Below are positions 1 to 64,000 of a stretch of 64,000 bases of DNA, in pieces. A program made the translations under genes and the position numbers. This DNA is from Terriglobales bacterium (GTDB lineage: Bacteria > Acidobacteriota > Terriglobia > Terriglobales > Acidobacteriaceae), in contig JAICWP010000001.1 of the NCBI GenBank assembly GCA_025934735.1, positions 372,001 through 436,000 of the forward strand. Direction: 5' to 3'. A model generated the notes under the pieces. That model had not been told where the DNA came from, did not search any database, and saw nothing but the letters and a program-made list of their open reading frames with translations. The first letter of the stretch is position 1. Every line of letters begins with the position of its first letter.

Positions 1-332
1 TCCTCGGACTGCTGGCTCTGCTGGGCGTCTCCGTGGAAACCGCGGTCATTCTGGTGTCGTACATCAACAAGCTGCGACTGGAGGGCATGGACATTCACTC
101 CGCCACCCGCGAGGCGTCCCTGCTGCGGCTGCGGCCTATCATGATGACCGCGCTGGTTGCTTGCCTGGGTCTGTTGCCGGCCGCGCTTTCCACCGGCATC
201 GGCTCCGATACGCAAAAACCCTTCGCGATTGTCATCGTCGCCGGCCTGGTTTCGCGTCTCTTCCTCGGCTTCTTCGTTAATCCTGCCTGGTACCTGCTGG
301 TCGCCCGCGACGGAGATGTGCTGCAGGTCTAA
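1..332 (+). CDS. CzcA/CusA-type heavy-metal efflux RND permease, C-terminal end (partial)
   Basis: This is the last ~110 residues of an inner-membrane RND pump of the heavy-metal efflux class; the 5' part lies before the window. The visible part holds the end of the transmembrane bundle: a VILVSYINKLR segment, the LRLRPIMMTALVACLGLLP stretch and a GxGSDTQKPFAIVIVAGL helix, which match the CzcA/CusA signature near the last transmembrane helices. These pumps export Cu(I)/Ag(I) or Zn/Co/Cd from periplasm and cytoplasm through an adaptor and a TolC-type channel. The reading frame is open from base 3 and stops with TAA at 330-332. The next genes downstream are a small exported Cys/His protein and a TonB receptor on the same strand, so the locus may be a metal-handling operon (inference). 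Metal identity cannot be told from this fragment. Confidence 0.85.
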   Translation, partial: LGLLALLGVSVETAVILVSYINKLRLEGMDIHSATREASLLRLRPIMMTALVACLGLLPAALSTGIGSDTQKPFAIVIVAGLVSRLFLGFFVNPAWYLLVARDGDVLQV

Positions 333-478
333 GTGCCGCTTAAAATGTTCTGGTGTATCCGATCACGGTTCATGCCGTTGTGGTGTTTCGCTACAGCGGG
401 CTGCTAGAGTAAAATGCTGTAACGAGTCTGAAGGTGTCGCCGCAGGTACAGATCGCAAGTTTCGGCCGGGGCAAACGG

Positions 479-742
479 ATGCTGTCCCTGGTTTGCCTAT
501 TGCTGACCGTAACTGCGGCTATCGGCGAAGCCAGTCACATCCATTTCAGGGCGGAAGCGACGAACTCTCCTATTCGCTGCTCGCTCTGTGTTGCGGCACA
601 TTCTGCTAAGCCAGCACCGACCTGTCAGCTTATTCACACGGCCAGGGCCCTTGCCCCAGCACGTATCCAGCAAATCCCAATTGCTGGTTCACGCTTCGTC
701 ATCTTCGACCTGTTCGTCCGCCCCCCTCCCTTGGCCAGCTAG
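479..742 (+). CDS. Small exported Cys/His protein in metal-efflux locus
   Basis: An ~87-residue protein with a hydrophobic N-terminal segment (MLSLVCLLLTVTAAIG) that looks like a signal peptide, followed by an HIHF element, an RCSLCVAAHSA motif (CxxC followed by His) and a C-terminal tail reading FDLFVRPPPLAS. The Cys/His pattern suggests metal binding or assembly outside the cytoplasm, which would suit its place between the metal RND pump and the TonB receptor. No enzyme domain is visible. A GTG codon at 434 in the same frame would add 15 residues; the ATG at 479 was preferred because it starts a normal signal peptide, but neither has a strong Shine-Dalgarno sequence. I know similar short RPPP-ended proteins from acidobacterial metal loci only by resemblance, so the function is inferred. 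Confidence 0.6.
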   Translation: MLSLVCLLLTVTAAIGEASHIHFRAEATNSPIRCSLCVAAHSAKPAPTCQLIHTARALAPARIQQIPIAGSRFVIFDLFVRPPPLAS

Positions 743-798
743 CCCGGACCTGAAAACCGGTTCCATTTCATAACTAGCTGACACCCTGGGAGGAAGGT

Positions 799-3387
799 AT
801 GTACCTGCGGGCGCGGTTCGCTGTTTTCGCTCTGTTGTTAATGCTTCTCTCAAATCTTGCTAAGGCGCAGTCGCTTACGTCCGGCACTATCGTCGGCAAA
901 GTCACGGATTCGACTGGAGCGGTAATTCCCGGAGCTAAGGTAGAAATTCAGAATCCGGTCAGTGGATTCAAGCAGTCGGCCACCACTGACTCGTCCGGGA
1001 ATTTCTCCTTCAGCAACATTCCGTTTAATCCTTATCATCTGACCGCAATCGCAACGGGGTTCCAAACGGCGGCGGAGGACGTCAATTTGCGTTCCTCGGT
1101 TCCTTTTAGCCTGCCAATCACGCTGCAAATCGCCGGAACAAGCGAAACCGTGAACGTGGAGGCCACTGGCCAGGATTTAGTGGAAAATGACTCCACCGCA
1201 CATACAGATATCAACGGCAGCATAGCCCAGAGACTCCCAAAGGAGAGCGTCAGCACCGGCCTGAGCTCCGTAATCACGAAAGCCTCGCCGGGCATCGCTG
1301 CCGATTCCAACGGCATGTTCCATCCTTTGGGCGAGCACTCCGATACGACCTTCAGCGTGGATAATCAGCCCATTTCTGACCAGCAAAGCCGCGTGTTCTC
1401 CAACCAGCTTTCCACCAACAATATCCAGTCGCTGGAGATCATCAATGGCGTTCCGCCGGCCGAATTCGGCGACAAAGCAAGCCTGGTGGTGCGCACCACC
1501 ACGCGATCGGCACTGGGCCAGCCCAAGCCTTTCGGCAGCGTAAGCGCTGGTTACGGCTCCTTCGGCACCTCCAACGGCAGCGTGACCTTTGGCATCGGCA
1601 CCGGAAAATGGGGGAACTTCTTGTCCCTCGATGGAGTGAACAGCGGGCGTTTCCTGGATTCCCCTGAGTTTTTCCCGATTCACGATAAAGGCAATGTGGA
1701 GAACTTTTTTGACCGCCTGGATTATCAGCCGAATGCATCCGACAGCTTTCATCTCGACTGGTGGCTCTCCCGCTCGTGGTTTCAGATTCCCAACGACTTT
1801 GACCAGCTGAATGCCGGGCAAAACCAGCGGCAGGAGCTGAAGACGTTCAACTTTGCCCCTGGCTACACGCACCTCTTCAACGCTTCGACTCTGCTCACCG
1901 CGAACGCCTACGCGCGTCAGGACCGAGTCGGATTTTTCCCCAGCGCCGACCGATTTGCCGATCAGCCGGCAACCCTGTCGCAGGGCCGGCGGCTGACGAA
2001 TGCAGGCGTTAAGGTGGATCTGTCTTACGTTAAAGGAATTCACAACGCCAAGGCGGGCGTGAACTTCTATCACACGTTCCTATCAGAGAACTTTCAAACC
2101 GGATTAACCGATCCCTTATTTAACGCGGTTTGCACCACTCCAGCCGGAGCCCCGGCGATCGCTGCCGGGGTGCTGAGCCCGGCGCAATGCCCGGGAGCGG
2201 GATTCCTGCCCAATCCGAGTTTCCAGCCCGGCCTGCTACCCCTCGATCTTACCCGTGGAGGCTTGCTTTTTAATTTCCGCGGCGCGACTGACATCAAACA
2301 GGAAGCAGCCTATGTCGAAGATACGATCAGCGTGCGCCAGTTCAGCATCTCAGCGGGCTTGCGCGGAGACAACTACAACGGGCTAAGCAGCGGCTCCGGT
2401 ATTGAGCCCCGGGTTGGCCTGGCTTACCAGGTTAAAAAAACCAGCACGGTCCTGCGCGCGTCCTATGGGCGCCTCTTCCTGACGCCCTATAACGAGAACC
2501 TGATTCTTTCCAGTTCCACCGGGCAGGGTGGACTCGCCCAGCGGATCTTTGGTGCCTTCGGGGCACAGCCCATCACGCCCGCGCGGCGCAACATGTACGA
2601 CGTAGGTTTCGAGCAGCCTATTGATCGGCACCTGTCTATCACCGCCGATTACTTCTGGAAATTTACCACGGGTGACTACGACTTTGATGTGATCCTGAAT
2701 ACGCCGCTGGCTTTCCCGATTCAATGGAAGAAGTCGAAGATTGACGGTTTTTCCGCCCGCATCAATTTCCCGCTGTGGCATGGGCTCAGCGCCTACACGG
2801 TCATGGGACATGCCCGGTCGCGCTTCTTCGGATCGGAGGTGGGCGGCATTATTTTCAATTCGCCGGTGGCGGCCAGCGGTCCTTTTCGCATTGACCACGA
2901 TCAGGTGTTCGAGCAAAACACGCACTTGCAGTATCAGGTGGGGAAGTCAGGTCCGTGGTTCGCATTCACCTGGGACTACCAGAGCGGCTTAGTGGCCGGC
3001 GCGGTGACCGATTTTGCCACCGCTTTGGGGCTTGACCCGGACCAGCAGACGCAAATCGGGCTGTTTTGTGGCAATATTTTCGCTACGCCCATGTCCGGGA
3101 TCACGAGTTGTTCGGCGCCGACTTTCGGGGCGACCCGGGTCAGAATCCCTGCTGCAGGTACCTTCAATCCCGATAATAACCCTGCGCGAATCGCTCCTCG
3201 CCACCTATTCGACCTGGGAACGGGGCTCGAGAATGTGTTCAGGACCGAGCCTTACCACGTGAACCTAACCTTCACCGTGGTCAATCTGACGAACAAAGTC
3301 GCGTTGTACAACTTCCTCTCAACCTTCAGCGGCACCCATTTCGTGACCCCGCGCAGCTATCAGGCCTCGTTGGGGGTGTCGTTTTGA
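799..3387 (+). CDS. TonB-dependent receptor, Oar-like with carboxypeptidase-regulatory domain
   Basis: An 862-residue outer-membrane receptor. Residues 1-24 form a signal peptide ending near AKA-QS. Residues ~27-115 are a carboxypeptidase-regulatory (CarboxypepD_reg) beta-sandwich with GTIVGKVTDSTGAVIPGAKV, and ~125-235 form the plug domain, including the VDNQPISDQQ and LEIINGVPPAEFGD segments. The rest is a beta-barrel ending in a terminal Phe (SLGVSF), the usual BAM recognition end. Such receptors import siderophores, metals or oligomers using TonB energy; the substrate is not visible here. The start has a strong ribosome site (GGGAGGAAGGT directly before ATG). It follows the small Cys/His protein by 56 bases, so co-transcription with the metal pump is plausible. 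It converges with a second receptor at 3557-5773. Confidence 0.9.
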   Translation: MYLRARFAVFALLLMLLSNLAKAQSLTSGTIVGKVTDSTGAVIPGAKVEIQNPVSGFKQSATTDSSGNFSFSNIPFNPYHLTAIATGFQTAAEDVNLRSSVPFSLPITLQIAGTSETVNVEATGQDLVENDSTAHTDINGSIAQRLPKESVSTGLSSVITKASPGIAADSNGMFHPLGEHSDTTFSVDNQPISDQQSRVFSNQLSTNNIQSLEIINGVPPAEFGDKASLVVRTTTRSALGQPKPFGSVSAGYGSFGTSNGSVTFGIGTGKWGNFLSLDGVNSGRFLDSPEFFPIHDKGNVENFFDRLDYQPNASDSFHLDWWLSRSWFQIPNDFDQLNAGQNQRQELKTFNFAPGYTHLFNASTLLTANAYARQDRVGFFPSADRFADQPATLSQGRRLTNAGVKVDLSYVKGIHNAKAGVNFYHTFLSENFQTGLTDPLFNAVCTTPAGAPAIAAGVLSPAQCPGAGFLPNPSFQPGLLPLDLTRGGLLFNFRGATDIKQEAAYVEDTISVRQFSISAGLRGDNYNGLSSGSGIEPRVGLAYQVKKTSTVLRASYGRLFLTPYNENLILSSSTGQGGLAQRIFGAFGAQPITPARRNMYDVGFEQPIDRHLSITADYFWKFTTGDYDFDVILNTPLAFPIQWKKSKIDGFSARINFPLWHGLSAYTVMGHARSRFFGSEVGGIIFNSPVAASGPFRIDHDQVFEQNTHLQYQVGKSGPWFAFTWDYQSGLVAGAVTDFATALGLDPDQQTQIGLFCGNIFATPMSGITSCSAPTFGATRVRIPAAGTFNPDNNPARIAPRHLFDLGTGLENVFRTEPYHVNLTFTVVNLTNKVALYNFLSTFSGTHFVTPRSYQASLGVSF

Positions 3388-3409
3388 TATTCAGAGGAGG
3401 TCGTCGCTG

Positions 3410-3545
3410 GCGATTCAGGCTGAGCCCGGCAACCGGCTAGGCCGCGCTGCCGATTTCTGATGGAGTCAAGCCTTTCGATCCTGGCTGGCTCGGCAGCAAG
3501 GTGCCTTCCGGGGTTGGTAACCCGCTGAAAGTCGTCTTCAACTTT
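3410..3545 (+). promoter_or_regulatory. Structured intergenic element with partial SAM-I riboswitch resemblance
   Basis: The 170-base convergent gap holds no gene but is clearly structured. It contains GCCCGGCAACCGGC (from 3424), a perfect 8-bp stem GCTGCCGA/TCGGCAGC (3446-3453 with 3490-3497), AAGGTGCCTTCC (from 3498) and a GGGTT-GGT-AACCC hairpin followed by CTGAAAG. GCCCGGCAACC plus a later AAGGTGCC and a closing GAAAG are core elements of SAM-I aptamers in that order. Against this, the closing P1 helix is not found and the AA after GGTGC is missing. There is also no gene on the plus strand downstream, since the next receptor lies on the opposite strand. It may be a decayed or orphan aptamer, or simply terminator structure. 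Confidence 0.25.
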
Positions 3546-3556
3546 GCCTCGCTCCA

Positions 3557-5773
3557 TCAGTAATGGAATCGGTAGCGGAGCTGGACAGCGACGGTGCGCG
3601 GGTAGGCGAAATGCGACCCTCCGAACGTGTTGCTCAAGTCCAACTGGTACCGTTTGTTGGTCAGGTTCAAGGCGGTAAACTTCACATCCCAGTCCTCACC
3701 GAAAGCCTTGCCCGCCGAGAAATCAATCGTGTGATAGCTCGGCAAGTGCGCGGGTCCATCGCCGTTCAGAAAGCCCGAACCATAATTCAGGTTGCTGCTA
3801 AGCCAAACGCGCCATGGCAGGCCAGCCGTAAATCCGGTGCTGAGTGTATTCCGCTGGTCATGGTCAAGGAAGAAGAGTCCCTCAGGGGGCGGACTGAAAT
3901 CGGTCAGGCCGCCCACCACACCCCCCGTACCTTCGGCAGACTGGTGCGAGTATGCCAAATGAACGTTAGCTAGCTTTAGCAGCCGTGGTGAGCGCACCGT
4001 AACTTCGGTCCCGCGAATTCGCACGTGATCAATTGTCAGGGGGAAGAAGATGTTGGAGTTGCCCAGCACGTCATGGTCGAAGAAGTTCCGTGCTCCGGTG
4101 CGGAAATTGTCAGCATCGAAGACCCAGCCGTGGACGGGGATTGTAATACCAAGCTCATGCTGCTCGTCGCGCTCGCCTTTGAGCGCCAAAAACCCAAAAC
4201 CCTGTGTAGCCGCCAATTGCAGGAGCGGGCCGGAAAGCGTGAGCAGCGGCGGTGGTTGATAGTAGCGTCCGTAAAAACCTCGCAACACCCAGTTCAGGCG
4301 CGGCACTCTGATTGCCGCTCCCACCCTCGGGTCGGTGGCGTTTTCCGAGAACGGGCCAGAAAAGTTGGTGAACCGCAGCCCGGCATTCAAGGTCAGCCAG
4401 GAGGTGGCCTTGAATTGTTCTTCGGCAAACAGCGCCTCAAGGGCTCCGTCCGGCGCTTGGCGCTGCTCGAGAACCGTACCGCTGCCGTCGTTTGTGGCGA
4501 GCCGGAAGAATTCGTTATCGCGCTGGGCAAAGGCATAAACTCCTGCCCGGAAATTGTGCTTCCCCCGGATGTAGGAGACGGTCCCCTGCCCCCCGGCATA
4601 GTGGGAAGCTCGGTTGTCCGTGGGACTGGGCACATCGACCGGTCCGCCCACGTATGCGGCGCGGTTGAAATGATAGAAGGGCGAAATGGTGAGCAGGGTG
4701 TCGGGGCTGAGAGTGTGAATCCACGAGAAGATTCCGAAAGCGTCCTGCTCGCGCTCCCGGTCGCGTATGCCGGCCGCCTGCTGGTCGGGGGTGTTTGGCA
4801 CCTGATAGTAGTCGGCGCGCGCAGCGCCGACGAAGCGCAGTTGGTCGGAGGGGGCAGGGTTGAAAATCAGCGAGGTAAATCCGCCGCCTCCGCTGTCCAT
4901 ATCGTGCAAGACGTCCGCCGTAGGGGTCTCAAGCCCGAGGTTACTGCGGTTGCCGTTCAAACTGGCGTAGTAGGCAAAGCGGGTGGAGTGGTCGCCAAAG
5001 CTCAACTGGTCATCAGTGAAATTGTACGATCCGTAGCCGAGGACCAGTTCGCCTTGCCGGTTGCTCTCAAATCCCGTCCGCGGCTCGACGTTGAAAACGC
5101 CGTAGGCCCGGTCGCCGTAATCGGCTGAATAACCGCCGCGCTGCACTTCAAGGTAATCCACATCTTTAGGGTCGAACTGGGCGCCGACATTGCTGGCGAT
5201 ATTCGTGTTGGGAAGAGGCACGCCGTCCAACGCCCACGTGACCTGATGCCCGCCGCGAACGTGCAATTGGTCATGAACCATGTACGCACCGGGCACGAAA
5301 TCGGTGATCATGGAAAGGCTGTTGGTGCGGTCCGCGCCCGGCGTGTGATTGACTTCGGCCCGGCTGACCGTGGTCTCGGCGGTGCTGGATTCCGTGTTCA
5401 TCTCCGGCGGGGCTCCTGAGACTTCGACCTGCTCATGCACCGTCCCAAGCAGAAGCGGAAAGTGAAGCACGGGAGCACTCCCGGAGTTGAGGAACACTGC
5501 CTGTTGTTCCGGCTGAAAGCCATCGTGCGACACCGAAATCGTGTACTGGCCCACAGGGATCGAGGAAAACGCAAAAGCGCCATTATCATCCGTACTCGTC
5601 GTCTGCTCGAACTGTGAAGTGGCTGATTTGATGACTACTGTTGCACCCGCGATGGGGCGGTGCTCCGGGTCGTGGACAACGCCACGGACACTGCCGAAAA
5701 CGGTGGCCAGAGAGACTGAGCCGTAAAGGCACAGCAGAGCCAGTAGGGTGCTGCCGGCCGAGGTGCTGCGCAT
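3557..5773 (-). CDS. TonB-dependent receptor with carboxypeptidase-regulatory domain
   Basis: A 738-residue outer-membrane receptor of the same general architecture as the one at 799-3387 but clearly divergent in sequence and shorter. A signal peptide covers ~1-24. A CarboxypepD_reg domain follows (~27-115, GSVRGVVHDPEHRPIAGATV), then a plug with LHVRGGHQVTWALDGVPLP and VDYLEVQRGGYSADYGDRA, the typical end of a TonB plug. The barrel ends in FHY, with a terminal aromatic residue. It is preceded on the same strand, 63 bases upstream, by a small exported CC/HHC protein, so the receptor and small protein probably form one transcript. Having two TonB receptors with companion Cys/His peptides beside a metal pump suggests metal or metallophore traffic, but the substrate is unproven. 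Confidence 0.9.
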   Translation of the reverse strand: MRSTSAGSTLLALLCLYGSVSLATVFGSVRGVVHDPEHRPIAGATVVIKSATSQFEQTTSTDDNGAFAFSSIPVGQYTISVSHDGFQPEQQAVFLNSGSAPVLHFPLLLGTVHEQVEVSGAPPEMNTESSTAETTVSRAEVNHTPGADRTNSLSMITDFVPGAYMVHDQLHVRGGHQVTWALDGVPLPNTNIASNVGAQFDPKDVDYLEVQRGGYSADYGDRAYGVFNVEPRTGFESNRQGELVLGYGSYNFTDDQLSFGDHSTRFAYYASLNGNRSNLGLETPTADVLHDMDSGGGGFTSLIFNPAPSDQLRFVGAARADYYQVPNTPDQQAAGIRDREREQDAFGIFSWIHTLSPDTLLTISPFYHFNRAAYVGGPVDVPSPTDNRASHYAGGQGTVSYIRGKHNFRAGVYAFAQRDNEFFRLATNDGSGTVLEQRQAPDGALEALFAEEQFKATSWLTLNAGLRFTNFSGPFSENATDPRVGAAIRVPRLNWVLRGFYGRYYQPPPLLTLSGPLLQLAATQGFGFLALKGERDEQHELGITIPVHGWVFDADNFRTGARNFFDHDVLGNSNIFFPLTIDHVRIRGTEVTVRSPRLLKLANVHLAYSHQSAEGTGGVVGGLTDFSPPPEGLFFLDHDQRNTLSTGFTAGLPWRVWLSSNLNYGSGFLNGDGPAHLPSYHTIDFSAGKAFGEDWDVKFTALNLTNKRYQLDLSNTFGGSHFAYPRTVAVQLRYRFHY

Positions 5774-5836
5774 GAAACCTCCGCTGGATCAGCTACAGTG
5801 CGCTAATCCGCTGAAGAAGCCTATTTAGTTTGGAGA

Positions 5837-6202
5837 TCAGGCTGGGGGGAGGCAGAATGGCGGGGCCCGTCCCTGCCAGTCGTAGGAACTCAACTGCGTT
5901 GCTTCGGCATGCTGGCTGAGACTGAGTCGTAATGCTAGACCGGGCGAAGGGACTCCGTTAGAGGCAAGGGTTGGGGAGGGTGCGACCTGAGTGGAAATCA
6001 GACTGACTGACGAACGGAAGGGGCAGTCGTGTGCCCGTATGAACCTCGCTGTATCCACTGCCGTACCGTTCCTCATGGCAGCGCAGTGGTGCGCTCCGGT
6101 GCGTCGGCAGCACGCTTGAACGGCAGGCCCGAACGCGCCCAGTGGGATCCCCGAGGCCGCCCAAAGGATGACCGCCAGCGCAGTAGATATGGATCGGCGC
6201 AT
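5837..6202 (-). CDS. Small exported Cys/His-rich protein preceding TonB receptor
   Basis: A 121-residue protein with an N-terminal hydrophobic signal segment (MRRSISTALAVILWAASGI), then QACCRRTGAHHCAAM, a later HDCPF, and a C-terminal tail GRAPPFCLPPA. The CC...HHC...C arrangement and the Pro-rich end recall the HYC_CC_PP type of small exported proteins found beside outer-membrane metal receptors; this is resemblance only. It lies directly upstream of the receptor at 3557-5773 on the same strand. No strong ribosome site is visible before the ATG. It is likely a periplasmic metal-binding or receptor-accessory peptide, but no function is established. Confidence 0.6.
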   Translation of the reverse strand: MRRSISTALAVILWAASGIPLGAFGPAVQACCRRTGAHHCAAMRNGTAVDTARFIRAHDCPFRSSVSLISTQVAPSPTLASNGVPSPGLALRLSLSQHAEATQLSSYDWQGRAPPFCLPPA

Positions 6203-6364
6203 GGGAAGAGGAGATGTTATCTCGTTTGCGAGAGTTGTGCCACCGTGCCGCGCCGCATGTCAGAGAGCGACCGCGCTTTCAGCGCTCGTGTGCATCATCC
6301 TCTGATACGGCTGGGGTATCGAGGAGAAGAGCAGCAATTTCCAATCGTGCTTAACCCTGGGAGC

Positions 6365-7048
6365 TCAGAAACGGTTAAAGTCTCCTTGCACCACCTCGAA
6401 GTGCCTCACGAAGTCGTCAAAGCTGCTGAGCAAGGCTTGGGCTTCCGGCGCGACCACGGCTTTCTCCGTTTCCGCACCCGCAAACGTGCGGATGGCCGCC
6501 ATAGAATCCCACAGCGTGAGCACGACAAATTCGACCGCACCGTTGACCATCCGCCGCAACAAATAGGCTCCGCGGTGTCCGCCAATCGCGCGCAGTTCCG
6601 GAACTACTCTTTTGCCTAAGTGCTCAACATATTTGCCAGCGTTGGCCGGAGTCGTCTGCCCCTTCCACATGCGCAGGATCATGCCCTTCGCTACGGAAGT
6701 GCCACCCGGCAAGGAAGAGCTCTTGGTCTTGCGTGCGGCCGCCATGTTTTCTGGCAGAATGGGATTGGCTGCGTTTTCCCCAACCACGGTCGTCCATTCC
6801 CGCACGTACCAGCGCCTTACCGCACCGCTGATGACGTAAGGATCGGCTCGGGCGAAGTTTTCCGCCACCTCCGGCGAGTCGCCCTGGAACAGCAGGACGG
6901 CTCCGTCCAAAGGATTGGCCAGCGCCCCGCCCAGCACCAGTTCGCCACGCTCGCTCGCCTGCCAGGCCTTTTCCAGGTGGGCGGTGCGAAACTCCGCCCG
7001 CCGCGCCACATAATCGTCGGCAACCTCGTAGAACAGAAGGTAATGCAT
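6365..7048 (-). CDS. YCII-related / antibiotic-biosynthesis-monooxygenase-like two-domain protein
   Basis: A 227-residue cytosolic protein with two ferredoxin-like alpha+beta halves. Residues ~1-95 resemble YCII-related proteins (MHYLLFYEVADDYVARRAEF, with HLEKAW and LLGGA-type strands). Residues ~115-215 resemble ABM-type monooxygenase or heme-degrading dimeric barrels (MILRMWKG, then YVEHLGKRVVPELRAIGGHRGAYLLRR and VLTLWDSMAAIRTFAG). The start was placed at the ATG at 7048 because AAGGAG lies about 11 bases upstream and YCII homology begins there; the frame stays open for ~94 codons further upstream without domain content. Both families act as small-molecule enzymes or stress proteins; the substrate is unknown. 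It stands alone between unrelated genes. Confidence 0.75.
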   Translation of the reverse strand: MHYLLFYEVADDYVARRAEFRTAHLEKAWQASERGELVLGGALANPLDGAVLLFQGDSPEVAENFARADPYVISGAVRRWYVREWTTVVGENAANPILPENMAAARKTKSSSLPGGTSVAKGMILRMWKGQTTPANAGKYVEHLGKRVVPELRAIGGHRGAYLLRRMVNGAVEFVVLTLWDSMAAIRTFAGAETEKAVVAPEAQALLSSFDDFVRHFEVVQGDFNRF

Positions 7049-7364
7049 CCGGTCTACCCGCTCCTTTGCCGGGCAGGAGAATTTTATCTCCTGCAAACGG
7101 TTGCACCCGGGCTGTGACCGTCGTAACCGGCCTCTGGTACCTTCGGGCCATTGTCCTTTCGATTGCCCGGCGGTACCGTTTTGGGAAAGCCCAGCTTCCC
7201 CGGCCAAGGGCCCCGGTGACACATATATGAAGCCTTTGCAAGTCTGGTGGGTAGCTTTAGGATTCCTGGTGGCGCGTTGGGTATTTAAACGGGAGCCGAT
7301 TGCGGATCCGGTTACGCGGCTCCGCTCCATGGGCGGCCTCTAGACCTGAGTCGGACGCGGGCGG

Positions 7365-8531
7365 CTAGGGTTCCTTTTCAGTTGCGGCTACTGGGTGCTG
7401 TGCCCTTTTCTGCAGCAGCACTTGTTCGATTTGCGGGTACAGCGGGCTGATCTGCTGCACCAGGTTCCATTCCGCCCTGGCCTGATCGTGTTTTTTCTCT
7501 TCCCACAACACCGCCCCCAGCAGGAAGTGAGCGCGGTCGTTATTCTGATTAATGCTGATGGCTTGGCGCAGCGACTTTTCTGCCTCTGCCAGCTTGTGCT
7601 CGTACAGGAGCGCCTCGCCTTGCAGCATCAGCGCATTGTCGTTCTGCGGATCCTGCTGCAGCACGGCGTGAAGCTGGGCCATGGCCGGGGCGTAGCGGCG
7701 ATCTTCGATCACCGCGGTGGCGTGACTTAAGGCATCGCGGGTACGCTCCGCAGCTGCAGCCTTCTCCCGTTCCCTCTTGCCGACCAACTCAATGTTTTCC
7801 AGCAGGAGCCGAACCCAGTTCGTGTCCTCAGGCTGAGAGGTAAAGCGGCAAGCTACCAAGGTGTACCCGTGCGTGGCGTGGCCGAAGGTGGCTTGCCCAA
7901 ACAGGATTTGCGCCTGGCTGCCCACTAATTCGGGACTCATCTTGTATTTGGCGGCGAAGGCATGGTCCACTTTCGCAGCGGAGACGTACTCCACCACGTC
8001 CAGGTCGGCATGGCCCAGTTTGAGCTTGCCCAGATACCGCACCTGTCCCGGTTTGAGGGAGGGTCCCATTGTGACGGTATGGGTGCTGGTCTTCACCATG
8101 AAGCCGCCGGATACCATGGCGTAGTAACGGGAAGCCTCCGCTGACCACAAGCTCAAGTCCATCTCCAGACGCCGGCTGAGCCGGTCGCCGGTGGCCAGCG
8201 ATTCGATGTACCCGTGGCGATACACCGGCCGGTCGAAGCCCCACACGAATACCACCGACTCGTTCATCGGATTGTAGAGCGGCAGGGAGCGGTCTTCGCC
8301 CAGTTCCCAGGAGCGTTTTTCCTGCCAACCGGCGGGCACATTGACCCGGATATAGCGGTCGTAGAGCACCTGTGGGATGTTGCTCGCCGCAGGCGCATCA
8401 CTTTCCGATGGCGAATTAGGGGTTGCTTGGGGCAGCGACTGCGCAGGGCTGCCAATAGCGCAGCCGATGATAAGGCAGCACAGCACCCATTCAGGGTGGT
8501 GCAGAGCGCGCGAGAAATAGGCACACACCAT
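7365..8531 (-). CDS. Exported TPR-repeat protein
   Basis: About 388 residues from the chosen ATG. The N-terminus (VLCCLIIGCAIGSPAQS) looks like a signal peptide. A central ~200-residue region holds no motif I recognise (it contains NVPAGWQEKRSW and WGFDRPVYRHGYIESL). After residue ~265 there are at least two tetratricopeptide repeats (YAPAMAQLHAVLQQDPQN, LAEAEKSLRQAISINQNN, HDQARAEWNLVQQISP), a scaffold for protein contacts. The frame is open further upstream to 8630, but the signal peptide fits the start at 8531. It ends with KEP. It is probably a periplasmic or envelope protein of unknown role, and no neighbour suggests a pathway. Confidence 0.75.
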   Translation of the reverse strand: MVCAYFSRALHHPEWVLCCLIIGCAIGSPAQSLPQATPNSPSESDAPAASNIPQVLYDRYIRVNVPAGWQEKRSWELGEDRSLPLYNPMNESVVFVWGFDRPVYRHGYIESLATGDRLSRRLEMDLSLWSAEASRYYAMVSGGFMVKTSTHTVTMGPSLKPGQVRYLGKLKLGHADLDVVEYVSAAKVDHAFAAKYKMSPELVGSQAQILFGQATFGHATHGYTLVACRFTSQPEDTNWVRLLLENIELVGKREREKAAAAERTRDALSHATAVIEDRRYAPAMAQLHAVLQQDPQNDNALMLQGEALLYEHKLAEAEKSLRQAISINQNNDRAHFLLGAVLWEEKKHDQARAEWNLVQQISPLYPQIEQVLLQKRAQHPVAATEKEP

Positions 8532-8775
8532 AACGTCTGCCGTAGAGCCAATCGTCTCACCAAATAGTGGCACACGCGCCCCAAAGGTCAAGTGACCATA
8601 GGGCATCCCGCGCGCTTGGGCTACGACCAACGTGACCCTACCCCTCCCTCTCTTTCCTTCCCGCCGTGGGTAGAATTCCTATGACCGCAATTTCTAGTAA
8701 TCACTTGAGTTCGCGGGCGCTGGCCTGCGCGCCGGAGGCCGCTAGAATGCGCATCAGGAGAGCACGCATTTCCTT

Positions 8776-9513
8776 ATGAAGCGGACGATCTGCATGTTGC
8801 TGGCTGCCGCTGCCCTGGGGTTAGGCTCAGGGAAGCCAGCGTGTGCTCAGGCCGCCGACCAGCAGAACGAGTCACTAGGCGATATCGCGCGCTCCTTGCG
8901 CGCAAAAAAAAAGGCCGAGCTGCCCGTCATTACCAACGATAATTTTTCCCAGCTGCCAACACTGATTCAGGAAACGGAACAGCGGGCCCTGGCCGCTGGC
9001 CTGGTGCCGCCTACGCCCCAGCCTAACGCCAGCCAATCCCAGCCCGAGATTACCTGCAGCCTTGCCTTCAGCGCGCAAGCGCCTTCGGCGCCGGCCGCCA
9101 ATGCCGCGGTGCCGGTGGACCTGCCGCTAGGGGCGCTGGGCAAACTGGATGGCCCAGCAGTGATCTCCGGCGACACGTTGCAACTTTCCATATATAACGG
9201 CAGCAACTGGGACGTGCAGGAAATCACCGTCGGCGTGACCGTGGTGAGGCACGAGAACCAGATGGCTGCCATCGTGCATTCAGCGCGGTTGCTGCCCGCC
9301 AGCGCCGGCCCTTTGCCCCAACTTAAGAAGCCCGACCAGACTTTTCTGTATCACCTGAAAGGCTCGGCGGCGCCGCTGTCCACCACCGCTTTCACGCAGA
9401 TCCTGGGTTTGAACCTCGGCCCCAACGACGAGTGGCACTGGGCCATTCTGCAAGCGCGCGGCCTGCCTCCAACCGTCCCTGCAATACCTGTGACGCCTGC
9501 CAGCGCACAGTAA
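8776..9513 (+). CDS. Exported protein with SLGDIARSLRAKK motif, unknown function
   Basis: A 245-residue protein with a signal peptide (~1-24, cut near ACAQ-A). The mature N-terminus contains SLGDIARSLRAKKKAELPVI, a short motif that recurs in exported acidobacterial proteins and that I know only as a pattern. A Pro/Gln/Ser linker (residues ~77-90) leads into a beta-rich domain (~115-225) with TLQLSIYNGSNWDVQEITVGV, reminiscent of a C2- or immunoglobulin-like fold for interaction. The gene begins with an ATG preceded by AGGAGAG about 14 bases upstream. There is no enzymatic motif. It converges with the oxidoreductase gene at 9602. Confidence 0.75.
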   Translation: MKRTICMLLAAAALGLGSGKPACAQAADQQNESLGDIARSLRAKKKAELPVITNDNFSQLPTLIQETEQRALAAGLVPPTPQPNASQSQPEITCSLAFSAQAPSAPAANAAVPVDLPLGALGKLDGPAVISGDTLQLSIYNGSNWDVQEITVGVTVVRHENQMAAIVHSARLLPASAGPLPQLKKPDQTFLYHLKGSAAPLSTTAFTQILGLNLGPNDEWHWAILQARGLPPTVPAIPVTPASAQ

Positions 9514-9601
9514 TTCCTGGATTGTCATCCTGAATTGCACGGCCGAATGTAGGGATGGAAGTACAGCCAGGGACCGGTTTTGCATTCCTCGGAGAAACCT
9601 A

Positions 9602-10597
9602 CTACGAACTGACTTTCTCCACTTTCCCGCTCTTGGCGCTGCGGTAGGCGGCATCCAGAATCATCTGGTTCGTCCAGCCCTCCTCCCCAGGCACAGGGAA
9701 GGCGACTTTGCCCTCCACGGCGGCAGCGAAGGCATCCACCTGGCGGGCATAGGCCAGGTGGTTGGAGACACGCTCGGAGTCCACGATCTCGCCCTCACGC
9801 AGCAGTTCAATGCGAATGGGATGTTCGACGTTCAGGGCATCATCGGCGCGCAGCACGCCGCCCTCGCCGACGATCTCCAGGGGTGTGCGGTAGGCGGCGC
9901 GCGTCGAAACCAGCACCGCGCCCAGCACGCCGCGGCTGAACTCCAGTGACAGCACGGCTGCAGATTCCACATCGCCCGATTCACGGTCCGCAGTGGTGCG
10001 CGCGCTTACCCTCAGCACCTCGTCCTGCAGAATAAAGCGCAGCGCGTCAATGCAGTGCACGCCCACGTCGGCGACGGGTCCGCCGCCGGCCACGGCGCGC
10101 TGATTCAGCCAGGCGCGCGCATGATTGCGGCCAGGATAGGAAAATTCGCTGCGCGCGAAGATGAGCTTGCCCAACTCGTGCGATGCCACCCGCTCCCGCA
10201 GCCGCGCTGTGCTGTCTTCAAAGCGGAACACCTGCGCCACTCCCAACGCCAGCTTGGCCTTGTGCGCCGCCTCCACCATTTGCTTGCACTCGGCGGCATT
10301 CATGCCCATGGGCTTTTCCACCAGCACCGGCTTGCCATGCTTCAACGCCAGCAGCACGTCAGCCAGGTGGGAGGCATTGGGCGTTGCCACGAAAACCGCA
10401 TCCACCTGCTTCGATTTGCACAATTCCTCGGCGGAATCGAAGGCCAGCGGAATCTCGAACTGCTTGGCCGAGGCGCGCGCGTCCTGCAGCTTGCGCCGGC
10501 TCAGCGCGCTGACGCGGCAGTTCTTGGCTTCGGCGAAGCCCGGCATCAGCCGCTTCACCGCATGCAATCCGAAGCCCAGTATTCCGAAGCGAATCAT
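9602..10597 (-). CDS. Gfo/Idh/MocA-family NAD(P)-dependent oxidoreductase
   Basis: A 331-residue cytosolic enzyme. The Rossmann motif GILGFGLHAVKRLMPGF starts at residue 4; VFVATPNASHLADVLLAL and the conserved EKPMGMNAAE (the E-K-P motif with the Lys that acts in catalysis) follow. The C-terminal half is the alpha/beta substrate domain with DVGVHCIDALRFIL (the GxHxxD-type element). Such enzymes oxidise sugar or cyclitol hydroxyls or reduce related carbonyls. The start ATG overlaps the TGA stop of the upstream permease by one base (TGATG), so translation is coupled. Together with the permease and esterase upstream it may form a small catabolic operon; the substrate cannot be read from the sequence. 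Confidence 0.88.
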   Translation of the reverse strand: MIRFGILGFGLHAVKRLMPGFAEAKNCRVSALSRRKLQDARASAKQFEIPLAFDSAEELCKSKQVDAVFVATPNASHLADVLLALKHGKPVLVEKPMGMNAAECKQMVEAAHKAKLALGVAQVFRFEDSTARLRERVASHELGKLIFARSEFSYPGRNHARAWLNQRAVAGGGPVADVGVHCIDALRFILQDEVLRVSARTTADRESGDVESAAVLSLEFSRGVLGAVLVSTRAAYRTPLEIVGEGGVLRADDALNVEHPIRIELLREGEIVDSERVSNHLAYARQVDAFAAAVEGKVAFPVPGEEGWTNQMILDAAYRSAKSGKVEKVSS

Positions 10598-11946
10598 CAG
10601 GTATAGGGATAGAAAATAAAAAATAGCAGCGAAAGCCCGGCCAGCACCCACAACCCCGCCTTGACTTCGTGAAAGCGCCCCGCCACCAGCTTGCAGAAAG
10701 GGTAGAGCACGAAACCGGCGGTAATGCCCACTCCGATGTTGTACGTAAAACTCATCAAGGCTACCACGGCGAAGGCGGGAATCAGTTCGGTGAAGTCGTC
10801 GAAACGGATCTTAGTGATCGGAGCAAGCATGAGCAGCCCCACCACGATCAGCGCCGGCCCGTAGGCCTGCGGCGGAATGGCAGCTACGAAAGGCGAGAAG
10901 AACAGCGCTCCGGCAAAGCACGCCGCCGTTACTACCGCGGTCATTCCGGTGCGCCCGCCCGCTTCCACTCCCGTGGCCGACTCGATGAAGGCCCCAGACG
11001 TGGTGGTGCCAACCAGCGCCGCGAAGGTGGTGGAGAGCGCGTCCGCGATCATCGGCCTCTCAATTTGCGGTAGATTGCCGTTCTCGTCCAGGAATCCGGC
11101 GCGCGCTGACACCCCAATCAACGTTCCCATGGTATCCACAAAAGCCATGACGAAAATGGTGAGCACCACGGGGAAGAAACCCCAGCTCCACGCGCTTTTA
11201 AGATCCAGCTTGAACAAGATGGGGGAAAGGCTGGGCGGCAGGCTGATCCAGCCATGCGGCGGCGGTGCAACTTTGGCGGCAAACGCCAACAGGGCAGTGG
11301 TCACAATTCCCACCAGGATGGCCCCAGGAAAGCGCCGGATCATCAGCACCGCCATGAGCACGAAGCCGAAGATGGCCACCAGCACCGGCGCCGAGGTCAC
11401 ATGCCCGGTACGTACGGGTGCGCCTTGGGTGCCCAGCATGACGATGCCGGTTTCATTCAGCCCTACGAACGTCAGAAACAGTCCGATGCCCACGGCGAAG
11501 CTGTAGCGCAGCGCGGAAGGGATTGCATCCACCAGCCACTGGCGCAGCTTCACCACAGTCAGCAGCAGAAACAGCACTCCCGCGATGAACACCGAGGCCA
11601 GCGCCGCCTGCCAGCTGTAGCCCAGCACCTGCACCACGGTAAATGCGATGAAGGCGTTCTCTCCCATGTAGGGCGCGATCGCAAAGGGCCGGTTGGCATA
11701 GAGTCCCATCAGCAGCGTGCCAAAAATAGCGGTTACGATGGTGGCCACCATGGCGGGCTGGGCGGGAATGCCCGCAGCTTTGAGCACTGCGGGATTGACC
11801 ACGATGATGTAAGACATGGTGACGAATGTGGTCACGCCCGCCGTCACTTCCTGTCCCAGGGTGGTGCCGGCGCGCTCGAACCCAAAATAGCGGCTCAGCA
11901 AACTTGTACTCCCGTGCGGGGCGGCTTGGGGTCGAGTGCCGGTCAT
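10597..11946 (-). CDS. NCS2-family purine permease (AzgA/PbuG-like)
   Basis: A 449-residue membrane protein with about 12-14 hydrophobic helices. Family marks are VVNPAVLKAAGIPAQPAM near residues 53-70, LLMGLYANRPFAIAPYMGEN (substrate-site region), and VDTMGTLIGVSARAG plus TTTSGAFIESATGVEAGGRTG in the second half, as in AzgA/PbuG/GhxP hypoxanthine-guanine-adenine:H+ symporters. The ribosome site CAGGAGTC sits directly before ATG, inside the last codons of the esterase gene 9 bases upstream. The stop overlaps the start of the oxidoreductase. The AzgA-like group normally imports purine bases; exact specificity is not predicted. Confidence 0.9.
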   Translation of the reverse strand: MTGTRPQAAPHGSTSLLSRYFGFERAGTTLGQEVTAGVTTFVTMSYIIVVNPAVLKAAGIPAQPAMVATIVTAIFGTLLMGLYANRPFAIAPYMGENAFIAFTVVQVLGYSWQAALASVFIAGVLFLLLTVVKLRQWLVDAIPSALRYSFAVGIGLFLTFVGLNETGIVMLGTQGAPVRTGHVTSAPVLVAIFGFVLMAVLMIRRFPGAILVGIVTTALLAFAAKVAPPPHGWISLPPSLSPILFKLDLKSAWSWGFFPVVLTIFVMAFVDTMGTLIGVSARAGFLDENGNLPQIERPMIADALSTTFAALVGTTTSGAFIESATGVEAGGRTGMTAVVTAACFAGALFFSPFVAAIPPQAYGPALIVVGLLMLAPITKIRFDDFTELIPAFAVVALMSFTYNIGVGITAGFVLYPFCKLVAGRFHEVKAGLWVLAGLSLLFFIFYPYT

Positions 11947-11955
11947 GACTCCTGA

Positions 11956-12795
11956 TTACCGACCACTGCCCATGGTCTTTTCCAGCCAGTCCACCATCGC
12001 CTTCTTATACCAGTGCCACTCGGGATGGGGCTCCCAGTGGTCCATGCCGTGGGGCGCCCCGGGAACGGTAATCAGCTCACAGCGCGCCCCCACCTGCTTC
12101 ATGCGGTCGCACATCTCCACCGACTGGTCATAGGGCACATCTTCGTCTTTGGAACCGTGAATCAGCAGGAAAGGCGGCAAGTTCTTGCTCACGTAAATCA
12201 CTGGCGAAGCCTTGATGAGCAGAGGCGCGGTCTCCGCATTGACCTGCTTGATGCCGAACAGGTCCAGCACTTCGTGGGGAAAAGGTTTCCACTCCATGGC
12301 CGCGGTGATGAAGTCGTGAATGCCGTACAGGGAAACAACCGCAGCCACACCCGTTCCGGGGTAACGCGCGCCTACGTAGGAGACCAGATGCCCGCCGGCG
12401 GACTCGCCAATCAGGGCGATGCGCTTGGCATCAATGTTGTATTTACTGGCGTTCTCTCGGACATAGCGGATGGCCTGCAGGACATCGTCGGCGGGCGCGG
12501 GAAACTTGTACTGCGGCGCGAGGCGGTAGTTGATACTGAACCAGGCGAAGCCCGCTCTGCTGAGCGGCTCAAATATATAGGTGATGTACTGCTGCTTATC
12601 GCCCGCGACCCAGCCGCCGCCGTGCACCAATACCGCCGCGGGAAAAGGACCAGCGCCGTCAGGGATGCTGGCATCAAGCGTTAGCTCCATGCCGCCGGCA
12701 TGGCCGTAAACAACATTTTTCAGCATGCGGGCGTGCGCGGCGAAGGGAAGGAGGAAAAGCAAGGAGATCGTCAGGATGGAGGTGATGGGTCTCAT
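11956..12795 (-). CDS. Exported alpha/beta-hydrolase (esterase/lipase, HSL/BD-FAE type)
   Basis: A 279-residue enzyme with a signal peptide (ISLLFLLPFAAHA). It has the HGGGW oxyanion-hole motif, GESAGGH carrying the nucleophile Ser, and a later HGSKDEDVPYDQS (Asp) and GAPHGMD (His), giving a complete Ser-Asp-His triad. These fit carboxylesterases of the hormone-sensitive-lipase or feruloyl-esterase-like group, acting outside the cytoplasm. The alternative start seven codons upstream (12816) is possible. It is followed 9 bases later by the NCS2 permease on the same strand and preceded, after a 188-base gap with short repeats, by a sugar permease. It might free acyl groups from a carbohydrate or nucleoside ester before import (inference). 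Confidence 0.85.
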   Translation of the reverse strand: MRPITSILTISLLFLLPFAAHARMLKNVVYGHAGGMELTLDASIPDGAGPFPAAVLVHGGGWVAGDKQQYITYIFEPLSRAGFAWFSINYRLAPQYKFPAPADDVLQAIRYVRENASKYNIDAKRIALIGESAGGHLVSYVGARYPGTGVAAVVSLYGIHDFITAAMEWKPFPHEVLDLFGIKQVNAETAPLLIKASPVIYVSKNLPPFLLIHGSKDEDVPYDQSVEMCDRMKQVGARCELITVPGAPHGMDHWEPHPEWHWYKKAMVDWLEKTMGSGR

Positions 12796-12939
12796 TTGCG
12801 CTACTGATTGCCTCAAGGGTTATGCCGAATGCCTTCCGGGCGATTATTTCCCGAGTTGAAGTCCGCGGCTTCCACACATCTGCAGCGTTTCCACAGAGGC
12901 TCCGCCTTACATGGTTGCGGGCCTTGCGCACCGATCGCC

Positions 12940-12983
12940 TGCTTGAAACTTGAGACTCGAAACCTGAAACTCGCAACTGGGCA
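12940..12983. repeat. Degenerate word repeat after DMT permease stop codon
   Basis: A run of near-identical words of 8-10 bases (TTGAAACTTGAG, ACTCGAAACC, TGAAACTCGCAACT on the plus strand) occupies the gap and stops right where the DMT permease gene ends (its TGA is at 12984-12986). The same style of low-complexity, word-like repeat recurs at other gene ends in this window. No gene fits in the 188-base gap. Confidence 0.6.
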
Positions 12984-14285
12984 TCAGTTGAAGCGCGTAA
13001 CCTTCCACAACGCGGTAGCGCACGCAGCCAGCAGCGCCAGGCACAGGGCCAGCAGCACAATGGCCGCGGTTCCATCTAACGCAAGGGACGGCCAATGGGC
13101 GCGCGTGCCTGTCCACACGAAGGCGCCCGTAGCCATGGCTACGAGCATCCAGTCCAGCCAGGTGCGGCGCTGTGGTGGAGTACTGGCGCGGCCTTCCATG
13201 CCAGAACGCACAAACTCAATATCAATGCCGTAGCGCCGGTGCTCGCGCTCGGCCGCCTCCACCCACTTCAAGTATTCGGAGTTGTCAACTACGGAAAAAG
13301 AAATGGCGGCCAGGCCCAGCGCCATCAGCACCGAACCCCAGATCGCTCCCGCCACCGCTCCGTGCTGCCAGCCGCGAAACTCCCCGAAGGCCACGGCTCC
13401 CCACAGCAGTCCCCACAACTGGTTGGAGTTGGAGATGGGAATGCCACGGCTGACGCCGATGTACTTAACAGCGTACTGCTGGAAAATATCGCCGATCACC
13501 CAGACGAAACCCGCAGCCAACAGCCAGAAGAGCACGTCCTGGGCTCCGCTGAGCTGGCGATAAAGGTTATGAAATCCGCCCATGTATACAACCGCCAGCG
13601 CGGTCATCATGCCTAGTTCCCCAATGGTGAAGAAGGAGACGAATGACAGCGGGTTCATGCCCGAGAGGTAGGCCTTGCGGTAGGGAATGTACATGCTCCC
13701 CCAGAGCACGCCCGCGCCCAGGGCGGCTGCAATACCGCGAACGGCCACGTGGGAGGCAATCTGGCTGGAGGAGGCGCGCGCCAGCAGCATGCCGCCGACA
13801 AAAATGATGGCAGCGCCGCCACCCACCGCTCCCCAGCGGCGCCAGCCGGCGTGGTGCAACTCGCCGAAAAAGAGCACACCCCAGAGGATGCCGATCAGCC
13901 CGTTGGTGTTCCACAAAGGAAACGCCACGCTCAGGCCCAGGTCACGGATGGCGAAAATAGTGAGAGTGTTGGCCACCGACCACAGGCATCCGGCGATGAT
14001 GGCCCAGATCACCAGGTGCGGAGCCTCCACAATGTCGGCCCGAATACCGGAGGTGCCGCGCACCATGGCGGGCAGGCTCCAGCGTCCCAGGAAGACGCCG
14101 GCAACCATGGCGAAGGAAATCAGGACCGGAGAAATGCCGGTGGTGACCAGCTTGGTGGGAACTTCAGCGGCGCCCAGCCAGGCGCCGGCGGCAATGCCGC
14201 ACAAAACGCCAACGCGCTGCAGGGTGCGCACGCGCTCCAGCACCGCCGGGCCAGGAGCCGTCGCGGGTGAGCTTAGCTGACCCAT
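12984..14285 (-). CDS. DMT-superfamily permease (GRP/RhaT-like sugar transporter)
   Basis: A 433-residue inner-membrane protein with ten hydrophobic helices in residues ~20-345. Repeated features are GAWLGAAEVPTKLV, SVAFPLWNTNGLIGILWGVL with FFGEL, and in the second half VSRGIPISNSNQLWGLLWG with AFGEFRG. The duplicated N-x-L-x-G-x-L-W-G pattern is typical of GRP/RhaT-type sugar:H+ symporters within the drug/metabolite superfamily. A ~25-residue cytosolic insert (YLKWVEAAEREHRRYGIDIE) separates the bundle from two more helices at the end, which is longer than usual. Its start ATG lies inside the last codons of a 45-aa membrane peptide gene, so the two are translationally coupled. The substrate is unknown; a sugar is the family guess. 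Confidence 0.8.
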   Translation of the reverse strand: MGQLSSPATAPGPAVLERVRTLQRVGVLCGIAAGAWLGAAEVPTKLVTTGISPVLISFAMVAGVFLGRWSLPAMVRGTSGIRADIVEAPHLVIWAIIAGCLWSVANTLTIFAIRDLGLSVAFPLWNTNGLIGILWGVLFFGELHHAGWRRWGAVGGGAAIIFVGGMLLARASSSQIASHVAVRGIAAALGAGVLWGSMYIPYRKAYLSGMNPLSFVSFFTIGELGMMTALAVVYMGGFHNLYRQLSGAQDVLFWLLAAGFVWVIGDIFQQYAVKYIGVSRGIPISNSNQLWGLLWGAVAFGEFRGWQHGAVAGAIWGSVLMALGLAAISFSVVDNSEYLKWVEAAEREHRRYGIDIEFVRSGMEGRASTPPQRRTWLDWMLVAMATGAFVWTGTRAHWPSLALDGTAAIVLLALCLALLAACATALWKVTRFN

Positions 14286-14410
14286 CGCAGAAGCAGGAGT
14301 CCGCCGATCAGCACCAGGGTCGGCACCCAGAAGTGCACATCTCCGCTTACCGAGGCCAGCCAGTTGATGGCCCGTGTTTCGGGTCGGTCTATTGCTTCTT
14401 CGTTATCCAT
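14273..14410 (-). CDS. 45-aa single-span membrane peptide coupled to DMT permease
   Basis: Too short for most gene callers. The frame encodes 45 residues: an acidic/polar N-terminus (MDNEEAIDRPETRAINWLA), then one hydrophobic span (VHFWVPTLVLIGGLLLLR) and a short tail. It ends with TAA at 14273-14275, overlapping the permease gene start (ATG at 14285) by 13 bases. The overlap, the amphipathic plus transmembrane layout and the lack of any other feature in this stretch argue for a real accessory peptide of the permease. Against it, no Shine-Dalgarno sequence precedes the ATG. Confidence 0.5.
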   Translation of the reverse strand: MDNEEAIDRPETRAINWLASVSGDVHFWVPTLVLIGGLLLLRWVS

Positions 14411-14590
14411 GGTCAGGAGGCGCAGCTAATACTACATGAGTCGCCGTGTCGCCGCTAGAATGTGCATGCGCCGGGTTGGATGCAGGTCTATAGAAGTATG
14501 TCTGCCGTTCGCCGGCCGGCCTGCTGCAGACAGGAACTCAGCCTTCGTAATAGTTGCCGCTGTAAGCTGGGATAAGATTCTCCTCAGCCC

Positions 14591-16120
14591 ATGAAAATCG
14601 CAACGCTCGCGGTACTTCTTTTCTCTGTGTGGCCAAGCGCTGCACAAAATCCAACCTCGCGCCTGCACCAGCAGCTGCGCGCTTACCGTAGCGCCCACGA
14701 GAAGCAGATTCTCGGCGAATTCGTGAACCTGCTTTCTATTCCCAATCATGCTGGCGACACCGCTGACATCGAGCGCAATGTTCAGGCGATTTCGGCCATG
14801 CTGCAGGCCCGCGGCGTGAAGGTGGAGCTGCTTCGCCTTGCCGGGGCGTCTCCCATCGTTTTCGGGGAACTGCGCACACCGGGCGCCACCCGCACTATTG
14901 GCATTTACGCGCATTACGATGGCCAGCCTGTGGACCCGGCACAGTGGCAGCATCCCGCCTTCAGCCCGGTGCTGCGCGACCCCTCTGGGCAGATAGTGGA
15001 TGGGCAGGCGCAGAAATCGCTCAATCCTCAGGATCGCATTTACTCCCGCTCCAGCAGCGATGACAAGGCGCCCATCGAAGCCACCATGGCTGCGCTTGAT
15101 GCCTTGCGTGCTGCCCATGTTCCGCCTTCGGTCAATTTAAAATTTTTCTTCGAGGGGGAAGAGGAGGCGGGCTCGCCACACCTGGCTGAAATCATCGCCA
15201 AATACCCGGAGGCGATCGCTGCTGACGCCTGGCTGCTGTGCGATGGCCCGGTGCATCAGTCGGGGCGCATGCAGGTGGATTACGGTTCGCGCGGCGACAT
15301 TGATATGGAAATGACCGTGTATGGCCCGGCGCACCCTCTGCACAGCGGCCACTATGGGAACTGGGCACCCAATCCCATCATGCTGCTCACCCACCTGCTG
15401 GACAGCATGCGCGATGCTAACGCCCACATCCTGATTCCCGGTTTCTATGACGACGTACGGCCGCTCACGCCTAGCGAGCGTCGCATGCTGGCGCAGACTC
15501 CCGCAGCTGACCAACAGCTCGAGCAGGAGCTGGCCATTGCCCAGCCCGAAGGCGACGGAGCCAAGCTGGCCGAGCAGATTCTGAAGCCCGCCATCAATGT
15601 GCACGGCATCCAGGCGGGCCATGTGGGCGAGGAGGCGGCCAACGTCATCAGCACGGAGGCGCGCGCCTCGTTCGACATTCGCCTGGTGCCCAACCAGACG
15701 CCGGAACGGGTGCGGCAGGAAATCGAGCAGCATATCGAACGCCAGGGATTTTTCATCGTCCACCAGACGCCCGACCTGGCCACCCGCCGCGCTCATCCCC
15801 GTGTGGTCAAGCTGGAGTGGGGCCCGGGCTATCCTGCCTATCGCGCTCCGGTAGAGAATCCCATGGCGAAGGCGGTGGTGCGCAGCATTGAAGAGGCCAC
15901 CGGCGGCCCCATCATCCAGGTGGTGAGCCTGGGCGGCAGCGTGCCCATGTACCTGTTCGAAGGCAAAAAGCATGTGCCGGTAATCGGCGTGCCCATCGCC
16001 AACGCCGACAACAACCAGCACGCCGCCAACGAGAACCTGCGCCTGCAGAACCTGTGGGATGGGATTGAAATTTTCGGAACCCTGTTTGCGCACCTGGGCG
16101 GCAACCTGGGAGCGCGGTAG
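14591..16120 (+). CDS. Exported M20-family metallopeptidase (dipeptidase/carboxypeptidase type)
   Basis: A 509-residue enzyme with a signal peptide (~1-18, PSAAQN). The di-zinc M20 core is intact: HYDGQPVDP (His and Asp), SSSDDKAP (bridging Asp), EGEEEAGSPH (general-base Glu and metal Glu), LLCDGPVHQ (Asp ligand) and a late NADNNQHAANEN (His). The lid/dimerisation domain lies at ~235-385, including HSGHYGNWAPNP. Such enzymes trim dipeptides or N-acyl amino acids; with an export signal it likely acts on peptides in the periplasm. It ends six bases from the convergent ADOP permease gene. It stands alone on the plus strand. Confidence 0.88.
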   Translation: MKIATLAVLLFSVWPSAAQNPTSRLHQQLRAYRSAHEKQILGEFVNLLSIPNHAGDTADIERNVQAISAMLQARGVKVELLRLAGASPIVFGELRTPGATRTIGIYAHYDGQPVDPAQWQHPAFSPVLRDPSGQIVDGQAQKSLNPQDRIYSRSSSDDKAPIEATMAALDALRAAHVPPSVNLKFFFEGEEEAGSPHLAEIIAKYPEAIAADAWLLCDGPVHQSGRMQVDYGSRGDIDMEMTVYGPAHPLHSGHYGNWAPNPIMLLTHLLDSMRDANAHILIPGFYDDVRPLTPSERRMLAQTPAADQQLEQELAIAQPEGDGAKLAEQILKPAINVHGIQAGHVGEEAANVISTEARASFDIRLVPNQTPERVRQEIEQHIERQGFFIVHQTPDLATRRAHPRVVKLEWGPGYPAYRAPVENPMAKAVVRSIEEATGGPIIQVVSLGGSVPMYLFEGKKHVPVIGVPIANADNNQHAANENLRLQNLWDGIEIFGTLFAHLGGNLGAR

Positions 16121-16126
16121 GAAATC

Positions 16127-18781
16127 TCACCCTCGCAGCGCCCGCACAGGATCAATGCGCGCCGCCCGCCACGCCGGCAGCAGGCACGCGGCCAGCGCTG
16201 CCATCATCATCACCAGGAGGGCCGACGCGAAGGCCACGGGATCGCGCGGGCTCACGTGGTAGAGCAAATACCCAAGCAGCCGCGAGGAGCCCAGGGCTAC
16301 GGCGGCGCCCAATGCGACGCCAGCCGCAGTTAAGGTAAGTCCGTGCGACAGCACCAGCCGTAGAAGATCGCGCGGTCCCGCGCCCAGCGCCATCCGCAAT
16401 CCCAGTTCCCTCCGGCTCTGCGATACGGTGTAAGACATGACCCCGTACATTCCGATGGCGGCCAGCAGCAGCGCCAGCAGGCTAAACACTGTCAGCATGT
16501 TCAGTGCAACGCGCTGAAACGCCATGGTGCGCGCCACCTGCTCTCCCATGGTGATGACCTCGCCAGGCGCCAGGTTTTCATCAAGCGAGTGAATCTCACG
16601 AGCTAAGGTGAGCGCCATGGCTTGCGGAGGTAGCGAGGTGCGGATGTTCAGCACCAGCCCGCCGGTGCTCTGGCGCGTGGGCACGTAAAAAAAAGGGGTG
16701 GGCGGCTCCGTCAAGCTCCTGTACTTCGAGTCTTTGGCGACCCCAACTACCCGCAGCCAGCGACCGTTAACCTGAAATCGGCTGCCCACCGGATCGCGCC
16801 CCCGCCAATATTGAGCGGCCATAGCCTGGTTCACCACCGCAACCGGCGGAGCGGCTTCGTTATCGGCGCGGGTAAACTCGCGGCCCGAGAGCACAGGAAT
16901 GCCCATGGTAGCGAGATATCCTGGACCCACTTGGTTGAACTCGAGCGTGGGCCGCTCGTCAGGCGCAGTTGGGTAGCCCTCAATCGCGACCGGGGCCGAG
17001 GAGTAAGAGCGATAACCGAAAGGCACAGTTTGCGCGAACGCCGCCGACTGCACACCGGGTACGGCCTGAATGCGATCAATCAACTGGTCTTCAAAATCTT
17101 CGGCTCGCTGCTGGTCGTAACCTGCGGATTTCAGGTCCACCCAGGTGGTCAGGACGCGAGTGGAGAAACCGGGGCTGATGTTCTGCAGGTTGCGCAGGCT
17201 TTGCAGCAGCAGGCCAGCTCCCACCAGGAGAACAAAACTCAGGGCGACTTGGAGCAGGACCAGGCTCCAGCGCGCCAACCCGCGCCGCCTTCCGCCCACC
17301 ACGCTGGCCGACTCCGCCTTGATCGCTCCGGCAAGGTCCACGTGGCTGGCTTGAATCGCTGGAACCGCCCCGAACAAGGCGGTGGCAATGAGGCAAACCG
17401 CAGCGCTGACCGCCAGAACGCGCCAGTCAAGCTCGCCGGGGAGGCTCATGGTCAGCCCGCCGCGTGAGGGAAGCAATAGCGCCAGGAGGTTGCGACACCA
17501 GTAGCCGAACAGGAGACCCGCGGCTACGGCGAGTGTGGATAACACCAAAGCCTCGGTGAGCAGTTGCCGCAGTAACCGCCCGCGCTTGGCGCCCACCGCC
17601 AGCCGAACGGTCATTTCATGGCGGCGAGCCACACCCCGTGCCAGCAGCAGGTTGCTCACGTTGGCGCAGGCGATGAGGAGCACAAAGACGACCACCGCGA
17701 GGGCAATTCCCAGAGTTGGCAGCAGCGTGCGGGCATTGTTGAAAGGCGTCTTCCACAACGGAAACAGCGTGATGTCGCGTGCGCGATTCGTAGCGGGATA
17801 GGCGGCTGCCAACCGAGTTGCTACCGCCGTGACTTGGCTTTGCGCCTGTTCCTGTGTGACGCCGGGCTTCAGCATGACAAAGCCCTCGATCCAGCGCGAA
17901 CTGCGATCTTCCAGTTTGTACCCGGTGGAATCAAAAGTCTCCTGCATCGAAACTGGAACCCAGAACTGGATAGCCCAGCCTACAAACGTTCCATTAAATC
18001 CCTCCGGGGCGACGCCAACGATGGTGTGAGGCACGCCCTCGAGCCTTTGCGTCTTGCCGATAATTGCCGGATCGCCATGGAAGCGGTCCTTCCATAGCCG
18101 GTAACTGATCACGGTTACAGGATGGGAGTTGCGGCCTGCATCTTCCGCCGGCAGAAAGCCTCGGCCGAGAATAGGGTGAACCCCCAGGGCGTCGAAGTAG
18201 TTGGACGAAACGATGCTGCCGGTGGCGCGCTCGGCATGGTCGCCGATGCCCAGCGTGGTGCCGGTAATCTTGTCCACGATGAAGGCGTCGAAGAGGGTGC
18301 AGCTCCTCTGCAGGTCGAGGAACTCGGGCCAGGAGAGGTCGGGGTCCGCCTCTCCCGTGGTGCCACGATGAGTCCCGGCTATAGCCATCATGCGTTCCTG
18401 GTGGGCTACGGCGGGAAAAGGACGGAGCAGGATGCCCTCAATCCAGCTCCAGACCGCGGCGTTGGCCCCGATTCCGACGGTGAGGCACAGCAACGCCAAA
18501 AGAGACACTCCGGGCGCGCGGCAAAGCATGCGCCAGCCGAAGCGAAGATCTTCGAGGAAGCCGTGCAGGAGATGGAACCGCCGGGTTTCGCGGCATTTCT
18601 CCTTGTAGTTTTCGATCCCGCCGAACTCGAGACGGGCGCGCCGGGCAGCTTCGGCCTCGGCTATGCCCGAACGCTGAAGATCAGCAGCGCGTTCCGCCAG
18701 GTGGGACCTGATTTCCTCCTCCAGGTCACGGTCGAGGCGGGAGCGGCGGAACAGTCGGTCGAAAATAGAAGTCAGCGCCAT
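16127..18781 (-). CDS. ADOP-type duplicated ABC permease (MacB/FtsX domains)
   Basis: An 884-residue inner-membrane protein of the acidobacterial duplicated orphan permease type. The N-terminal cytosolic segment (DRDLEEEIRSHLAERAADL and ARLEFGGIENYKEKCRET) is the ADOP signature. Two MacB-like periplasmic domains then alternate with two FtsX transmembrane blocks: VLLIACANVSNLLLARG and RRHEMTVRLAVGAKRGRLLRQ mark the first, MYGVMSYTVSQSRRELGLRM and LGAGPRDLLRLVL the second. It ends with PAWRAARIDPVRALRG. No ATPase is encoded next to it, hence 'orphan'. It likely works with a separate MacB-like ATPase in export or envelope stress. The start ATG follows the PadR stop by 4 bases, with GGAGG inside the end of padR. 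Confidence 0.9.
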   Translation of the reverse strand: MALTSIFDRLFRRSRLDRDLEEEIRSHLAERAADLQRSGIAEAEAARRARLEFGGIENYKEKCRETRRFHLLHGFLEDLRFGWRMLCRAPGVSLLALLCLTVGIGANAAVWSWIEGILLRPFPAVAHQERMMAIAGTHRGTTGEADPDLSWPEFLDLQRSCTLFDAFIVDKITGTTLGIGDHAERATGSIVSSNYFDALGVHPILGRGFLPAEDAGRNSHPVTVISYRLWKDRFHGDPAIIGKTQRLEGVPHTIVGVAPEGFNGTFVGWAIQFWVPVSMQETFDSTGYKLEDRSSRWIEGFVMLKPGVTQEQAQSQVTAVATRLAAAYPATNRARDITLFPLWKTPFNNARTLLPTLGIALAVVVFVLLIACANVSNLLLARGVARRHEMTVRLAVGAKRGRLLRQLLTEALVLSTLAVAAGLLFGYWCRNLLALLLPSRGGLTMSLPGELDWRVLAVSAAVCLIATALFGAVPAIQASHVDLAGAIKAESASVVGGRRRGLARWSLVLLQVALSFVLLVGAGLLLQSLRNLQNISPGFSTRVLTTWVDLKSAGYDQQRAEDFEDQLIDRIQAVPGVQSAAFAQTVPFGYRSYSSAPVAIEGYPTAPDERPTLEFNQVGPGYLATMGIPVLSGREFTRADNEAAPPVAVVNQAMAAQYWRGRDPVGSRFQVNGRWLRVVGVAKDSKYRSLTEPPTPFFYVPTRQSTGGLVLNIRTSLPPQAMALTLAREIHSLDENLAPGEVITMGEQVARTMAFQRVALNMLTVFSLLALLLAAIGMYGVMSYTVSQSRRELGLRMALGAGPRDLLRLVLSHGLTLTAAGVALGAAVALGSSRLLGYLLYHVSPRDPVAFASALLVMMMAALAACLLPAWRAARIDPVRALRG

Positions 18782-18785
18782 GCGC

Positions 18786-19127
18786 TCAGGCCTCCTTCGG
18801 GCTGGAGCCCAGAACCGCGGACATGGCCGCGACCAACCGGTTCCAGCCTTGAGTTTCATCGCGCAGCCGCTTTTCCCCCTGCCGCGTCAGGCGGTAATAC
18901 TTGGCGCGGCGGTTATTTTCGGAGGTGCCCCACTCGCTGGCCAGCAAGTGCTGCTCTTCCAGCCGGTAGAGCGCGGGGTAGAGCGCGCCCTGCTCGATCA
19001 GCAGCGCTCCGGCGGAAATCTGCTGAATGCGCAGCAGCACCCCATAGCCGTGCAGCGGGCCCAGCGACACGGCTTTAAGAATCAGCAGGTCCAGGGTTCC
19101 GGGAAGCAGCTCAGCCTTGGGCGCCAT
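18786..19127 (-). CDS. PadR-family transcriptional repressor
   Basis: A 113-residue winged-helix protein beginning MAPKAELLPGTLDLLILKAV, followed by LHGYGVLLRIQQISAGALLIEQGALYPALYRLE (recognition helix region) and a wing with NNRRAKYYRLTRQGEKRL. This is the PadR-s1 layout common before ADOP permeases. The ATG at 19127 has AGGAG 7 bases upstream; an upstream in-frame start at 19163 would read through the operator and was rejected. Transcribed with the permease directly downstream, it probably represses its own operon through the inverted repeats at 19134-19174. The inducing ligand is unknown. Confidence 0.9.
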   Translation of the reverse strand: MAPKAELLPGTLDLLILKAVSLGPLHGYGVLLRIQQISAGALLIEQGALYPALYRLEEQHLLASEWGTSENNRRAKYYRLTRQGEKRLRDETQGWNRLVAAMSAVLGSSPKEA

Positions 19128-19133
19128 TCGCAC

Positions 19134-19179
19134 TCCTAAATAGATTAGGAAGGTAACCCACACTCTCCTAATCTGTCAA
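19134..19179 (-). promoter_or_regulatory. padR promoter with overlapping inverted-repeat operators
   Basis: Two inverted repeats share the arm TTAGGA: TCCTAA-ATAGA-TTAGGA (19134-19150), and AGATTAGGA (19142-19150) facing TCCTAATCT (19166-19174) with a 15-base spacer, perfect over 9 bp. On the minus strand a perfect -35 TTGACA (19179-19174) touches the outer arm; the -10 is weak and would lie near 19155-19150, in the inner arm. This layout suits autorepression by PadR. Transcription start not proven. Confidence 0.6.
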
Positions 19180-19259
19180 GGAGGAGGGCCGCCTTCCTGG
19201 CAAATTGGAGATAGCGTGTGATATCAGCGAATAACCCGCGCGTTATGGGATGATGTGCC

Positions 19260-19457
19260 ATGCGCCAGCGGACGCTCAAGATTGTTAAACGCACGCCCAT
19301 CGCACTAGCCTTTTGCGAGATCTGCAGGATGGAGTTCCATTCCTATGCCCGGGAAGAGGATGAGGCGGAACAGGAAATGCAATCGCTGTTCGACTCCCAC
19401 AGCTGTGAACTCAGCCAGCCTCTACGTGCCCACACTGCCGGTGGTGGTGAGGGCTGA
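19260..19457 (+). CDS. Small zinc-ribbon-like cytosolic protein
   Basis: A 65-residue protein with FCEICRMEF (CxxC) and a later FDSHSCELS (H-x-C), separated by an acidic helix (REEDEAEQEMQSLFDSH). The CxxC...HxC spacing is compatible with one small metal site. The basic N-terminus (RQRTLKIVKRTP) and lack of a signal place it in the cytosol. It diverges from padR; no operon partner is visible downstream. I recall similar short CxxC proteins scattered in Acidobacteria, with no known function. Confidence 0.55.
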   Translation: MRQRTLKIVKRTPIALAFCEICRMEFHSYAREEDEAEQEMQSLFDSHSCELSQPLRAHTAGGGEG

Positions 19458-19630
19458 TCACGAGGTGCGTCCCTAAAAGGGTGGCCAGCGCCGCAACCGC
19501 CGAACATCTAAGCTCGATACCTCTGAGAGCACAGTGGGTGCTCGAGTCTGTGCCGCCTATCACAGCCAGCGCGTGCGGAAATCATTGACAGCCACCCCGC
19601 GCCTTGTTGCAATAAAATTGGAACTTTGCG

Positions 19631-20962
19631 ATGAAATTCCTCAAGCACAAATGGCTGCTCGGGCTGGCTCTGCTGGTGGCCATCGCCATGGTAGTTGGCT
19701 TCACCTATAACCGCACGCCGCAGTCGCAGTACTTCACTGCCAGGGCGCAGCGCGGCACCATCAATGACGTGGTGCAGGCCACCGGTACCATAAATGCGGT
19801 CATTACCGTGCAAGTGGGCTCGCAGGTGTCGGGCACCATCTCCAAGCTGTTCGCCGACTTCAACTCGCACGTGCATCAGGGGCAGGTAGTGGCGCAGATT
19901 GAGCCTTCTCTGTTTCAAGGCGCGCTGCTTCAGGCCAAGGCGGACCTGCAGAATGCGCGCGCCAACCAGTCCGCGGCTCAGGCGGAGCTGGAGAAAGCCA
20001 AGGCTACTGCCGTGCAGACCCGGGCCGACTACCAGCGTACCGTGGGCTTGGCCAAGGAAGGCGTGATGAGCCCGCAGCAACTGGACCTGGCTCGCGCCAA
20101 CGCCGACACGGCTGCTGCCGGGGTGGCCGCCGCCGAAGCTACGGTCAAGCAGGCTGCTGCCCAGGTGAACCTCAAATCCGCCGCCGTGGATGTTTCCCAA
20201 ACCAACTTGAACCACACCACCATTCAAGCACCCATCAATGGAATTGTGGTGGCGCGCAACGTGGACGTGGGCCAGACCGTCGCCGCCTCCCTGCAGGCGC
20301 CTACCTTGTTCAACATCGCTCAAGACCTGACCAAGATGCAGGTGGACACGCAAACCGATGAATCCGACGTCGGCAACATCAAGGTAGGTCAGCAGGCGAC
20401 CTTTACGGTGGACGCCTATCCCAACCAGACCTTCCGCGGACATGTGGTGCAGATTCGCCTGAATCCCACCATCGTGCAGAATGTGGTTACTTACGACACG
20501 GTGATTGCTTTCGGGAATCCGGAGATGAAGTTGTTTCCTGGCATGACGGCCTATGTAACCATCCCCGTTGCCACCGCCGAAGACGTGCTGGAAGTTCCCA
20601 ACACGGCGCTCCGCTTTAAGCCGGCGATGAGCGCCGAGCGCATACGACAGCTCTATGCCCAGTACGGCATCGCGGAGCCGCACGCCGCGACCGCGCCTCG
20701 GGCCAGCAATGGCGAGCCCCCGAAGACTCAGGGAGTGGGGCTGCAGGGACCGCGCCTGCCACGCCGCGATGAGGCTATTATCTGGCGGCTGCGCCCCGAC
20801 CGCAGCATCGAGCCCGTGCTGATCCGCACCGGCATCACCGACCACACGCAGACCGCCGTGGCCGAGGTGCTCAAGGGCGGCTTGCAGCCCGGAGATGAGC
20901 TGGCCATTGGGCAGGAAGCCGGGACCCGTGCGCCCAGCGGGCCCGGCATGATGCGGCGGTGA
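19631..20962 (+). CDS. MacA-like periplasmic adaptor (membrane fusion protein)
   Basis: A 443-residue adaptor anchored by an N-terminal transmembrane segment (WLLGLALLVAIAMVVGF). The biotinyl-lipoyl halves (GTINDVVQATGTINAVITVQ and later TTIQAPINGIVVARNVDVGQ) flank a long alpha-helical hairpin (~100-190, rich in Ala and Gln). A beta-barrel and a membrane-proximal domain follow (LMVPNTALRF-type strand EDVLEVPNTALRFKPA). This is the HlyD/MacA plan, linking an inner-membrane MacB unit to a TolC-type channel. The ATPase and permease genes follow directly on the same strand. Export of macrolides, lipopeptides or siderophores is typical of the family; the substrate is unknown here. No outer-membrane channel gene is adjacent. 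Confidence 0.88.
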   Translation: MKFLKHKWLLGLALLVAIAMVVGFTYNRTPQSQYFTARAQRGTINDVVQATGTINAVITVQVGSQVSGTISKLFADFNSHVHQGQVVAQIEPSLFQGALLQAKADLQNARANQSAAQAELEKAKATAVQTRADYQRTVGLAKEGVMSPQQLDLARANADTAAAGVAAAEATVKQAAAQVNLKSAAVDVSQTNLNHTTIQAPINGIVVARNVDVGQTVAASLQAPTLFNIAQDLTKMQVDTQTDESDVGNIKVGQQATFTVDAYPNQTFRGHVVQIRLNPTIVQNVVTYDTVIAFGNPEMKLFPGMTAYVTIPVATAEDVLEVPNTALRFKPAMSAERIRQLYAQYGIAEPHAATAPRASNGEPPKTQGVGLQGPRLPRRDEAIIWRLRPDRSIEPVLIRTGITDHTQTAVAEVLKGGLQPGDELAIGQEAGTRAPSGPGMMRR

Positions 20963-21007
20963 GAGGCGTGGCAGACTGCAAATTAGCGATTGCAATTACC
21001 AATCACA

Positions 21008-21793
21008 ATGTCCACTGTCGTTCAACCCGCCTCGCCTGCTGATACCTCGCGCCCCACCTCTGAATTAATCCGGGTGGAGGAAGTCCACAAGTATTACGAG
21101 CTTGGCGAGACACGCGTTCACGCCTTGCGGGGAGTGAGCGTGACCATCAGCCGGGGCGAGTTTGTGGCCATTATGGGCGCCAGCGGCAGCGGCAAATCCA
21201 CCTTCATGAATCTGCTGGGCTGCCTGGACCGCCCGTCCAGCGGCCGCTATCTGCTCGAGAACACGGACGTTGCCCAGTTGGACAAGAAAGCGTTGGCGGC
21301 TATCCGAAACCGCAAGCTGGGTTTCGTCTTTCAGGGATTCAATTTGCTCTCACGCACCACCGCGCTGGAAAATGTCGAGCTGCCCACGCTCTATGCCCAG
21401 CTCAACAAAGAAGAGCGGCTGACGCGGGCGCGCGAGGCTTTGCGCACGGTGGGCCTCGAAGACCGGATGGATCACTTTCCGTCGCAGCTCTCCGGTGGGC
21501 AGCAGCAGCGCGTAGCCATTGCCCGCTCCCTAGTCAACCGTCCCTCCATCCTACTGGCCGACGAGCCCACCGGCAACCTGGACAGCCGCACCTCGGTGGA
21601 AATCATGGATGTGTTTCAGCAGCTCAACGACCAGGGGCTCACCATCGTATTGGTTACGCATGAGCCCGATATCTCGCGCTTCGCGAAGCGAACGCTGCTT
21701 TTTCGCGACGGTAAGATCCGGCGCGACGACCCCGTGGCCGACCGCCCCCGCGCTGGCGAGGTTCTGAAGGCGCTGCCTAAGTTGGAGGATTGA
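21008..21793 (+). CDS. MacB/LolD-type ABC transporter ATPase
   Basis: A 261-residue ATPase. Walker [11 protein letters not shown]-loop VFQGFNLL, signature [15 protein letters not shown], Walker [15 protein letters not shown] and switch His in VLVTHEPDI are all present, with the MacB/LolD-group motif TGNLDSRTS. The ATG at 21008 was preferred over an in-frame TTG at 20990. The stop at 21793 is followed by the permease start 8 bases on. It drives the separate permease at 21802; in E. coli MacB the two are fused, here they are split. An AT-rich spacer with word-like repeats lies between it and the adaptor gene. Confidence 0.92.
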
Positions 21794-21801
21794 GACCTGT
21801 C

Positions 21802-23022
21802 ATGGATTTCTTGTCCATTCTGCGCGTAGCCTGGCGGGCGCTCTCGCGCAACAAGCTGCGCTCCAGCCTCACCATGCTGGGCGTGATCATCGGCGTGGGC
21901 GCGGTCATCGCCATGGTGGGCGTGGGCCAGGGAGCCAGTCAGGCAGTGCAGCAGCAAATCTCCGCCATGGGTTCTAACGTGGTGTTCGTGTCCAGCGGCA
22001 CGGTCAATCGCGGCGGCCTGCGCCTGGGCTGGGGCCAGACCAAAAGCCTGGTGTATGACGACATGCGCGCCATTGTTCGCGAGTGTGCGGCGGTCCGTGC
22101 GGCCGCGCCTGGCGCCAGCTCCGCCGAGCAAGTCGTTTTCGGCAACGATAACTGGTTCACCAATGTGCAGGGAACCGAACCGCAATATTTCGACATTCGC
22201 GATTGGACGCTGGCGGCGGGTGTGCCCTTTACTCAACCTGACGTTGAGGCCGCCGCCAATGTGGCGGTTATCGGCAACACAGTGCGCCAGAATCTTTTCG
22301 GCGCCGCCGACCCAGTGGGGCAAACCATCCGCATAAAGGATCTGCCCTTTCGCGTGGTGGGCGTGCTCAATGCCAAGGGCCAATCAGCGCACATGGGGCA
22401 GGATCAGGACGACGTCATCTTCGTGCCTATCACCACCTTGCAGAAGAAGTTGACCGGAGATACTTGGCTGCGCTTCATCGTGGTCTCGGCGGTTTCCCGT
22501 CAGGCCAGCTATGCCGCCCAGCAGGAGATTACGGCGCTGCTGCGCGACCGCCACCGTATTCGTCCCGGTCAGGATGACGATTTCATTGTGCGCAACCTGG
22601 CCGATATCGCGCAATTGGCCGATGAGTCATCGCGCGTCATGACCCTGCTGCTGGCCTCCATTGCCGGCGTCTCGCTGATTGTGGGCGGCATCGGCATCAT
22701 GAACATCATGCTGGTTTCGGTGACCGAACGCACCCGCGAGATTGGCATCCGCATGGCCATTGGCGCTACCGAGGATGACGTGCAGCGCCAGTTCCTCACC
22801 GAAGCCGTGGTGCTCAGCCTTCTGGGAGGCGCTGTCGGCATTCTGTTCGGGATCGGGTCCTCACTGCTCATTACCCGTCTGCTGGGCTGGGCGGTGGTTA
22901 TTTCACCGGCGGCCATCGCCGTTGCCGCGCTGTTTTCCGGTGCGGTGGGCATCTTCTTTGGCTTCTATCCTGCGCGCAAAGCGGCCCGCCTCGATCCCAT
23001 CGAGGCTCTGCGCTTCGAGTAA
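21802..23022 (+). CDS. MacB-type ABC permease (MacB_PCD + FtsX)
   Basis: A 406-residue inner-membrane protein. TM1 (LTMLGVIIGVGAVIAMVGVG) is followed by a periplasmic MacB_PCD domain (~45-285) and three C-terminal FtsX helices beginning MTLLLASIAGVSLIVGGIGI, with the conserved RTREIGIRMAIGATEDDV coupling segment and the ending ARKAARLDPIEALRFE. It forms the mechanotransmission half of the tripartite pump with the ATPase and adaptor upstream. A hairpin terminator starts at the stop codon. Confidence 0.92.
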   Translation: MDFLSILRVAWRALSRNKLRSSLTMLGVIIGVGAVIAMVGVGQGASQAVQQQISAMGSNVVFVSSGTVNRGGLRLGWGQTKSLVYDDMRAIVRECAAVRAAAPGASSAEQVVFGNDNWFTNVQGTEPQYFDIRDWTLAAGVPFTQPDVEAAANVAVIGNTVRQNLFGAADPVGQTIRIKDLPFRVVGVLNAKGQSAHMGQDQDDVIFVPITTLQKKLTGDTWLRFIVVSAVSRQASYAAQQEITALLRDRHRIRPGQDDDFIVRNLADIAQLADESSRVMTLLLASIAGVSLIVGGIGIMNIMLVSVTERTREIGIRMAIGATEDDVQRQFLTEAVVLSLLGGAVGILFGIGSSLLITRLLGWAVVISPAAIAVAALFSGAVGIFFGFYPARKAARLDPIEALRFE

Positions 23023-23049
23023 AAAAGAAGGGCGGTTGCCCGCCCTTTT
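23021..23049. terminator. Bidirectional intrinsic terminator
   Basis: Stem AAGGGCGG/CCGCCCTT (23028-23035 with 23040-23047), loop TTGC, T-rich tail on the plus strand and an A6 run at 23021-23026 that gives a T tail on the minus strand. It lies between the convergent MacB-type permease and the DUF4142 gene and can serve both. Confidence 0.85.
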
Positions 23050-23085
23050 CCACCTGCAAGTCTTTTTTGTTCTCAGCCGACGCGG

Positions 23086-23736
23086 TCAGTACTGGCGAGG
23101 ACTCTGGTTGTTGGCGCTCTCGTTCCGCGAGTTGTGCGTCAGCGCCTGCTGGCTGACTGCTTCGGTAGGATGGTTGAGGCCAGCCTTACCGGTCATATCC
23201 ATGTTGCCGGCCAAGTCCTCAGCCAGTCGGATATGGTCCTGAAGATGCGGCAGCATCGCGGCGGCGAAATCCTTCACAGAAGGATCCTGGCTGTTCTTGA
23301 TCTCGCCATCGAATTTCTGGATATCCTTCTGGTGGTCCCGCAAGTTATCTTTCACGAACGCAACGTCGAGTTGTTTGCCGGAGAGCGTCTTCAGATGATC
23401 ATAGGCTGCCGTCTGCTTAGCATTCGGTTGGCTCAGCAGAGTGACGTGCACCGAGGTAGCCACCGAACTCAGCTGTTGTTCTGCCTGCGTGTGATCGTTC
23501 ACCAGATCCTTAGCGTACTGCCGGATGGCGGGATCTTGGGTCTTCTCCTCCACCATCTTCGCGGTTTTCACTTCCGACAGATTGTCTTGCGACACCTCCT
23601 GAAGAAAACTGCGATCTGCCGAGCTCAGCCGGCTGTTCATCGTGCCTTTCGAACTGGCCGGGCTTTGCTGGGCAAACGCGCTCCCCGCCAGCAGCATGGC
23701 TGCGGCTGCCAACCCAATGCTCCAATTGTTGTGCAT
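23086..23736 (-). CDS. Exported DUF4142 protein
   Basis: A 216-residue protein with a signal peptide (IGLAAAAMLLAGSAFA-QQ) and a single DUF4142 four-helix domain (~35-185). It is ferritin-like in predicted shape but has no full metal motif that I can see. Typical stretches are LSSADRSFLQEVSQDNLSEV, AKDLVNDHTQAEQQLSSVA and VKDFAAAMLPHLQDHIRLAE. The ATG at 23736 has GGAGG 7 bases upstream. A second DUF4142 gene lies just upstream on the same strand, suggesting tandem paralogues. The family is envelope-located and of unknown function. Confidence 0.85.
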   Translation of the reverse strand: MHNNWSIGLAAAAMLLAGSAFAQQSPASSKGTMNSRLSSADRSFLQEVSQDNLSEVKTAKMVEEKTQDPAIRQYAKDLVNDHTQAEQQLSSVATSVHVTLLSQPNAKQTAAYDHLKTLSGKQLDVAFVKDNLRDHQKDIQKFDGEIKNSQDPSVKDFAAAMLPHLQDHIRLAEDLAGNMDMTGKAGLNHPTEAVSQQALTHNSRNESANNQSPRQY

Positions 23737-23913
23737 CCTGGTTCCTCCCATACTTTGCCGGATGGGTTAAACGAAGCACTGCCGCCGCGGAAAGTTGCAA
23801 TCGCTCCGCGGCTCCTGCCTGGAGAACCCACTCTGGCTGATTTTGTCCCTTTTGGGGTGGGATGGGACCGCTTAGGGGTGCGGTTGGCCGCATTCGCGAG
23901 CAGCCAGCCTGCG

Positions 23914-24516
23914 TCACTGGTCGTTGCTGGAGCCGGCACCCTCGCCCGGAGCAATTGCCTTGGCTACTTGGTCCTGGTGCTTGACGTCAGGAAGAAGGGT
24001 TTCAATATAGCGTTTCACCGCCGGATTTTGCGTGCTCATGGCGGTATCCTCATAGCTTCCATATTGCCGGTCCAGGTCCAGCGCCATACGGCTTAGAAAC
24101 AACCGGTCCAACTCTGCTCCAGAATGCTTCTCCAGTTGCTGCTTGGCTTTACGGTCGCGACGGCTGAGCTGTTTGGGCAGCGCCATCCCAAAGGTGTGGG
24201 CCACCGCCAGCAGTTCTTGCTGGGCGCGGCTGCGCTGGGCGACCAGCGTGCGGGCAAAGTTTCTAGCCCTGGCGCTGAACCCTTTCTGCTCCGCCACTTG
24301 GCCCAGTTCAATGGCCGCTTCGTTTTCTTCGGCTGCGTTGCGCAGGAAGCTTTTGTCGGAACGCGTCAGCCTGGCGGCATCCGTACTCATCCCCGGAGCC
24401 CTGGATTGTCCCAGGCCCAGCGGCACGGCGCCGCCCACCACCAAAACCACTACCCACGCTTTTCTGTAAAGCTGGGAACGACTCAGAATACTTGCCGCGA
24501 TTGCTTCAATTCCCAT
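23914..24516 (-). CDS. Exported DUF4142 protein, second copy
   Basis: A 200-residue protein with an N-terminal hydrophobic segment (AWVVVLVVGGAVPLGLG), then the DUF4142 helices: LTRSDKSFLRNAAEENEAAI, ARNFARTLVAQRSRAQQELL and VKRYIETLLPDVKHQDQVAK. It aligns in layout with the gene at 23086 but is distinct in sequence, so the duplication is not recent. ATG at 24516 has GAGGATCA just before it; the longer frame to 24561 has no ribosome site. It diverges from the MarR gene at 24631, which may control it. Confidence 0.82.
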   Translation of the reverse strand: MGIEAIAASILSRSQLYRKAWVVVLVVGGAVPLGLGQSRAPGMSTDAARLTRSDKSFLRNAAEENEAAIELGQVAEQKGFSARARNFARTLVAQRSRAQQELLAVAHTFGMALPKQLSRRDRKAKQQLEKHSGAELDRLFLSRMALDLDRQYGSYEDTAMSTQNPAVKRYIETLLPDVKHQDQVAKAIAPGEGAGSSNDQ

Positions 24517-24630
24517 TGATCCTCGCCAGAAGCGTTGCGTCTGCTCTGGTGCTATTTCCATAAGGTAGGTTGCCAGTTATAGCAGACGGGCTTACATACA
24601 GCTACAATGCACCAGCACCGGAGGTAAAGA

Positions 24631-25044
24631 TTGCCAGACCTGTCCGCCACTGATTATCTTGCCTTGGCCGAATTCCGCCATCAGCTCGAACGGTTTCTGC
24701 AGCGCCGACGCCGGGCCGCCCGCCAGCTTGGTTTGCAACCAAAGCAATACCAACTCATGCTGGCCGTCAAGGGCATGCCTAAGGGTCAGCGGCCCACAGT
24801 GGGTCAAATCGCCGAGCGCCTGCAGATCCAGAATCACAGTGTGGTCGAACTGGTGGACCGCCTGGAGCAGCGCCACTATATCCAGCGCCAGCGCGATGAG
24901 GTGGACCACCGGGTGGTGCGCTTGATCATCACCCCGGCGGGCGAGGCCCTCCTGCGCAAACTGGTGAGCGCCAGCCTGAGCGAATTGCGGACAGAAGCGC
25001 CGGCATTGTTGAAGGCACTGACTAAGGTCTTGCGCAAAAAATAA
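24631..25044 (+). CDS. MarR-family transcriptional regulator
   Basis: A 137-residue winged-helix protein. The HTH region reads TVGQIAERLQIQNHSVVELVDRLEQ, and the wing is IQRQRDEVDHRVVRLIITPAGEALL with the DxR motif typical of MarR. The start is a TTG at 24631 supported by GGAGG 6 bases upstream; no in-frame ATG is suitable. It is divergent from the DUF4142 pair, so the 115-base gap may hold its operator. The ligand is unknown. It converges with the SCO1 gene. Confidence 0.88.
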   Translation: MPDLSATDYLALAEFRHQLERFLQRRRRAARQLGLQPKQYQLMLAVKGMPKGQRPTVGQIAERLQIQNHSVVELVDRLEQRHYIQRQRDEVDHRVVRLIITPAGEALLRKLVSASLSELRTEAPALLKALTKVLRKK

Positions 25045-25058
25045 TCCTGGGTGCGAGC

Positions 25059-25973
25059 CTAGCGCGGCGACAAGGCCGATTCGCGCTCCGCTGCCGCCTT
25101 TTCCAGTTCGATTCGCTTTTTCCTGTCCAAATAGAACAGCAGGGACAGCACTCCCCCCAGGACCAGCAGAGTGAAAGCTCCGGCGATCTGCAGCACCCGG
25201 CCCATAATCGCCGTGTAACGGCCGCTATTGGGGTCGTACTTGCAGCAGTACAGCAGCACTTCATCAGCGAGAGAGCCGATCTTTTCCTGGGAGGACTGCA
25301 CCAGCGCCAGCCGCAGGTCCTGCGCCGGATAATCAATTCCGTAAAAGTATTGCGCCACCTTTCCGCTGGGCGTCAACACTACAATGCCGGTGGCGTGCGC
25401 GTATTGCTGGGTTTGCGCGTCCCAGGCGTAATGGAACCCCACCGCCTCGGTGAGGGCCGCGATTTCCGGCTGCTGCCCCGTCAGGAAATGCCATCCGTTC
25501 GCAGTTTCGGGATGGCCGTATCTATGCAGGTAGGTCTCTTTGGTCGAGGCCGCCAGGGCGGGTGTTTCACGCGGATCAAAACTCACGGTCAGCACGTTGA
25601 ACTGCTGCCCAATACGGAAGGGAAGCTGGGTAAAGGCGTGAGTCGCCCCCGCCAGCACCTGGCTGCACAGCATGGGACAGCGATAATAAGCCAGGATCAA
25701 CACCACCGGCTTCTTTCCGAAATACTCGCCCAGTCGCACTTCTCTTCCAGCTTCGTCGCGAAATGCCAGTTTCAACGGAACCTGGCTGTCCAGCTTCTGC
25801 TCGTACCTCACGTTTTTCAGAATGGGAGGCAGTTCATTGGAGGGCCCGCTGCCCGGTGCTGTGTCATGCATGCCCTGCGCTCGCAAAGGCAGGGAACCGC
25901 CGACCAGGGCGCCACTAAGGAGGAGGGTGGAGAAAAATGCCGAACATCGTGACAGTTGCCTGGGGATCACCAT
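25059..25973 (-). CDS. SCO1/SenC-family copper chaperone / thiol-redox protein
   Basis: A 304-residue protein. After a signal segment (AFFSTLLLSGALVGGSLPLRA) comes a thioredoxin-fold domain with YRCPMLC, the CxxxC copper site, and AHATGIVVLTP supplying the His ligand. A C-terminal transmembrane helix (~265-285, GAFTLLVLGGVLSLLFYLD) anchors it with a charged tail (KKRIELEKAAAERE). SCO proteins deliver copper to the CuA site of cytochrome oxidase. Here no oxidase genes are adjacent, and the C-terminal anchor is unlike the N-terminally anchored mitochondrial form. The ATG at 25973 was chosen since the frame upstream (to 26201) has no domain content and crosses a terminator. Confidence 0.88.
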   Translation of the reverse strand: MVIPRQLSRCSAFFSTLLLSGALVGGSLPLRAQGMHDTAPGSGPSNELPPILKNVRYEQKLDSQVPLKLAFRDEAGREVRLGEYFGKKPVVLILAYYRCPMLCSQVLAGATHAFTQLPFRIGQQFNVLTVSFDPRETPALAASTKETYLHRYGHPETANGWHFLTGQQPEIAALTEAVGFHYAWDAQTQQYAHATGIVVLTPSGKVAQYFYGIDYPAQDLRLALVQSSQEKIGSLADEVLLYCCKYDPNSGRYTAIMGRVLQIAGAFTLLVLGGVLSLLFYLDRKKRIELEKAAAERESALSPR

Positions 25974-26062
25974 GACTCCTGGGGCCGTGCTCACGGCAGA
26001 ATGGATAGTATAGCTCCTGGTGGTCGCTCTCGCCGCTGGCGCGGGGACGCGAAAGCAAAAGA

Positions 26063-26090
26063 AAAACCCGGAGTCCGAGCTCCGGGTTTT
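26063..26090 (-). terminator. Intrinsic terminator after exported protein gene
   Basis: An 11-bp perfect stem AAAACCCGGAG/CTCCGGGTTTT (26063-26073 with 26080-26090), loop of 6, with a T-rich tail in the minus direction. It lies 20 bases past the stop of the gene at 26110-26541 and separates it from the SCO1 gene. Confidence 0.85.
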
Positions 26091-26109
26091 CTCCTGCCCC
26101 CTGAAAAAC

Positions 26110-26541
26110 TCAATCTCCGCTGATCGTCTTCCTGCCGTAAACAACCGCGACCTGCGGACTAATCCCGGACTTCGCCAGCTGCCGTTCCTGCGGGTTAACA
26201 TTCAGCTTGCGCACCGAGCCATCGAGGCCGGACCAGATTTCCGCCAAAAAGTACTGGTCACCATAGCGGTGGAACACCAACTTCGTGGCGTCCTGATGGT
26301 CCAAAAACTCGATGGTCTGGGGCAGCATAATCTGGACCCCACGACGCCCCGACGAGAGAGTCACCGCAGCCTGAATTCCATTCTGCGTGATGGCGTAATT
26401 CCCGGCCGGGAGCATCCCTTGCCCGGCGGAGAACTCGAAAGGCACATCAGCCTTTACCAGTATTTGTGCATGGCTGGGCGCGGACGCCAGAGTCACGAAA
26501 ACAACGCACGCCACCAGAGCAATTGCCGCATAGTTCTTCAT
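26110..26541 (-). CDS. Exported beta-rich protein of unknown function
   Basis: A 143-residue protein with a signal peptide (AAIALVACVVFVTLASAPSHA-Q) and a small beta domain beginning VKADVPFEFSAGQGMLPAGN. The F-x-A-G-x-x-LPAGxY stretch recurs in many small exported acidobacterial proteins, known to me only as a pattern. The remainder alternates short strands (LVFHRYGDQYFLAEIWS). ATG at 26541 is preceded by AAGGAG; an open stretch to 26625 lacks a ribosome site. It has its own terminator. No function is predicted. Confidence 0.75.
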   Translation of the reverse strand: MKNYAAIALVACVVFVTLASAPSHAQILVKADVPFEFSAGQGMLPAGNYAITQNGIQAAVTLSSGRRGVQIMLPQTIEFLDHQDATKLVFHRYGDQYFLAEIWSGLDGSVRKLNVNPQERQLAKSGISPQVAVVYGRKTISGD

Positions 26542-26867
26542 CGTCGTTCTCCTTTCCAATATCCTCGCTGTGAGCAACCGCTGGTGCAGAGTGCATCCCG
26601 CGTTCCATAATCCGCAGATGGCCACGAATTTCCCGCCGGCTTTCTAACTCTGCTGTTCTCAGTGCCTTGTGAACAGGGTGGAGGATGAAGAAAACTTCGT
26701 CCGTGATGGTTTCAGCGCTCCCTTCCCATCCAATCAGATAGCCCGGCTATCGGATCCGATAGAAATCGGCACATCCGGGAGCGGAAGGCCCTGGGCTCAT
26801 GGAGCTTGCTTAACTGCCGCAGAACGCGATTCTGGAGCTATGCTAGACGGAGCAGAGGGGAGGGAGT
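26542..26867. promoter_or_regulatory. Divergent control region with 16-bp palindrome
   Basis: This gene-free stretch of about 325 bases separates the exported protein (minus) from the FHA-GAF-sigma54 regulator (plus). It contains a perfect 16-bp palindrome, CTATCGGATCCGATAG, at 26747-26762, about 106 bases before the regulator start, a fitting place for an operator. No clear sigma54 -24/-12 or sigma70 pair stands out by eye. Confidence 0.45.
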
Positions 26868-28796
26868 ATGTCCCCGGTCCTGGTCGCAATCGCCGGTCCG
26901 CTGAACGGCACTACCTTCGCGCTCGATGCCTCCGAAGTATGTATCGGCCGCGATGCCGACAACCAGGTCTGTGTTCAAAGCGCCTGGGTGTCTCGCCGCC
27001 ACTGTGCTCTTCGCCACGAAGACGGCGCCCTCATGGTCCACGATCTGGAGAGCCGCAATGGAACCTTCGTCAACGGCATCCCGGTTAACTGCCACAAGCT
27101 CAAACACGGCGATCTGCTTACGATTGGCGACTGCTGTTTTCGTTTTTTCTGCGAGGGCGAAGCCCCCGCGGCAGCTCAGTCGGCGCCCGTTCAATTAGAG
27201 GAAACCGATACTGTGCTGTTCGTTCCGCAGTGGCTCCTCGCCGCAGATATCCCGTACCCCCCGGAGCGGGGCCCGGCAGGCGCCGAGGCGCGTACCCTGC
27301 GAGATCTGAACACCCTGCTTACTATCGCGGGCAAAACCGCTTCTATAGAAGATTCCGAATCGCTCTACTGGCAGCTTCTGGGCATGATTTTCGAAATCAT
27401 TCCCGCCGAGCGGGGAGCGATTCTGCTGGCCGGAGCCAACCCGGAAGACCTCACTCCCGCATTTGCCTGGGACCGTGGCGCTGGCCCGGGCCAGCCGGTG
27501 CCGGTGAGCCGCACCGTGGTGCGGCAGGTCCTGGAACGCAAGGCTTCGGTTATGGCCAATGACGTGGAGACCCAGGTTTCCCTGCAGGACGCAACCAGTT
27601 TGCAATTGAAGGGAGTGCGCTCCCTGCTCTGTGCCCCGCTGCTGGCGGGCGACCGAGTGCTGGGTGCCATCTATCTCGACAGCAGCCAGGGCGCCATCCA
27701 CTTTGACCAGCAGCACCTGCAGATGATAACCGCCATTGCCGGAATCGCCGCCCTGGCTTCCCAGCGTGTATGGCGGCTGGAATCTCTGCGCCAGGAGAAC
27801 CAGCGCCTGCACGCCGACCTGAAACTCGAACACAATCTGGTGGGGGAGAGCGCCGCCCTGCGCCACGCTCTGGAACTTATCGCCAAAATCGCCCCTTCTG
27901 ATGCCACGGTCCTGTTATGTGGTGAAAGCGGCACCGGCAAGGAACTGGCGGCGCGAGCCCTGCACGGGGGTAGTGCCCGGGTCCAGCGGCCCTTTGTGGC
28001 TATCAACTGCGCCGCCATTCCCGAGACTTTGCTGGAAAGCGAACTCTTCGGGTATGAGCGTGGCGCCTTCACCGGCGCCGCCGGGCAGAAGAAGGGACAA
28101 TTTGAGCTGGCCAACGGAGGCTCCATTTTTCTCGACGAAATTGGGGAGCTGGCGCCAGCATTGCAATCCAAACTGCTGCGCGTATTGCAGCAGCGTGAAT
28201 TCGTGCGCCTGGGCGGGGCCCAGCCCATCCGGGTGGACGTCCGCCTGATTGCCGCCACCAATCAGGATCTGCGTGCCGCCTCCGACCAGGGCCGGTTTCG
28301 CAAGGACTTGTTCTTCCGGCTCAATGTGGTGGCTATCACCATGCCGGCGTTACGCGAGCGTCGCGAGGATATTCCCCTGCTGGCCAAATACTTTCTCGCC
28401 CGCTGCAGCCAGCGCTGCAACCGGCGCGTGCTGGGAATCTCGCAGCAAGCCGTGCGCTGCCTTCAGTACTATGATTGGCCCGGCAATGTTCGGGAGCTGG
28501 AAAACGTGATGGAGCATGCCGTGCTCCTCGGCTCCAGCGACGTGGTTATGCCGGAGGACTTGCCGGAAATTATCGTGGAAGGCCAGCCTGCGGCCGCGGA
28601 GCAGGCTGCGGGCTATCACTCCGCGGTTAGCGAGCTCAAGAAGAAGCTCATCCTGCAAGCGGTTCAGCAGGCGGAAGGCAATTACACGGAAGCCGCCCAC
28701 ATGCTGGGCATCCATCCCAACTACCTGCACCGTCTGATCCGCAACCTGAATTTGAAAGCCGCGCTGCGCTCCGCCGGCGAGCGCTCCGCCAGCTGA
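26868..28796 (+). CDS. FHA-GAF-AAA+-Fis sigma54-dependent activator
   Basis: A 642-residue regulator with four domains. An FHA phosphothreonine-binding domain (~1-95) shows IGRDADN, WVSRRHC and [13 protein letters not shown] domain follows (~145-310), then an AAA+ sigma54 activator domain (~325-560) with Walker A GESGTGKE, the sigma54-contact loop GAFTGA, and Walker [11 protein letters not shown] Fis-type helix-turn-helix (~605-640, [20 protein letters not shown]) ends the protein. It should switch on sigma54 promoters in response to a phosphorylated partner (FHA) and a small ligand or dimer signal (GAF). No Ser/Thr kinase gene lies in the window, so the phospho-partner is elsewhere. GGAGGGAGT precedes the ATG. 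It converges with the next gene two bases after its stop. Confidence 0.93.
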
Positions 28797-28798
28797 AT

Positions 28799-29374
28799 TC
28801 AGCGATCCCGCTCAGCCTCTGCTCCCCTGCGTCTTTTCACCACAAAAACGTGGTAAGTGACCGCGTCCCAGGCGTTATGAATGCCGATGAAGAGCAGCAC
28901 CAGCGCCGCCCCGGCAACACCAAACAGTGCCCCGCGAACATTCGAGCGAGTCGCATAGGCCGATCCAGCTAGCGTTGCATAGGCCGCGAGGGGCAGCAGA
29001 ACATGGAATAGCCAGTCCTCCAACTGCGGCGCGTAGGCGGTCTGTACTCGCGCGCGCCGCGCCACGATCAGGACGTACACCATTCCGGCCACGCCCAGGA
29101 CTCCGCAGAGAATCACCGCGCCAGCGATTCCGTGCCAGGGGGCGCTGATGCCCGCCGATATCAGCAGCACAGATCCGAAGTGAATGATGGTCGGCGTTGC
29201 AAACGCGCTGCCGGCGCGTTCCATATCTTTCTCGATCGGAATCTCGGCAATGAGAGTGATAACCACAAACTGCAATCCGATCAAGGCGCCGGCAGACGAG
29301 CCGACGATCACGTAAAAATTGTCCCATCCGGCGGTAGGTCGCCAGCTTACCTTTGAATACTCCGGTGAATGCAA
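28799..29374 (-). CDS. Four-helix membrane protein, unknown function
   Basis: A 191-residue protein with about five hydrophobic segments: [20 protein letters not shown], the [13 protein letters not shown] helix, [35 protein letters not shown] and [20 protein letters not shown], ending in a basic tail ([12 protein letters not shown]). The [20 protein letters not shown] start segment looks conserved in type, but I know no function. The start is set at a TTG (29374), since no ATG lies before the first helix; the start is uncertain. Confidence 0.65.
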
Positions 29375-29424
29375 CGCATCGGCGATGTCCTCGGAAGGAC
29401 CTCAGTTTGTTCAGGTCTATGCAA

Positions 29425-29514
29425 TGGCGGAGAGAGAGGGATTCGAACCCCCGATACGGTTCCCCGTATACACGCTTTCGAGGCGTGCGGTTTCAACCAC
29501 TCACCCATCTCTCC
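29425..29514 (-). tRNA. tRNA-Ser (anticodon CGA)
   Basis: A complete 90-base type II tRNA on the minus strand. The acceptor stem GGAGAGA pairs with TCTCTCC, the D-arm reads GGTGAGTGGTTGAAACC, and the anticodon stem-loop has CGA in ACGCCTCGAAAGCGT. A long variable arm (ATACGGGGAACCGTAT) is followed by the T-arm with GGTTCGAATCC, discriminator G, and an encoded CCA (29427-29425). It reads UCG codons. No integrase or duplicated 3' end was seen next to it. Confidence 0.95.
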
Positions 29515-29655
29515 GCGCCACGGACGCCCTGGACTGGTGGCAGGGGCCGCTTCCGAATTGTGCGGCAGGCCGCTTGTACCAAGGCCTGCTCTGCCATTCT
29601 AAATGAGGCGGAGAGGCAGGGAGAATGGCGGGCCAGGGTTCACCAGCGAGGGTTC

Positions 29656-29686
29656 TCATCCGCTTCCATCCGGGTTCATCCGCGGC
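29656..29686. repeat. CATCCGC word repeat
   Basis: Three copies of a CATCC(G) word (TCATCCGC, TCCATCCGGG, TTCATCCGCGG) in a row. The same phrase, in reverse complement, appears at 45085-45112. Such phrases are a dispersed intergenic repeat type in this genome. Confidence 0.5.
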
Positions 29687-29714
29687 AAACGAATTCAAGA
29701 AAGGCAGATCAGTC

Positions 29715-29747
29715 AAAAAAAAGCCGGCCCCCTGGTCAGGGCCGGCT
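29715..29747 (-). terminator. Intrinsic terminator
   Basis: Stem AGCCGGCCC/GGGCCGGCT (29722-29730 with 29739-29747) and an A8 run at 29715-29722 that reads as a T tail in the minus direction, 25 bases beyond the stop of the membrane protein gene at 29773. Confidence 0.88.
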
Positions 29748-29772
29748 GGTCCGGTCGCTGTGAGCTCGGTTT

Positions 29773-30312
29773 CTAGGCCACCGATCTCAGGTTGCTCGGG
29801 CGCTCCACTGGAGGCGCCACGTTATGCTTTGCCTCGCTGGCCGCTCCTGAGGCCGCCAGGAACCCGCCCACGAATAGCGCCGCGAACAGCGCATAGCCGC
29901 CTTCTGTGAACAGGTGCCGTACCGTCAGCACGCTGACGGTAGCGTTCCCCGCGTTGGCGATCTCGGCCGGCGCCAGAATCAGCACGGCGACCAGAATGGC
30001 GGAGAAGATGCACATTCCGAAGGTCACCAGCCCATGGTACATGGCGATGCTACGGTTTCCAGTGCCACTAAGCCGGCCAGCCGTGCGCCCCGCGAAGTAC
30101 AGCGCGAACAGGGTCACGATGCCTTGCCAGATCGAGATTCCGGTCGCCATGGTTCCGGACGTCGGCGAAGCGGCGCTGCCGCCGAAGATGGCGATTCCTA
30201 AAGCAAGGAACGTGATCGAAATTGCGAGGAACACGAACGTTCCCGCAAAGATTGCCGACCACGAGGCACGATTGCTGCTCGTGAGCGGCATGTTGCTAGC
30301 GTAGTCTGCCAT
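29773..30312 (-). CDS. Four-helix membrane protein, unknown function
   Basis: A 179-residue protein with helices at ~18-45 (WSAIFAGTFVFLAISITFLA), ~60-80 (IWQGIVTLFALYFAGRTAG), ~95-120 (FGMCIFSAILVAVLILAP) and ~138-160 (GGYALFAALFVGGFLAASGA). The spacing and Gly/Ala content suggest a compact four-span protein with both ends in the cytosol. GGGGGTAAGCA precedes the ATG. It has its own terminator, so it is probably monocistronic. No family is recognised with confidence. Confidence 0.75.
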   Translation of the reverse strand: MADYASNMPLTSSNRASWSAIFAGTFVFLAISITFLALGIAIFGGSAASPTSGTMATGISIWQGIVTLFALYFAGRTAGRLSGTGNRSIAMYHGLVTFGMCIFSAILVAVLILAPAEIANAGNATVSVLTVRHLFTEGGYALFAALFVGGFLAASGAASEAKHNVAPPVERPSNLRSVA

Positions 30313-30462
30313 TGCTTACCCCCTTTATCCTGTTGGATGGGGGGCACCAGCCCGGACGTGGCCCCAGGGAAGGTACATTAAATGCGGGCTGGATGCGTTT
30401 AAATATCGTGACCCGATGCATCAGCTCGCATGAGGGCGGCGGTCCTGGGTTCCTGGCCGGGG

Positions 30463-30936
30463 TCAGCCCTTCTGCTCTGCCCGGCGAGCCCGAAAGAAGG
30501 CCTGCAGCATCTCCGCGGAGCGCCCTGCCAGCACCCCGCCTTCTACCTGCATGCTGTGGTTCAAGGCGGGATGGTTGAGCACCGGCAGCACGGAATGCAC
30601 TGCTCCCGCCTTGGGATCGTCAGCGCCGTACACCAGGCGCCGCAAGCGGGCATGTACCAGCGCTCCCGCGCACATCGGGCAGGGTTCCAAGGTAGCGTAC
30701 ATCTCGCACTGCAGCAGACGATGGTTGCCGAGGGCCTGGGCCGCCTGCCGCAGCGCCACCATCTCCGCGTGGGCCGTGGGATCGCCGTCCAGCAGGTTGC
30801 GGTTGAACCCCCGCCCCACCAATTTTCCTTCGCACACCACTATGGCTCCTACTGGCACCTCGCCCGCTTCCAGCGCTCGTTGTGCCTGGCGCAGTGCTTC
30901 CTCCATCCATAGCTCATCGGGAGTGGCGGATTTCAT
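30463..30936 (-). CDS. tadA: tRNA-specific adenosine deaminase TadA
   Basis: A 157-residue zinc deaminase that converts A34 to inosine in tRNA-Arg(ACG). The zinc/catalytic motifs are TAHAEMVAL (H and E) and PCPMCAGAL (two Cys); VPVGAIVV and GRGFNRNLL are typical of TadA. The C-terminus (AEMLQAFFRARR) is the usual end. The ATG at 30936 starts the conserved N-terminus (DELWMEEALRQAQRAL); an upstream extension to 31002 has no homology. It is divergent from the LPxTA protein gene. Confidence 0.93.
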   Translation of the reverse strand: MKSATPDELWMEEALRQAQRALEAGEVPVGAIVVCEGKLVGRGFNRNLLDGDPTAHAEMVALRQAAQALGNHRLLQCEMYATLEPCPMCAGALVHARLRRLVYGADDPKAGAVHSVLPVLNHPALNHSMQVEGGVLAGRSAEMLQAFFRARRAEQKG

Positions 30937-31072
30937 GACGAGAACAGCATTGTAGCCTTCCGAGCCGGTAGTCTCACCAGCTGCCCGCAGCAAACCCCGC
31001 ATCCAGAAGCTCCCTCTAATGGTGAGTCATCCTGCTTTCAGCGCCAGAAGCAGGAAACATCGGAGGAGATGC

Positions 31073-32215
31073 ATGAAGCGAGTACTTACCTTGGCATCCA
31101 TTTTGCTGCTTGGGGCGGCCGTGGCGGTGGCACAAGATCAGAGCACAACATCGTCAAGCGACCCCAACAGCGGACAACAGGCTACCCCGCAAACCCAGCA
31201 GGCGCCTGACCAGAGCCAGACCCCAGCTGCCAATCCCAACAACCCCAATTCGCCGTCCAATCCCAGCGACCAGGCCGGAGCCAACGCTCAGGGCGCTTCG
31301 CCGGCGAGCGGCCAAACCACGGTGCAGGGCTGCCTGAGCGGTTCCAACGGCAACTACACGTTGACCCAGGACACCACCGGCACCACTTACACGCTCTCTG
31401 GCGACACCAGCCAGCTGCAGCAGCACGTGGGCCACGAAGTAAGCATTACCGGCACGAGCAGCAACTCATCGGCCACGGGCACTTCCGGCGCGGCCAACCC
31501 CAGCTCCGGCACCGCTTCTTCCAGCAGCGGAGCAGGTAATTCCCTGGCTGTCACCTCGGTGCAGCACATCGCTGATAGCTGCAGCAGCAGCAGCGGCGCT
31601 GCTAACCCGGGGCCAACCGGCGCTACCGGCGAGGCGGCACAGGCCAACCAAACTAGTCCGTCGAGCTCGGCTGCGGCTGCTCCCCAGGGAGCCACGACCC
31701 AGGCCGGTTCGGCTTCGAGCCAGAACGCCACCACTAACCCCAACGACCAGGCTGCCATGCAGCAGAACCAGCCGGCCGGCGCGGCTTCGGGAACTCCCAG
31801 CGCTTCGCCGAGCGGAACTGATACGACTAGCCAGCAGTCGACTACTTCGACCACCACCACCCAGAGCAGCTCGTCCAGCAATGCGGGCTCCGCTCAGCCG
31901 GCTACTCCCAGCGATCAGAGCAGCTCGAATCCGTCCAGCGGCGCCGCCGCGGAGAATAATCCCTCCGCCACCGGCAACAGCGCTGTAAGCGGAACCGAAA
32001 ACTCGAACCAGAACGCAGCCGCAGCCGGTCAGAACGCTGACCAGAACGCCGCCAGTGCCGATCAGACTGGCGCTGCCGCTGCCACTGACAACACGCAGAC
32101 GGCCCAGAACAAGGCCGCCGGCAATCTGCCGCAGACCGCATCCCCGTTGCCCTTGCTCGGGCTTCTGGGCTTCGGCTCGCTGGCTGCCGGCATCGTCACT
32201 CGCCGTCGCAAGTAA
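31073..32215 (+). CDS. Exported Gln/Ser/Asn-rich protein with DUF5818-like domain and LPxTA tail
   Basis: A 380-residue protein. The signal peptide (LTLASILLLGAAVAVA-Q) is followed by a low-complexity Gln/Pro/Asn linker. A small folded region (~80-165, VQGCLSGSNGNYTLTQDT, then VGHEVSITGTSS and VQHIADSCS) resembles DUF5818. Nearly 180 residues of Ser/Gln/Asn/Ala-rich sequence come next. The C-terminus (~351-380) has LPQTA, a hydrophobic span (PLPLLGLLGFGSLAAGIV) and RRRK: the three-part layout of LPxTG-type or PEP-CTERM-type sorting signals. GGAGGAG stands right before the ATG. A large hairpin terminator follows. It is likely a surface or periplasmic matrix protein (inference). Confidence 0.8.
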   Translation: MKRVLTLASILLLGAAVAVAQDQSTTSSSDPNSGQQATPQTQQAPDQSQTPAANPNNPNSPSNPSDQAGANAQGASPASGQTTVQGCLSGSNGNYTLTQDTTGTTYTLSGDTSQLQQHVGHEVSITGTSSNSSATGTSGAANPSSGTASSSSGAGNSLAVTSVQHIADSCSSSSGAANPGPTGATGEAAQANQTSPSSSAAAAPQGATTQAGSASSQNATTNPNDQAAMQQNQPAGAASGTPSASPSGTDTTSQQSTTSTTTTQSSSSSNAGSAQPATPSDQSSSNPSSGAAAENNPSATGNSAVSGTENSNQNAAAAGQNADQNAASADQTGAAAATDNTQTAQNKAAGNLPQTASPLPLLGLLGFGSLAAGIVTRRRK

Positions 32216-32258
32216 GAACCTGGAGACGCGGCCACAACCGCTTGCTCACAGTACGAAG

Positions 32259-32326
32259 GGCTGCCTAAGCCGCAACACCGGGAGCAGAACGCTCGTTCCC
32301 GGTCCTGCGGCTCCGGGCAGCCTTTT
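32259..32326 (+). terminator. Three-tier hairpin terminator
   Basis: Nested perfect stems GGCTGCC/GGCAGCC (32259-32265 with 32316-32322), AGCCGCA/TGCGGCT (32268-32274 with 32306-32312) and ACCGGGA/TCCCGGT (32277-32283 with 32297-32303), separated by 2-3-base bulges and followed by TTTT. It is unusually long for a terminator and sits 43 bases past the stop of the LPxTA protein. Confidence 0.75.
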
Positions 32327-32364
32327 CGCTTGCATCCAGTGATAAACTGACCTTTCGGTGACCT

Positions 32365-32832
32365 ATGGGACTATCCATTTCCAACGTGCTTCGCCGCGTC
32401 TTCCTAATAGACCTGCTTAAGGGATTGTCCGTAACCTTCCGGTACCAGGATCCAAAAGAGGTCTACACCGAGCAGTATCCCTTGCAGCGGCCGCAGGTGG
32501 CTGAGCGCTACCGCGGGGCGCCGCGCTTGAACGTGAATCCTGATAGCGGCGAGACCATGTGTATCGCTTGCGACCTGTGCGCCTTGGCCTGCCCTGAGCA
32601 CCTGATCGTGGTCACCAGCGAGCGCAATGCCGCCACCCGGCGAAAGGAACTCACCACCTTCACCTACGACCTCAGTCGCTGCATGTTCTGCGGCTTGTGC
32701 GAGGACGCTTGTCCCACCGACGCGCTGGAGTTGACCCAGGATTTCGAACTCGCCAACTACTCCCGCGAGGGCGCCATCTGGGACCGGCAGACTCTGGAAA
32801 AGGGCCCGCAGCCTACGGTCTATAGTCGGTAG
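32365..32832 (+). CDS. nuoI: NADH-quinone oxidoreductase subunit I (NuoI)
   Basis: A 155-residue peripheral subunit of respiratory complex I. It carries two 4Fe-4S clusters (N6a, N6b) bound by CIACDLCALACP and CMFCGLCEDACP, with the N-terminal amphipathic stretch (GLSVTFRYQDPKEVYTEQYP) that lies on the membrane arm. It passes electrons from NuoG to NuoB. The gene stands alone, about 26 kb from the nuoACDHJKL cluster in this window, instead of its usual place between nuoH and nuoJ. Its TAG stop is the first word of a short repeat (32830-32860). Confidence 0.93.
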   Translation: MGLSISNVLRRVFLIDLLKGLSVTFRYQDPKEVYTEQYPLQRPQVAERYRGAPRLNVNPDSGETMCIACDLCALACPEHLIVVTSERNAATRRKELTTFTYDLSRCMFCGLCEDACPTDALELTQDFELANYSREGAIWDRQTLEKGPQPTVYSR

Positions 32833-32860
32833 TACCTAGTACCGTGTTCCGAGTACCGGG
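32830..32860. repeat. TAGTACC word repeat starting at nuoI stop codon
   Basis: Words TAGTACC, TAGTACCG and GAGTACCGG follow each other, and the first TAG is the nuoI stop codon. It is one of several stop-anchored word repeats in this window. Confidence 0.55.
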
Positions 32861-32874
32861 AGGCCACGCTACCG

Positions 32875-34326
32875 TTGCTTAAAGTCACCTGCAAATTGCT
32901 GCTGGCTGCCGCGCTGCTGGCCGGCGGCGTCTTGGCGCAAGATTCCACTCCCGCGCCTCAGCCCGCCCCTCCGTCCAGCGCTCCTGCCCAGTCACAAGCC
33001 TCCCCCGCCGCCAAGCCGGAAACCCATATCACGCCGCAGCAGGCCGAGGAACTGTTTCGCTCGGTTGACGATATTCTCCATTTCGCCAGCCAGGACACCG
33101 GCCTCCCCATTCGCCATTCCGTTAAGCGCGCCCTGGTCAGCCGCGACCAAGTAATGAAGTATGTGCAAGGCCGCATGGGCGACGACAAGGACGCGCAGCG
33201 CCTGCGCCGCTCCGAACTGGTCCTGAAGAAATTCGGCTTGCTGCCCCGCAACTTTGATCTGCAAACCTTCCTGGTCAACTTGTTGCGCGAGCAGGTGGCC
33301 GGCTACTACGATCCCAAGTCCAGAACCGTCAACCTGCTCGACTGGGTGGACGCGGACGTACAAAAACCGGTACTGGCCCACGAACTCACGCACGCCCTGC
33401 AGGATCAGAGTTTTAACCTCGAGCGCTGGTTGAAAGATGGTCCGGGTGCGGAGAAGAAGGATGCGGACGTGCAGGATGACGAAGCCGTCGCCGCCCGCCA
33501 GGCCGTCACCGAAGGCCAAGCCATGGTCGTGCTCACTGATTACGAGCTGGCGCCCTTGGGCAAGTCCATTCTCGATGCTCCCGACATTGTTGCGCAAATG
33601 AAGGCCAGCGCGACCTCGGGTTCCCCGCTTTTCAACACCGCCCCGCTCTACATCAAGGATTCTCTCGCTTTTCCTTACACCTATGGTTTGGATTTTGAGC
33701 GCACCTTGCTGCAACGGCAGGGGAAGGAGGCCGCATTCGATGGCGTGCTGCGGCATCCCCCACTGAACACGCGCGAGGTGATGCAGCCAGCCGTATACCT
33801 GGCCGGCCAGCATGTTGCGCCTTTGCACCCGCCCAAACTGGAGAAGGTGCTGGGCAAGTCCTGGCAGAAGGTGGATGTGGGCGCGGTGGGTGAATTTGAT
33901 ATTTCCGTGCTGGTGGAACAGTATGCCGGGGAAGCTGTCGCTCGGCGGCTCTGGCCGCAATGGCGTGGCGGTTATTATTATGCCGCGCGCCAGAAGAATG
34001 CCTCGCCTGACAGCCTGGCCCTGCTCTACCTTTCGCAATGGGCGGAGCCGGAGCAGGCGACCAGATTTGCTGGCATTTACGCCCAATCGTTAAAGAAAAA
34101 GTACAAGCAAGTTGAGCCTGCTGGTGGGACGCGGCCGGCGCAGCCCTCCGCCGGCGTGCAAGTCTCCATCGCCGACGCTACTACTCAGTGGAACACGGAA
34201 GAAGGGCCAGTCTTTGTCGAGCCTCACGGCAATTTCGTGCTGGTCTTGGAGGGCTTTGATCCTGCTACCGCCGCCAGCCTGCGCCAATCCGTGTTGCCGC
34301 CCACCACCACCCCTACGTCAGACTGA
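32875..34326 (+). CDS. Exported HELTH-motif putative zinc metalloprotease
   Basis: A 483-residue protein with a signal peptide (KLLLAAALLAGGVLA-Q) and a Pro/Ala/Ser-rich linker (~25-48). The HExxH motif HELTHALQDQ is at residues 169-178, preceded by GYYDPKSRTVNLLDW, with a downstream TEGQAMVV whose Glu could be the third zinc ligand (gluzincin-like pattern, inference). The rest is helical, with LYLSQWAEPEQATRFAGIYA and a C-terminal strand region. The start is a TTG at 32875 with GGGAGG upstream; the signal peptide begins right there. It may act on periplasmic proteins. It converges with the gene at 34361. Confidence 0.75.
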   Translation: MLKVTCKLLLAAALLAGGVLAQDSTPAPQPAPPSSAPAQSQASPAAKPETHITPQQAEELFRSVDDILHFASQDTGLPIRHSVKRALVSRDQVMKYVQGRMGDDKDAQRLRRSELVLKKFGLLPRNFDLQTFLVNLLREQVAGYYDPKSRTVNLLDWVDADVQKPVLAHELTHALQDQSFNLERWLKDGPGAEKKDADVQDDEAVAARQAVTEGQAMVVLTDYELAPLGKSILDAPDIVAQMKASATSGSPLFNTAPLYIKDSLAFPYTYGLDFERTLLQRQGKEAAFDGVLRHPPLNTREVMQPAVYLAGQHVAPLHPPKLEKVLGKSWQKVDVGAVGEFDISVLVEQYAGEAVARRLWPQWRGGYYYAARQKNASPDSLALLYLSQWAEPEQATRFAGIYAQSLKKKYKQVEPAGGTRPAQPSAGVQVSIADATTQWNTEEGPVFVEPHGNFVLVLEGFDPATAASLRQSVLPPTTTPTSD

Positions 34327-34360
34327 AGCGGACAGCTAGTGAGCCAGCCAGTCCTGCTGC

Positions 34361-34612
34361 TTACTCCCCCACCAGAATCCCCCTCGTGGTCTGAATCAGC
34401 GGCACGTCCTTGCCTTCGCAAACAATGCGGAACCGTTTGCCTTGCCAGCTGATCACCGCTTCTGTTCCTGCTTCCCACGCTTCTACATGGGTAGCCGCAA
34501 AGCAGATCTGGATTTCTCTTTTTGGAGCGTGGCCTACCCAGGTCTCGGGTTCGTGGAATTCCGGCGAACCTGTGTCCTCCTGTTCAGTGCGTGCGTGTTC
34601 CTTAGTAAGCAT
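34361..34612 (-). CDS. Small cytosolic protein downstream of archaemetzincin
   Basis: An 83-residue acidic protein. The N-terminus (LTKEHARTEQEDTGSPEFHE) looks disordered; the rest is beta-rich with IQICFAATHVEAWEAGTEAV, WQGKRFRIVCEG and IQTTRGILVGE. The ATG at 34612 has GGAGG 7 bases upstream. It follows the archaemetzincin stop by 23 bases on the same strand and closes the redox-sensor operon. I recognise no family. Confidence 0.7.
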   Translation of the reverse strand: MLTKEHARTEQEDTGSPEFHEPETWVGHAPKREIQICFAATHVEAWEAGTEAVISWQGKRFRIVCEGKDVPLIQTTRGILVGE

Positions 34613-34635
34613 GATGACCTCCTTATGATTGCTGC

Positions 34636-35211
34636 TCATTTCCGCGCCGAGGGCCGAAAACCGGCGGCCGACGACGTTTCTCCGCTCCCGCCCAGCATTT
34701 GCCCCTGACAGCGGCCGCACAGCCACGCATCCTTGATATCAATCCACTCCACGGCGTGCGAAGCCGCCATGGCACAGCGATAGTCGTGGCAGTGGGTTAA
34801 CTCCAGTGTATGACCAATTTCGTGCACCGCCTCCTTCAACAGGCGTGACCGCAATATTCCCGAATCGGGAGGAAGTCCGTAAAACTCCTGGCGCAGGCGA
34901 TAGCTGGAGACGACTGCGCACGGACCCCCAATCTGCGCCTCGCCAAATACAAAGGTCAGAATGGGGATGTAAAGGTCCACGGCCGCGACCGCCAGCATCC
35001 GCCAGCAGTCCTGCGTGAGCAGCGGCTGCATGGCCGCCAGAACCTGAGATGAGTGATATTGCTGCCGCTCCGGGTGGAAGGCAAACTCCGGATCCAAAGG
35101 GCGGGGCAGGACGCGAAAAGAGACGCGAAACAGCCCGCCCAGGGCAGCGCCCAGCTCCCGGAGCAGCTGGCCGTCGAAGTTCCCGATCGGCAGCAGGTGC
35201 AAAAGCTTCAT
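34636..35211 (-). CDS. Archaemetzincin-family zinc metalloprotease
   Basis: A 191-residue protease. The zinc site HEIGHTLELTHC (H130, E131, H134, H140) is followed by C-x4-C-x-M (C141, C146, M148) and a CGRC pair (C165, C168), matching the archaemetzincin layout of HExxHxxGxxHC-x4-CxM...CxxC with a structural second zinc. The usual Gly at the turn is Glu137 here. No signal peptide is present, so it acts in the cytosol. Its ATG overlaps the stop of the response regulator (ATGA), so production is tied to the two-component system. The target protein is unknown; a role in proteolytic output of the redox signal is an inference. Confidence 0.85.
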   Translation of the reverse strand: MKLLHLLPIGNFDGQLLRELGAALGGLFRVSFRVLPRPLDPEFAFHPERQQYHSSQVLAAMQPLLTQDCWRMLAVAAVDLYIPILTFVFGEAQIGGPCAVVSSYRLRQEFYGLPPDSGILRSRLLKEAVHEIGHTLELTHCHDYRCAMAASHAVEWIDIKDAWLCGRCQGQMLGGSGETSSAAGFRPSARK

Positions 35212-36572
35212 CGGCTTGCAACCGTGGACCGGCTCCAGCCATAGCGTTTGATTTTGTGGTGCAGCGTTACCCGGTCAATGCCCAGGATCTCGGCTGCCCG
35301 GGTCTGGTTCCAGCCGCAACCCTCCAGCACCCTCAGGATGTGCGCCTTCTCGATTTCCTCCAGCGATTTGGACGATGTGCCATTGTGGTTGCGCGGCTTG
35401 AGAATGAAGTCTGCCTCCCGCAACTCCGGCTCCTGCGCCACCACCATGGCGCGTTCCACCGCGTTTTCCAATTCGCGCACGTTGCCCGGCCAGTCGTTCT
35501 GCTGCAAAGCGTACATGGCCTCCGGCGCCACCCGGCTGATGCGCTTGTTCATGGCCAGGGAGAACTTCTGCACGAAGTGCTCCACCAGCGCCGGCACATC
35601 GTCCGCGCGCTCTCGCAGAGCCGGCAGTTCGATGCGAAAGACGTTCAGCCGGTAGAAAAGGTCGGGGCGGAACTTGCCCTCCTCGATCAGTGTCTCCAGG
35701 CTCTTGTTGGTGGCGGCAACGCAGCGGAAATCCACTTTGATGGGCTGGTTGCCGCCTACCCGTGTAATCTCGCGCTCCTGCAGCACCCGCAGGAGGTCGG
35801 TTTGCGTCTTCAGGCTGATATCGCCAATCTCATCGAGGAAGACCGTGCCACCCTCGGCAACTTCAAATTTTCCCTTTTTGCGGTACTGCGCTCCCGTAAA
35901 AGCGCCCTTCTCGTGCCCGAAGAGCTCGCTTTCCAGCAGGGTTTCCGTGAGCGCGCCGCAGTGAATCACCACCAGCGGCTTGTAGCGCCGGGAGCTAGCG
36001 GCATGGATTGCCCGCGCGACCAACTCCTTGCCCGTGCCGCTCTCCCCGGTGATCAGCACAGTGGCATCGGTGGGGCCGACGGTCTCAATCGCGTTCAGCA
36101 CGCGCTGCATGGCGGTGCTCTTGCCCACCATGTCCGGAGGGCGCATCACCTCGGCCACGGTCTCCTTCAAAGCAATGTTTTCCTGCTCGGCATGCCGGTG
36201 GGAGAGCGCGTTCTTCACCAGGTGCGCAATTTCGTCCGGATCGAGCGGCTTGGTGACGTAATCGTAGGCGCCGTTCTTCAGGGCTGCGACCGCCGTCTCC
36301 ACTGAGGCGTAGCCGGTCATCATGATCACGATCAGCTGCGGGTCCACTTCGTGCAGGCGGCGCTGCAGTTCGATTCCGTCGGTGCCCGGCATCTTGATAT
36401 CCAGCAGGGCCGCATCCCAGCGCTGTTCCGCCATCCGCGAGAGCGCTTCGCTGGCACTCTCCGCTGTGCCCACCTCGTAACCTTCTTCGTGAAACCATTT
36501 GTTCAGCGAATCGCGCACGCTGAGCTCGTCATCCACGATCAGCAACCTGCCTTGGCCGTTCACCTTCGTCAC
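35208..36572 (-). CDS. NtrC-family sigma54-dependent response regulator
   Basis: A 454-residue regulator. The receiver domain (~8-125) has DDE at 14-16, phospho-acceptor D58 (LLDIKMPG) and MMTGYAS. The AAA+ domain (~145-375) has [14 protein letters not shown] and FLDEIGDI. A Fis-type HTH (~410-450, NQTRAAEILGIDRVTLHHKI) ends it. It starts at GTG 36572, which overlaps the kinase stop (GTGA), the usual coupling for a kinase-regulator pair; a long upstream open frame is kinase coding sequence in another frame. Its partner is the heme-motif kinase directly upstream; target promoters were not found by eye. Confidence 0.92.
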   Translation of the reverse strand: MTKVNGQGRLLIVDDELSVRDSLNKWFHEEGYEVGTAESASEALSRMAEQRWDAALLDIKMPGTDGIELQRRLHEVDPQLIVIMMTGYASVETAVAALKNGAYDYVTKPLDPDEIAHLVKNALSHRHAEQENIALKETVAEVMRPPDMVGKSTAMQRVLNAIETVGPTDATVLITGESGTGKELVARAIHAASSRRYKPLVVIHCGALTETLLESELFGHEKGAFTGAQYRKKGKFEVAEGGTVFLDEIGDISLKTQTDLLRVLQEREITRVGGNQPIKVDFRCVAATNKSLETLIEEGKFRPDLFYRLNVFRIELPALRERADDVPALVEHFVQKFSLAMNKRISRVAPEAMYALQQNDWPGNVRELENAVERAMVVAQEPELREADFILKPRNHNGTSSKSLEEIEKAHILRVLEGCGWNQTRAAEILGIDRVTLHHKIKRYGWSRSTVASR

Positions 36573-38245
36573 CTCGCTTTGCCCGCTGCCGCCAGTTTCG
36601 CGCCCATGGCCTCTTTCGCCCCGGCCTGTAGCGGCAAATGCACTATAAAAGTCGTGCCCCGTCCCAATTCTGACTGCACCTCGATTGTTCCCCCGTGGCG
36701 CTCCACGATGCTGCAGCTGATGGCCAATCCCAGGCCCACTCCATGCCCGCTTTCCTTGGTGGTGAGGAAAGGCTCGAAGATCTGCGGCAGGATTTCCGGC
36801 GCGATGCCGCTGCCGTCGTCGCGCACCCTCAGCTCCAGTTGACGGCCGTCGGAAGTGGCCGCGGCGCTCAGCCACAGATTGCCGCCGCGGGGCATGGCGT
36901 CAACCGCGTTCATGGCCAGAGCCAGCAGCACCTGCTCGATTTGCGCTCCGTCGCAGATCACCGGCGGCAGTCCGGGGGCGATCTCTTCCTGCCACTGGAT
37001 ATTGCTCAGCTCCAGTTGGTGCTGCACCAGGCGATAACAGCGGTTCATTACCGCGGCGATGTCGGTGGCCTGCAGGTTGATGGGCTGAACGCGCGAGAAC
37101 GTGAGCAGGTTCTTGACCAGGTCGCCGCAGCGCCTGCTTTCTGAGGCGATCAGCTCCAGGCATTGCTCCGCCTCTTTGTGCTTGTCCCGGCCACCGTCGG
37201 GCCGCTCCATCCATTTCCGCAGCAGCTTGGCGTAGGTCAGGATGCCCGAAAGCGGATTGTTGATTTCATGCGCTACTACCGCCGCCAGCTTGCCCACGGA
37301 GGCCATTTTTTCCGCCTGCAGCATGTGCTCGTGGGCGCGCTTCAGTTCCCGCGTCTTCTCCTCCACCCGGTCTTCCAACGTGCGCGCCCAGGCGGTGATC
37401 TCCTCTTCGTCCTTCCGCAATTGCAGGCTCATGCCGTTGAAGGAATCGGCCAGTTCGCCCAGTTCATCGCTGGAGGTGGCCTCAATTTGGTAGCCGCGCT
37501 CACCTTCGCGGAGCTTGTGCGTGCCCGCGGTCAGCCGCTTCACTGGCTTCTGCACCACCTGCCACACGAACACCCCGCTGAGAAAGGCAATCAGCAGCAC
37601 CGCGACCAGCGTATAGGCCAGCAGGCGGCGCGTTCCCTGGGCCAGGCTGGCGTCCGCCGTTGCCAGGCTCAGGTTGGTGTCCAGCACGCCTAGAATCTGC
37701 TGGCTGGCGGGATGCGCGTGGCAGGCCGCGTTGGAGCAGCTGGGCTGATTTTCAATGGGCGTAATGATGCCCAGCACCCGGTGGCCATTGGGCTTATAAA
37801 TGCGGAATCGGTCAGGACGGTCCAGCCGCGCCATGGGCTGCGACTGCGCGTGGCAGCCATAACACGCTTCCGCTCCCTTGTCCACGTTGCGATTGACTTC
37901 GCTCGGGTCCGTGGAATAGCTGATTTTCCCCTGCTGGTCAAAAATGCGCACTCGCACCACCCCGGGTTCGCCGGCAATGGTGCTCATGATGTGGTAGAGC
38001 CCTTCGCGGTCATTACGCAGCATGCAGTACGAAGTGCTGCGCTTGATCACATCGCTGACCCGCTCTGCCGCCTGCAGCGTGGCGGCTTCCAGGTGATGCC
38101 GGTGGAGACGGATGGTCGCGAAACCCAGCAGCGCGAAAATGATCACCATCGCGCCCAGCAGCAGCAGAATCAGTTTTGCCCCCAGGCTGTGGGCCAAGGT
38201 CAGACCTCGGCGCCAGGCTGCTCCGGTTTGCTCAATCGCCCGCAT
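36569..38245 (-). CDS. Sensor histidine kinase with di-heme-motif extracytoplasmic domain
   Basis: A 558-residue kinase. TM1 (~22-45) and TM2 (~208-230) bracket an extracytoplasmic domain of ~160 residues. This domain holds a c-type heme motif CYGCH (C128, C131, H132) and a second site C170-SNAA-C175-H176 (CX4CH spacing). A HAMP domain (~231-282), a coiled coil (~285-315), a HisKA box with H326 (AHEINNP) and an HATPase domain with DDGSGI and GVGLGLAI follow. The hemes would let it read redox state, oxygen or NO, or electrons from the NrfD/ferredoxin subunits encoded directly upstream; its start lies inside the end of the NrfD gene (14-base overlap). Heme attachment is predicted from motifs only. 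Confidence 0.9.
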   Translation of the reverse strand: MRAIEQTGAAWRRGLTLAHSLGAKLILLLLGAMVIIFALLGFATIRLHRHHLEAATLQAAERVSDVIKRSTSYCMLRNDREGLYHIMSTIAGEPGVVRVRIFDQQGKISYSTDPSEVNRNVDKGAEACYGCHAQSQPMARLDRPDRFRIYKPNGHRVLGIITPIENQPSCSNAACHAHPASQQILGVLDTNLSLATADASLAQGTRRLLAYTLVAVLLIAFLSGVFVWQVVQKPVKRLTAGTHKLREGERGYQIEATSSDELGELADSFNGMSLQLRKDEEEITAWARTLEDRVEEKTRELKRAHEHMLQAEKMASVGKLAAVVAHEINNPLSGILTYAKLLRKWMERPDGGRDKHKEAEQCLELIASESRRCGDLVKNLLTFSRVQPINLQATDIAAVMNRCYRLVQHQLELSNIQWQEEIAPGLPPVICDGAQIEQVLLALAMNAVDAMPRGGNLWLSAAATSDGRQLELRVRDDGSGIAPEILPQIFEPFLTTKESGHGVGLGLAISCSIVERHGGTIEVQSELGRGTTFIVHLPLQAGAKEAMGAKLAAAGKAR

Positions 38246-39428
38246 GCTCCGGTATCGCCTCTCCCACTACGTTGCCGCCAACCGCTTTTTGCGGCTCTTC
38301 TCGCGCCGGCAGCGGTTCGTCGGCAGGGAAGATGGGCAGGTACTTCACGGCTAACCCGAACATGGCAAAACCGGAAGCGATGATGCCGCCGGTGACTGCC
38401 AGCTCCGTCCAGCGCGGGATGTAGTGCAACCCCGCCGACGATTCCATCCCCGTAATGCTCACATTCAGCCGGTTGGTGATGAATCCCAGCACTACCAGCA
38501 CCGCCGCCAGGTAGAGGCCGCCGGGGCTGCTGCGCACCCGCCTGAAAGCCAGCAGCGCCAGCGGCGCCGCCAGGGCCAGCACCAACTCCAGCAGGAACAG
38601 CAGGGTTTCATAGCGCTGGTACGCTCCGGCGAACAACTGCTGCAATACGCCGCGGTGCACCAGGTCCTCAATTCGCAGGATCCCGTAAACCGCCAGCACC
38701 ACCAGCAGCACCCTTCCCAACTCCTGCAGGATGGGCAATTCCAATTGCCGCCCAAAATGCTTGGCGCTCATCGATGATTCGAAGATGGTCATGGCCAGAC
38801 CCACAGCAATCGCCGACAGAAAGAAGAACACCGGCAGCAGTGGCGTGTACCAGAACGGGTGCAGCTTATTGGGCATGATCAGGTAGAGCGTGCCCAGAGA
38901 TGACTGGTGAAGCGTGGAGAGAATTACGCCTAAAATGACCAGCGGAATAAGTGCCTTGCGGATGATCTTCAGCGGCCGCTCCAACCGGAAGCGCTCCAGC
39001 ACGATCGGCGAGAACTCCAGCGCCAGAACGCTGGTATAGAGCATCACGCAGTAGGCCACTTCAAACATCACCGAGTGCGGGTTGCGCATCACCAGCGGGT
39101 GCCAGATGCGATATGGTCGTCCCAGATCGAACATCAGCGCCACGCACACCAGCACGTAACCCAGGAACGCGGTTAGCACGGTGGGCCGCACGATCGGTTT
39201 CAGGCGCTGCAGGTTGAAGATGTGCACTGCCGCGGTCAGGGTGAAGCCCCCCGCCGCCAGCATCACGCCGCACAGCACGTCGAACCCGATCCACAGTCCC
39301 CAGGGAAACTGGTCGCTAAGGTTGGTGGAGCGGCCCAGGCCTTGAGCGAAGCGCACCACGGTGGCGTAAGCCGCGGCCGCCAGCAAGGCAATCAGGACTG
39401 CTTTCCAGAAGGTCAGCCGGAATTTCAT
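38232..39428 (-). CDS. NrfD/HybB-family quinone-reacting membrane subunit
   Basis: A 398-residue integral membrane protein with nine to ten helices. The family marks FPWGLWIGFDVLCGVMLAAG (TM2), MFDLGRPYRIWHPL and NPHSVMFEVAYCVMLYTSVL are clear; they line the quinone site in NrfD/HybB/PsrC proteins. It lacks heme and works with a four-cluster ferredoxin subunit, encoded directly upstream with an ATGA overlap. The pair moves electrons between quinone and an unseen catalytic or cytochrome partner. No hydrogenase, nitrite reductase or molybdo-enzyme gene is present in the window. Confidence 0.9.
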   Translation of the reverse strand: MKFRLTFWKAVLIALLAAAAYATVVRFAQGLGRSTNLSDQFPWGLWIGFDVLCGVMLAAGGFTLTAAVHIFNLQRLKPIVRPTVLTAFLGYVLVCVALMFDLGRPYRIWHPLVMRNPHSVMFEVAYCVMLYTSVLALEFSPIVLERFRLERPLKIIRKALIPLVILGVILSTLHQSSLGTLYLIMPNKLHPFWYTPLLPVFFFLSAIAVGLAMTIFESSMSAKHFGRQLELPILQELGRVLLVVLAVYGILRIEDLVHRGVLQQLFAGAYQRYETLLFLLELVLALAAPLALLAFRRVRSSPGGLYLAAVLVVLGFITNRLNVSITGMESSAGLHYIPRWTELAVTGGIIASGFAMFGLAVKYLPIFPADEPLPAREEPQKAVGGNVVGEAIPEHAGD

Positions 39429-40204
39429 TTCTTCCTCGCTTTCCTGGCCTCTTTTTCCGCGCTCTCTTGTGCCTCAGCCGCGGCCACTTCCTCCCGCCGG
39501 TGCGTGATCCACCACACACCCCCCAGAAGGATTCCGCCCAGCGGCACAAAATCCGGAATGCGCGAGAGCACGCGGTAGGTGAGCAGGGGCAGTGGGTCGC
39601 GCGTCAGTTCAGCAGGGAAGCCGAACTCCTCGAAGGGCACGCTGGAAAGCATCAGTACCGAGGTTCCGCCCACTTCCGTCAGCCCGTACACGTGGTTGAC
39701 ATACTTGCCCGGGTTGTCATGCAACCGCTGTTCCGCTTCCTTGATCAGCTCGTCACGCTCGCCGAACTTGGTGGCGCCGGTGGGGCAGGCTTCGGCGCAT
39801 GCCGTCGGTTTGCCGGCTTGCACGCGGTCGGCGCACATGGTGCACTTCTGCACCCTTGGCAATACCTTGGACCATTCATATTTTGGAACGCCGAAAGGAC
39901 ACGCCACCATGCAGTAGCGGCAGCCCATGCAGCGGCTTTCTTCATAAATCACCGGGCCCGCCGCGGTCTTGTGCATCGCTCCCACCGGGCACACCGAAGC
40001 GCACGCCGGATCCTGGCAGTTCATGCACATGCGCCGCATGAACTTGTCGCCTTTGCTCAGCACCACGGTAAATTTGTGGTCCGACTGCCGCTCCTCGCCG
40101 GCCACCGTCTCGTTATATGGCAGCTGGTTTTTTTCCGCGCACGCCTGCTCGCATTGTTTGCAGCCGATGCACAGCGTGGCGTCGTACAACAGGGCCTTGC
40201 TCAT
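39425..40204 (-). CDS. Four-cluster [4Fe-4S] ferredoxin subunit (HybA/DmsB-like) with C-terminal anchor
   Basis: A 259-residue protein with four cysteine groups: CIGCKQCEQACAEK, CMNCQDPACASVCPVG, CMGCRYCMVACPFGVP and CTMCADRVQAGKPTACAEACP, i.e. up to four 4Fe-4S clusters in the DMSOR/HybA electron-wire pattern. Residues ~215-232 (FVPLGGILLGGVWWITH) form one transmembrane helix with a charged tail. Unlike HybA it has no Tat signal: the first motif starts at residue 12, so the clusters probably face the cytosol unless it is carried by a partner. It partners with the NrfD-type subunit downstream. Confidence 0.9.
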   Translation of the reverse strand: MSKALLYDATLCIGCKQCEQACAEKNQLPYNETVAGEERQSDHKFTVVLSKGDKFMRRMCMNCQDPACASVCPVGAMHKTAAGPVIYEESRCMGCRYCMVACPFGVPKYEWSKVLPRVQKCTMCADRVQAGKPTACAEACPTGATKFGERDELIKEAEQRLHDNPGKYVNHVYGLTEVGGTSVLMLSSVPFEEFGFPAELTRDPLPLLTYRVLSRIPDFVPLGGILLGGVWWITHRREEVAAAEAQESAEKEARKARKK

Positions 40205-40538
40205 GGGTTTCTCCCGGGAACTCAGTTGCGGTTACAGACGGCGGAACATAGTGGAAAGAAGAAGCCCGCCTGATGGGGGAGGGAGGGGGAGGTGACCAGG
40301 ACAAACTCGGACTACAGTGGAACCACCCGAGCCCCGCTGGTACGGGACCCGGGTGGGCCGTCCCTGTAAGCGCTGCTATGCGGAGCGTCAAGCCCGGTCC
40401 GGGGAAAGGTGCCGAACCACGCTGCAGGTCGAGCAGCCGATTTGCCATTGACTGCTTCACCGCACGCTCCTGTGTCATTCCGGCCACCAGTCCCAAGCAC
40501 GTGGTAGCCACAGCCCTGCCAACAGGGACAGCAATCTT
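40205..40538. other. Gap between cytochrome c and ferredoxin genes
   Basis: These 334 bases hold no convincing gene on either strand. Open frames here are Pro/Ser-rich with no family features. The stretch probably carries the leader of the ferredoxin-NrfD-kinase operon; a purine-rich run (GGGGGAGGGAGGGGGAGG at ~40275-40293) is the only notable composition. No clear sigma54 or sigma70 pair is seen. Confidence 0.5.
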
Positions 40539-40871
40539 CTACTTCTTGCCCATGCCGCGGATGTGAGCCACCAGCGCCTTGACCTGCTCCGGCGTGACGC
40601 CCTTCTTTTCGAAGGCGTGCGTAGCTTTCTTGCTCGGCCCGCCGTTGGCGATGAAATCGGTCAGCTCAGCATCCGACATGCCTTGTGTCTTTTCCGACAC
40701 CAGGCTGGGGATTTTGGCCGCCGGTTTGCCCTCACCAGTCGCGCCGTGGCACATGGCACACTTTGCTTTGTAGAGCGCTCCACCGTCCTCCGCCCATGAC
40801 AGATTGGGCAACATGATGAATAGCGCTACAGCGATAACTCCTACCAGGGCCGCGAGTTTGCTGAGTTTCAT
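40539..40871 (-). CDS. Small periplasmic c-type cytochrome
   Basis: A 110-residue class I cytochrome c with a signal peptide (LAALVGVIAVALFIMLPNLSWA-E, residues ~5-27) and one heme motif CAMCH at 38-42. The sixth ligand is probably a Met in the GMSDAELTDFI region. The C-terminal helix (TPEQVKALVAHIRGM) is typical. Being the first gene on this strand before the ferredoxin-NrfD-heme-kinase set suggests it may carry electrons to or from that module, though 334 bases separate them, so a shared transcript is not certain. It might also simply serve an oxidase. Confidence 0.88.
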   Translation of the reverse strand: MKLSKLAALVGVIAVALFIMLPNLSWAEDGGALYKAKCAMCHGATGEGKPAAKIPSLVSEKTQGMSDAELTDFIANGGPSKKATHAFEKKGVTPEQVKALVAHIRGMGKK

Positions 40872-41207
40872 GATGACGTTGCTCTCCCATCCAAGAATTA
40901 AGCCGCCGAGCCTGGTGTTTCAGAACTCATCAGCAGCACCATGCTCTATGGCAAGTTTCAACGTTGGAAGGGTTTAGTGCTGTGACTGGGGTCACTTTTA
41001 GAGGTGAGATACGTCCGGCGGCGAGGTGTTTTGCCGCACATCCCGCGATGCGGAATGCAACACAAGAGCAGCAACCTATAGTAGCGACGCGACTTGTTAC
41101 GCTTATCCTCTCCACCGGGAGAATGCAACGGCAGAGCTACCTGCGCTAGAGACGCTGTATGTTGCGTCTCTCCACAAGAAAGTTTGCACTGGTCAGGTTT
41201 GCGCTGT

Positions 41208-41270
41208 CGTGGAAGCGTGCGGCTTCAGCCGCACGAATATTGGCGAAGAGAACTACGGCTTTAGCCGCAG
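41208..41270 (+). repeat. REP-like double palindrome with GTGGAAG head
   Basis: The head GTGGAAG (41208-41214) is followed by a perfect 9-bp hairpin CGTGCGGCT-TC-AGCCGCACG (41215-41234), 16 spacer bases, then a second hairpin ACTACGGCT-TT-AGCCGCAGT with one mismatch (41251-41270). It lies in the gene-free stretch 40872-41338. The same unit (head, TC-loop hairpin, spacer, TT-loop hairpin) occurs in reverse at 46326-46383. No RAYT transposase gene is in the window. Confidence 0.75.
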
Positions 41271-41338
41271 TGGTTTCGGGAGAATACATTCAACCGGATG
41301 GCTCTAACCCGCTCCCGGCTCGGCGACCGACTCAGCCG

Positions 41339-41449
41339 CTACCCGGCCACCGCTCGGATCACCGGCACCATTAACAACATGATACTGGCTAAACCCCACA
41401 GTACCGCGACACTGCGAATGGCTCGATTCACTTTGGATAGTTTTCGCAT
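41339..41449 (-). CDS. 36-aa single-span membrane peptide
   Basis: A short frame encoding 36 residues: a basic N-terminus (MRKLSKVNRAIR) and one hydrophobic span (SVAVLWGLASIMLLMVPVI) with a short tail. AAGGA sits 4 bases before the ATG, and the gene starts 13 bases after the DUF2892 stop on the same strand, so it looks like the last cistron of that operon. A positive-inside layout fits a true membrane peptide. Too short for certainty. Confidence 0.5.
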   Translation of the reverse strand: MRKLSKVNRAIRSVAVLWGLASIMLLMVPVIRAVAG

Positions 41450-41462
41450 AATTCCTTCTATT

Positions 41463-41702
41463 TTATTTGACACCGGCAGCGCCCATTTTGACTGCCGAGG
41501 TGCTGGGCTCGCACACCGCTGGAATGCCCATCCGGCGCAAAAATGCCATCATTGGGCACCAGTTGGTGAGGCCCGATTGGAACAGGTTCAAGCCCACGAA
41601 GGCGGTGAACAGGTACCAGTACGGGCTTACCCAGTGTCCCAGGGCCAGCGAAGCCAGTATAAACGTGCCAGCGATCAGTCTTAAAGAACGTTCAATTGTC
41701 AC
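41463..41702 (-). CDS. DUF2892 (YgaP-like) membrane protein
   Basis: A 79-residue inner-membrane protein with two helices (LIAGTFILASLALGHW and YWYLFTAFVGLNLFQSGLT) followed by NWCPMMAFLRRMGI, the DUF2892/YgaP-tail signature. It starts with GTG at 41702, with GGAGG 8 bases upstream. In other bacteria these small proteins accompany rhodanese domains or RND pumps; here it lies directly downstream of the RND permease. It probably shares its transcript. A C-terminal stretch (VCEPSTSAVKMGAAGVK) is variable. Confidence 0.82.
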   Translation of the reverse strand: MTIERSLRLIAGTFILASLALGHWVSPYWYLFTAFVGLNLFQSGLTNWCPMMAFLRRMGIPAVCEPSTSAVKMGAAGVK

Positions 41703-41739
41703 GGTGTTACCTCCGTCATAACAAAGCCTGTGTGGGGAC

Positions 41740-41752
41740 GGGGCTTTGCCCC
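41740..41752 (+). repeat. GGGGC-TTT-GCCCC palindrome
   Basis: A 5-bp perfect hairpin in the 65-base gap between the RND permease and DUF2892, followed by CTATACAAT. A related but larger element with the same GGGGCTATGCCCC core and a CCTATA tail lies at 48494-48540. Possibly a second dispersed palindrome family, or a weak attenuator. Confidence 0.4.
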
Positions 41753-41766
41753 TATACAATCCATCT

Positions 41767-44700
41767 CTAGTCCGCGCTCTGCGCCAGTACCGGAGCAGAT
41801 GGCATTCTCGCCGCCTCGCCTTTGCGCTCGCTCAGGTAATACAAAACCGGCACCGCCATGCGCGAGAGCACGGTGGAGGCTACTTCCCCCGCCATCAGCG
41901 AGATCGCCAGCCCTTGGAAAATGGGGTCGAAAAGGATGACGCTGGCGCCCACCACCACCGCCGCCGCAGTCAGCAGCATGGGCCGGAAGCGCACCGCGCC
42001 CGCGTCCACCACGGCCTCTGCCAGGGGCATGCCCTGCCGCCGCCGCAACTCGATAAAGTCCACCAGAATGATGGAATTCCGCACAATAATGCCCGCGCCA
42101 GCGATGAAACCGATCATGGATGTGGCGGTGAAGAACGCGCCCATCAGCGCGTGTGCGGGCAAAATGCCAACCAGGGTCAACGGAATGGGCGCCATAATCA
42201 CCAGCGGTGTCTTAAACGACTTGAACCAGCCCACTACCAGGATGTAGATCAGCACCAGCACGGCGGCAAACGCGAGTCCCAGGTCGCGGAACACCTCTAC
42301 GGTGATATGCCACTCCCCGTCCCACTTCATGCTCAGGCGCTCGGTGGACTCGGGCAGGGTAGTGCCGGTGTACTGCCGCAGCTGGTAGCCCTCGGGCAAT
42401 TTGATTTGGGAAATGGGTTCGCGCATCTTCAGCAGCGCATAAACCGGGCTCTCTTCCTCGCCGGAAACATCGCTGGTCACATAAACCACCTCGCGCAGGT
42501 TTTTCCGGTAGATGCTGGTGTCAATGGTGGTTTGTTTGAAGTTGGTGACCTCGTTTAACGAAACCTGGTGGCCATCGGCCGTTGGCAGCTTGAGCGCGCC
42601 CAGGTCCTGCATGCTGGAACGTTCCGGACGGGCCAGCTGCACCTCAATGGGCACATCTTCCCGCGAATTGGGATTGTGCAGCAGCCCGGCCTCGGCGCCA
42701 TGGAGGGCGATGCGCATGGTCTGGGTCACATCGGCAGCGGAAATGCCGTGCAACGCCGCCTTGTCCAGATCCACCTGCATGTCGTACTTGGTTTGTGGGT
42801 CCTCGACGTACCAGTCCACATCCACCACGCCCGGCGTCTTCTGGAATACCCTTTTGATCTGTGCGGCTACCTGCGTCTGCCGCTTCAAGTCGGGGCCGTA
42901 AACTTCGGCCACCATGGTCTCCAGCACCGGCGGGCCAGGCGGCACCTCCGCCAGCTTGATGCGGGCACCAAAGGGCTGGGCAATAGCCGCCAGCTGCGGC
43001 CGCAGCCGGCGCGCGATTTCATGGCTCTGCGCGCTGCGCTCATCCAAGGGCAGCAGGTTCACCTGGATATCCGCCTGGTTGGGCCCCCGCCGCAGGAAGT
43101 AATGCCGCACTAGGCCATTGAAGTTGTAGGGTCCGGACGTGCCGGCGTAAATCTCGTAATCCGTGACCTCGCGCTGTTGCCCCAGATAGCGTCCCAGGGA
43201 CTGCGCCACATGAGCCGTCTGCTCCAGGGTGGTGCCGTCGGGCATGTCAATGATCACCTGGAACTCGCTCTTGTTGTCGAAGGGCAACATCTTCACGCGA
43301 ACCCATTTCAGGGGCACGAAGGTGGCCGCAGCCAGCAGCAGGACCACCACGCCGCCCAGGAAGAACCAGCGGTAACGTGCATGGACAATCAGCGGGTTCA
43401 TCAGCCGCCGGTAAAGGCGCGTGGTCCAGCCTTCAGTTTCGTGCAGGGCGTGCCCGTTTTCGCCCGCGTAGTGGCGAAGCAGCCGCAGCGCCGCCCAGGG
43501 CGATACCACGAAGGCCACGATCAGCGAGAACACCATGGCCGCTGAGGCGCCCACCGGGATAGGCCGCATATAGGGCCCCATCAGCCCGCGCACAAAGGCC
43601 ATGGGCAGGATGGCGGAGATTACGGCGAAGGTGGCGAGGATGGTGGGATTGCCCACCTCGTCCACGGCTTCAACGGCCACGGTGGCCAGGCTGCGCCCGC
43701 GGCTGGAAGGCAGGCGGAAATGGCGCACGATGTTTTCTACCACTACGATGGCATCGTCTACCAGGATGCCGATGGAGAAGATAAGCGCGAACAGCGTCAC
43801 CCGGTTCAGGGTGTAGCCGTAGAAATAAAAAATGGCCAGTGTAAGCGCCAAGGTGACGGGCACGGCCAGCAGCACCACCCCCGATTCGCGCCAGCCCAGC
43901 GCCAGCGCCACCAGCAGCGTGACCGAGAGCGTCGCCAGCAGCAGATGCTTGAGCAGTTCGTTGGATTTGTCTCTGGCGGTCTCGCCGTAATTGCGGGTCA
44001 CTGTGACTTGCAAATCATTGGCCAGCAAGTTGCCGCGAAGCTCATGCACGCGGGCCAGCACGCGGTCCGCGATGATGCTGGCGTTCGTTCCTTTGCGCTT
44101 GGCGATCGTTATGGTGACCGCCGGATACTCAGCGCCGGGAGCTGCCGACGCATGTGTCGAGGCGGGGCTTTGGGTGGCCTGGATGGGGCGAACCGCTCCT
44201 GCTCCATTCGCAAACAGAACATAGTTGTCCGGCTCCGCCGGCCCATCTTCCAACCTCTGCACCACGTCGCGCAGATACACCGGGCGGCCCTGGTGCACGC
44301 CCACTACCACCTGCTGCAAATCCTCAGTGCGAGTGAAGAAGCGCCCAGCCTCAACTTGGAATTCCTGGTTGTCGCGGGCGAAACTACCAGCCAAGCCGCG
44401 GCTGTTGGCCTGCTGCAGCTGCCCCACTACCGCCCCCGGCGTTAGTCCATAGGCCGCCAGCTTCTGCGTGTCCAGCACCACCCGCGCTTGGCGCGGCTGC
44501 CCGCCGATAATTTTGGTTTCGGAAACGTCGTCCAGCTGTTTGAGCGACTGCTCCAGTTCGCCGGCAATGCTGCGCAACTGGTAGCTGTTGTAATTCGGCC
44601 CCCACAGAGTCAGCGCCACGATGGGCACGTCATCAATGGAGCGCACCTTGATCAGCGGCCGTGAAGCGCCTGGGGGAATGCGGTCGAAATTCGAATAGAG

Positions 44701-45075
44701 CTTGTTGTAGGTCCTGACAATGGCGTCTTCTTCTTTTTGCCCGACGTAGAAGCGCACAATGACCATGCTTACGCCCGGCCGGCTGGTGGAGTAGAGGTAC
44801 TCCACCCCGGGCACCTCGCGCAGCAGCTTCTCCATGGGAATGGTGACGCGCTGCTCCACCTCCTGCGCCGAGGCTCCCGGCATCTGCACGAAAACATCGA
44901 GCATGGGCACGATGATCTGCGGCTCTTCCTCGCGCGGCGTCTGCCAAATCGCGAAGGCGCCCAGCAGCAGCGCCGCCGTAATGGCCAGCGGCGTCAGTTT
45001 CGACTGGATGAAGCTGTGCGCGATGCGACCAGCCAGCCGCAGAGGGGACGATTTGTCGTCGGATGTCTTCACCAA
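41767..45075 (-). CDS. RND efflux permease (tripartite pump)
   Basis: A 1102-residue inner-membrane pump with the usual twelve transmembrane helices and two large porter loops. Marks include [20 protein letters not shown] near the N-terminus, PASRPLIKV-type porter sequence ([19 protein letters not shown]), [40 protein letters not shown] (TM4 with the proton-relay Asp pair) and, in the second half, [20 protein letters not shown]. The start is TTG (45075) or the next codon GTG (45072). It acts with the adaptor and TolC genes upstream; substrate range is not predictable. A 157-base repeat-filled gap separates it from the adaptor gene. Confidence 0.92.
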
Positions 45076-45240
45076 GTTCTTTCCCGCGGATTAACGCGGA
45101 GTGCTGCGGATGAATTCAGCACTTAGTATTCAGCCAGGAAGCCCTTAGCAATTAGTAGTTAGCATTTAGCCCTTAAACCACTTGCCACCCCCGCCGCTGC
45201 CGTGGACTGGCTAAGTGCTAATTGCTAGCTGCTAATTGCT
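45076..45240. repeat. Inverted word repeats starting at adaptor stop codon
   Basis: On the minus strand the adaptor gene ends GAA AGC AAT TAG, and this AGCAATTAG is the first of several words (AGCAATTAG, CAGCTAGC, AATTAGCACTTAGCC). The same words return in opposite sense as TTAGCAATTAGTAGTTAGC at ~45145-45165, giving an imperfect inverted repeat around a GC-rich core (CCACCCCCGCCGCTGCCGTGG). At 45085-45112 a CGCGGATTAACGCGGAG phrase of another repeat type lies close to the RND start. No gene is present. Confidence 0.65.
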
Positions 45241-46455
45241 TTCCACCCGCTTTCCTACCATCTCCCGATCCCCGGGGGCGGCCACCACGCGCTCTCCGCC
45301 CTGCAATCCAGAGAGCACTTCCACCTGCTCGTCCTGAGCTTTGCCCAGCGTGATGTAGCGCAGGGTGGCTACCCGGTCTTGGCCCACCACGTAGATTCCT
45401 TGCAATTGGCCGCGGTCCAGCACTGCGCTGCGGGGAAGCAGGATGGCCTGCCGATGTCCCCGTGGGATATGGGCACGTCCGAACAGTCCGGAGCGCAAGC
45501 GCGCATCCGCTGGCAATTCGATCTTCACAACAAAGCTGCGGCTGGCGGGATCGGCCGCCGGCAAAATCTGCGCCACGTGGCCGCTGAACTGCTTTCCGGG
45601 AACGGAATCGAGTGCGACCGGCACCGCCTGCCCCAGTTGGATCAGGTGGATATCGCCTTCGTCCACGCTGGCTTCCAAGCGGAACCGCCGCTGGTCTTCC
45701 ACCACCAACAGCGGCATGCCGGGACTGGCCAGCGTGCCGGGATCGGCGCGCTTTTCCGTGACCACGCCATCAAAGGGCGCGCGCACCCGGGTGTAGCCCA
45801 GCGTGGTCTGCGCCTGGGCCAGCGCCGCCTGCGCCTGCGCCAATCCCGCCCGCGCCAGTTGGCTGCGGGCGGCGGCGGCCTGCCGCCGTGCCTTGATTTC
45901 GTCGAACTCCTGCGGGCTAACCGACTTCTTGTTGTACAAATCCTGGTAGCGCTTGAAGGTGGCCTCGGCCAGGGTGTTGTCCGAATCCCCCGCCGCGATC
46001 TCCTGCTGGGCGGCGTTCTCGGCGGCTCTTGCGCGTTGTACTCCAGCCTGGGGCTGCGCGTCTTCCAGCACGGCCAGCACTTCGCCACGCTTTACTCTGT
46101 CGCCTTCCTTCACCCGCATTTCCACGACGTTGCCCATGATTTGGCTGGCAAGCTGGCTGGTTTGCGCGGCCTGCAGCGTGCCTACAGCCTCCAGCCAGTC
46201 GGGGACCGTGGCGCGCTGCGCGGTAAGCAGTTGCACATCTCGAACCGTTTCCGGAGCGGCGGAGACGGTGCGCGGCTCGCTGCTGCAGGCCGCGAAGAAA
46301 AGCATGACAGCCAGCATCGCTACCAGGGCTAAAGCCCGTTTAAAAAGCAGCCTTTTCGCAGGGCTGAAGCCCTGCGCTTCCACTCCATTTGGAATGTCAT
46401 GCTGAGCGGCTTTAGCCGCCGCATGTGTTTCTTGAAAATTGATGATTTTGTTCAT
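45232..46455 (-). CDS. RND periplasmic adaptor (membrane fusion lipoprotein) with repeat-derived N-terminus
   Basis: A 407-residue adaptor. The lipobox FFAACSS (Cys near residue 57) suggests a lipoprotein anchored in the inner membrane. The lipoyl halves (QIMGNVVEMRVKEGDRVKRG and TRVRAPFDGVVTEKRADPGT), an alpha-hairpin and a beta-barrel follow. The ~45 residues before the lipobox, including AQGFSPAKRLLFKRALALVA, are encoded by REP-like palindromes (46326-46419), so part of the signal peptide is repeat-born. Its ATG overlaps the TolC stop (ATGA). The last two codons and stop also come from a repeat. The true start could be one of the downstream Met codons near residue 47. Confidence 0.88.
   Translation of the reverse strand: MNKIINFQETHAAAKAAQHDIPNGVEAQGFSPAKRLLFKRALALVAMLAVMLFFAACSSEPRTVSAAPETVRDVQLLTAQRATVPDWLEAVGTLQAAQTSQLASQIMGNVVEMRVKEGDRVKRGEVLAVLEDAQPQAGVQRARAAENAAQQEIAAGDSDNTLAEATFKRYQDLYNKKSVSPQEFDEIKARRQAAAARSQLARAGLAQAQAALAQAQTTLGYTRVRAPFDGVVTEKRADPGTLASPGMPLLVVEDQRRFRLEASVDEGDIHLIQLGQAVPVALDSVPGKQFSGHVAQILPAADPASRSFVVKIELPADARLRSGLFGRAHIPRGHRQAILLPRSAVLDRGQLQGIYVVGQDRVATLRYITLGKAQDEQVEVLSGLQGGERVVAAPGDREMVGKRVESN
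46326..46419 (-). repeat. REP-like palindromes inside the adaptor coding region
   Basis: Three hairpins lie in the coding sequence: GCGGCT-TT-AGCCGC (46406-46419), CGCAGGGCT-GA-AGCCCTGCG (46357-46376, 9-bp perfect) and GGGCT-AA-AGCCC (46326-46337). Read on the minus strand, the middle hairpin is preceded by GTGGAAG, has a TC loop and is followed by a TT-loop hairpin, the same order as the element at 41208-41270. Confidence 0.75.
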
Positions 46456-47822
46456 GGCTGGATCACCGCCGAACTGGCGCTCAGAGTTCCCGTGGCCAGT
46501 TCCAGATTGGCGTAGCTGGTGCGCAGGCGGTAGACCGCTTCCCAGTAGTCGGTCTGGATCCTACGCGTGGCCTCTTCGATGGTGAGCAAATCCGTAATGG
46601 TAGTAATGCCGGCGTCGTAGCGGTTTTGGTTAATGCGCATGCTCTCTTCCGCCTGCCCTACCGCCGCCTGCCCCACTACCACCTGCTGGCGTGCGGAATC
46701 GAAATCGTAATAGGCGCGCCTCACTTCCAGCCGCACCTGGTCAGCGGCCGCCTGGTGTATAGCCGCAATCCGCTCCTGCAGAGCCTTTTCCCGCGTCAGC
46801 TGGGCCTTCTTGGCGCCGCCCTGAAACAGGTCCATCTGCAGTTCCAGCCCCGCCACCCAGTTGTTGCCTTGCACCTGGGAAAGCGTGGCGCTTTCAGTTT
46901 CCCAGCCGCCAAAGGCGTTCAGCTTGGGGCCGAAGGCCGACTTAGCGATGGACACAGCCTTCTCCTGCGCCGTCTGTTGGGCTTCAATCTGCTTCAGATC
47001 GGGACGCGAGGCCAGCGCCCGCTTCTCCAAATCAGGGAGTGCCGCCCGGGGCAGCGCCCCTTCGCTCAGCCCTTGCGAGGGCTGAAATTCCGCATCCGCC
47101 GGCACCCCCATGGTCGTGTCGAGCTGGGCGGCGGCAAACGCCAGGTTGCTGCGCGCGCGTATCAGTTCCTCTTGCCGGCTGGCCAGGCGCACTTGCGCGC
47201 TCAGCAGGTCCGACTGCACCACTACGCCGCTCTGGTAGCGGGCCTGGCTGCGGTCCAGAATGGATTGCGCCGTCTTTACTGACTGCTCGGCCACGTCCTG
47301 CTGCTTTTGCGCCAGCAGCAGCCCCAGGTAGGCCTGCACCACGCGAAAAATGGTTTCCTGGTCGGCGCGCTCCAGTTGATGGCCGGCGGCTTGCTGCAGG
47401 TCCTTTGCCCGGGCTAGGTTTTTTACATTGGCGAAGGAGTCAAACAGGCTCCAGTTGCCGGAAAAGCGCGAGCTGAAGTTGCCGATCGGCGTCGGCGTGT
47501 TCAGCCGGTTCAGCGCGAAGTCCGCGACCGTGAACCGCTCCTGCCGCAAGCGCGTCCCGAACACGTAGACGGGATCATTTCCGCGGGTGGCGCTCTCCGT
47601 GAAGCTCACGCGCGGCAGCAAACCGGAACGCGCCTCTTGCACGCCCGCTGCGGCGGCATGCTGGTCGGCCACCGCCATCTTCCGCTGCGGATTTTTCTCC
47701 AGCGCCATGCTGACCGCCTGCCGCAGGCTGAGCGGGGCTTGCCCCAGGGCAGCCGGCGCCAGCAGGACCGCGATCACTGCCGCTGATAGAGCGATCTTCC
47801 GCCGAATTGGGTTCGAACCCAT
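46452..47822 (-). CDS. TolC-family outer-membrane efflux channel
   Basis: A 456-residue channel protein with a signal peptide (ALSAAVIAVLLAPAALG-Q). Two outer-membrane-efflux repeats are visible: the first (LRQAVSMALEKNPQRKMAVAD, VVQAYLGLLLAQKQQDVAEQ, YQSGVVVQSDLLSAQVRLA) and the second (RPDLKQIEAQQTAQEKAVSI, RRAYYDFDSARQQVVVGQAA, YDAGITTITDLLTIEEATRR). The paired Y-x-x-G-x-x-x-x-x-D-L-L motifs are classic for TolC. It forms the outer end of the pump encoded by the next two genes, with an ATGA overlap to the adaptor. An earlier in-frame start (47918) is unlikely since the signal begins later. Confidence 0.92.
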   Translation of the reverse strand: MGSNPIRRKIALSAAVIAVLLAPAALGQAPLSLRQAVSMALEKNPQRKMAVADQHAAAAGVQEARSGLLPRVSFTESATRGNDPVYVFGTRLRQERFTVADFALNRLNTPTPIGNFSSRFSGNWSLFDSFANVKNLARAKDLQQAAGHQLERADQETIFRVVQAYLGLLLAQKQQDVAEQSVKTAQSILDRSQARYQSGVVVQSDLLSAQVRLASRQEELIRARSNLAFAAAQLDTTMGVPADAEFQPSQGLSEGALPRAALPDLEKRALASRPDLKQIEAQQTAQEKAVSIAKSAFGPKLNAFGGWETESATLSQVQGNNWVAGLELQMDLFQGGAKKAQLTREKALQERIAAIHQAAADQVRLEVRRAYYDFDSARQQVVVGQAAVGQAEESMRINQNRYDAGITTITDLLTIEEATRRIQTDYWEAVYRLRTSYANLELATGTLSASSAVIQP

Positions 47823-47924
47823 CAACTCTGTTCCGGTCCTCGTGTAAATGTCACTAGCGTATGTCTGCAACCGGGGTGCTTGGCAGTGACTGCCGTCACA
47901 CTGAACCGCCATTGTCATCCCGCA

Positions 47925-48377
47925 TCAGGCCACCGGCTGCGGCTTTTCCGCGCCCATCTCGGCCACGATTTCGTACGTGGTGTGGAAGGCAGCGGTCTGC
48001 TTCACCATGGCCCCTACTGAGCAGTACTTCTCTTCCGACAGGCGAATGGCTTCCTCCACCGCTGCCGGGTCCACGTCGTATCCGGTGATCACGTGATGGA
48101 TACGCACCGTTGTGAAAACCTGCGGAGGACGCTCCGCCTGATCGGCCTCTACGCGCACCTCGTAAGCAGTTACATGCTGGCGGTATTTCTGCCGCAGGAT
48201 GGTGATGACGTCGAAGGCGGTGCATCCGGCCAGTCCGACCGCTACCAATTCGATGGGCTTGGGCCCAGTCGCCCCGGCGCTGTCATCCAGCAGCAGGTGA
48301 TGCCCGCTTCCGCTGCGGGCCACAAATTGGCGTTGCGTCTTAAGTGGTTGAGTAAGAGTGACTTTGGCTTCAATCAT
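47925..48377 (-). CDS. OsmC-family peroxiredoxin-like protein
   Basis: A 150-residue cytosolic protein of the OsmC/Ohr fold. The two redox cysteines are in ELVAVGLAGCTAFDVITIL and IRLSEEKYCSVGAM, with the typical GPKPIELV before the first. OsmC proteins reduce organic or inorganic peroxides using lipoyl or thiol donors. ATG at 48377; GGGAGGAAGCC precedes it. It lies upstream of the pump operon on the same strand with a ~100-base gap, so co-regulation is possible but not shown. Confidence 0.9.
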   Translation of the reverse strand: MIEAKVTLTQPLKTQRQFVARSGSGHHLLLDDSAGATGPKPIELVAVGLAGCTAFDVITILRQKYRQHVTAYEVRVEADQAERPPQVFTTVRIHHVITGYDVDPAAVEEAIRLSEEKYCSVGAMVKQTAAFHTTYEIVAEMGAEKPQPVA

Positions 48378-48493
48378 GGCTTCCTCCCCTGTGCTCCCTC
48401 TTGCCCGATCACATCCATAAATGCAACTGGCGGAGATTTGTTACAGGAGATATGCAGTTCAGCAATACTGCCTGGCAGCCAATACATGCGTGG

Positions 48494-48533
48494 AGGCGGG
48501 GCTATGCCCCGCCTGGACGGGGCGGGACCCCGT
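48494..48533 (+). repeat. GC-rich double palindrome
   Basis: AGGCGGGGC-TAT-GCCCCGCCT (48494-48514) is a 9-bp perfect hairpin followed by ACGGGG-CGGGA-CCCCGT (48517-48533) and CCTATATAGG. It sits in the 225-base gap between lon and osmC that has no gene. The core matches the small palindrome at 41740-41752. Confidence 0.6.
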
Positions 48534-48550
48534 GCCTATATAGGTTGCGC

Positions 48551-48579
48551 AAACAAAAAGGCCCGCCTTGTGGCGGGCC
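48551..48579 (-). terminator. Intrinsic terminator of lon
   Basis: Stem GGCCCGCC/GGCGGGCC (48560-48567 with 48572-48579), loop TTGT, and an A-rich run at 48551-48559 that is a T tail in the minus direction. It lies 24 bases past the lon stop and likely ends the tig-clpP-clpX-lon transcript. Confidence 0.9.
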
Positions 48580-48602
48580 GGTTGGGAAGCTTAAGAGAAG
48601 CG

Positions 48603-51008
48603 CTACTGGTGCGCTGAGGGATGCTCCGCCTCAGGGGTGGACAGCGACGGCATGGGTTGCGTGCCGGTCACGCCAACTTCCGGCAACGGCCGCTCCAGCG
48701 CCAGCGCCAGTACCTGGTCCATAGTGTCCACGAACTGCAGCTTCATGGCATTGCGCAGGTTTTCCGGCACGTCCGGCAGATCCTTCTCGTTTTCCTTGGG
48801 CAGGAGGACCTCAAACAGCCCCGCGCGGTGCGCTGCCAGCAGCTTTTCCTTGAGGCCGCCGATGGGCAGCACCTTGCCTCGCAACGTGATCTCTCCCGTC
48901 ATGGCCAAATCGCGGCGCACGGGGATGCCGCTGAGCGCGCTGGCAATAGCTGTGCCAATCGTAATCCCGGCCGATGGCCCGTCCTTCGGAATGGCGCCCT
49001 CGGGCACGTGCACGTGGATATCGAGGTTGCGGTAGAACTCGCGCGGCAGGCCCAGGCGCGCGGCCCGGGAGCGAATGTAGGACATGGCCGCCTGCGCCGA
49101 TTCCTGCATGACGTCGCCCAGCTTTCCGGTTAACAGCAGCTTGCCTTTGCCATCCACCACCGTGACTTCGGTGGTCAGAATGGAGCCGCCCACCTCGGTC
49201 CAGGCCAGCCCATTGACCAGTCCGACCTCGTTCTTCTCGTGCACCGCCAAGTCGCGGTACTTGGGCACGCCCAGGAATTCCTCGATGTTGTCAGCCGTGA
49301 TCTTGATGTTGTAGGTTTCGCCCTCTTTGACTACGCGGCGGGCCACCTTGCGGCAGACGTTACCGATTTCGCGCTCCAGATTGCGCACGCCGGCTTCGCG
49401 GGTGAAGTAGCGGATGATGCTGACGATGGCGTCTTCGCTGAAGACGATGTTCTTTTCCGTCAGCCCCGCCTGTTCCCGCTGCTTGCGTACCAGGAATTGC
49501 TTGGCGATTTCGATCTTCTCCGCCTCGGTGTAGCCGTGCAGCCGCAGCACTTCCATGCGGTCCTGCAGCGCCGCCGGAATAGTGTGCATCACGTTAGCGG
49601 TGGCGATGAAGAACACCTGCGAGAGGTCGTATTCCACGTCCAGGTAGTGGTCCACGAACATGAAATTCTGCTCGGGATCGAGCACTTCCAGCAGAGCCGC
49701 CGAGGGATCGCCGCGGAAGTCCATCGACATCTTATCCACCTCATCCAGCATGAAGACCGGGTTTTTGGTGCCCGCCTTCTTCATCATTTGGATGATTTGG
49801 CCGGGCAGGGCGCCGATGTAGGTGCGGCGATGGCCGCGAATTTCGGCCTCGTCGCGCACGCCGCCCAGCGACATGCGCACAAACTTGCGCCCCGTGGCTT
49901 TGGCGATGGACATGCCTAGCGAGGTTTTGCCCACGCCCGGAGGCCCGACGAAGCACAGGATGGAGCCCTTGGGATTCTTCACCAGTTGGCGCACCGCCAG
50001 GAATTCGAGGATGCGTTCCTTGATCTTCTCCAGCCCGTAATGATCTTCGTTCAGCACCTTCTCCGCGCGGGAGATGTTGCGGATTTCCTTGGAGCGCTTC
50101 TTCCACGGCACAGCCAGCAGCCAGTCCAGATAGTTGCGAGAAACCGTGGACTCGGCTGACATGGGCGGCATGGCCTCCAGCTTCTTCAGTTCCTGGATAG
50201 CCTTCTCGTGCACCTCTTTGGGCATGCCGGCGGCGTCAACCTTCTTCTTCAGTTCGTCAAATTCGCTCTTCTCGCCGCGGCCCAGTTCCTTCTGGATGGC
50301 CTTGATCTTCTCGTTGAGGTAGTACTCTTTCTGCGCCCGCTCCATCTGCCGCTTCACCCGCGACTGGATGGTGCGGTCCATGTTCAGCTTTTCGATTTCA
50401 ATGTCGAGCACGTCGGCGATGCGATTCAAGCGCTCGGCGGGATCGAAAATTTCCAGCAGTTCCTGCTTTTCCTCGATCGAAAGCTGCAGGTTGGCGGCGA
50501 TGGTGTCGGTCAGTTTGGCCGGATCTTCCATGCGCACAGCCGCGATCATGGTTTCGTAGTTCAGGGATTGGCAAAGCTTCACGTACTGCTCGAACAGGGA
50601 AGTGACGCGCTGCATGCCGGCCTCGACCGCCGGCGTGGTCTCCAGGTTGTAGCGAGCCAGGCGCACGCTGGCTTCCATGAAGCCGTCATTTTCCGTGACC
50701 TGCAGGATCTTGCCGCGCTCGATGCCCTCCACCAGCACCTTGATGTTGCCGTCGGGCAGCTTCAGGCTCTGCACGATGTTCACCACCGTGCCCACCTGGT
50801 AGATCTCGTTAGGTTTGGGCTCGTCAATGCTGGCGTCGTGCTGGGTGGCCAGGAAGATCTTCTTGTCGGCGGTCAATGCCTCTTCGAGGGCGCGCACGCT
50901 GGAGGCTCGGCCCACCACGAAGGGAGTCATCATGTAGGGAAAGATGACCACGTCCCGGATGGGCATCATCGGCAGCTTTCGGGTCTCGAATTTTTCCTTG
51001 GTGGTCAC
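48603..51008 (-). CDS. lon: ATP-dependent protease Lon
   Basis: An 801-residue cytosolic AAA+ protease. An N-terminal substrate domain (~10-205; [20 protein letters not shown]) precedes the AAA+ module with Walker [11 protein letters not shown], Walker [12 protein letters not shown] and sensor residues. The C-terminal protease domain carries the Ser-Lys dyad ([12 protein letters not shown] and the [17 protein letters not shown] stretch). It degrades misfolded and regulatory proteins. The start is a GTG with AGGAG upstream. It is the last gene of the proteostasis cluster, 51 bases after clpX, and is followed by a terminator. Confidence 0.97.
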
Positions 51009-51059
51009 CTTCGCTCCTGGTCCTTTAGATTCGTCCCGCCTGTAATGTGCTTTCCTGGC

Positions 51060-52334
51060 CTATCCGGCCTTTTCCATCATGGAGATGGAGACGTCGCGCT
51101 TCTCCACCATTTCGCGTGTGACCTCGAAATCCTTGACCCGCTTTTGGCCTGGCAGATGATACATCAATTCCAGCATCAACTCTTCCAGGATCATGCGCAG
51201 GCCGCGGGCGCCCACTTTGCGGTTCATGGCCTCGCGGGCGATGGCGCGCAGGGCGTCGTCGCTGAACTTGAGGCGCACATTCTCGAACTCGAACAACCGC
51301 TGATACTGCTTCACGATGGCGTTCTTGGGCTTGGTCAGGATTTCGATGAGCGCGACCTCGTCCAGGTCATCCAGCACGCCCACCACCGGCATGCGGCCCA
51401 CGAACTCGGGAATCAGGCCAAACTTGATCAGGTCCTGCGGTTGCGCCTGGGCCAGCAGTTGCGTATCCCGCTTCTTGGGATTGACTGCCTCCTGGTCGCC
51501 GTCCTCGCCGGCCTTGAAGCCCATGGCCTTCTTGCCCACGCGGCGGGCCACAATCTTTTCCAGACCTACGAAAGCGCCGCCGCAAATGAATAGGATGTTG
51601 GTGGTATCCACCGGGGTGAATTCCTGGTGCGGGTGCTTGCGTCCGCCCTGCGGGGGGACGTTGGCGATCGTGCCTTCCAGGATCTTGAGCAGCGCCTGCT
51701 GCACGCCTTCACCGGAGACGTCGCGGGTAATGGACGGGTTCTCGTCCTTGCGCCCGATCTTGTCCACTTCGTCTATGTAGATGATCCCGGTCTGCGCCCG
51801 GCCCACATCGCCATCGGCGGCCTGCAGCAACTTGAGGATGATGTTCTCCACATCCTCGCCCACGTACCCGGCTTCGGTCAGCGTGGTAGCGTCCACGATG
51901 GCGAAGGGCACATCCAGCATCTTGGCCAGGGTCTGCGCCAGCAGGGTCTTGCCCGTGCCCGTGGGGCCGATGAGCAGAATGTTCGATTTGGCCAGCTCAA
52001 CATCGCTGTTGCGCTGACGGTTCATGTAGATGCGCTTGTAGTGGTTGTAAACCGCGACCGCCAGCTTCTTTTTGGTGACCTCCTGCCCGATCACGTACTG
52101 GTCCAAAAAGGTTTTCACCTCCTGGGGTTTGGGCAGGTGGTTGGGAGCGGCGGCAGCAGCGTGAGTCTCAGCCCGGTCGTCTTCCAGGATGGAATTGCAC
52201 ACCGCCACGCACTCGTCGCAGATGTAGGCGCGGGGGTAGTCGCTGGGGGAGGAAATCAGCTTGGCCACCGCGTCCTGGGATTTATGGCAGAACGAACAGC
52301 GAAGAATCTCGTCCGAACCCGATCTGGTTTTCAC
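51060..52334 (-). CDS. clpX: ATP-dependent Clp protease ATP-binding subunit ClpX
   Basis: A 424-residue AAA+ unfoldase. The N-terminal C4 zinc domain (CSFCHKSQ and ICDECVAVC) recruits substrates and adaptors. Walker [11 protein letters not shown], the pore loop in [10 protein letters not shown] and Walker [11 protein letters not shown] follow; the ClpP-docking loop is the IGF-like [10 protein letters not shown] region. It hands unfolded proteins to ClpP, encoded directly upstream. GTG start with GGGAGG upstream. Confidence 0.97.
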
Positions 52335-52443
52335 TTAACTCTGTTCCTCCCCGCCCTTGCCGGTTACAACTTGCGCCCAGTCCGGCGGTGCGTTTAAAGC
52401 TCGGCTGCCTCGGTTGGCGGCTCGTGGATAGGCGATATTACCT

Positions 52444-53052
52444 CTATCTGGTGTTGTAGATGATATCGTCTATGATTCCGTATTCCTTGGCCTGTTGCGC
52501 GTTCATGATGAAATCGCGCTCCACATCTTTCTCCACCTTGTCCAGCTTCTGGCCGGTATGCTTGGCCAGCAACTGGTTGGTGATTTCGCGCATGCGCAGG
52601 ATCTCTCTCGCGTGAATATCAATGTCGGTGGCCTGGCCTGACAGCCCGCCCATGGAGGGCTGGTGGATCAGGATGCGCGAGTTGGGCAGAGCCAGCCGTT
52701 TCTTGGGGCTTCCCGCGGAAAGCAGCAGCGCCGCCATGCTGGCCGCCTGTCCCACGCACAAGGTCATCACGTCATTCTTGATGTATTGCATGGTGTCGTA
52801 AATTGCCATGCCCGCCGTGATCGAGCCTCCGGGGGAGTTGATGTAAAGCTGCACATCCTTCTCCGGATCTTCCTGCGCCAAAAACAGCATCTGCGCGATC
52901 ACCAGATTGGCCACATTGTCGTCAATGGGCGTGCCAATAAAGATGATATTGTCACGCAGCAAGCGGGAATAGATGTCGTAAGCCCGTTCGCCACGTCCCG
53001 TTTGTTCAATGACCATCGGTACTAGCATCATCTGTGGGTCTTTCACATTCAC
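52444..53052 (-). CDS. clpP: ATP-dependent Clp protease proteolytic subunit ClpP
   Basis: A 202-residue serine protease subunit that forms the double-heptamer chamber. The catalytic Ser is in [14 protein letters not shown], His in [15 protein letters not shown], and Asp in [10 protein letters not shown]. The N-terminal propeptide region ends before [19 protein letters not shown]. The GTG at 53052 was chosen since GGGAGGAG lies ~10 bases upstream; a TTG at 53070 would place the ribosome site inside the gene. It lies between tig and clpX in the standard order. Confidence 0.96.
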
Positions 53053-53115
53053 CTGCCACACTCCTCCCAACCACGCCTGGTTGAGTTTGGGGGAGAATCG
53101 AAAAAAGCCTGCCCT

Positions 53116-54384
53116 TCAGGCAGACTGATTATAGAGAAAATCGAGGGTCTTTTCGTTGCGGAGTCTATTTCGGATTCTATCGAGGGCACCATCGCGTGTC
53201 AATCGAGCCCGCACCGATTCCACCGGCTGTTTGGCCTGGCGGGCGATGGCTTCCACCTCTTTTTCCACCTCCTGCTCGTCAACCTGGATATTTTCCGAGT
53301 CGGCGATTTTCTCCAGCAACAACGAGGCCTTCACTTCCTGCAGCGCTGTCTGGCGCTGTCCCGCCCGCAAGCGGGCGAAATCCATTTTCTTCACTTCTTC
53401 GGGACGCATGCCCTGGGCCACCAGGGCGCGCAGGCCACGGTCCAGCCGCACATCCACCTGGCGCTCCACCATGGCTTCCGGCACTTCGAATTCATGCCGT
53501 TGCACCAGTTGATCCAGCAGCTTCTCCTTGCCCTCGCGCTCGGCGGTACGCCGCTTGTCCTCTTCCAGATGCTCGCGGACCCGCTTCGTCACCTCTTCCA
53601 GGCTGGCGAACTCCCCCACCTGCTTGGCGAACTCATCGTTCAACTCCGGCAGATGCTTTTGTTTAATGCCGTGCACCTTCACGGTATAAGTGAAGGTCTT
53701 TCCCCCGAGCCGCTCTTCGGAAAAATCCTTGGGGTAGGTGACGTCAAAGGTGCGTTCCTCGCCTGCTGATAGCCCGCGCAGATTCTCGGAAAATTCGGCC
53801 ATGGTATTGCCCCCACCGATCTCCACCAGCACCTCATCCACATTTACCGGCTTGGAGCCCGGCTCCTTAGGCACGCCGTTGAAAGAGACCTGGGCAAAGT
53901 CACCATCAGCCAGGGTGCGTCCCTCGACGGGCGTGTAGCTGGCGTGCTGCTCCCGGAGATTCTTGAGCGCGTCCTCCACTTCCTGCTCGGAAACTCCGGT
54001 GTCGGCCTTGTCCACCCGCAATTCCTTGTAGCCGGAAACCTCCACCTCGGGCAGGATTTCGAAGCTGGCCTTGAAGCGCAGCGGCTCGCCTTCCTGAATC
54101 TGCAGGTCGGTGATGCGCGGCTGCGACACTGGGTGCAGCCCCTGCTTTTCCGCTTGCTCCCGGAAGTACCTGGGCACCAGGTTCTCTACAATGTCGGTCT
54201 TGATGTCCTCGGCGAAGCGCTGCCGGATCAGGGTGCTGGGAACGTGTCCCCGGCGGAATCCGGGGAGGCGGGCCATCTTTTGATAGCGCTGGATCAGGGA
54301 CTCGGTTTCGCGCGCCACCACCTCGGCGGGCACTTCCACCTGCAGTTCGCGTTTGCAGTTATCTTTGGTTTCGGTAGGGCTCAC
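53116..54384 (-). CDS. tig: Trigger factor
   Basis: A 422-residue ribosome-bound chaperone. The N-terminal ribosome-binding domain contains the FRRGHVPSTLIRQRF loop (GFRxGKxP type). A middle FKBP-like prolyl-isomerase domain (~155-240, DGDFAQVSFNG, and TFTYTVKVHGIKQKHLPELN) and C-terminal helical arms follow. It folds nascent chains at the exit tunnel. The start is GTG at 54384 just below a strong sigma70 promoter. It is the first gene of the tig-clpP-clpX-lon cluster. Confidence 0.95.
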   Translation of the reverse strand: MSPTETKDNCKRELQVEVPAEVVARETESLIQRYQKMARLPGFRRGHVPSTLIRQRFAEDIKTDIVENLVPRYFREQAEKQGLHPVSQPRITDLQIQEGEPLRFKASFEILPEVEVSGYKELRVDKADTGVSEQEVEDALKNLREQHASYTPVEGRTLADGDFAQVSFNGVPKEPGSKPVNVDEVLVEIGGGNTMAEFSENLRGLSAGEERTFDVTYPKDFSEERLGGKTFTYTVKVHGIKQKHLPELNDEFAKQVGEFASLEEVTKRVREHLEEDKRRTAEREGKEKLLDQLVQRHEFEVPEAMVERQVDVRLDRGLRALVAQGMRPEEVKKMDFARLRAGQRQTALQEVKASLLLEKIADSENIQVDEQEVEKEVEAIARQAKQPVESVRARLTRDGALDRIRNRLRNEKTLDFLYNQSA

Positions 54385-54404
54385 TCAAACTCACCACTCT
54401 CTTG

Positions 54405-54433
54405 AATATAAGAGAGCGGCGGGGCGCGGTCAA
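54405..54433 (-). promoter_or_regulatory. Sigma70 promoter of the tig-clpP-clpX-lon cluster
   Basis: On the minus strand, -35 TTGACC (54433-54428) and -10 TATATT (54410-54405) are spaced by exactly 17 bases, about 20 bases before the tig start. The -10 lies within a CTCTCTT-N6-AAGAGAG inverted repeat (54397-54403 with 54410-54416), which may be an operator or leader hairpin. The rest of the 318-base gap to 54703 shows no gene. Confidence 0.75.
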
Positions 54434-54702
54434 ACCCGCAACCGGGCTTTAGGAGCCGTTGGTAACAGTGTTCGGCTTAGCCCCATTACGAAGGGAGTAG
54501 CCCTCTAGCCTCCGGCGTGCGTGATCACCATTCTGGCGTGGGGCGGCCCTGCCAGCGAGGCTCTTTGCTATTGACATTTGCACTGCCGGAGGACAGCATT
54601 CTGCCTGCAGTGCCGGCCAGTGTGGCACTCCCTACCTTTTCGCGAAAGTTCCAGGCGGCCGAACCCAGTTTCTGAATCCGACACCTCGATTGCGGAGGTA
54701 AT

Positions 54703-55101
54703 ATGCGTTTTCGAACAATTTGCAGCGTTACCCTGGCCCTCTTCGCCCTCTCGGCGTGGACTTGGGCGCAGCGTACGACACCATCTCCAAAGGGAAATGT
54801 CTCCACCAACGCTCCAGGCCAAACTGTGCCTTGGGCGCCTACTTCGGCGGATTTGACATTTCACAAAACTCCGCCCAAACCGGGCGACACCGACCTCGAT
54901 AAGCAAGTCCAACAGGCCGATAAGGAAAAAGAACTCCTCAAGCAGAACACCGCACGACTTCTCAAGCTGATTGCCGAAATCAAAGAGGATCTTGACCAAT
55001 CCCCTTCAGGAACGGTTGCTTCCGACGACCTGAAGAAAAGCGAAGAAGTTGAAAAGCTGGCAAAAAAGCTGCATAAGGCGTTCCAAAGCGACACAAAGTA
55101 A
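54703..55101 (+). CDS. Small exported helical protein
   Basis: A 132-residue protein with a signal peptide (ICSVTLALFALSAWTWA-Q). A Pro/Thr-rich linker (~25-60) leads into a long charged helix (~62-130; DKQVQQADKEKELLKQNTAR, LLKLIAEIKEDLDQ, KKSEEVEKLAKKLHKAFQ), likely a coiled coil. GGAGGTAAT stands before the ATG. It lies 16 bases before another exported protein gene on the same strand, so the two are probably co-expressed. No family is recognised. Confidence 0.7.
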   Translation: MRFRTICSVTLALFALSAWTWAQRTTPSPKGNVSTNAPGQTVPWAPTSADLTFHKTPPKPGDTDLDKQVQQADKEKELLKQNTARLLKLIAEIKEDLDQSPSGTVASDDLKKSEEVEKLAKKLHKAFQSDTK

Positions 55102-55117
55102 TGCGGATGAGGTAGAT

Positions 55118-56374
55118 ATGCGTCGTCTATGGATATGCATGGTCCTGATTGGCTGCTGCTCCTTCGCGCCTATGAGGCTCCAGGCCGGCGACAAAGTCGA
55201 CCACCAGGCGGCAAAGGACCGAATCAGTGCACTTAACTTCGTGAAGATGGTGAATACGGCGGAGCGGGAATTTCTGCAATTGCACGGACGTTACGCCACC
55301 TTTCCAGAACTGACCAAGTCCGGGCAGGGGAAGCAGAACACCCAAGCGGCATCCCAGGACGTACGCGGGCTGCAAAGCATGGATCTGCAATCGCAGTCCG
55401 AACCGCTGGCGGGATTCCATCTTCGGTTCATCATTGCATCCGATGGATCGGAATATGAGCTGTCACTCACCGAAACCAGCAGGGCCTGCGGTTTCACTTG
55501 GTTCAGCAATGAAAGCGGAGCCCTGTACCAGGCAAAAACTCTGACGTGCGCGGAGGAGCTGACGCCAAGCGCTTTCTCGGGGGCACTGACGCCTCCCGAT
55601 GTAGACGAAACCATCCCGGCTACCCGCACTGATGTGCCCTGTCCCTTGCCCAAGGTGCTTCAGGAAGCTAGCCGTCGTGTGGAGGAACTGGCTGCCAACC
55701 TACAACGGTTTAGCGCCCGGGAGCAGATCGAGCACATGGAGGTGCCGAAGAAAGGACACCTCCGAACGGTGACCAAACGTACATTCAACTATGTCGCCCA
55801 GATTAACCAGGAAGCGGGCGCGCCCAGTGTGGAGGAATACCGTAAGGGTACAGATCCGGAGGTGACTGCAGATACCCAGGTATATGACACCGGAAGCGCG
55901 GCATTCGCATTGATCTTTCATCCTCTGTATATCGGAGATTTTGCTATTACCTGTGAAGGGTTAACCGAATCCGCTGCACGCCCTGCCTGGCAGCTGCATT
56001 TTGCGCAGCGCCCCGACCGGCCCAATCAGTTTCACGTCTTGCAGATGGATAACCGATATTTCCCTTTGCCTTTAAAAGGCCGGGCGTGGATTGCGGCGGA
56101 TACTTACCAGGTGCTGCGCATGGAAACCGATCTGCTGGAACCGGCGAGGAAGGCCCGCCTCGAAAGGGAACACATGGTGATCGAATATGGGCCGGTAGAC
56201 TTTCGCAAGGGCACCGTACGCCTGTGGCTACCCCAGCTCGCCGATCTGTACATTGATTATCACGGGCACCGTTACCAGCGCACACACAAGTTCAGCGATT
56301 TTCAGCTGTTCTGGGTGGATTCGGCGCAGGTCATCAAGCCGCCCAAGGCCGATGCCGATCCACCGAAGAACTGA
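55118..56374 (+). CDS. Exported protein, unknown function
   Basis: A 418-residue protein with a signal peptide (LWICMVLIGCCSFAPMRLQA). Residues ~25-140 resemble a short pilin-like or exported alpha/beta region (LNFVKMVNTAEREFLQLHGR with YATFPELTKSG). The rest forms a beta-rich domain (~200-400) with FIAREQIEHM-type (FSAREQIEHMEVPKKGHLR), LQMDNRYFPLPLKGRAWIA and VIEYGPVDFRKGTVRLWLPQ stretches, similar in feel to outer-membrane lipoprotein-sorting folds. ATG at 55118, preceded by GAGG; an extension to 55049 overlaps the previous gene and lacks a signal. Function unknown. Confidence 0.75.
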   Translation: MRRLWICMVLIGCCSFAPMRLQAGDKVDHQAAKDRISALNFVKMVNTAEREFLQLHGRYATFPELTKSGQGKQNTQAASQDVRGLQSMDLQSQSEPLAGFHLRFIIASDGSEYELSLTETSRACGFTWFSNESGALYQAKTLTCAEELTPSAFSGALTPPDVDETIPATRTDVPCPLPKVLQEASRRVEELAANLQRFSAREQIEHMEVPKKGHLRTVTKRTFNYVAQINQEAGAPSVEEYRKGTDPEVTADTQVYDTGSAAFALIFHPLYIGDFAITCEGLTESAARPAWQLHFAQRPDRPNQFHVLQMDNRYFPLPLKGRAWIAADTYQVLRMETDLLEPARKARLEREHMVIEYGPVDFRKGTVRLWLPQLADLYIDYHGHRYQRTHKFSDFQLFWVDSAQVIKPPKADADPPKN

Positions 56375-56431
56375 CCCAGTTCTGCCACGCTAGGCAAACC
56401 TCGCGGCTCTCGGAATGGACCAAGCCCATCG

Positions 56432-57991
56432 CTACGAGGAGGCGGCCTGTTGCGGCTCTTCTGCTTCCTCTCCTTGACGCTCCGGCCGCAGCAGAGGGAA
56501 CAGGATCACGTCTCGGATAGAGGGCGAGCCGGTCAGCAGCATGGCCACGCGGTCAATGCCCACGCCGCATCCACCCGTGGGCGGCAGACCGAACGACAGG
56601 GCGCGAATGTAGTCCTCATCCATCTGGTGGGCTTCTTCGTCGCCGCGCTCGCGCTCCGAAAGTTGCTGCTCAAAGCGCCGCCGCTGCTCTTCCGGGTCAT
56701 TGAGCTCGCTGAATCCGTTGGCAATCTCCATGCCCCCGGCGTAAATCTCAAACCGCTCCACCCACTCCGGCTCGTCGGGCTTGTTCTTGGAAAGCGGCGA
56801 AACCGCCACCGGGAACTCGTAGATGCTGGTGGGCTGCACCAGGTGCTCCTCGGCCACCGCCTCAAACAGTTCGGCAATGGTTCTGCCCACAGGCGCGCTG
56901 GGATCGTAGGGCATGTGCTGGTGGACGGTGTTGAAGCGCTTCACCAGCACGGCTACCCGCTCGCCGGAAGCGAAGTCGCTCATCTGCGGCTTGGGGCCGG
57001 CGGTTTCCGGCCAGAACTTGATGATGGCCTCGCGCATGGTCAGGCGCTGCCACCGGCTGCGGTCGAAATCAATTTCCTGTTCGCCGTAGTTAACCCTGGT
57101 TCCCCCGGTTACATCGCGCGCGGCCTGCTCCAGCATCTCCTCGGTGAGCGCCAGGATCCCGCGGAAGTCGGTGTAGGCCTGGTAGAACTCCAGCATGGTG
57201 AACTCGGGATTATGCTGGGTGGAGATGCCCTCGTTGCGGAAATTGCGGTTGATCTCGAACACCCGGTCCAGCCCGCCTACGGTCAGCCGCTTCAGGTAAA
57301 GCTCGGGGGCGATGCGCAGGTAAAGACTGATGTCGAGCGTGTTGTGGTGGGTAACAAACGGCCGTGCCACCGCGCCCCCGGCAATGGGCTGCATCATGGG
57401 AGTTTCCACCTCTATATAGTCGCGCTCCCCCAAAAAACGCCGGAACGACTGCACCAGCCGCGCGCGCTTCACGAAAACCTCGCGCACCTCCGGGTTCATG
57501 ATCAGATCCAGGTAGCGCTGCCGGTAACGCAGTTCCACGTCAGTCAGGCCGTGCCACTTTTCCGGCAGGGGCAGCAGGTCCTTCACCAGGAAGGTGAGGG
57601 TCTCCACGTGCACCGTCAGCTCGCCGGTGCGGGTGCGGAACAGGTATCCGCTTACGCCCACGTAATCGCCCAGGTCGAGCAGCTTGTAGAGCTCAAAACC
57701 CTTCTCGCCCACCGCGTCCTTTTTCAAGTAAATCTGCAGCCGCTGCCCGTTCTGCTGCAGGTGGGCAAAGCCCGCCTTGCCCATCAGGCGGATGGCCATG
57801 ATGCGTCCGGCCACGCGCACGTTGACGCGAGCCGCTTCCAGTTCTTCGGCCGTCTTCCCCCCGTACTCCGCCAGAATCTGCGGAATGGTATGCGTGAACT
57901 CGAATTGCGTCGGATAGGCCGGCTGCCCCAGGGCTTCAATCTGCTTCAGCTTCTGCCGGCGCAGCTCGTAAATCTTCTCGTCAAGGGCCAC
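56432..57991 (-). CDS. lysS: Lysyl-tRNA synthetase, class II
   Basis: A 519-residue enzyme that charges tRNA-Lys. An N-terminal OB-fold anticodon domain (~50-160; VRVAGRIMAIRLMGKAGFAH) precedes the class II core: motif 1 near FRRFLGERDYIEVETPMM, motif 2 FRNEGISTQHNPEFTMLEF and motif 3 GCGVGIDRVAMLLTGS. The C-terminus (IRDVILFPLLRPE) fits, with a short acidic tail. GTG start. It is divergent from nuoA; the 260 bases between hold word repeats. Confidence 0.97.
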   Translation of the reverse strand: MALDEKIYELRRQKLKQIEALGQPAYPTQFEFTHTIPQILAEYGGKTAEELEAARVNVRVAGRIMAIRLMGKAGFAHLQQNGQRLQIYLKKDAVGEKGFELYKLLDLGDYVGVSGYLFRTRTGELTVHVETLTFLVKDLLPLPEKWHGLTDVELRYRQRYLDLIMNPEVREVFVKRARLVQSFRRFLGERDYIEVETPMMQPIAGGAVARPFVTHHNTLDISLYLRIAPELYLKRLTVGGLDRVFEINRNFRNEGISTQHNPEFTMLEFYQAYTDFRGILALTEEMLEQAARDVTGGTRVNYGEQEIDFDRSRWQRLTMREAIIKFWPETAGPKPQMSDFASGERVAVLVKRFNTVHQHMPYDPSAPVGRTIAELFEAVAEEHLVQPTSIYEFPVAVSPLSKNKPDEPEWVERFEIYAGGMEIANGFSELNDPEEQRRRFEQQLSERERGDEEAHQMDEDYIRALSFGLPPTGGCGVGIDRVAMLLTGSPSIRDVILFPLLRPERQGEEAEEPQQAASS

Positions 57992-58009
57992 GTGCGGATT
58001 ATAAATGGA

Positions 58010-58145
58010 ACGTTAGTTAGTGGTTCGTAGCTGGCAGGGGGAACTTGCGCCCGATGGACTGGCCGGTTCCGATCACGCATCACACTCTCGCTGGGGCTCA
58101 GGACTAACGACCAACCACCAACTTCCAGCTGCTACGTACCCCTTC
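58010..58145. repeat. Imperfect long inverted word repeat between lysS and nuoA
   Basis: TTAGTTAGTGGTTCGTAGCTGG (about 58013-58034) faces, in reverse sense, AACGACCAACCACCAACTT and CCAGCTGCTACGTACC (about 58104-58142). The words TAGTGGTT and GTAGCTGG are shared, giving an imperfect hairpin with a ~70-base loop. It belongs to the same class as the repeats at 45.1 and 62.7 kb. Confidence 0.5.
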
Positions 58146-58253
58146 CGTGCTCCCCATCACATCCCGCGGTGATCCTCTTCCATTGAAGCCACGCCCCACT
58201 CAAGGTATATTGACGGGTTAAATAGCCAGCCATCGCAATCGGGATAAAGGCCT

Positions 58254-58610
58254 ATGCCGCAAAATTACGTGCCCATTTTTCTGTTCATGGGGGTGGCCTT
58301 CGCCATTCCCGCGGTCACGCTGGTCCTGTTCAAGCTGGTCCGCCCGGAGAACCCGCACAAGACCAAGCTCATGCCCTATGAATGCGGCATTACCCCGCTG
58401 GACGACGCCCGCGGCCGCTATACCGTTCGCTTCTATATCGTTGCCATTCTCTTCGTCGTCTTTGACGTGGAAACCATCTTCCTGCTCCCCTGGGCCGTGC
58501 GCTTCCGCTGGCTGGGAAAGTTCGGCCTGCTCGAGATGGGTATTTTCCTTGGCATCCTGATCGTGGGCTACATCTGGATATGGAAGAAGGGCGCGCTGGA
58601 ATGGGTCTAG
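58254..58610 (+). CDS. nuoA: NADH-quinone oxidoreductase subunit A
   Basis: A 118-residue membrane subunit of complex I with three helices. The conserved MPYECGITPLDDARGRYTVR loop (quinone-cavity loop with the Cys) and FYIVAILFVVFDVETIFLLP are present. It opens the cluster nuoA-C-D-H-J-K-L. nuoB, which normally follows, is absent; the next 150 bases hold no gene. Confidence 0.95.
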   Translation: MPQNYVPIFLFMGVAFAIPAVTLVLFKLVRPENPHKTKLMPYECGITPLDDARGRYTVRFYIVAILFVVFDVETIFLLPWAVRFRWLGKFGLLEMGIFLGILIVGYIWIWKKGALEWV

Positions 58611-58760
58611 GGCTCAGAGGGCGCTCCGCACCCCGGGATGTGATGAAAATCACCACAACTCGTGAGCCTGTTCCGTTGACACTGCTGTCCGCCCACTGTT
58701 AAAACGTATGCGACTCTCCAAGCAGTTTGCACGGTTCGGCCCCAGGAAAATGGCGTAACA

Positions 58761-59414
58761 ATGCCTGACGAGACCAAGGGCAATACCTCCCCGAATCCAG
58801 ATCAGCCGGCGTCGCAACCGTCGTCTTCCTCTCCCAGTTCCGCCAAGCCGCCGGTCACCGTGCCGCCCAAACCCACTGCCCCTCCGCCTCCGCCCAAGCC
58901 CCCTGGTCCAGTCCCCATGCCTTGGGAATCGGACATGGTTGCCGGCCTCAAGCAGCGCTTCGGCTCCGGCATTCGCGAGGCCAGCACCTACCTGGGCCAG
59001 AGCTACATGGTGGTTGAACGTGCGGTGGTATACGACGTCCTGCAGGAACTCCATGACGAGCAAGAGTTCAACTACCTGGTGGATTGCACTGCCACCCACT
59101 ATCCGCAGCGTGCCCAACCCTTCGAGGTGATCTGGATTCTTTACTCGTTCAACCGCAACGAGCGCATTCGGGTCAAGACCCTGCTGGCCGAAGGCGAAGC
59201 CGCCCCCAGCGCCGTTCCCCTGTGGAGCACCGCCAACTGGCTGGAGCGCGAAGTCTACGACATGTTCGGTATCCGTTTCGACGGTCATCCCGACCTGCGC
59301 CGCATCCTCCTGCCCGAGGACTGGAAAGGCTTTCCGCTGCGCAAGGACCACAGCATCATCCAGCAGGACCAGGAGTGGGTGCAGATTAATCTAGGGATTG
59401 AGAGCGGCCAATGA
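58761..59414 (+). CDS. nuoC: NADH-quinone oxidoreductase subunit C
   Basis: A 217-residue peripheral subunit. After an unusual ~50-residue Pro/Ser/Lys-rich N-terminal tail ([20 protein letters not shown]) comes the 30-kDa subunit domain with [20 protein letters not shown] and the signature [20 protein letters not shown] and [15 protein letters not shown]. It docks with NuoD at the quinone site; the stop overlaps the nuoD start by 4 bases. The Pro-rich tail is not part of the known fold. Confidence 0.95.
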
Positions 59415-60571
59415 CCGATCCCACCAAGTCGGGTGGCGCCTCCCATCTCGATCTCGCCGAGCGTGAGCATACTTTTCTTGACGCCAACGAACTGGTCCTC
59501 AATATGGGGCCGCAGCACCCCTCCACCCATGGCGTGCTGCGCGTCATCCTTAAACTCGATGGCGAGAAGGTGAGGGGCACGGAGTGCGTCATCGGCTACC
59601 TGCACCGCGGAGTGGAGAAAATTGCGGAGAACCGCACCTACACCATGTTCAATCCCTATGTGGATCGCATGGATTATGTGGCCGCGGTTTCCAACGGGCT
59701 GGGCTACTGCGAAGCCGTGGAGAAGTTGCTCAACATTGAAGCGCCGCCACGGGCGAACTACATCCGAGTCATTCTGACTGAGCTCAACCGGCTGGCCAGC
59801 CACATGCTCTGGCTGGGCACGCACGCCCTCGACATCGGCGCCATCACGCCGCTCTTTTACACATTCCGCGACCGCGAAGAAATCCTGAAGATTTACGAGA
59901 AATACTGCGGGGCCCGGCTCACCACCCACGCCTTCCGCATCGGCGGCTGCCTGTACGAGACCTACGACGGCTTCGAGGCCGACGTGAAGAAGTTCGTTAG
60001 CTTCGTCACTCCTAAAATTGATGAGTACGAAGAGCTTCTGACCACCAACCGCATCTGGGTGGAACGTACCAGGGGCGTAGGCGTGCTTTCCGGGCCCGAC
60101 TGCATTGACCTGGGCGTGACCGGACCGGTGCTGCGTGCCAGCGGCGTCAAGTGGGACCTCCGCAAAGCCAAGCCCTACGCCGCCTACTCTCAATTTCAGT
60201 TCGAAATTCCCACCGGCCAGAATGGTGACACCTACGACCGGTACCTGGTGCGCGTTGCGGAAATGCGGCAATCGCTGCGCATCGTCAGTCAGGCGGTCGA
60301 AGGCATTCCCGAGGGACCTATCATGGCCAAGGTTCCCAAGGTGCTCAAACCGCCCGTGGGCGAAATCTACCACTCCATCGAGGCGCCCAAGGGCGAACTG
60401 GGCTACTTCATCGTGAGCGACGGCTCTACGCAGCCGTACCGCATTCGCGTGCGGCCACCCTCCTTTGTAAACCTGCAGGCGCTGGACAAGATGGTGCGCG
60501 GGCAACTGGTGGCGGACGTGGTGGCTGTGATCGGCACCCTCGATATCGTGCTGGGCGAGGTGGACCGCTGA
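59411..60571 (+). CDS. nuoD: NADH-quinone oxidoreductase subunit D
   Basis: A 386-residue subunit with the [15 protein letters not shown] motif (quinone-binding His), [35 protein letters not shown] and a C-terminal [12 protein letters not shown], all typical of the 49-kDa subunit. It forms the quinone pocket with the missing NuoB. ATGA overlap with nuoC; its stop overlaps the nuoH start by one base. Confidence 0.97.
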
Positions 60572-61863
60572 TGCTCGATTACGTCACCGGCTACCTGAGC
60601 TCGAACGTTACGCCCGGCCAGGCAGGGAACTGGGTCTGGGCGCTCATCTACATCCTTCTAATCTTTCTGGGTATTTCACTGGCGGTGATGGGGATGGTTT
60701 GGCTGGAGCGCAAGATCCTGGCCCACATGCAGATTCGCCTTGGCCCCATGCGGGTGGGGCCACACGGCCTGCTTCAGCCGATCGCCGACTCGCTCAAGCT
60801 GCTGCTCAAAGAAGACATCATCCCCGAAAACGCGGATAAGGTCGTCTTCTGGCTGGCGCCGCTGATGGTGGTCATCGCCGCTTTCACCGTTTTCATCGTC
60901 ATCCCGTTTGGCCCTACCCACGCGGTTACCGACATGAATATCGGGATCCTCTTCATGCTCGGCGTTTCCTCACTCGGCGTGCTGGGCATCATCATGGCGG
61001 GCTGGGCCTCCAACTCCCACTACCCGCTCATGGGCTCGCTGCGCTCCAGCGCCCAGATGGTCTCCTATGAAATCGCCATGGGCCTGGCCGTGGTTTCCGC
61101 CGTGCTCATGACCAGCTTCAACGCCGGCGGCAGCGGCACCCTCAGCATGATCGGCATCGTGCAGGCGCAGGCGGCGCAGCATACCTGGTTTGCTTTCAAA
61201 TTCTTCCCCCTGGGGCTGGTCGCGCTGTTCGTCTTCGCCGTGGCTATGGTGGCGGAAACCAACCGCGCTCCCTTCGACCTTCCGGAAGCGGAGTCGGAAC
61301 TGGTGGCCGGCTTCCACACCGAGTACAGCGGGTTTCGCTGGTCGCTTTTCTTCCTAGCGGAATATACGGCCATGCTGGCCGTCTCCTCCATCGCGGTCAC
61401 CTTGTGGTTGGGGGGCTGGATGCGCCCCTTTCCCAGTTGGCACGGGCCGGCGATCACCATCCCCAATTTCTGGGAACACGCAGCCCCCCTGGGCGCCGTG
61501 GACTTTGCTTTTTCCCTGGTGCCGGCGGTCTGTTTTTTTGTGCTCGCGGCCTTTGCCTTTATCGGCACGCTGCGCATGCCTAAGCACCCGCTGATGAAAA
61601 TTCAGAAGGGCGGCCTGGGTGCGCTGGCCCTGGTGCTGGCCGGCATCGGCCTGGTGTTGCTGATCCCTCCGGTGCGCGACCGCATTCAGGACATTTTCTG
61701 GTTCGTGGCCAAGGTTGCCGTCTTCATGTATCTGTACATCTGGTATCGCGGCACTTTTCCCCGCTATCGCTTTGACCAGCTCATGAAGCTGGGATGGAAG
61801 GTCATGCTGCCCATGGGCCTGGGCGTGCTCATTGCCACCGCTGTCGTGGGGGTGCTGGTATGA
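60571..61863 (+). CDS. nuoH: NADH-quinone oxidoreductase subunit H
   Basis: A 430-residue membrane subunit that links the quinone cavity to the proton pumps. Marks are ERKILAHMQIRLGPMRVGPH, GLLQPIADSLKLLLKEDIIP, AETNRAPFDLPEAESELVAG and FHTEYSG. It is about 100 residues longer than the E. coli protein, with extra hydrophobic sequence in the C-terminal half. The stop overlaps nuoJ (ATGA); nuoI, usually next, is 26 kb away. Confidence 0.96.
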   Translation: MLDYVTGYLSSNVTPGQAGNWVWALIYILLIFLGISLAVMGMVWLERKILAHMQIRLGPMRVGPHGLLQPIADSLKLLLKEDIIPENADKVVFWLAPLMVVIAAFTVFIVIPFGPTHAVTDMNIGILFMLGVSSLGVLGIIMAGWASNSHYPLMGSLRSSAQMVSYEIAMGLAVVSAVLMTSFNAGGSGTLSMIGIVQAQAAQHTWFAFKFFPLGLVALFVFAVAMVAETNRAPFDLPEAESELVAGFHTEYSGFRWSLFFLAEYTAMLAVSSIAVTLWLGGWMRPFPSWHGPAITIPNFWEHAAPLGAVDFAFSLVPAVCFFVLAAFAFIGTLRMPKHPLMKIQKGGLGALALVLAGIGLVLLIPPVRDRIQDIFWFVAKVAVFMYLYIWYRGTFPRYRFDQLMKLGWKVMLPMGLGVLIATAVVGVLV

Positions 61864-62369
61864 ATCCCGTCGCCACCCCGTTCTTTTTTTACTTTTTATC
61901 GGCGATGGCCCTGATCAGCGGCGTGCTGGTGATCACCCGTAAAAATCCGGTGCACTCGGCCATCGCGCTCATCTTTACCCTGCTTTCGCTGGCCGGGCTT
62001 TACCTGATGCTTTACGCGCCTTTTGTCGCCGGCGTGCAGATCATCCTTTATGCCGGGGGCATCATGGTGCTGTTCCTGTTTGTGATCATGCTGGTCAGCG
62101 TGAGCCGGGTCGAGCGCGAAAGCCAGTTTAACAAGCAGTGGCTGGTGGGCATTGCCGCCACTGCCGCTCTTGGCGTGCTTTTTATTCTGGTTTACGCGAA
62201 GGGTAAGTCGGTGTTCCCAGAACGCACCGTGCAGCTGCCCGAGCAGTTGAACACGCAGCAGGTGGCGGTGTGGCTCTATGGCACTTACATGCTGCCCTTT
62301 GAAATCGCCTCGCTGCTGCTGCTGGTGGCGATTGTGGGCGCGGTGGTCATGGCCAAGAAACGCATTTAG
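61860..62369 (+). CDS. nuoJ: NADH-quinone oxidoreductase subunit J
   Basis: A 169-residue membrane subunit with five helices. GVLVITRKNPVHSAIALIFT and the pi-bulge TM3 region QIILYAGGIMVLFLFVIMLV are diagnostic. ATG at 61860 overlaps the nuoH stop; a longer frame from 61794 lies within nuoH and was rejected. Confidence 0.95.
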   Translation: MNPVATPFFFYFLSAMALISGVLVITRKNPVHSAIALIFTLLSLAGLYLMLYAPFVAGVQIILYAGGIMVLFLFVIMLVSVSRVERESQFNKQWLVGIAATAALGVLFILVYAKGKSVFPERTVQLPEQLNTQQVAVWLYGTYMLPFEIASLLLLVAIVGAVVMAKKRI

Positions 62370-62406
62370 CTGGCTAGAAAGCTAGACAGCCAGGAAGCAG
62401 ATTTTT

Positions 62407-62712
62407 ATGGTTCCAATCACCACTCTTCATTATCTCGTCGTGGCTGCGGCCCTGTTTGTGCTGGGCACCATCGGTGTGCTCACGCGCCGCAATGTGGTCA
62501 TTATTTTGATGTCGATTGAACTGATTCTCAACGCGGTGAACCTCAACCTGGTCGCTTTTTCGCGGCTGTATGGCCTGCATGGCCAGGTGTTTGCTGTATT
62601 CGTGATTACCGACGCTGCCGCTGAAGCCGCAGTCGGCCTCGGCATTCTCATCGCCTTTTTCCGCAACAAGGAGACGGTGAACATGGATGAAGTGGATTTA
62701 CTGAAGTGGTAG
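62407..62712 (+). CDS. nuoK: NADH-quinone oxidoreductase subunit K
   Basis: A 101-residue three-helix subunit with the proton-path Glu in [17 protein letters not shown] and in [19 protein letters not shown]. It lies 37 bases after nuoJ. The TAG stop (62710-62712) is the first word of the repeat that fills the gap to nuoL. Confidence 0.96.
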
Positions 62713-62905
62713 CTAGCTGGTAATTAGTAGCTGGTAGTTAGTGTATGGGTAGCAGTTGGCAATTGGCACTTAGCATTTGGCCAGCCACCCTTATCGGCAA
62801 TGCGGTTCACGGCTAAATGCTAATTGCCAAGTGCTAATTGCTGAAAGGTGAAAGCTGAAAGCCAGCAGCATAAGAGCTAGTGACTAGTAGCTACCAGCTA
62901 GCAGC
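62710..62905. repeat. Long imperfect inverted word repeat between nuoK and nuoL
   Basis: Starting at the nuoK stop, the words TAGCTAGCTGG, TAATTAGTAGCTGG, TAGTTAGTG run into TTGGCAATTGGCACTTAGCA. After a ~30-base core the same words return in opposite sense (GGCTAAATGCTAATTGCCAA, AGTGCTAATTGCTG, GACTAGTAGCTACCAGCTAG). The result is a ~190-base imperfect cruciform in the middle of the nuo operon. No gene lies here. Confidence 0.7.
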
Positions 62906-62914
62906 CGAAAACAC

Positions 62915-64000
62915 ATGTTCTTCTTAACCCACATCTGGATCATTCCGCTGCTGCCGGCGTTTGGCGCCGCGGCCATGTTCTTCTTCGGACGCAAGCTCTC
63001 CAAGCCGGCGGTCAGCGCCTTCTGCGTAGGCGCCACGGTGCTGGCTTTCGTCATGGCCTGCGGCGTGGCCCTGCAGTATGTGCCCTGGATGCACGCCAAC
63101 AACGGCGCGCCCTTTGAGAAGGTGATGTACACCTGGCTGGGCAGCGGCACCGGCCATCTCACCTACCTCACGCACAATGGCACGCCAGTGGAATTCAAGG
63201 CCGACGTTGGCTTCCTGCTCGACCCGCTCTCCCTCATCTGGCTGCTGTTCGTAACCGGCGTGGGCATGCTGATCCACATTTATTCGGTCGGCTACATGGC
63301 CCACGAGGGCGGCTACTACCGCTTCTTCGGCTACATGAACCTGTTCATGTTTTCCATGCTCACGCTGGTGCTGGGGAACAACTACCCCATGCTCTTTGTG
63401 GGCTGGGAAGGCGTGGGCTTGTGTTCCTACCTGCTGATCGGATTCTTCTTCCATCGCCCATCGGCCAGCGCCGCCGCTAACAAGGCGTTCATCGTGAACC
63501 GCATTGGCGACGCCGGCTTCCTGATGGGCATGTTCACCATCGCCTGGTACTTCGGATCGTTCTCGTTCACCACCGTGACTCACTTGGCGCGCAGCGGCCA
63601 GTTTGCCGTGGGCGATCCTGTCATCACCATGGCCGCGCTCCTTCTCTTTGTGGGCGCCTGCGGCAAATCGGCGCAGCTGCCGCTTTATGTCTGGCTGCCT
63701 GACGCCATGGAGGGTCCCACGCCTGTTTCCGCCCTCATCCACGCCGCCACCATGGTCACGGCGGGCGTTTACATGGTGTGCCGCTCCAACGCGCTCTTCG
63801 TGCTCGCTCCGGAAGCCATGAAGGTGGTGGCCATTGTGGGCGCTCTGACCGCCATCTTTGCCGCCTCCATCGGCCTGGTGCAGAACGACATCAAGCGCGT
63901 GCTCGCCTACTCCACCATCTCCCAGCTCGGCTACATGTTCCTGGCCCTGGGCGTGGGCGCTTTTGCCGCCGGCGTGTTCCACGTCTTCACGCATGCGTTC
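62915..64000 (+). CDS. nuoL: NADH-quinone oxidoreductase subunit L (partial, 3' end outside window)
   Basis: The first 362 residues of the antiporter-like subunit L. Visible marks are FLLDPLSLIWLLFVTGVGML, YRFFGYMNLFMFSMLTLVLG, FVGWEGVGLCSYLLIGFFF (proton-path Glu), NRIGDAGFLMGMF, KSAQLPLYVWLPDAMEGPTP and VSALIHAATMVTAGVYMVCR. The ATG at 62915 begins the conserved N-terminus (THIWIIPLLPAFGA). The frame remains open to the last base. nuoM and nuoN probably follow outside the window. Confidence 0.96.
   Translation, partial: MFFLTHIWIIPLLPAFGAAAMFFFGRKLSKPAVSAFCVGATVLAFVMACGVALQYVPWMHANNGAPFEKVMYTWLGSGTGHLTYLTHNGTPVEFKADVGFLLDPLSLIWLLFVTGVGMLIHIYSVGYMAHEGGYYRFFGYMNLFMFSMLTLVLGNNYPMLFVGWEGVGLCSYLLIGFFFHRPSASAAANKAFIVNRIGDAGFLMGMFTIAWYFGSFSFTTVTHLARSGQFAVGDPVITMAALLLFVGACGKSAQLPLYVWLPDAMEGPTPVSALIHAATMVTAGVYMVCRSNALFVLAPEAMKVVAIVGALTAIFAASIGLVQNDIKRVLAYSTISQLGYMFLALGVGAFAAGVFHVFTHAF

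Follow-up and report, generated by a model that had tools for sequence, protein, structure and literature searches.

Word arrays at three stop codons

The interval from 45076 to 45240 of the window (the whole 64,000-nt stretch of Terriglobales DNA that was analyzed) comprises the 159-nt gap between an adaptor gene and a permease gene, together with the last codons of the adaptor gene. Both genes lie on the minus strand, and the adaptor is an RND adaptor (TIGR01730). An initial annotation had reported that here, as at two other genes, the TAG stop codon is the first word of a short repeat, and that each locus uses a different word. All three repeats were confirmed where it had placed them, each with a word of its own: AGCAATTAG at the stop of the adaptor gene (minus strand, 45232-45240), TAGCTAGCTGG at the stop of nuoK (62710), and TAGTACCTAGTACC at the stop of a nuoI-like gene (32830).

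The entire adaptor-permease gap (45073-45231, minus strand) bears a hairpin. The arm at the adaptor stop (45209-45240, minus strand) is made up of the heptad words AGCAATTAG CAGCTAGCAATTAGCACTTAGCC, the first of which holds the last codons of the gene as well as the TAG stop itself (45232-45234), and the inverted partner arm lies at 45145-45172 on the same strand (hairpin z = -4.67 for the fold against chance). The nuoK-nuoL gap is 202 nt long (hairpin z = -4.4) and carries its arrays on the plus strand. In particular, an outer left arm that starts at the TAG stop and contains the 14-nt double word TAGCTGGTAATTAG (62710-62741) and an outer right arm before nuoL (62877-62902) enclose an inner left arm of TTAGCAN/TTGGCAN words (62750-62782), an inner right arm of GCYAANT words (62811-62844), and an additional heptad array of GCTGAAA (62840-62862). 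Behind the nuoI-like gene the gap measures 42 nt, and a single-arm array of TAGTACC begins at that gene's stop (32830-32860, plus strand). Two further arrays were found in the window: an octad array of GCTAGAAA/GCTAGACA in the nuoJ-nuoK gap (62373-62393, plus strand) and a GAAACTT-type heptad array (12942-12978, minus strand) behind the gene at 12984-14243.

Word arrays in gaps across the genome

The three repeats are the edges of genome-wide intergenic arrays of degenerate 7-nt, and sometimes 8-nt, words. We scanned 1.66 Mb of the 4.94-Mb genome (one third), using a home-made codon-based caller that yielded 1384 genes (85% coding), and searched the gaps for self-matches at every lag, with a segment threshold of a score of 10 or more. 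(Note that the scan thresholds were chosen by us and varied little.) Lags of 7 and 8 and their multiples stood out, with 79 period-7 and 37 period-8 segments, and shuffled gaps gave 0 segments of either period at the same threshold. Period-7 arrays are present in gaps far beyond chance. The words are diverse, and include GCTAANT, GCTGANT, GAACTGA, TCAATCN, GAAACTT, AGTACC, and the octads GTAATTGN and AGCTAGTC.

Many of the long gaps hold two inverted arms built from such words, so that one hairpin spans the distance from the stop codon to the next gene. In gaps with two arrays the median match score between arms was 17 in the inverted orientation, as compared with 4 in the direct orientation and 5 for arms taken from other gaps, where arms that share words can match equally well. 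The words at both edges of a gap are A- and C-rich when reading starts at the center of the gap and moves outward, and thus the polarity is equal at the stop and start edges. Some arrays have a single arm and no hairpin. Certain gaps of the same genome (G000) share longer sequences: a repeat of 67 nt, exact and lacking heptad structure, is common to the gaps at C8:60187-60791 and C8:89383-90766, and a set of other gaps has stretches that are 80-98% alike.

We compared the positions of arrays with those of stop codons, a count that the initial annotation had proposed for the whole genome and that we ran on the 1.66 Mb. Array starts were not distributed at random around stops: 34 of 101 arrays started between -10 and +5 nt of a stop, versus 13.4 +/- 3.3 for random placement within the same gaps, and none of 4000 draws reached this number. 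At start codons, which were those of the home-made caller, 11 of 81 array edges coincided against 9.9 expected, and 20 against 13.1 when a wider margin was allowed. Moreover, divergent gaps, which contain no stop, were poorer in arrays than the remainder (6/210 versus 85/898; p = 0.001).

The second part of that prediction, a preference for TAG, did not hold. The 34 stop-abutting arrays follow 15 TAG, 10 TAA, and 9 TGA codons, and the genes in the 1.66 Mb end in 484 TAG, 355 TAA, and 540 TGA codons. No TAG excess was found in this comparison (15/34 versus 35% of genes; Fisher p = 0.28), nor in a stratified test (odds ratio 1.2, chi-square 0.02) over 12 gene junctions, which drew on this genome and on 20 related species. 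Where an array overlaps a stop, the stop is part of the word, be it TAG, TGA, or TAA (6, 6, and 4, respectively, of 16 stops covered). Nor did array words resemble the last 15 nt of their own gene better than the ends of other genes (mean percentile 0.39, where 0.5 is expected; n = 22). Location behind stops matters, and TAG does not. Of note, the use of TAG by 35% of genes (484/1379) seems high at about 61% GC, and the arrays offer no explanation for it.

The same junctions in related species

The tandem pattern GCYAANT was present in 45 of 200 genomes of the order, representing 25 of 57 genera, with the reversed pattern near zero; it also occurs in Bacteroidetes, Cyanobacteria, Verrucomicrobia, and Gammaproteobacteria, among others. 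For the comparison of individual junctions we used assembly contigs of 20 species, in stretches no longer than 20 kb. These species carry arrays at the nuoJ-nuoK, nuoK-nuoL, and nuoL-nuoM junctions, and in the same stretches we found no arrays at overlapping gene junctions. (The congeners G114 and G140 had almost no shared synteny in the stretches compared, and searching for nuoK in the genus to which G100 belongs led to a more distant NuoK set.)

At nuoK-nuoL, 10 nt separate the genes in one relative of the same class, and in members of the family the gap ranges from 13 to about 200 nt and holds unlike words. In one related genus nearly all of 30 species have a heptad array in this gap, with words that depend on the species (TAGCTCT, TAGCTTC, TAGCACT, CAGCACT, AGTACC, or AAGTTTC). 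Sister species (L266 and L268, and L263 and L265), as placed by a tree from flanking coding DNA, differ in these words. G232 and G235 are alike at nuoL-nuoM (0.84) and not at nuoK-nuoL (0.52, with a shuffled background of 0.49). Other forms of repeat occur in this gap as well: L265, L272, L259, and L255 have a second palindrome, TGTCATCCTGAGCGAAGCGAAGGATCT and its inverse, within or beside the heptad arrays, and in L091 and L096 the nine-nt repeats CACGAAGGA and ACGCGGATGAACGCGGAT replace the heptads.

A junction that we name atpB-atpE (a reading from the gene neighborhood, with no profile behind it) is found both filled and empty. The filled junctions, with a hairpin between the stop codon and a conserved leader, are those of G232, G005, G174, G109, G178, and G105; the hairpin is missing from G204, G235, G132, G205, G210, G222, and our own genome, and G187 has a different insert. 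At the junction r15-r16 (L311-L330) a leader, GCCGCAAGCGTGAGGGCGTCTGCACGG...ACCCACTGGCGGCAA, is conserved before the next gene in all species and may be a conserved RNA leader.

Relatives also bear on the stops themselves. The adaptor gene of our genome ends in AGC AAT TAG, which is the first word of the array, and in the two relatives that could be read confidently (G003 and G009) the stop of the gene is a TGA that immediately adjoins the next gene. Because these adaptors are 57-59% identical to ours, the comparison is suggestive; it points to a TAG that was probably brought by the array. At nuoK, the TAG stop is also found in relatives whose gaps hold other words (AAGTTTC, CAGCACT, or GAACTGA), which argues that the agreement between TAG and the array word at this gene is probably a coincidence.

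Origin of the arrays and relation to known repeats

The closest known system is that of the TAACTGA heptamer direct repeats of Beggiatoaceae, Cyanobacteria, and Bacteroidetes, which have been proposed to act as transcript stabilizers, terminators, or translation regulators (MacGregor 2015, PMC4679880). Both are intergenic tandem heptamers with related words (GAACTGA and GCTAACT here), in both the word points to the start codon and is reversed near the upstream stop, both can overlap gene ends, and their phylogenetic spread is shared, including Cyanobacteria, Bacteroidetes, and Thiocystis. They differ in that our arrays use many words per genome, include octads, and have arms paired in hairpins, whereas the Beggiatoaceae genome is dominated by one word and yielded only one inverted repeat; moreover, TAACTGA sets lie mostly at starts, whereas the arrays described here are stronger at the stop edge. 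The stop-abutting hairpins are a variant of the known heptamer repeats, set apart by the hairpin arms, the many words, and the octads. (In a literature search that mostly covered papers outside subscription, we did not find such arrays described in Acidobacteriota.)

We consider that the stop-abutting arrays and hairpins have about an even chance of having arisen through slippage, template switching, and selection together. Words would multiply through replication slippage of 7 or 8 nt, and template switching or conversion across the hairpin would both make the second arm and keep the two arms alike. Arrays that grew into coding sequence or into a conserved leader element would be removed by selection, so that an array would come to fill the spacer starting at the stop. 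Were an array to overrun the end of a gene, its stop-rich words, with a period that is not a multiple of 3, could supply a new stop, whose identity (TAG, TGA, or TAA) would be set by the word. This origin is supported by the excess of periods 7 and 8 in gaps and the inverted match of the arms, by the excess at stop edges, the depletion in divergent gaps, and the fact that the identity of the stop follows the word. It is supported further by the filled and empty atpB-atpE junctions, with the array confined between stop and conserved leader, by the lack of arrays at overlapping junctions, and by the different words of sister species at one junction.

Precedents exist for both processes. A preference for 7-nt slippage has been suggested for simple repeats of prokaryotes (Mrazek 2007, as summarized in PMC4679880); as that summary presents them, these long simple sequence repeats likewise prefer 7-nt units outside genes, although they are near-perfect and direct and our units are degenerate and inverted. 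An excess of particular unit lengths over shuffles, as seen for periods 7 and 8 here, is what slippage would give. Template switching creates and maintains hairpins (PMC8794818), and the quasipalindromes it forms share with our arrays the making and correcting of inverted arms at the level of DNA (PMC8794818, PMC7202029); arms of tandem words are not described in these two papers. Our arms show no preference for G.U over A.C mismatches, as would be expected of template-switch hairpins. Neither slippage nor template switching predicts a dictionary of words common across genera or a fixed outward polarity, and together they leave the wholesale replacement of words unexplained. Since L265 and L272 look alike at nuoK-nuoL, the replacement in sister species could alternatively reflect recombination with other species.

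Mobile hairpin elements of the REP or MITE kind, inserted behind stops by a transposase acting in trans, would account for the presence and absence of the atpB-atpE hairpin and for loops that are alike between some loci, and REP/BIME palindromes likewise occur in many intergenic copies per genome (PMC3733652). We think this origin rather unlikely. Loops are mostly unlike, there is no single consensus element, and no consensus palindrome of the REP type (20-40 nt) was found to recur in the genome. Moreover, arrays do not flank the Y1 transposase matches as they would in a REP/RAYT system; none was found at the five Y1-transposase loci of the genome, and we rejected a link to these enzymes. The nuoJ-nuoK and nuoL-nuoM elements of G109 are 93% alike, as a mobile element would have it, but the genome of G109 holds no further full-length copy, with matches only at the level of words; with this one full-length pair, genome-wide copying of whole elements in G109 was also rejected.

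Similarly improbable, in our judgment, is a class of intercistronic RNA elements (stabilizers, terminators, or translation regulators) maintained by selection on RNA pairing or on the binding of a protein to the words. The strong folds, the association with gene 3' ends, and the recurrence at the nuo junctions of almost every species in one genus are what such elements would show. Nevertheless, on the gene strand in co-directional gaps arm mismatches comprised 98 G.U and 88 A.C, and in convergent gaps 25 and 21, and these similar counts give no sign of selection on RNA pairing; selection for wobble pairs was therefore rejected, and the absence of an RNA signature supports the slippage and template-switching origin. 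The inverted symmetry of the arms looks like a DNA-level product. Further points against RNA elements are the single-arm arrays that form no hairpin, the several relatives with no array at the same junction, and the results with Rfam 15, in which only one tRNA in the window passed the gathering score and no family was found for the arrays. Strong predicted intergenic folds, then, need not be RNA elements. The gene junctions of this family carry fast-turning hairpins whose position is kept as the words change, and they offer a natural series for separating the birth of hairpins at the DNA level from selection at the RNA level.

Less likely still is a dedicated DNA-writing or copying activity that would add heptad or octad words from a common dictionary, in a fixed outward polarity, behind stops in Acidobacteriota and other phyla, and that would rewrite the same junctions repeatedly. 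Least probable by far is the explanation given in the initial annotation, in which insertion targets TAG or the neighborhood of the stop codon is copied outward, and which is largely refuted: arrays do cluster at stops, and a TAG end is seen at 4 of the 6 filled atpB-atpE junctions and at 0 of the 7 empty ones, but the TAG rule fails for want of a TAG excess within this genome or across the 12 junctions, array words show no likeness to the end of the gene before them, and in most species it is TGA that precedes the nuoL-nuoM arrays.
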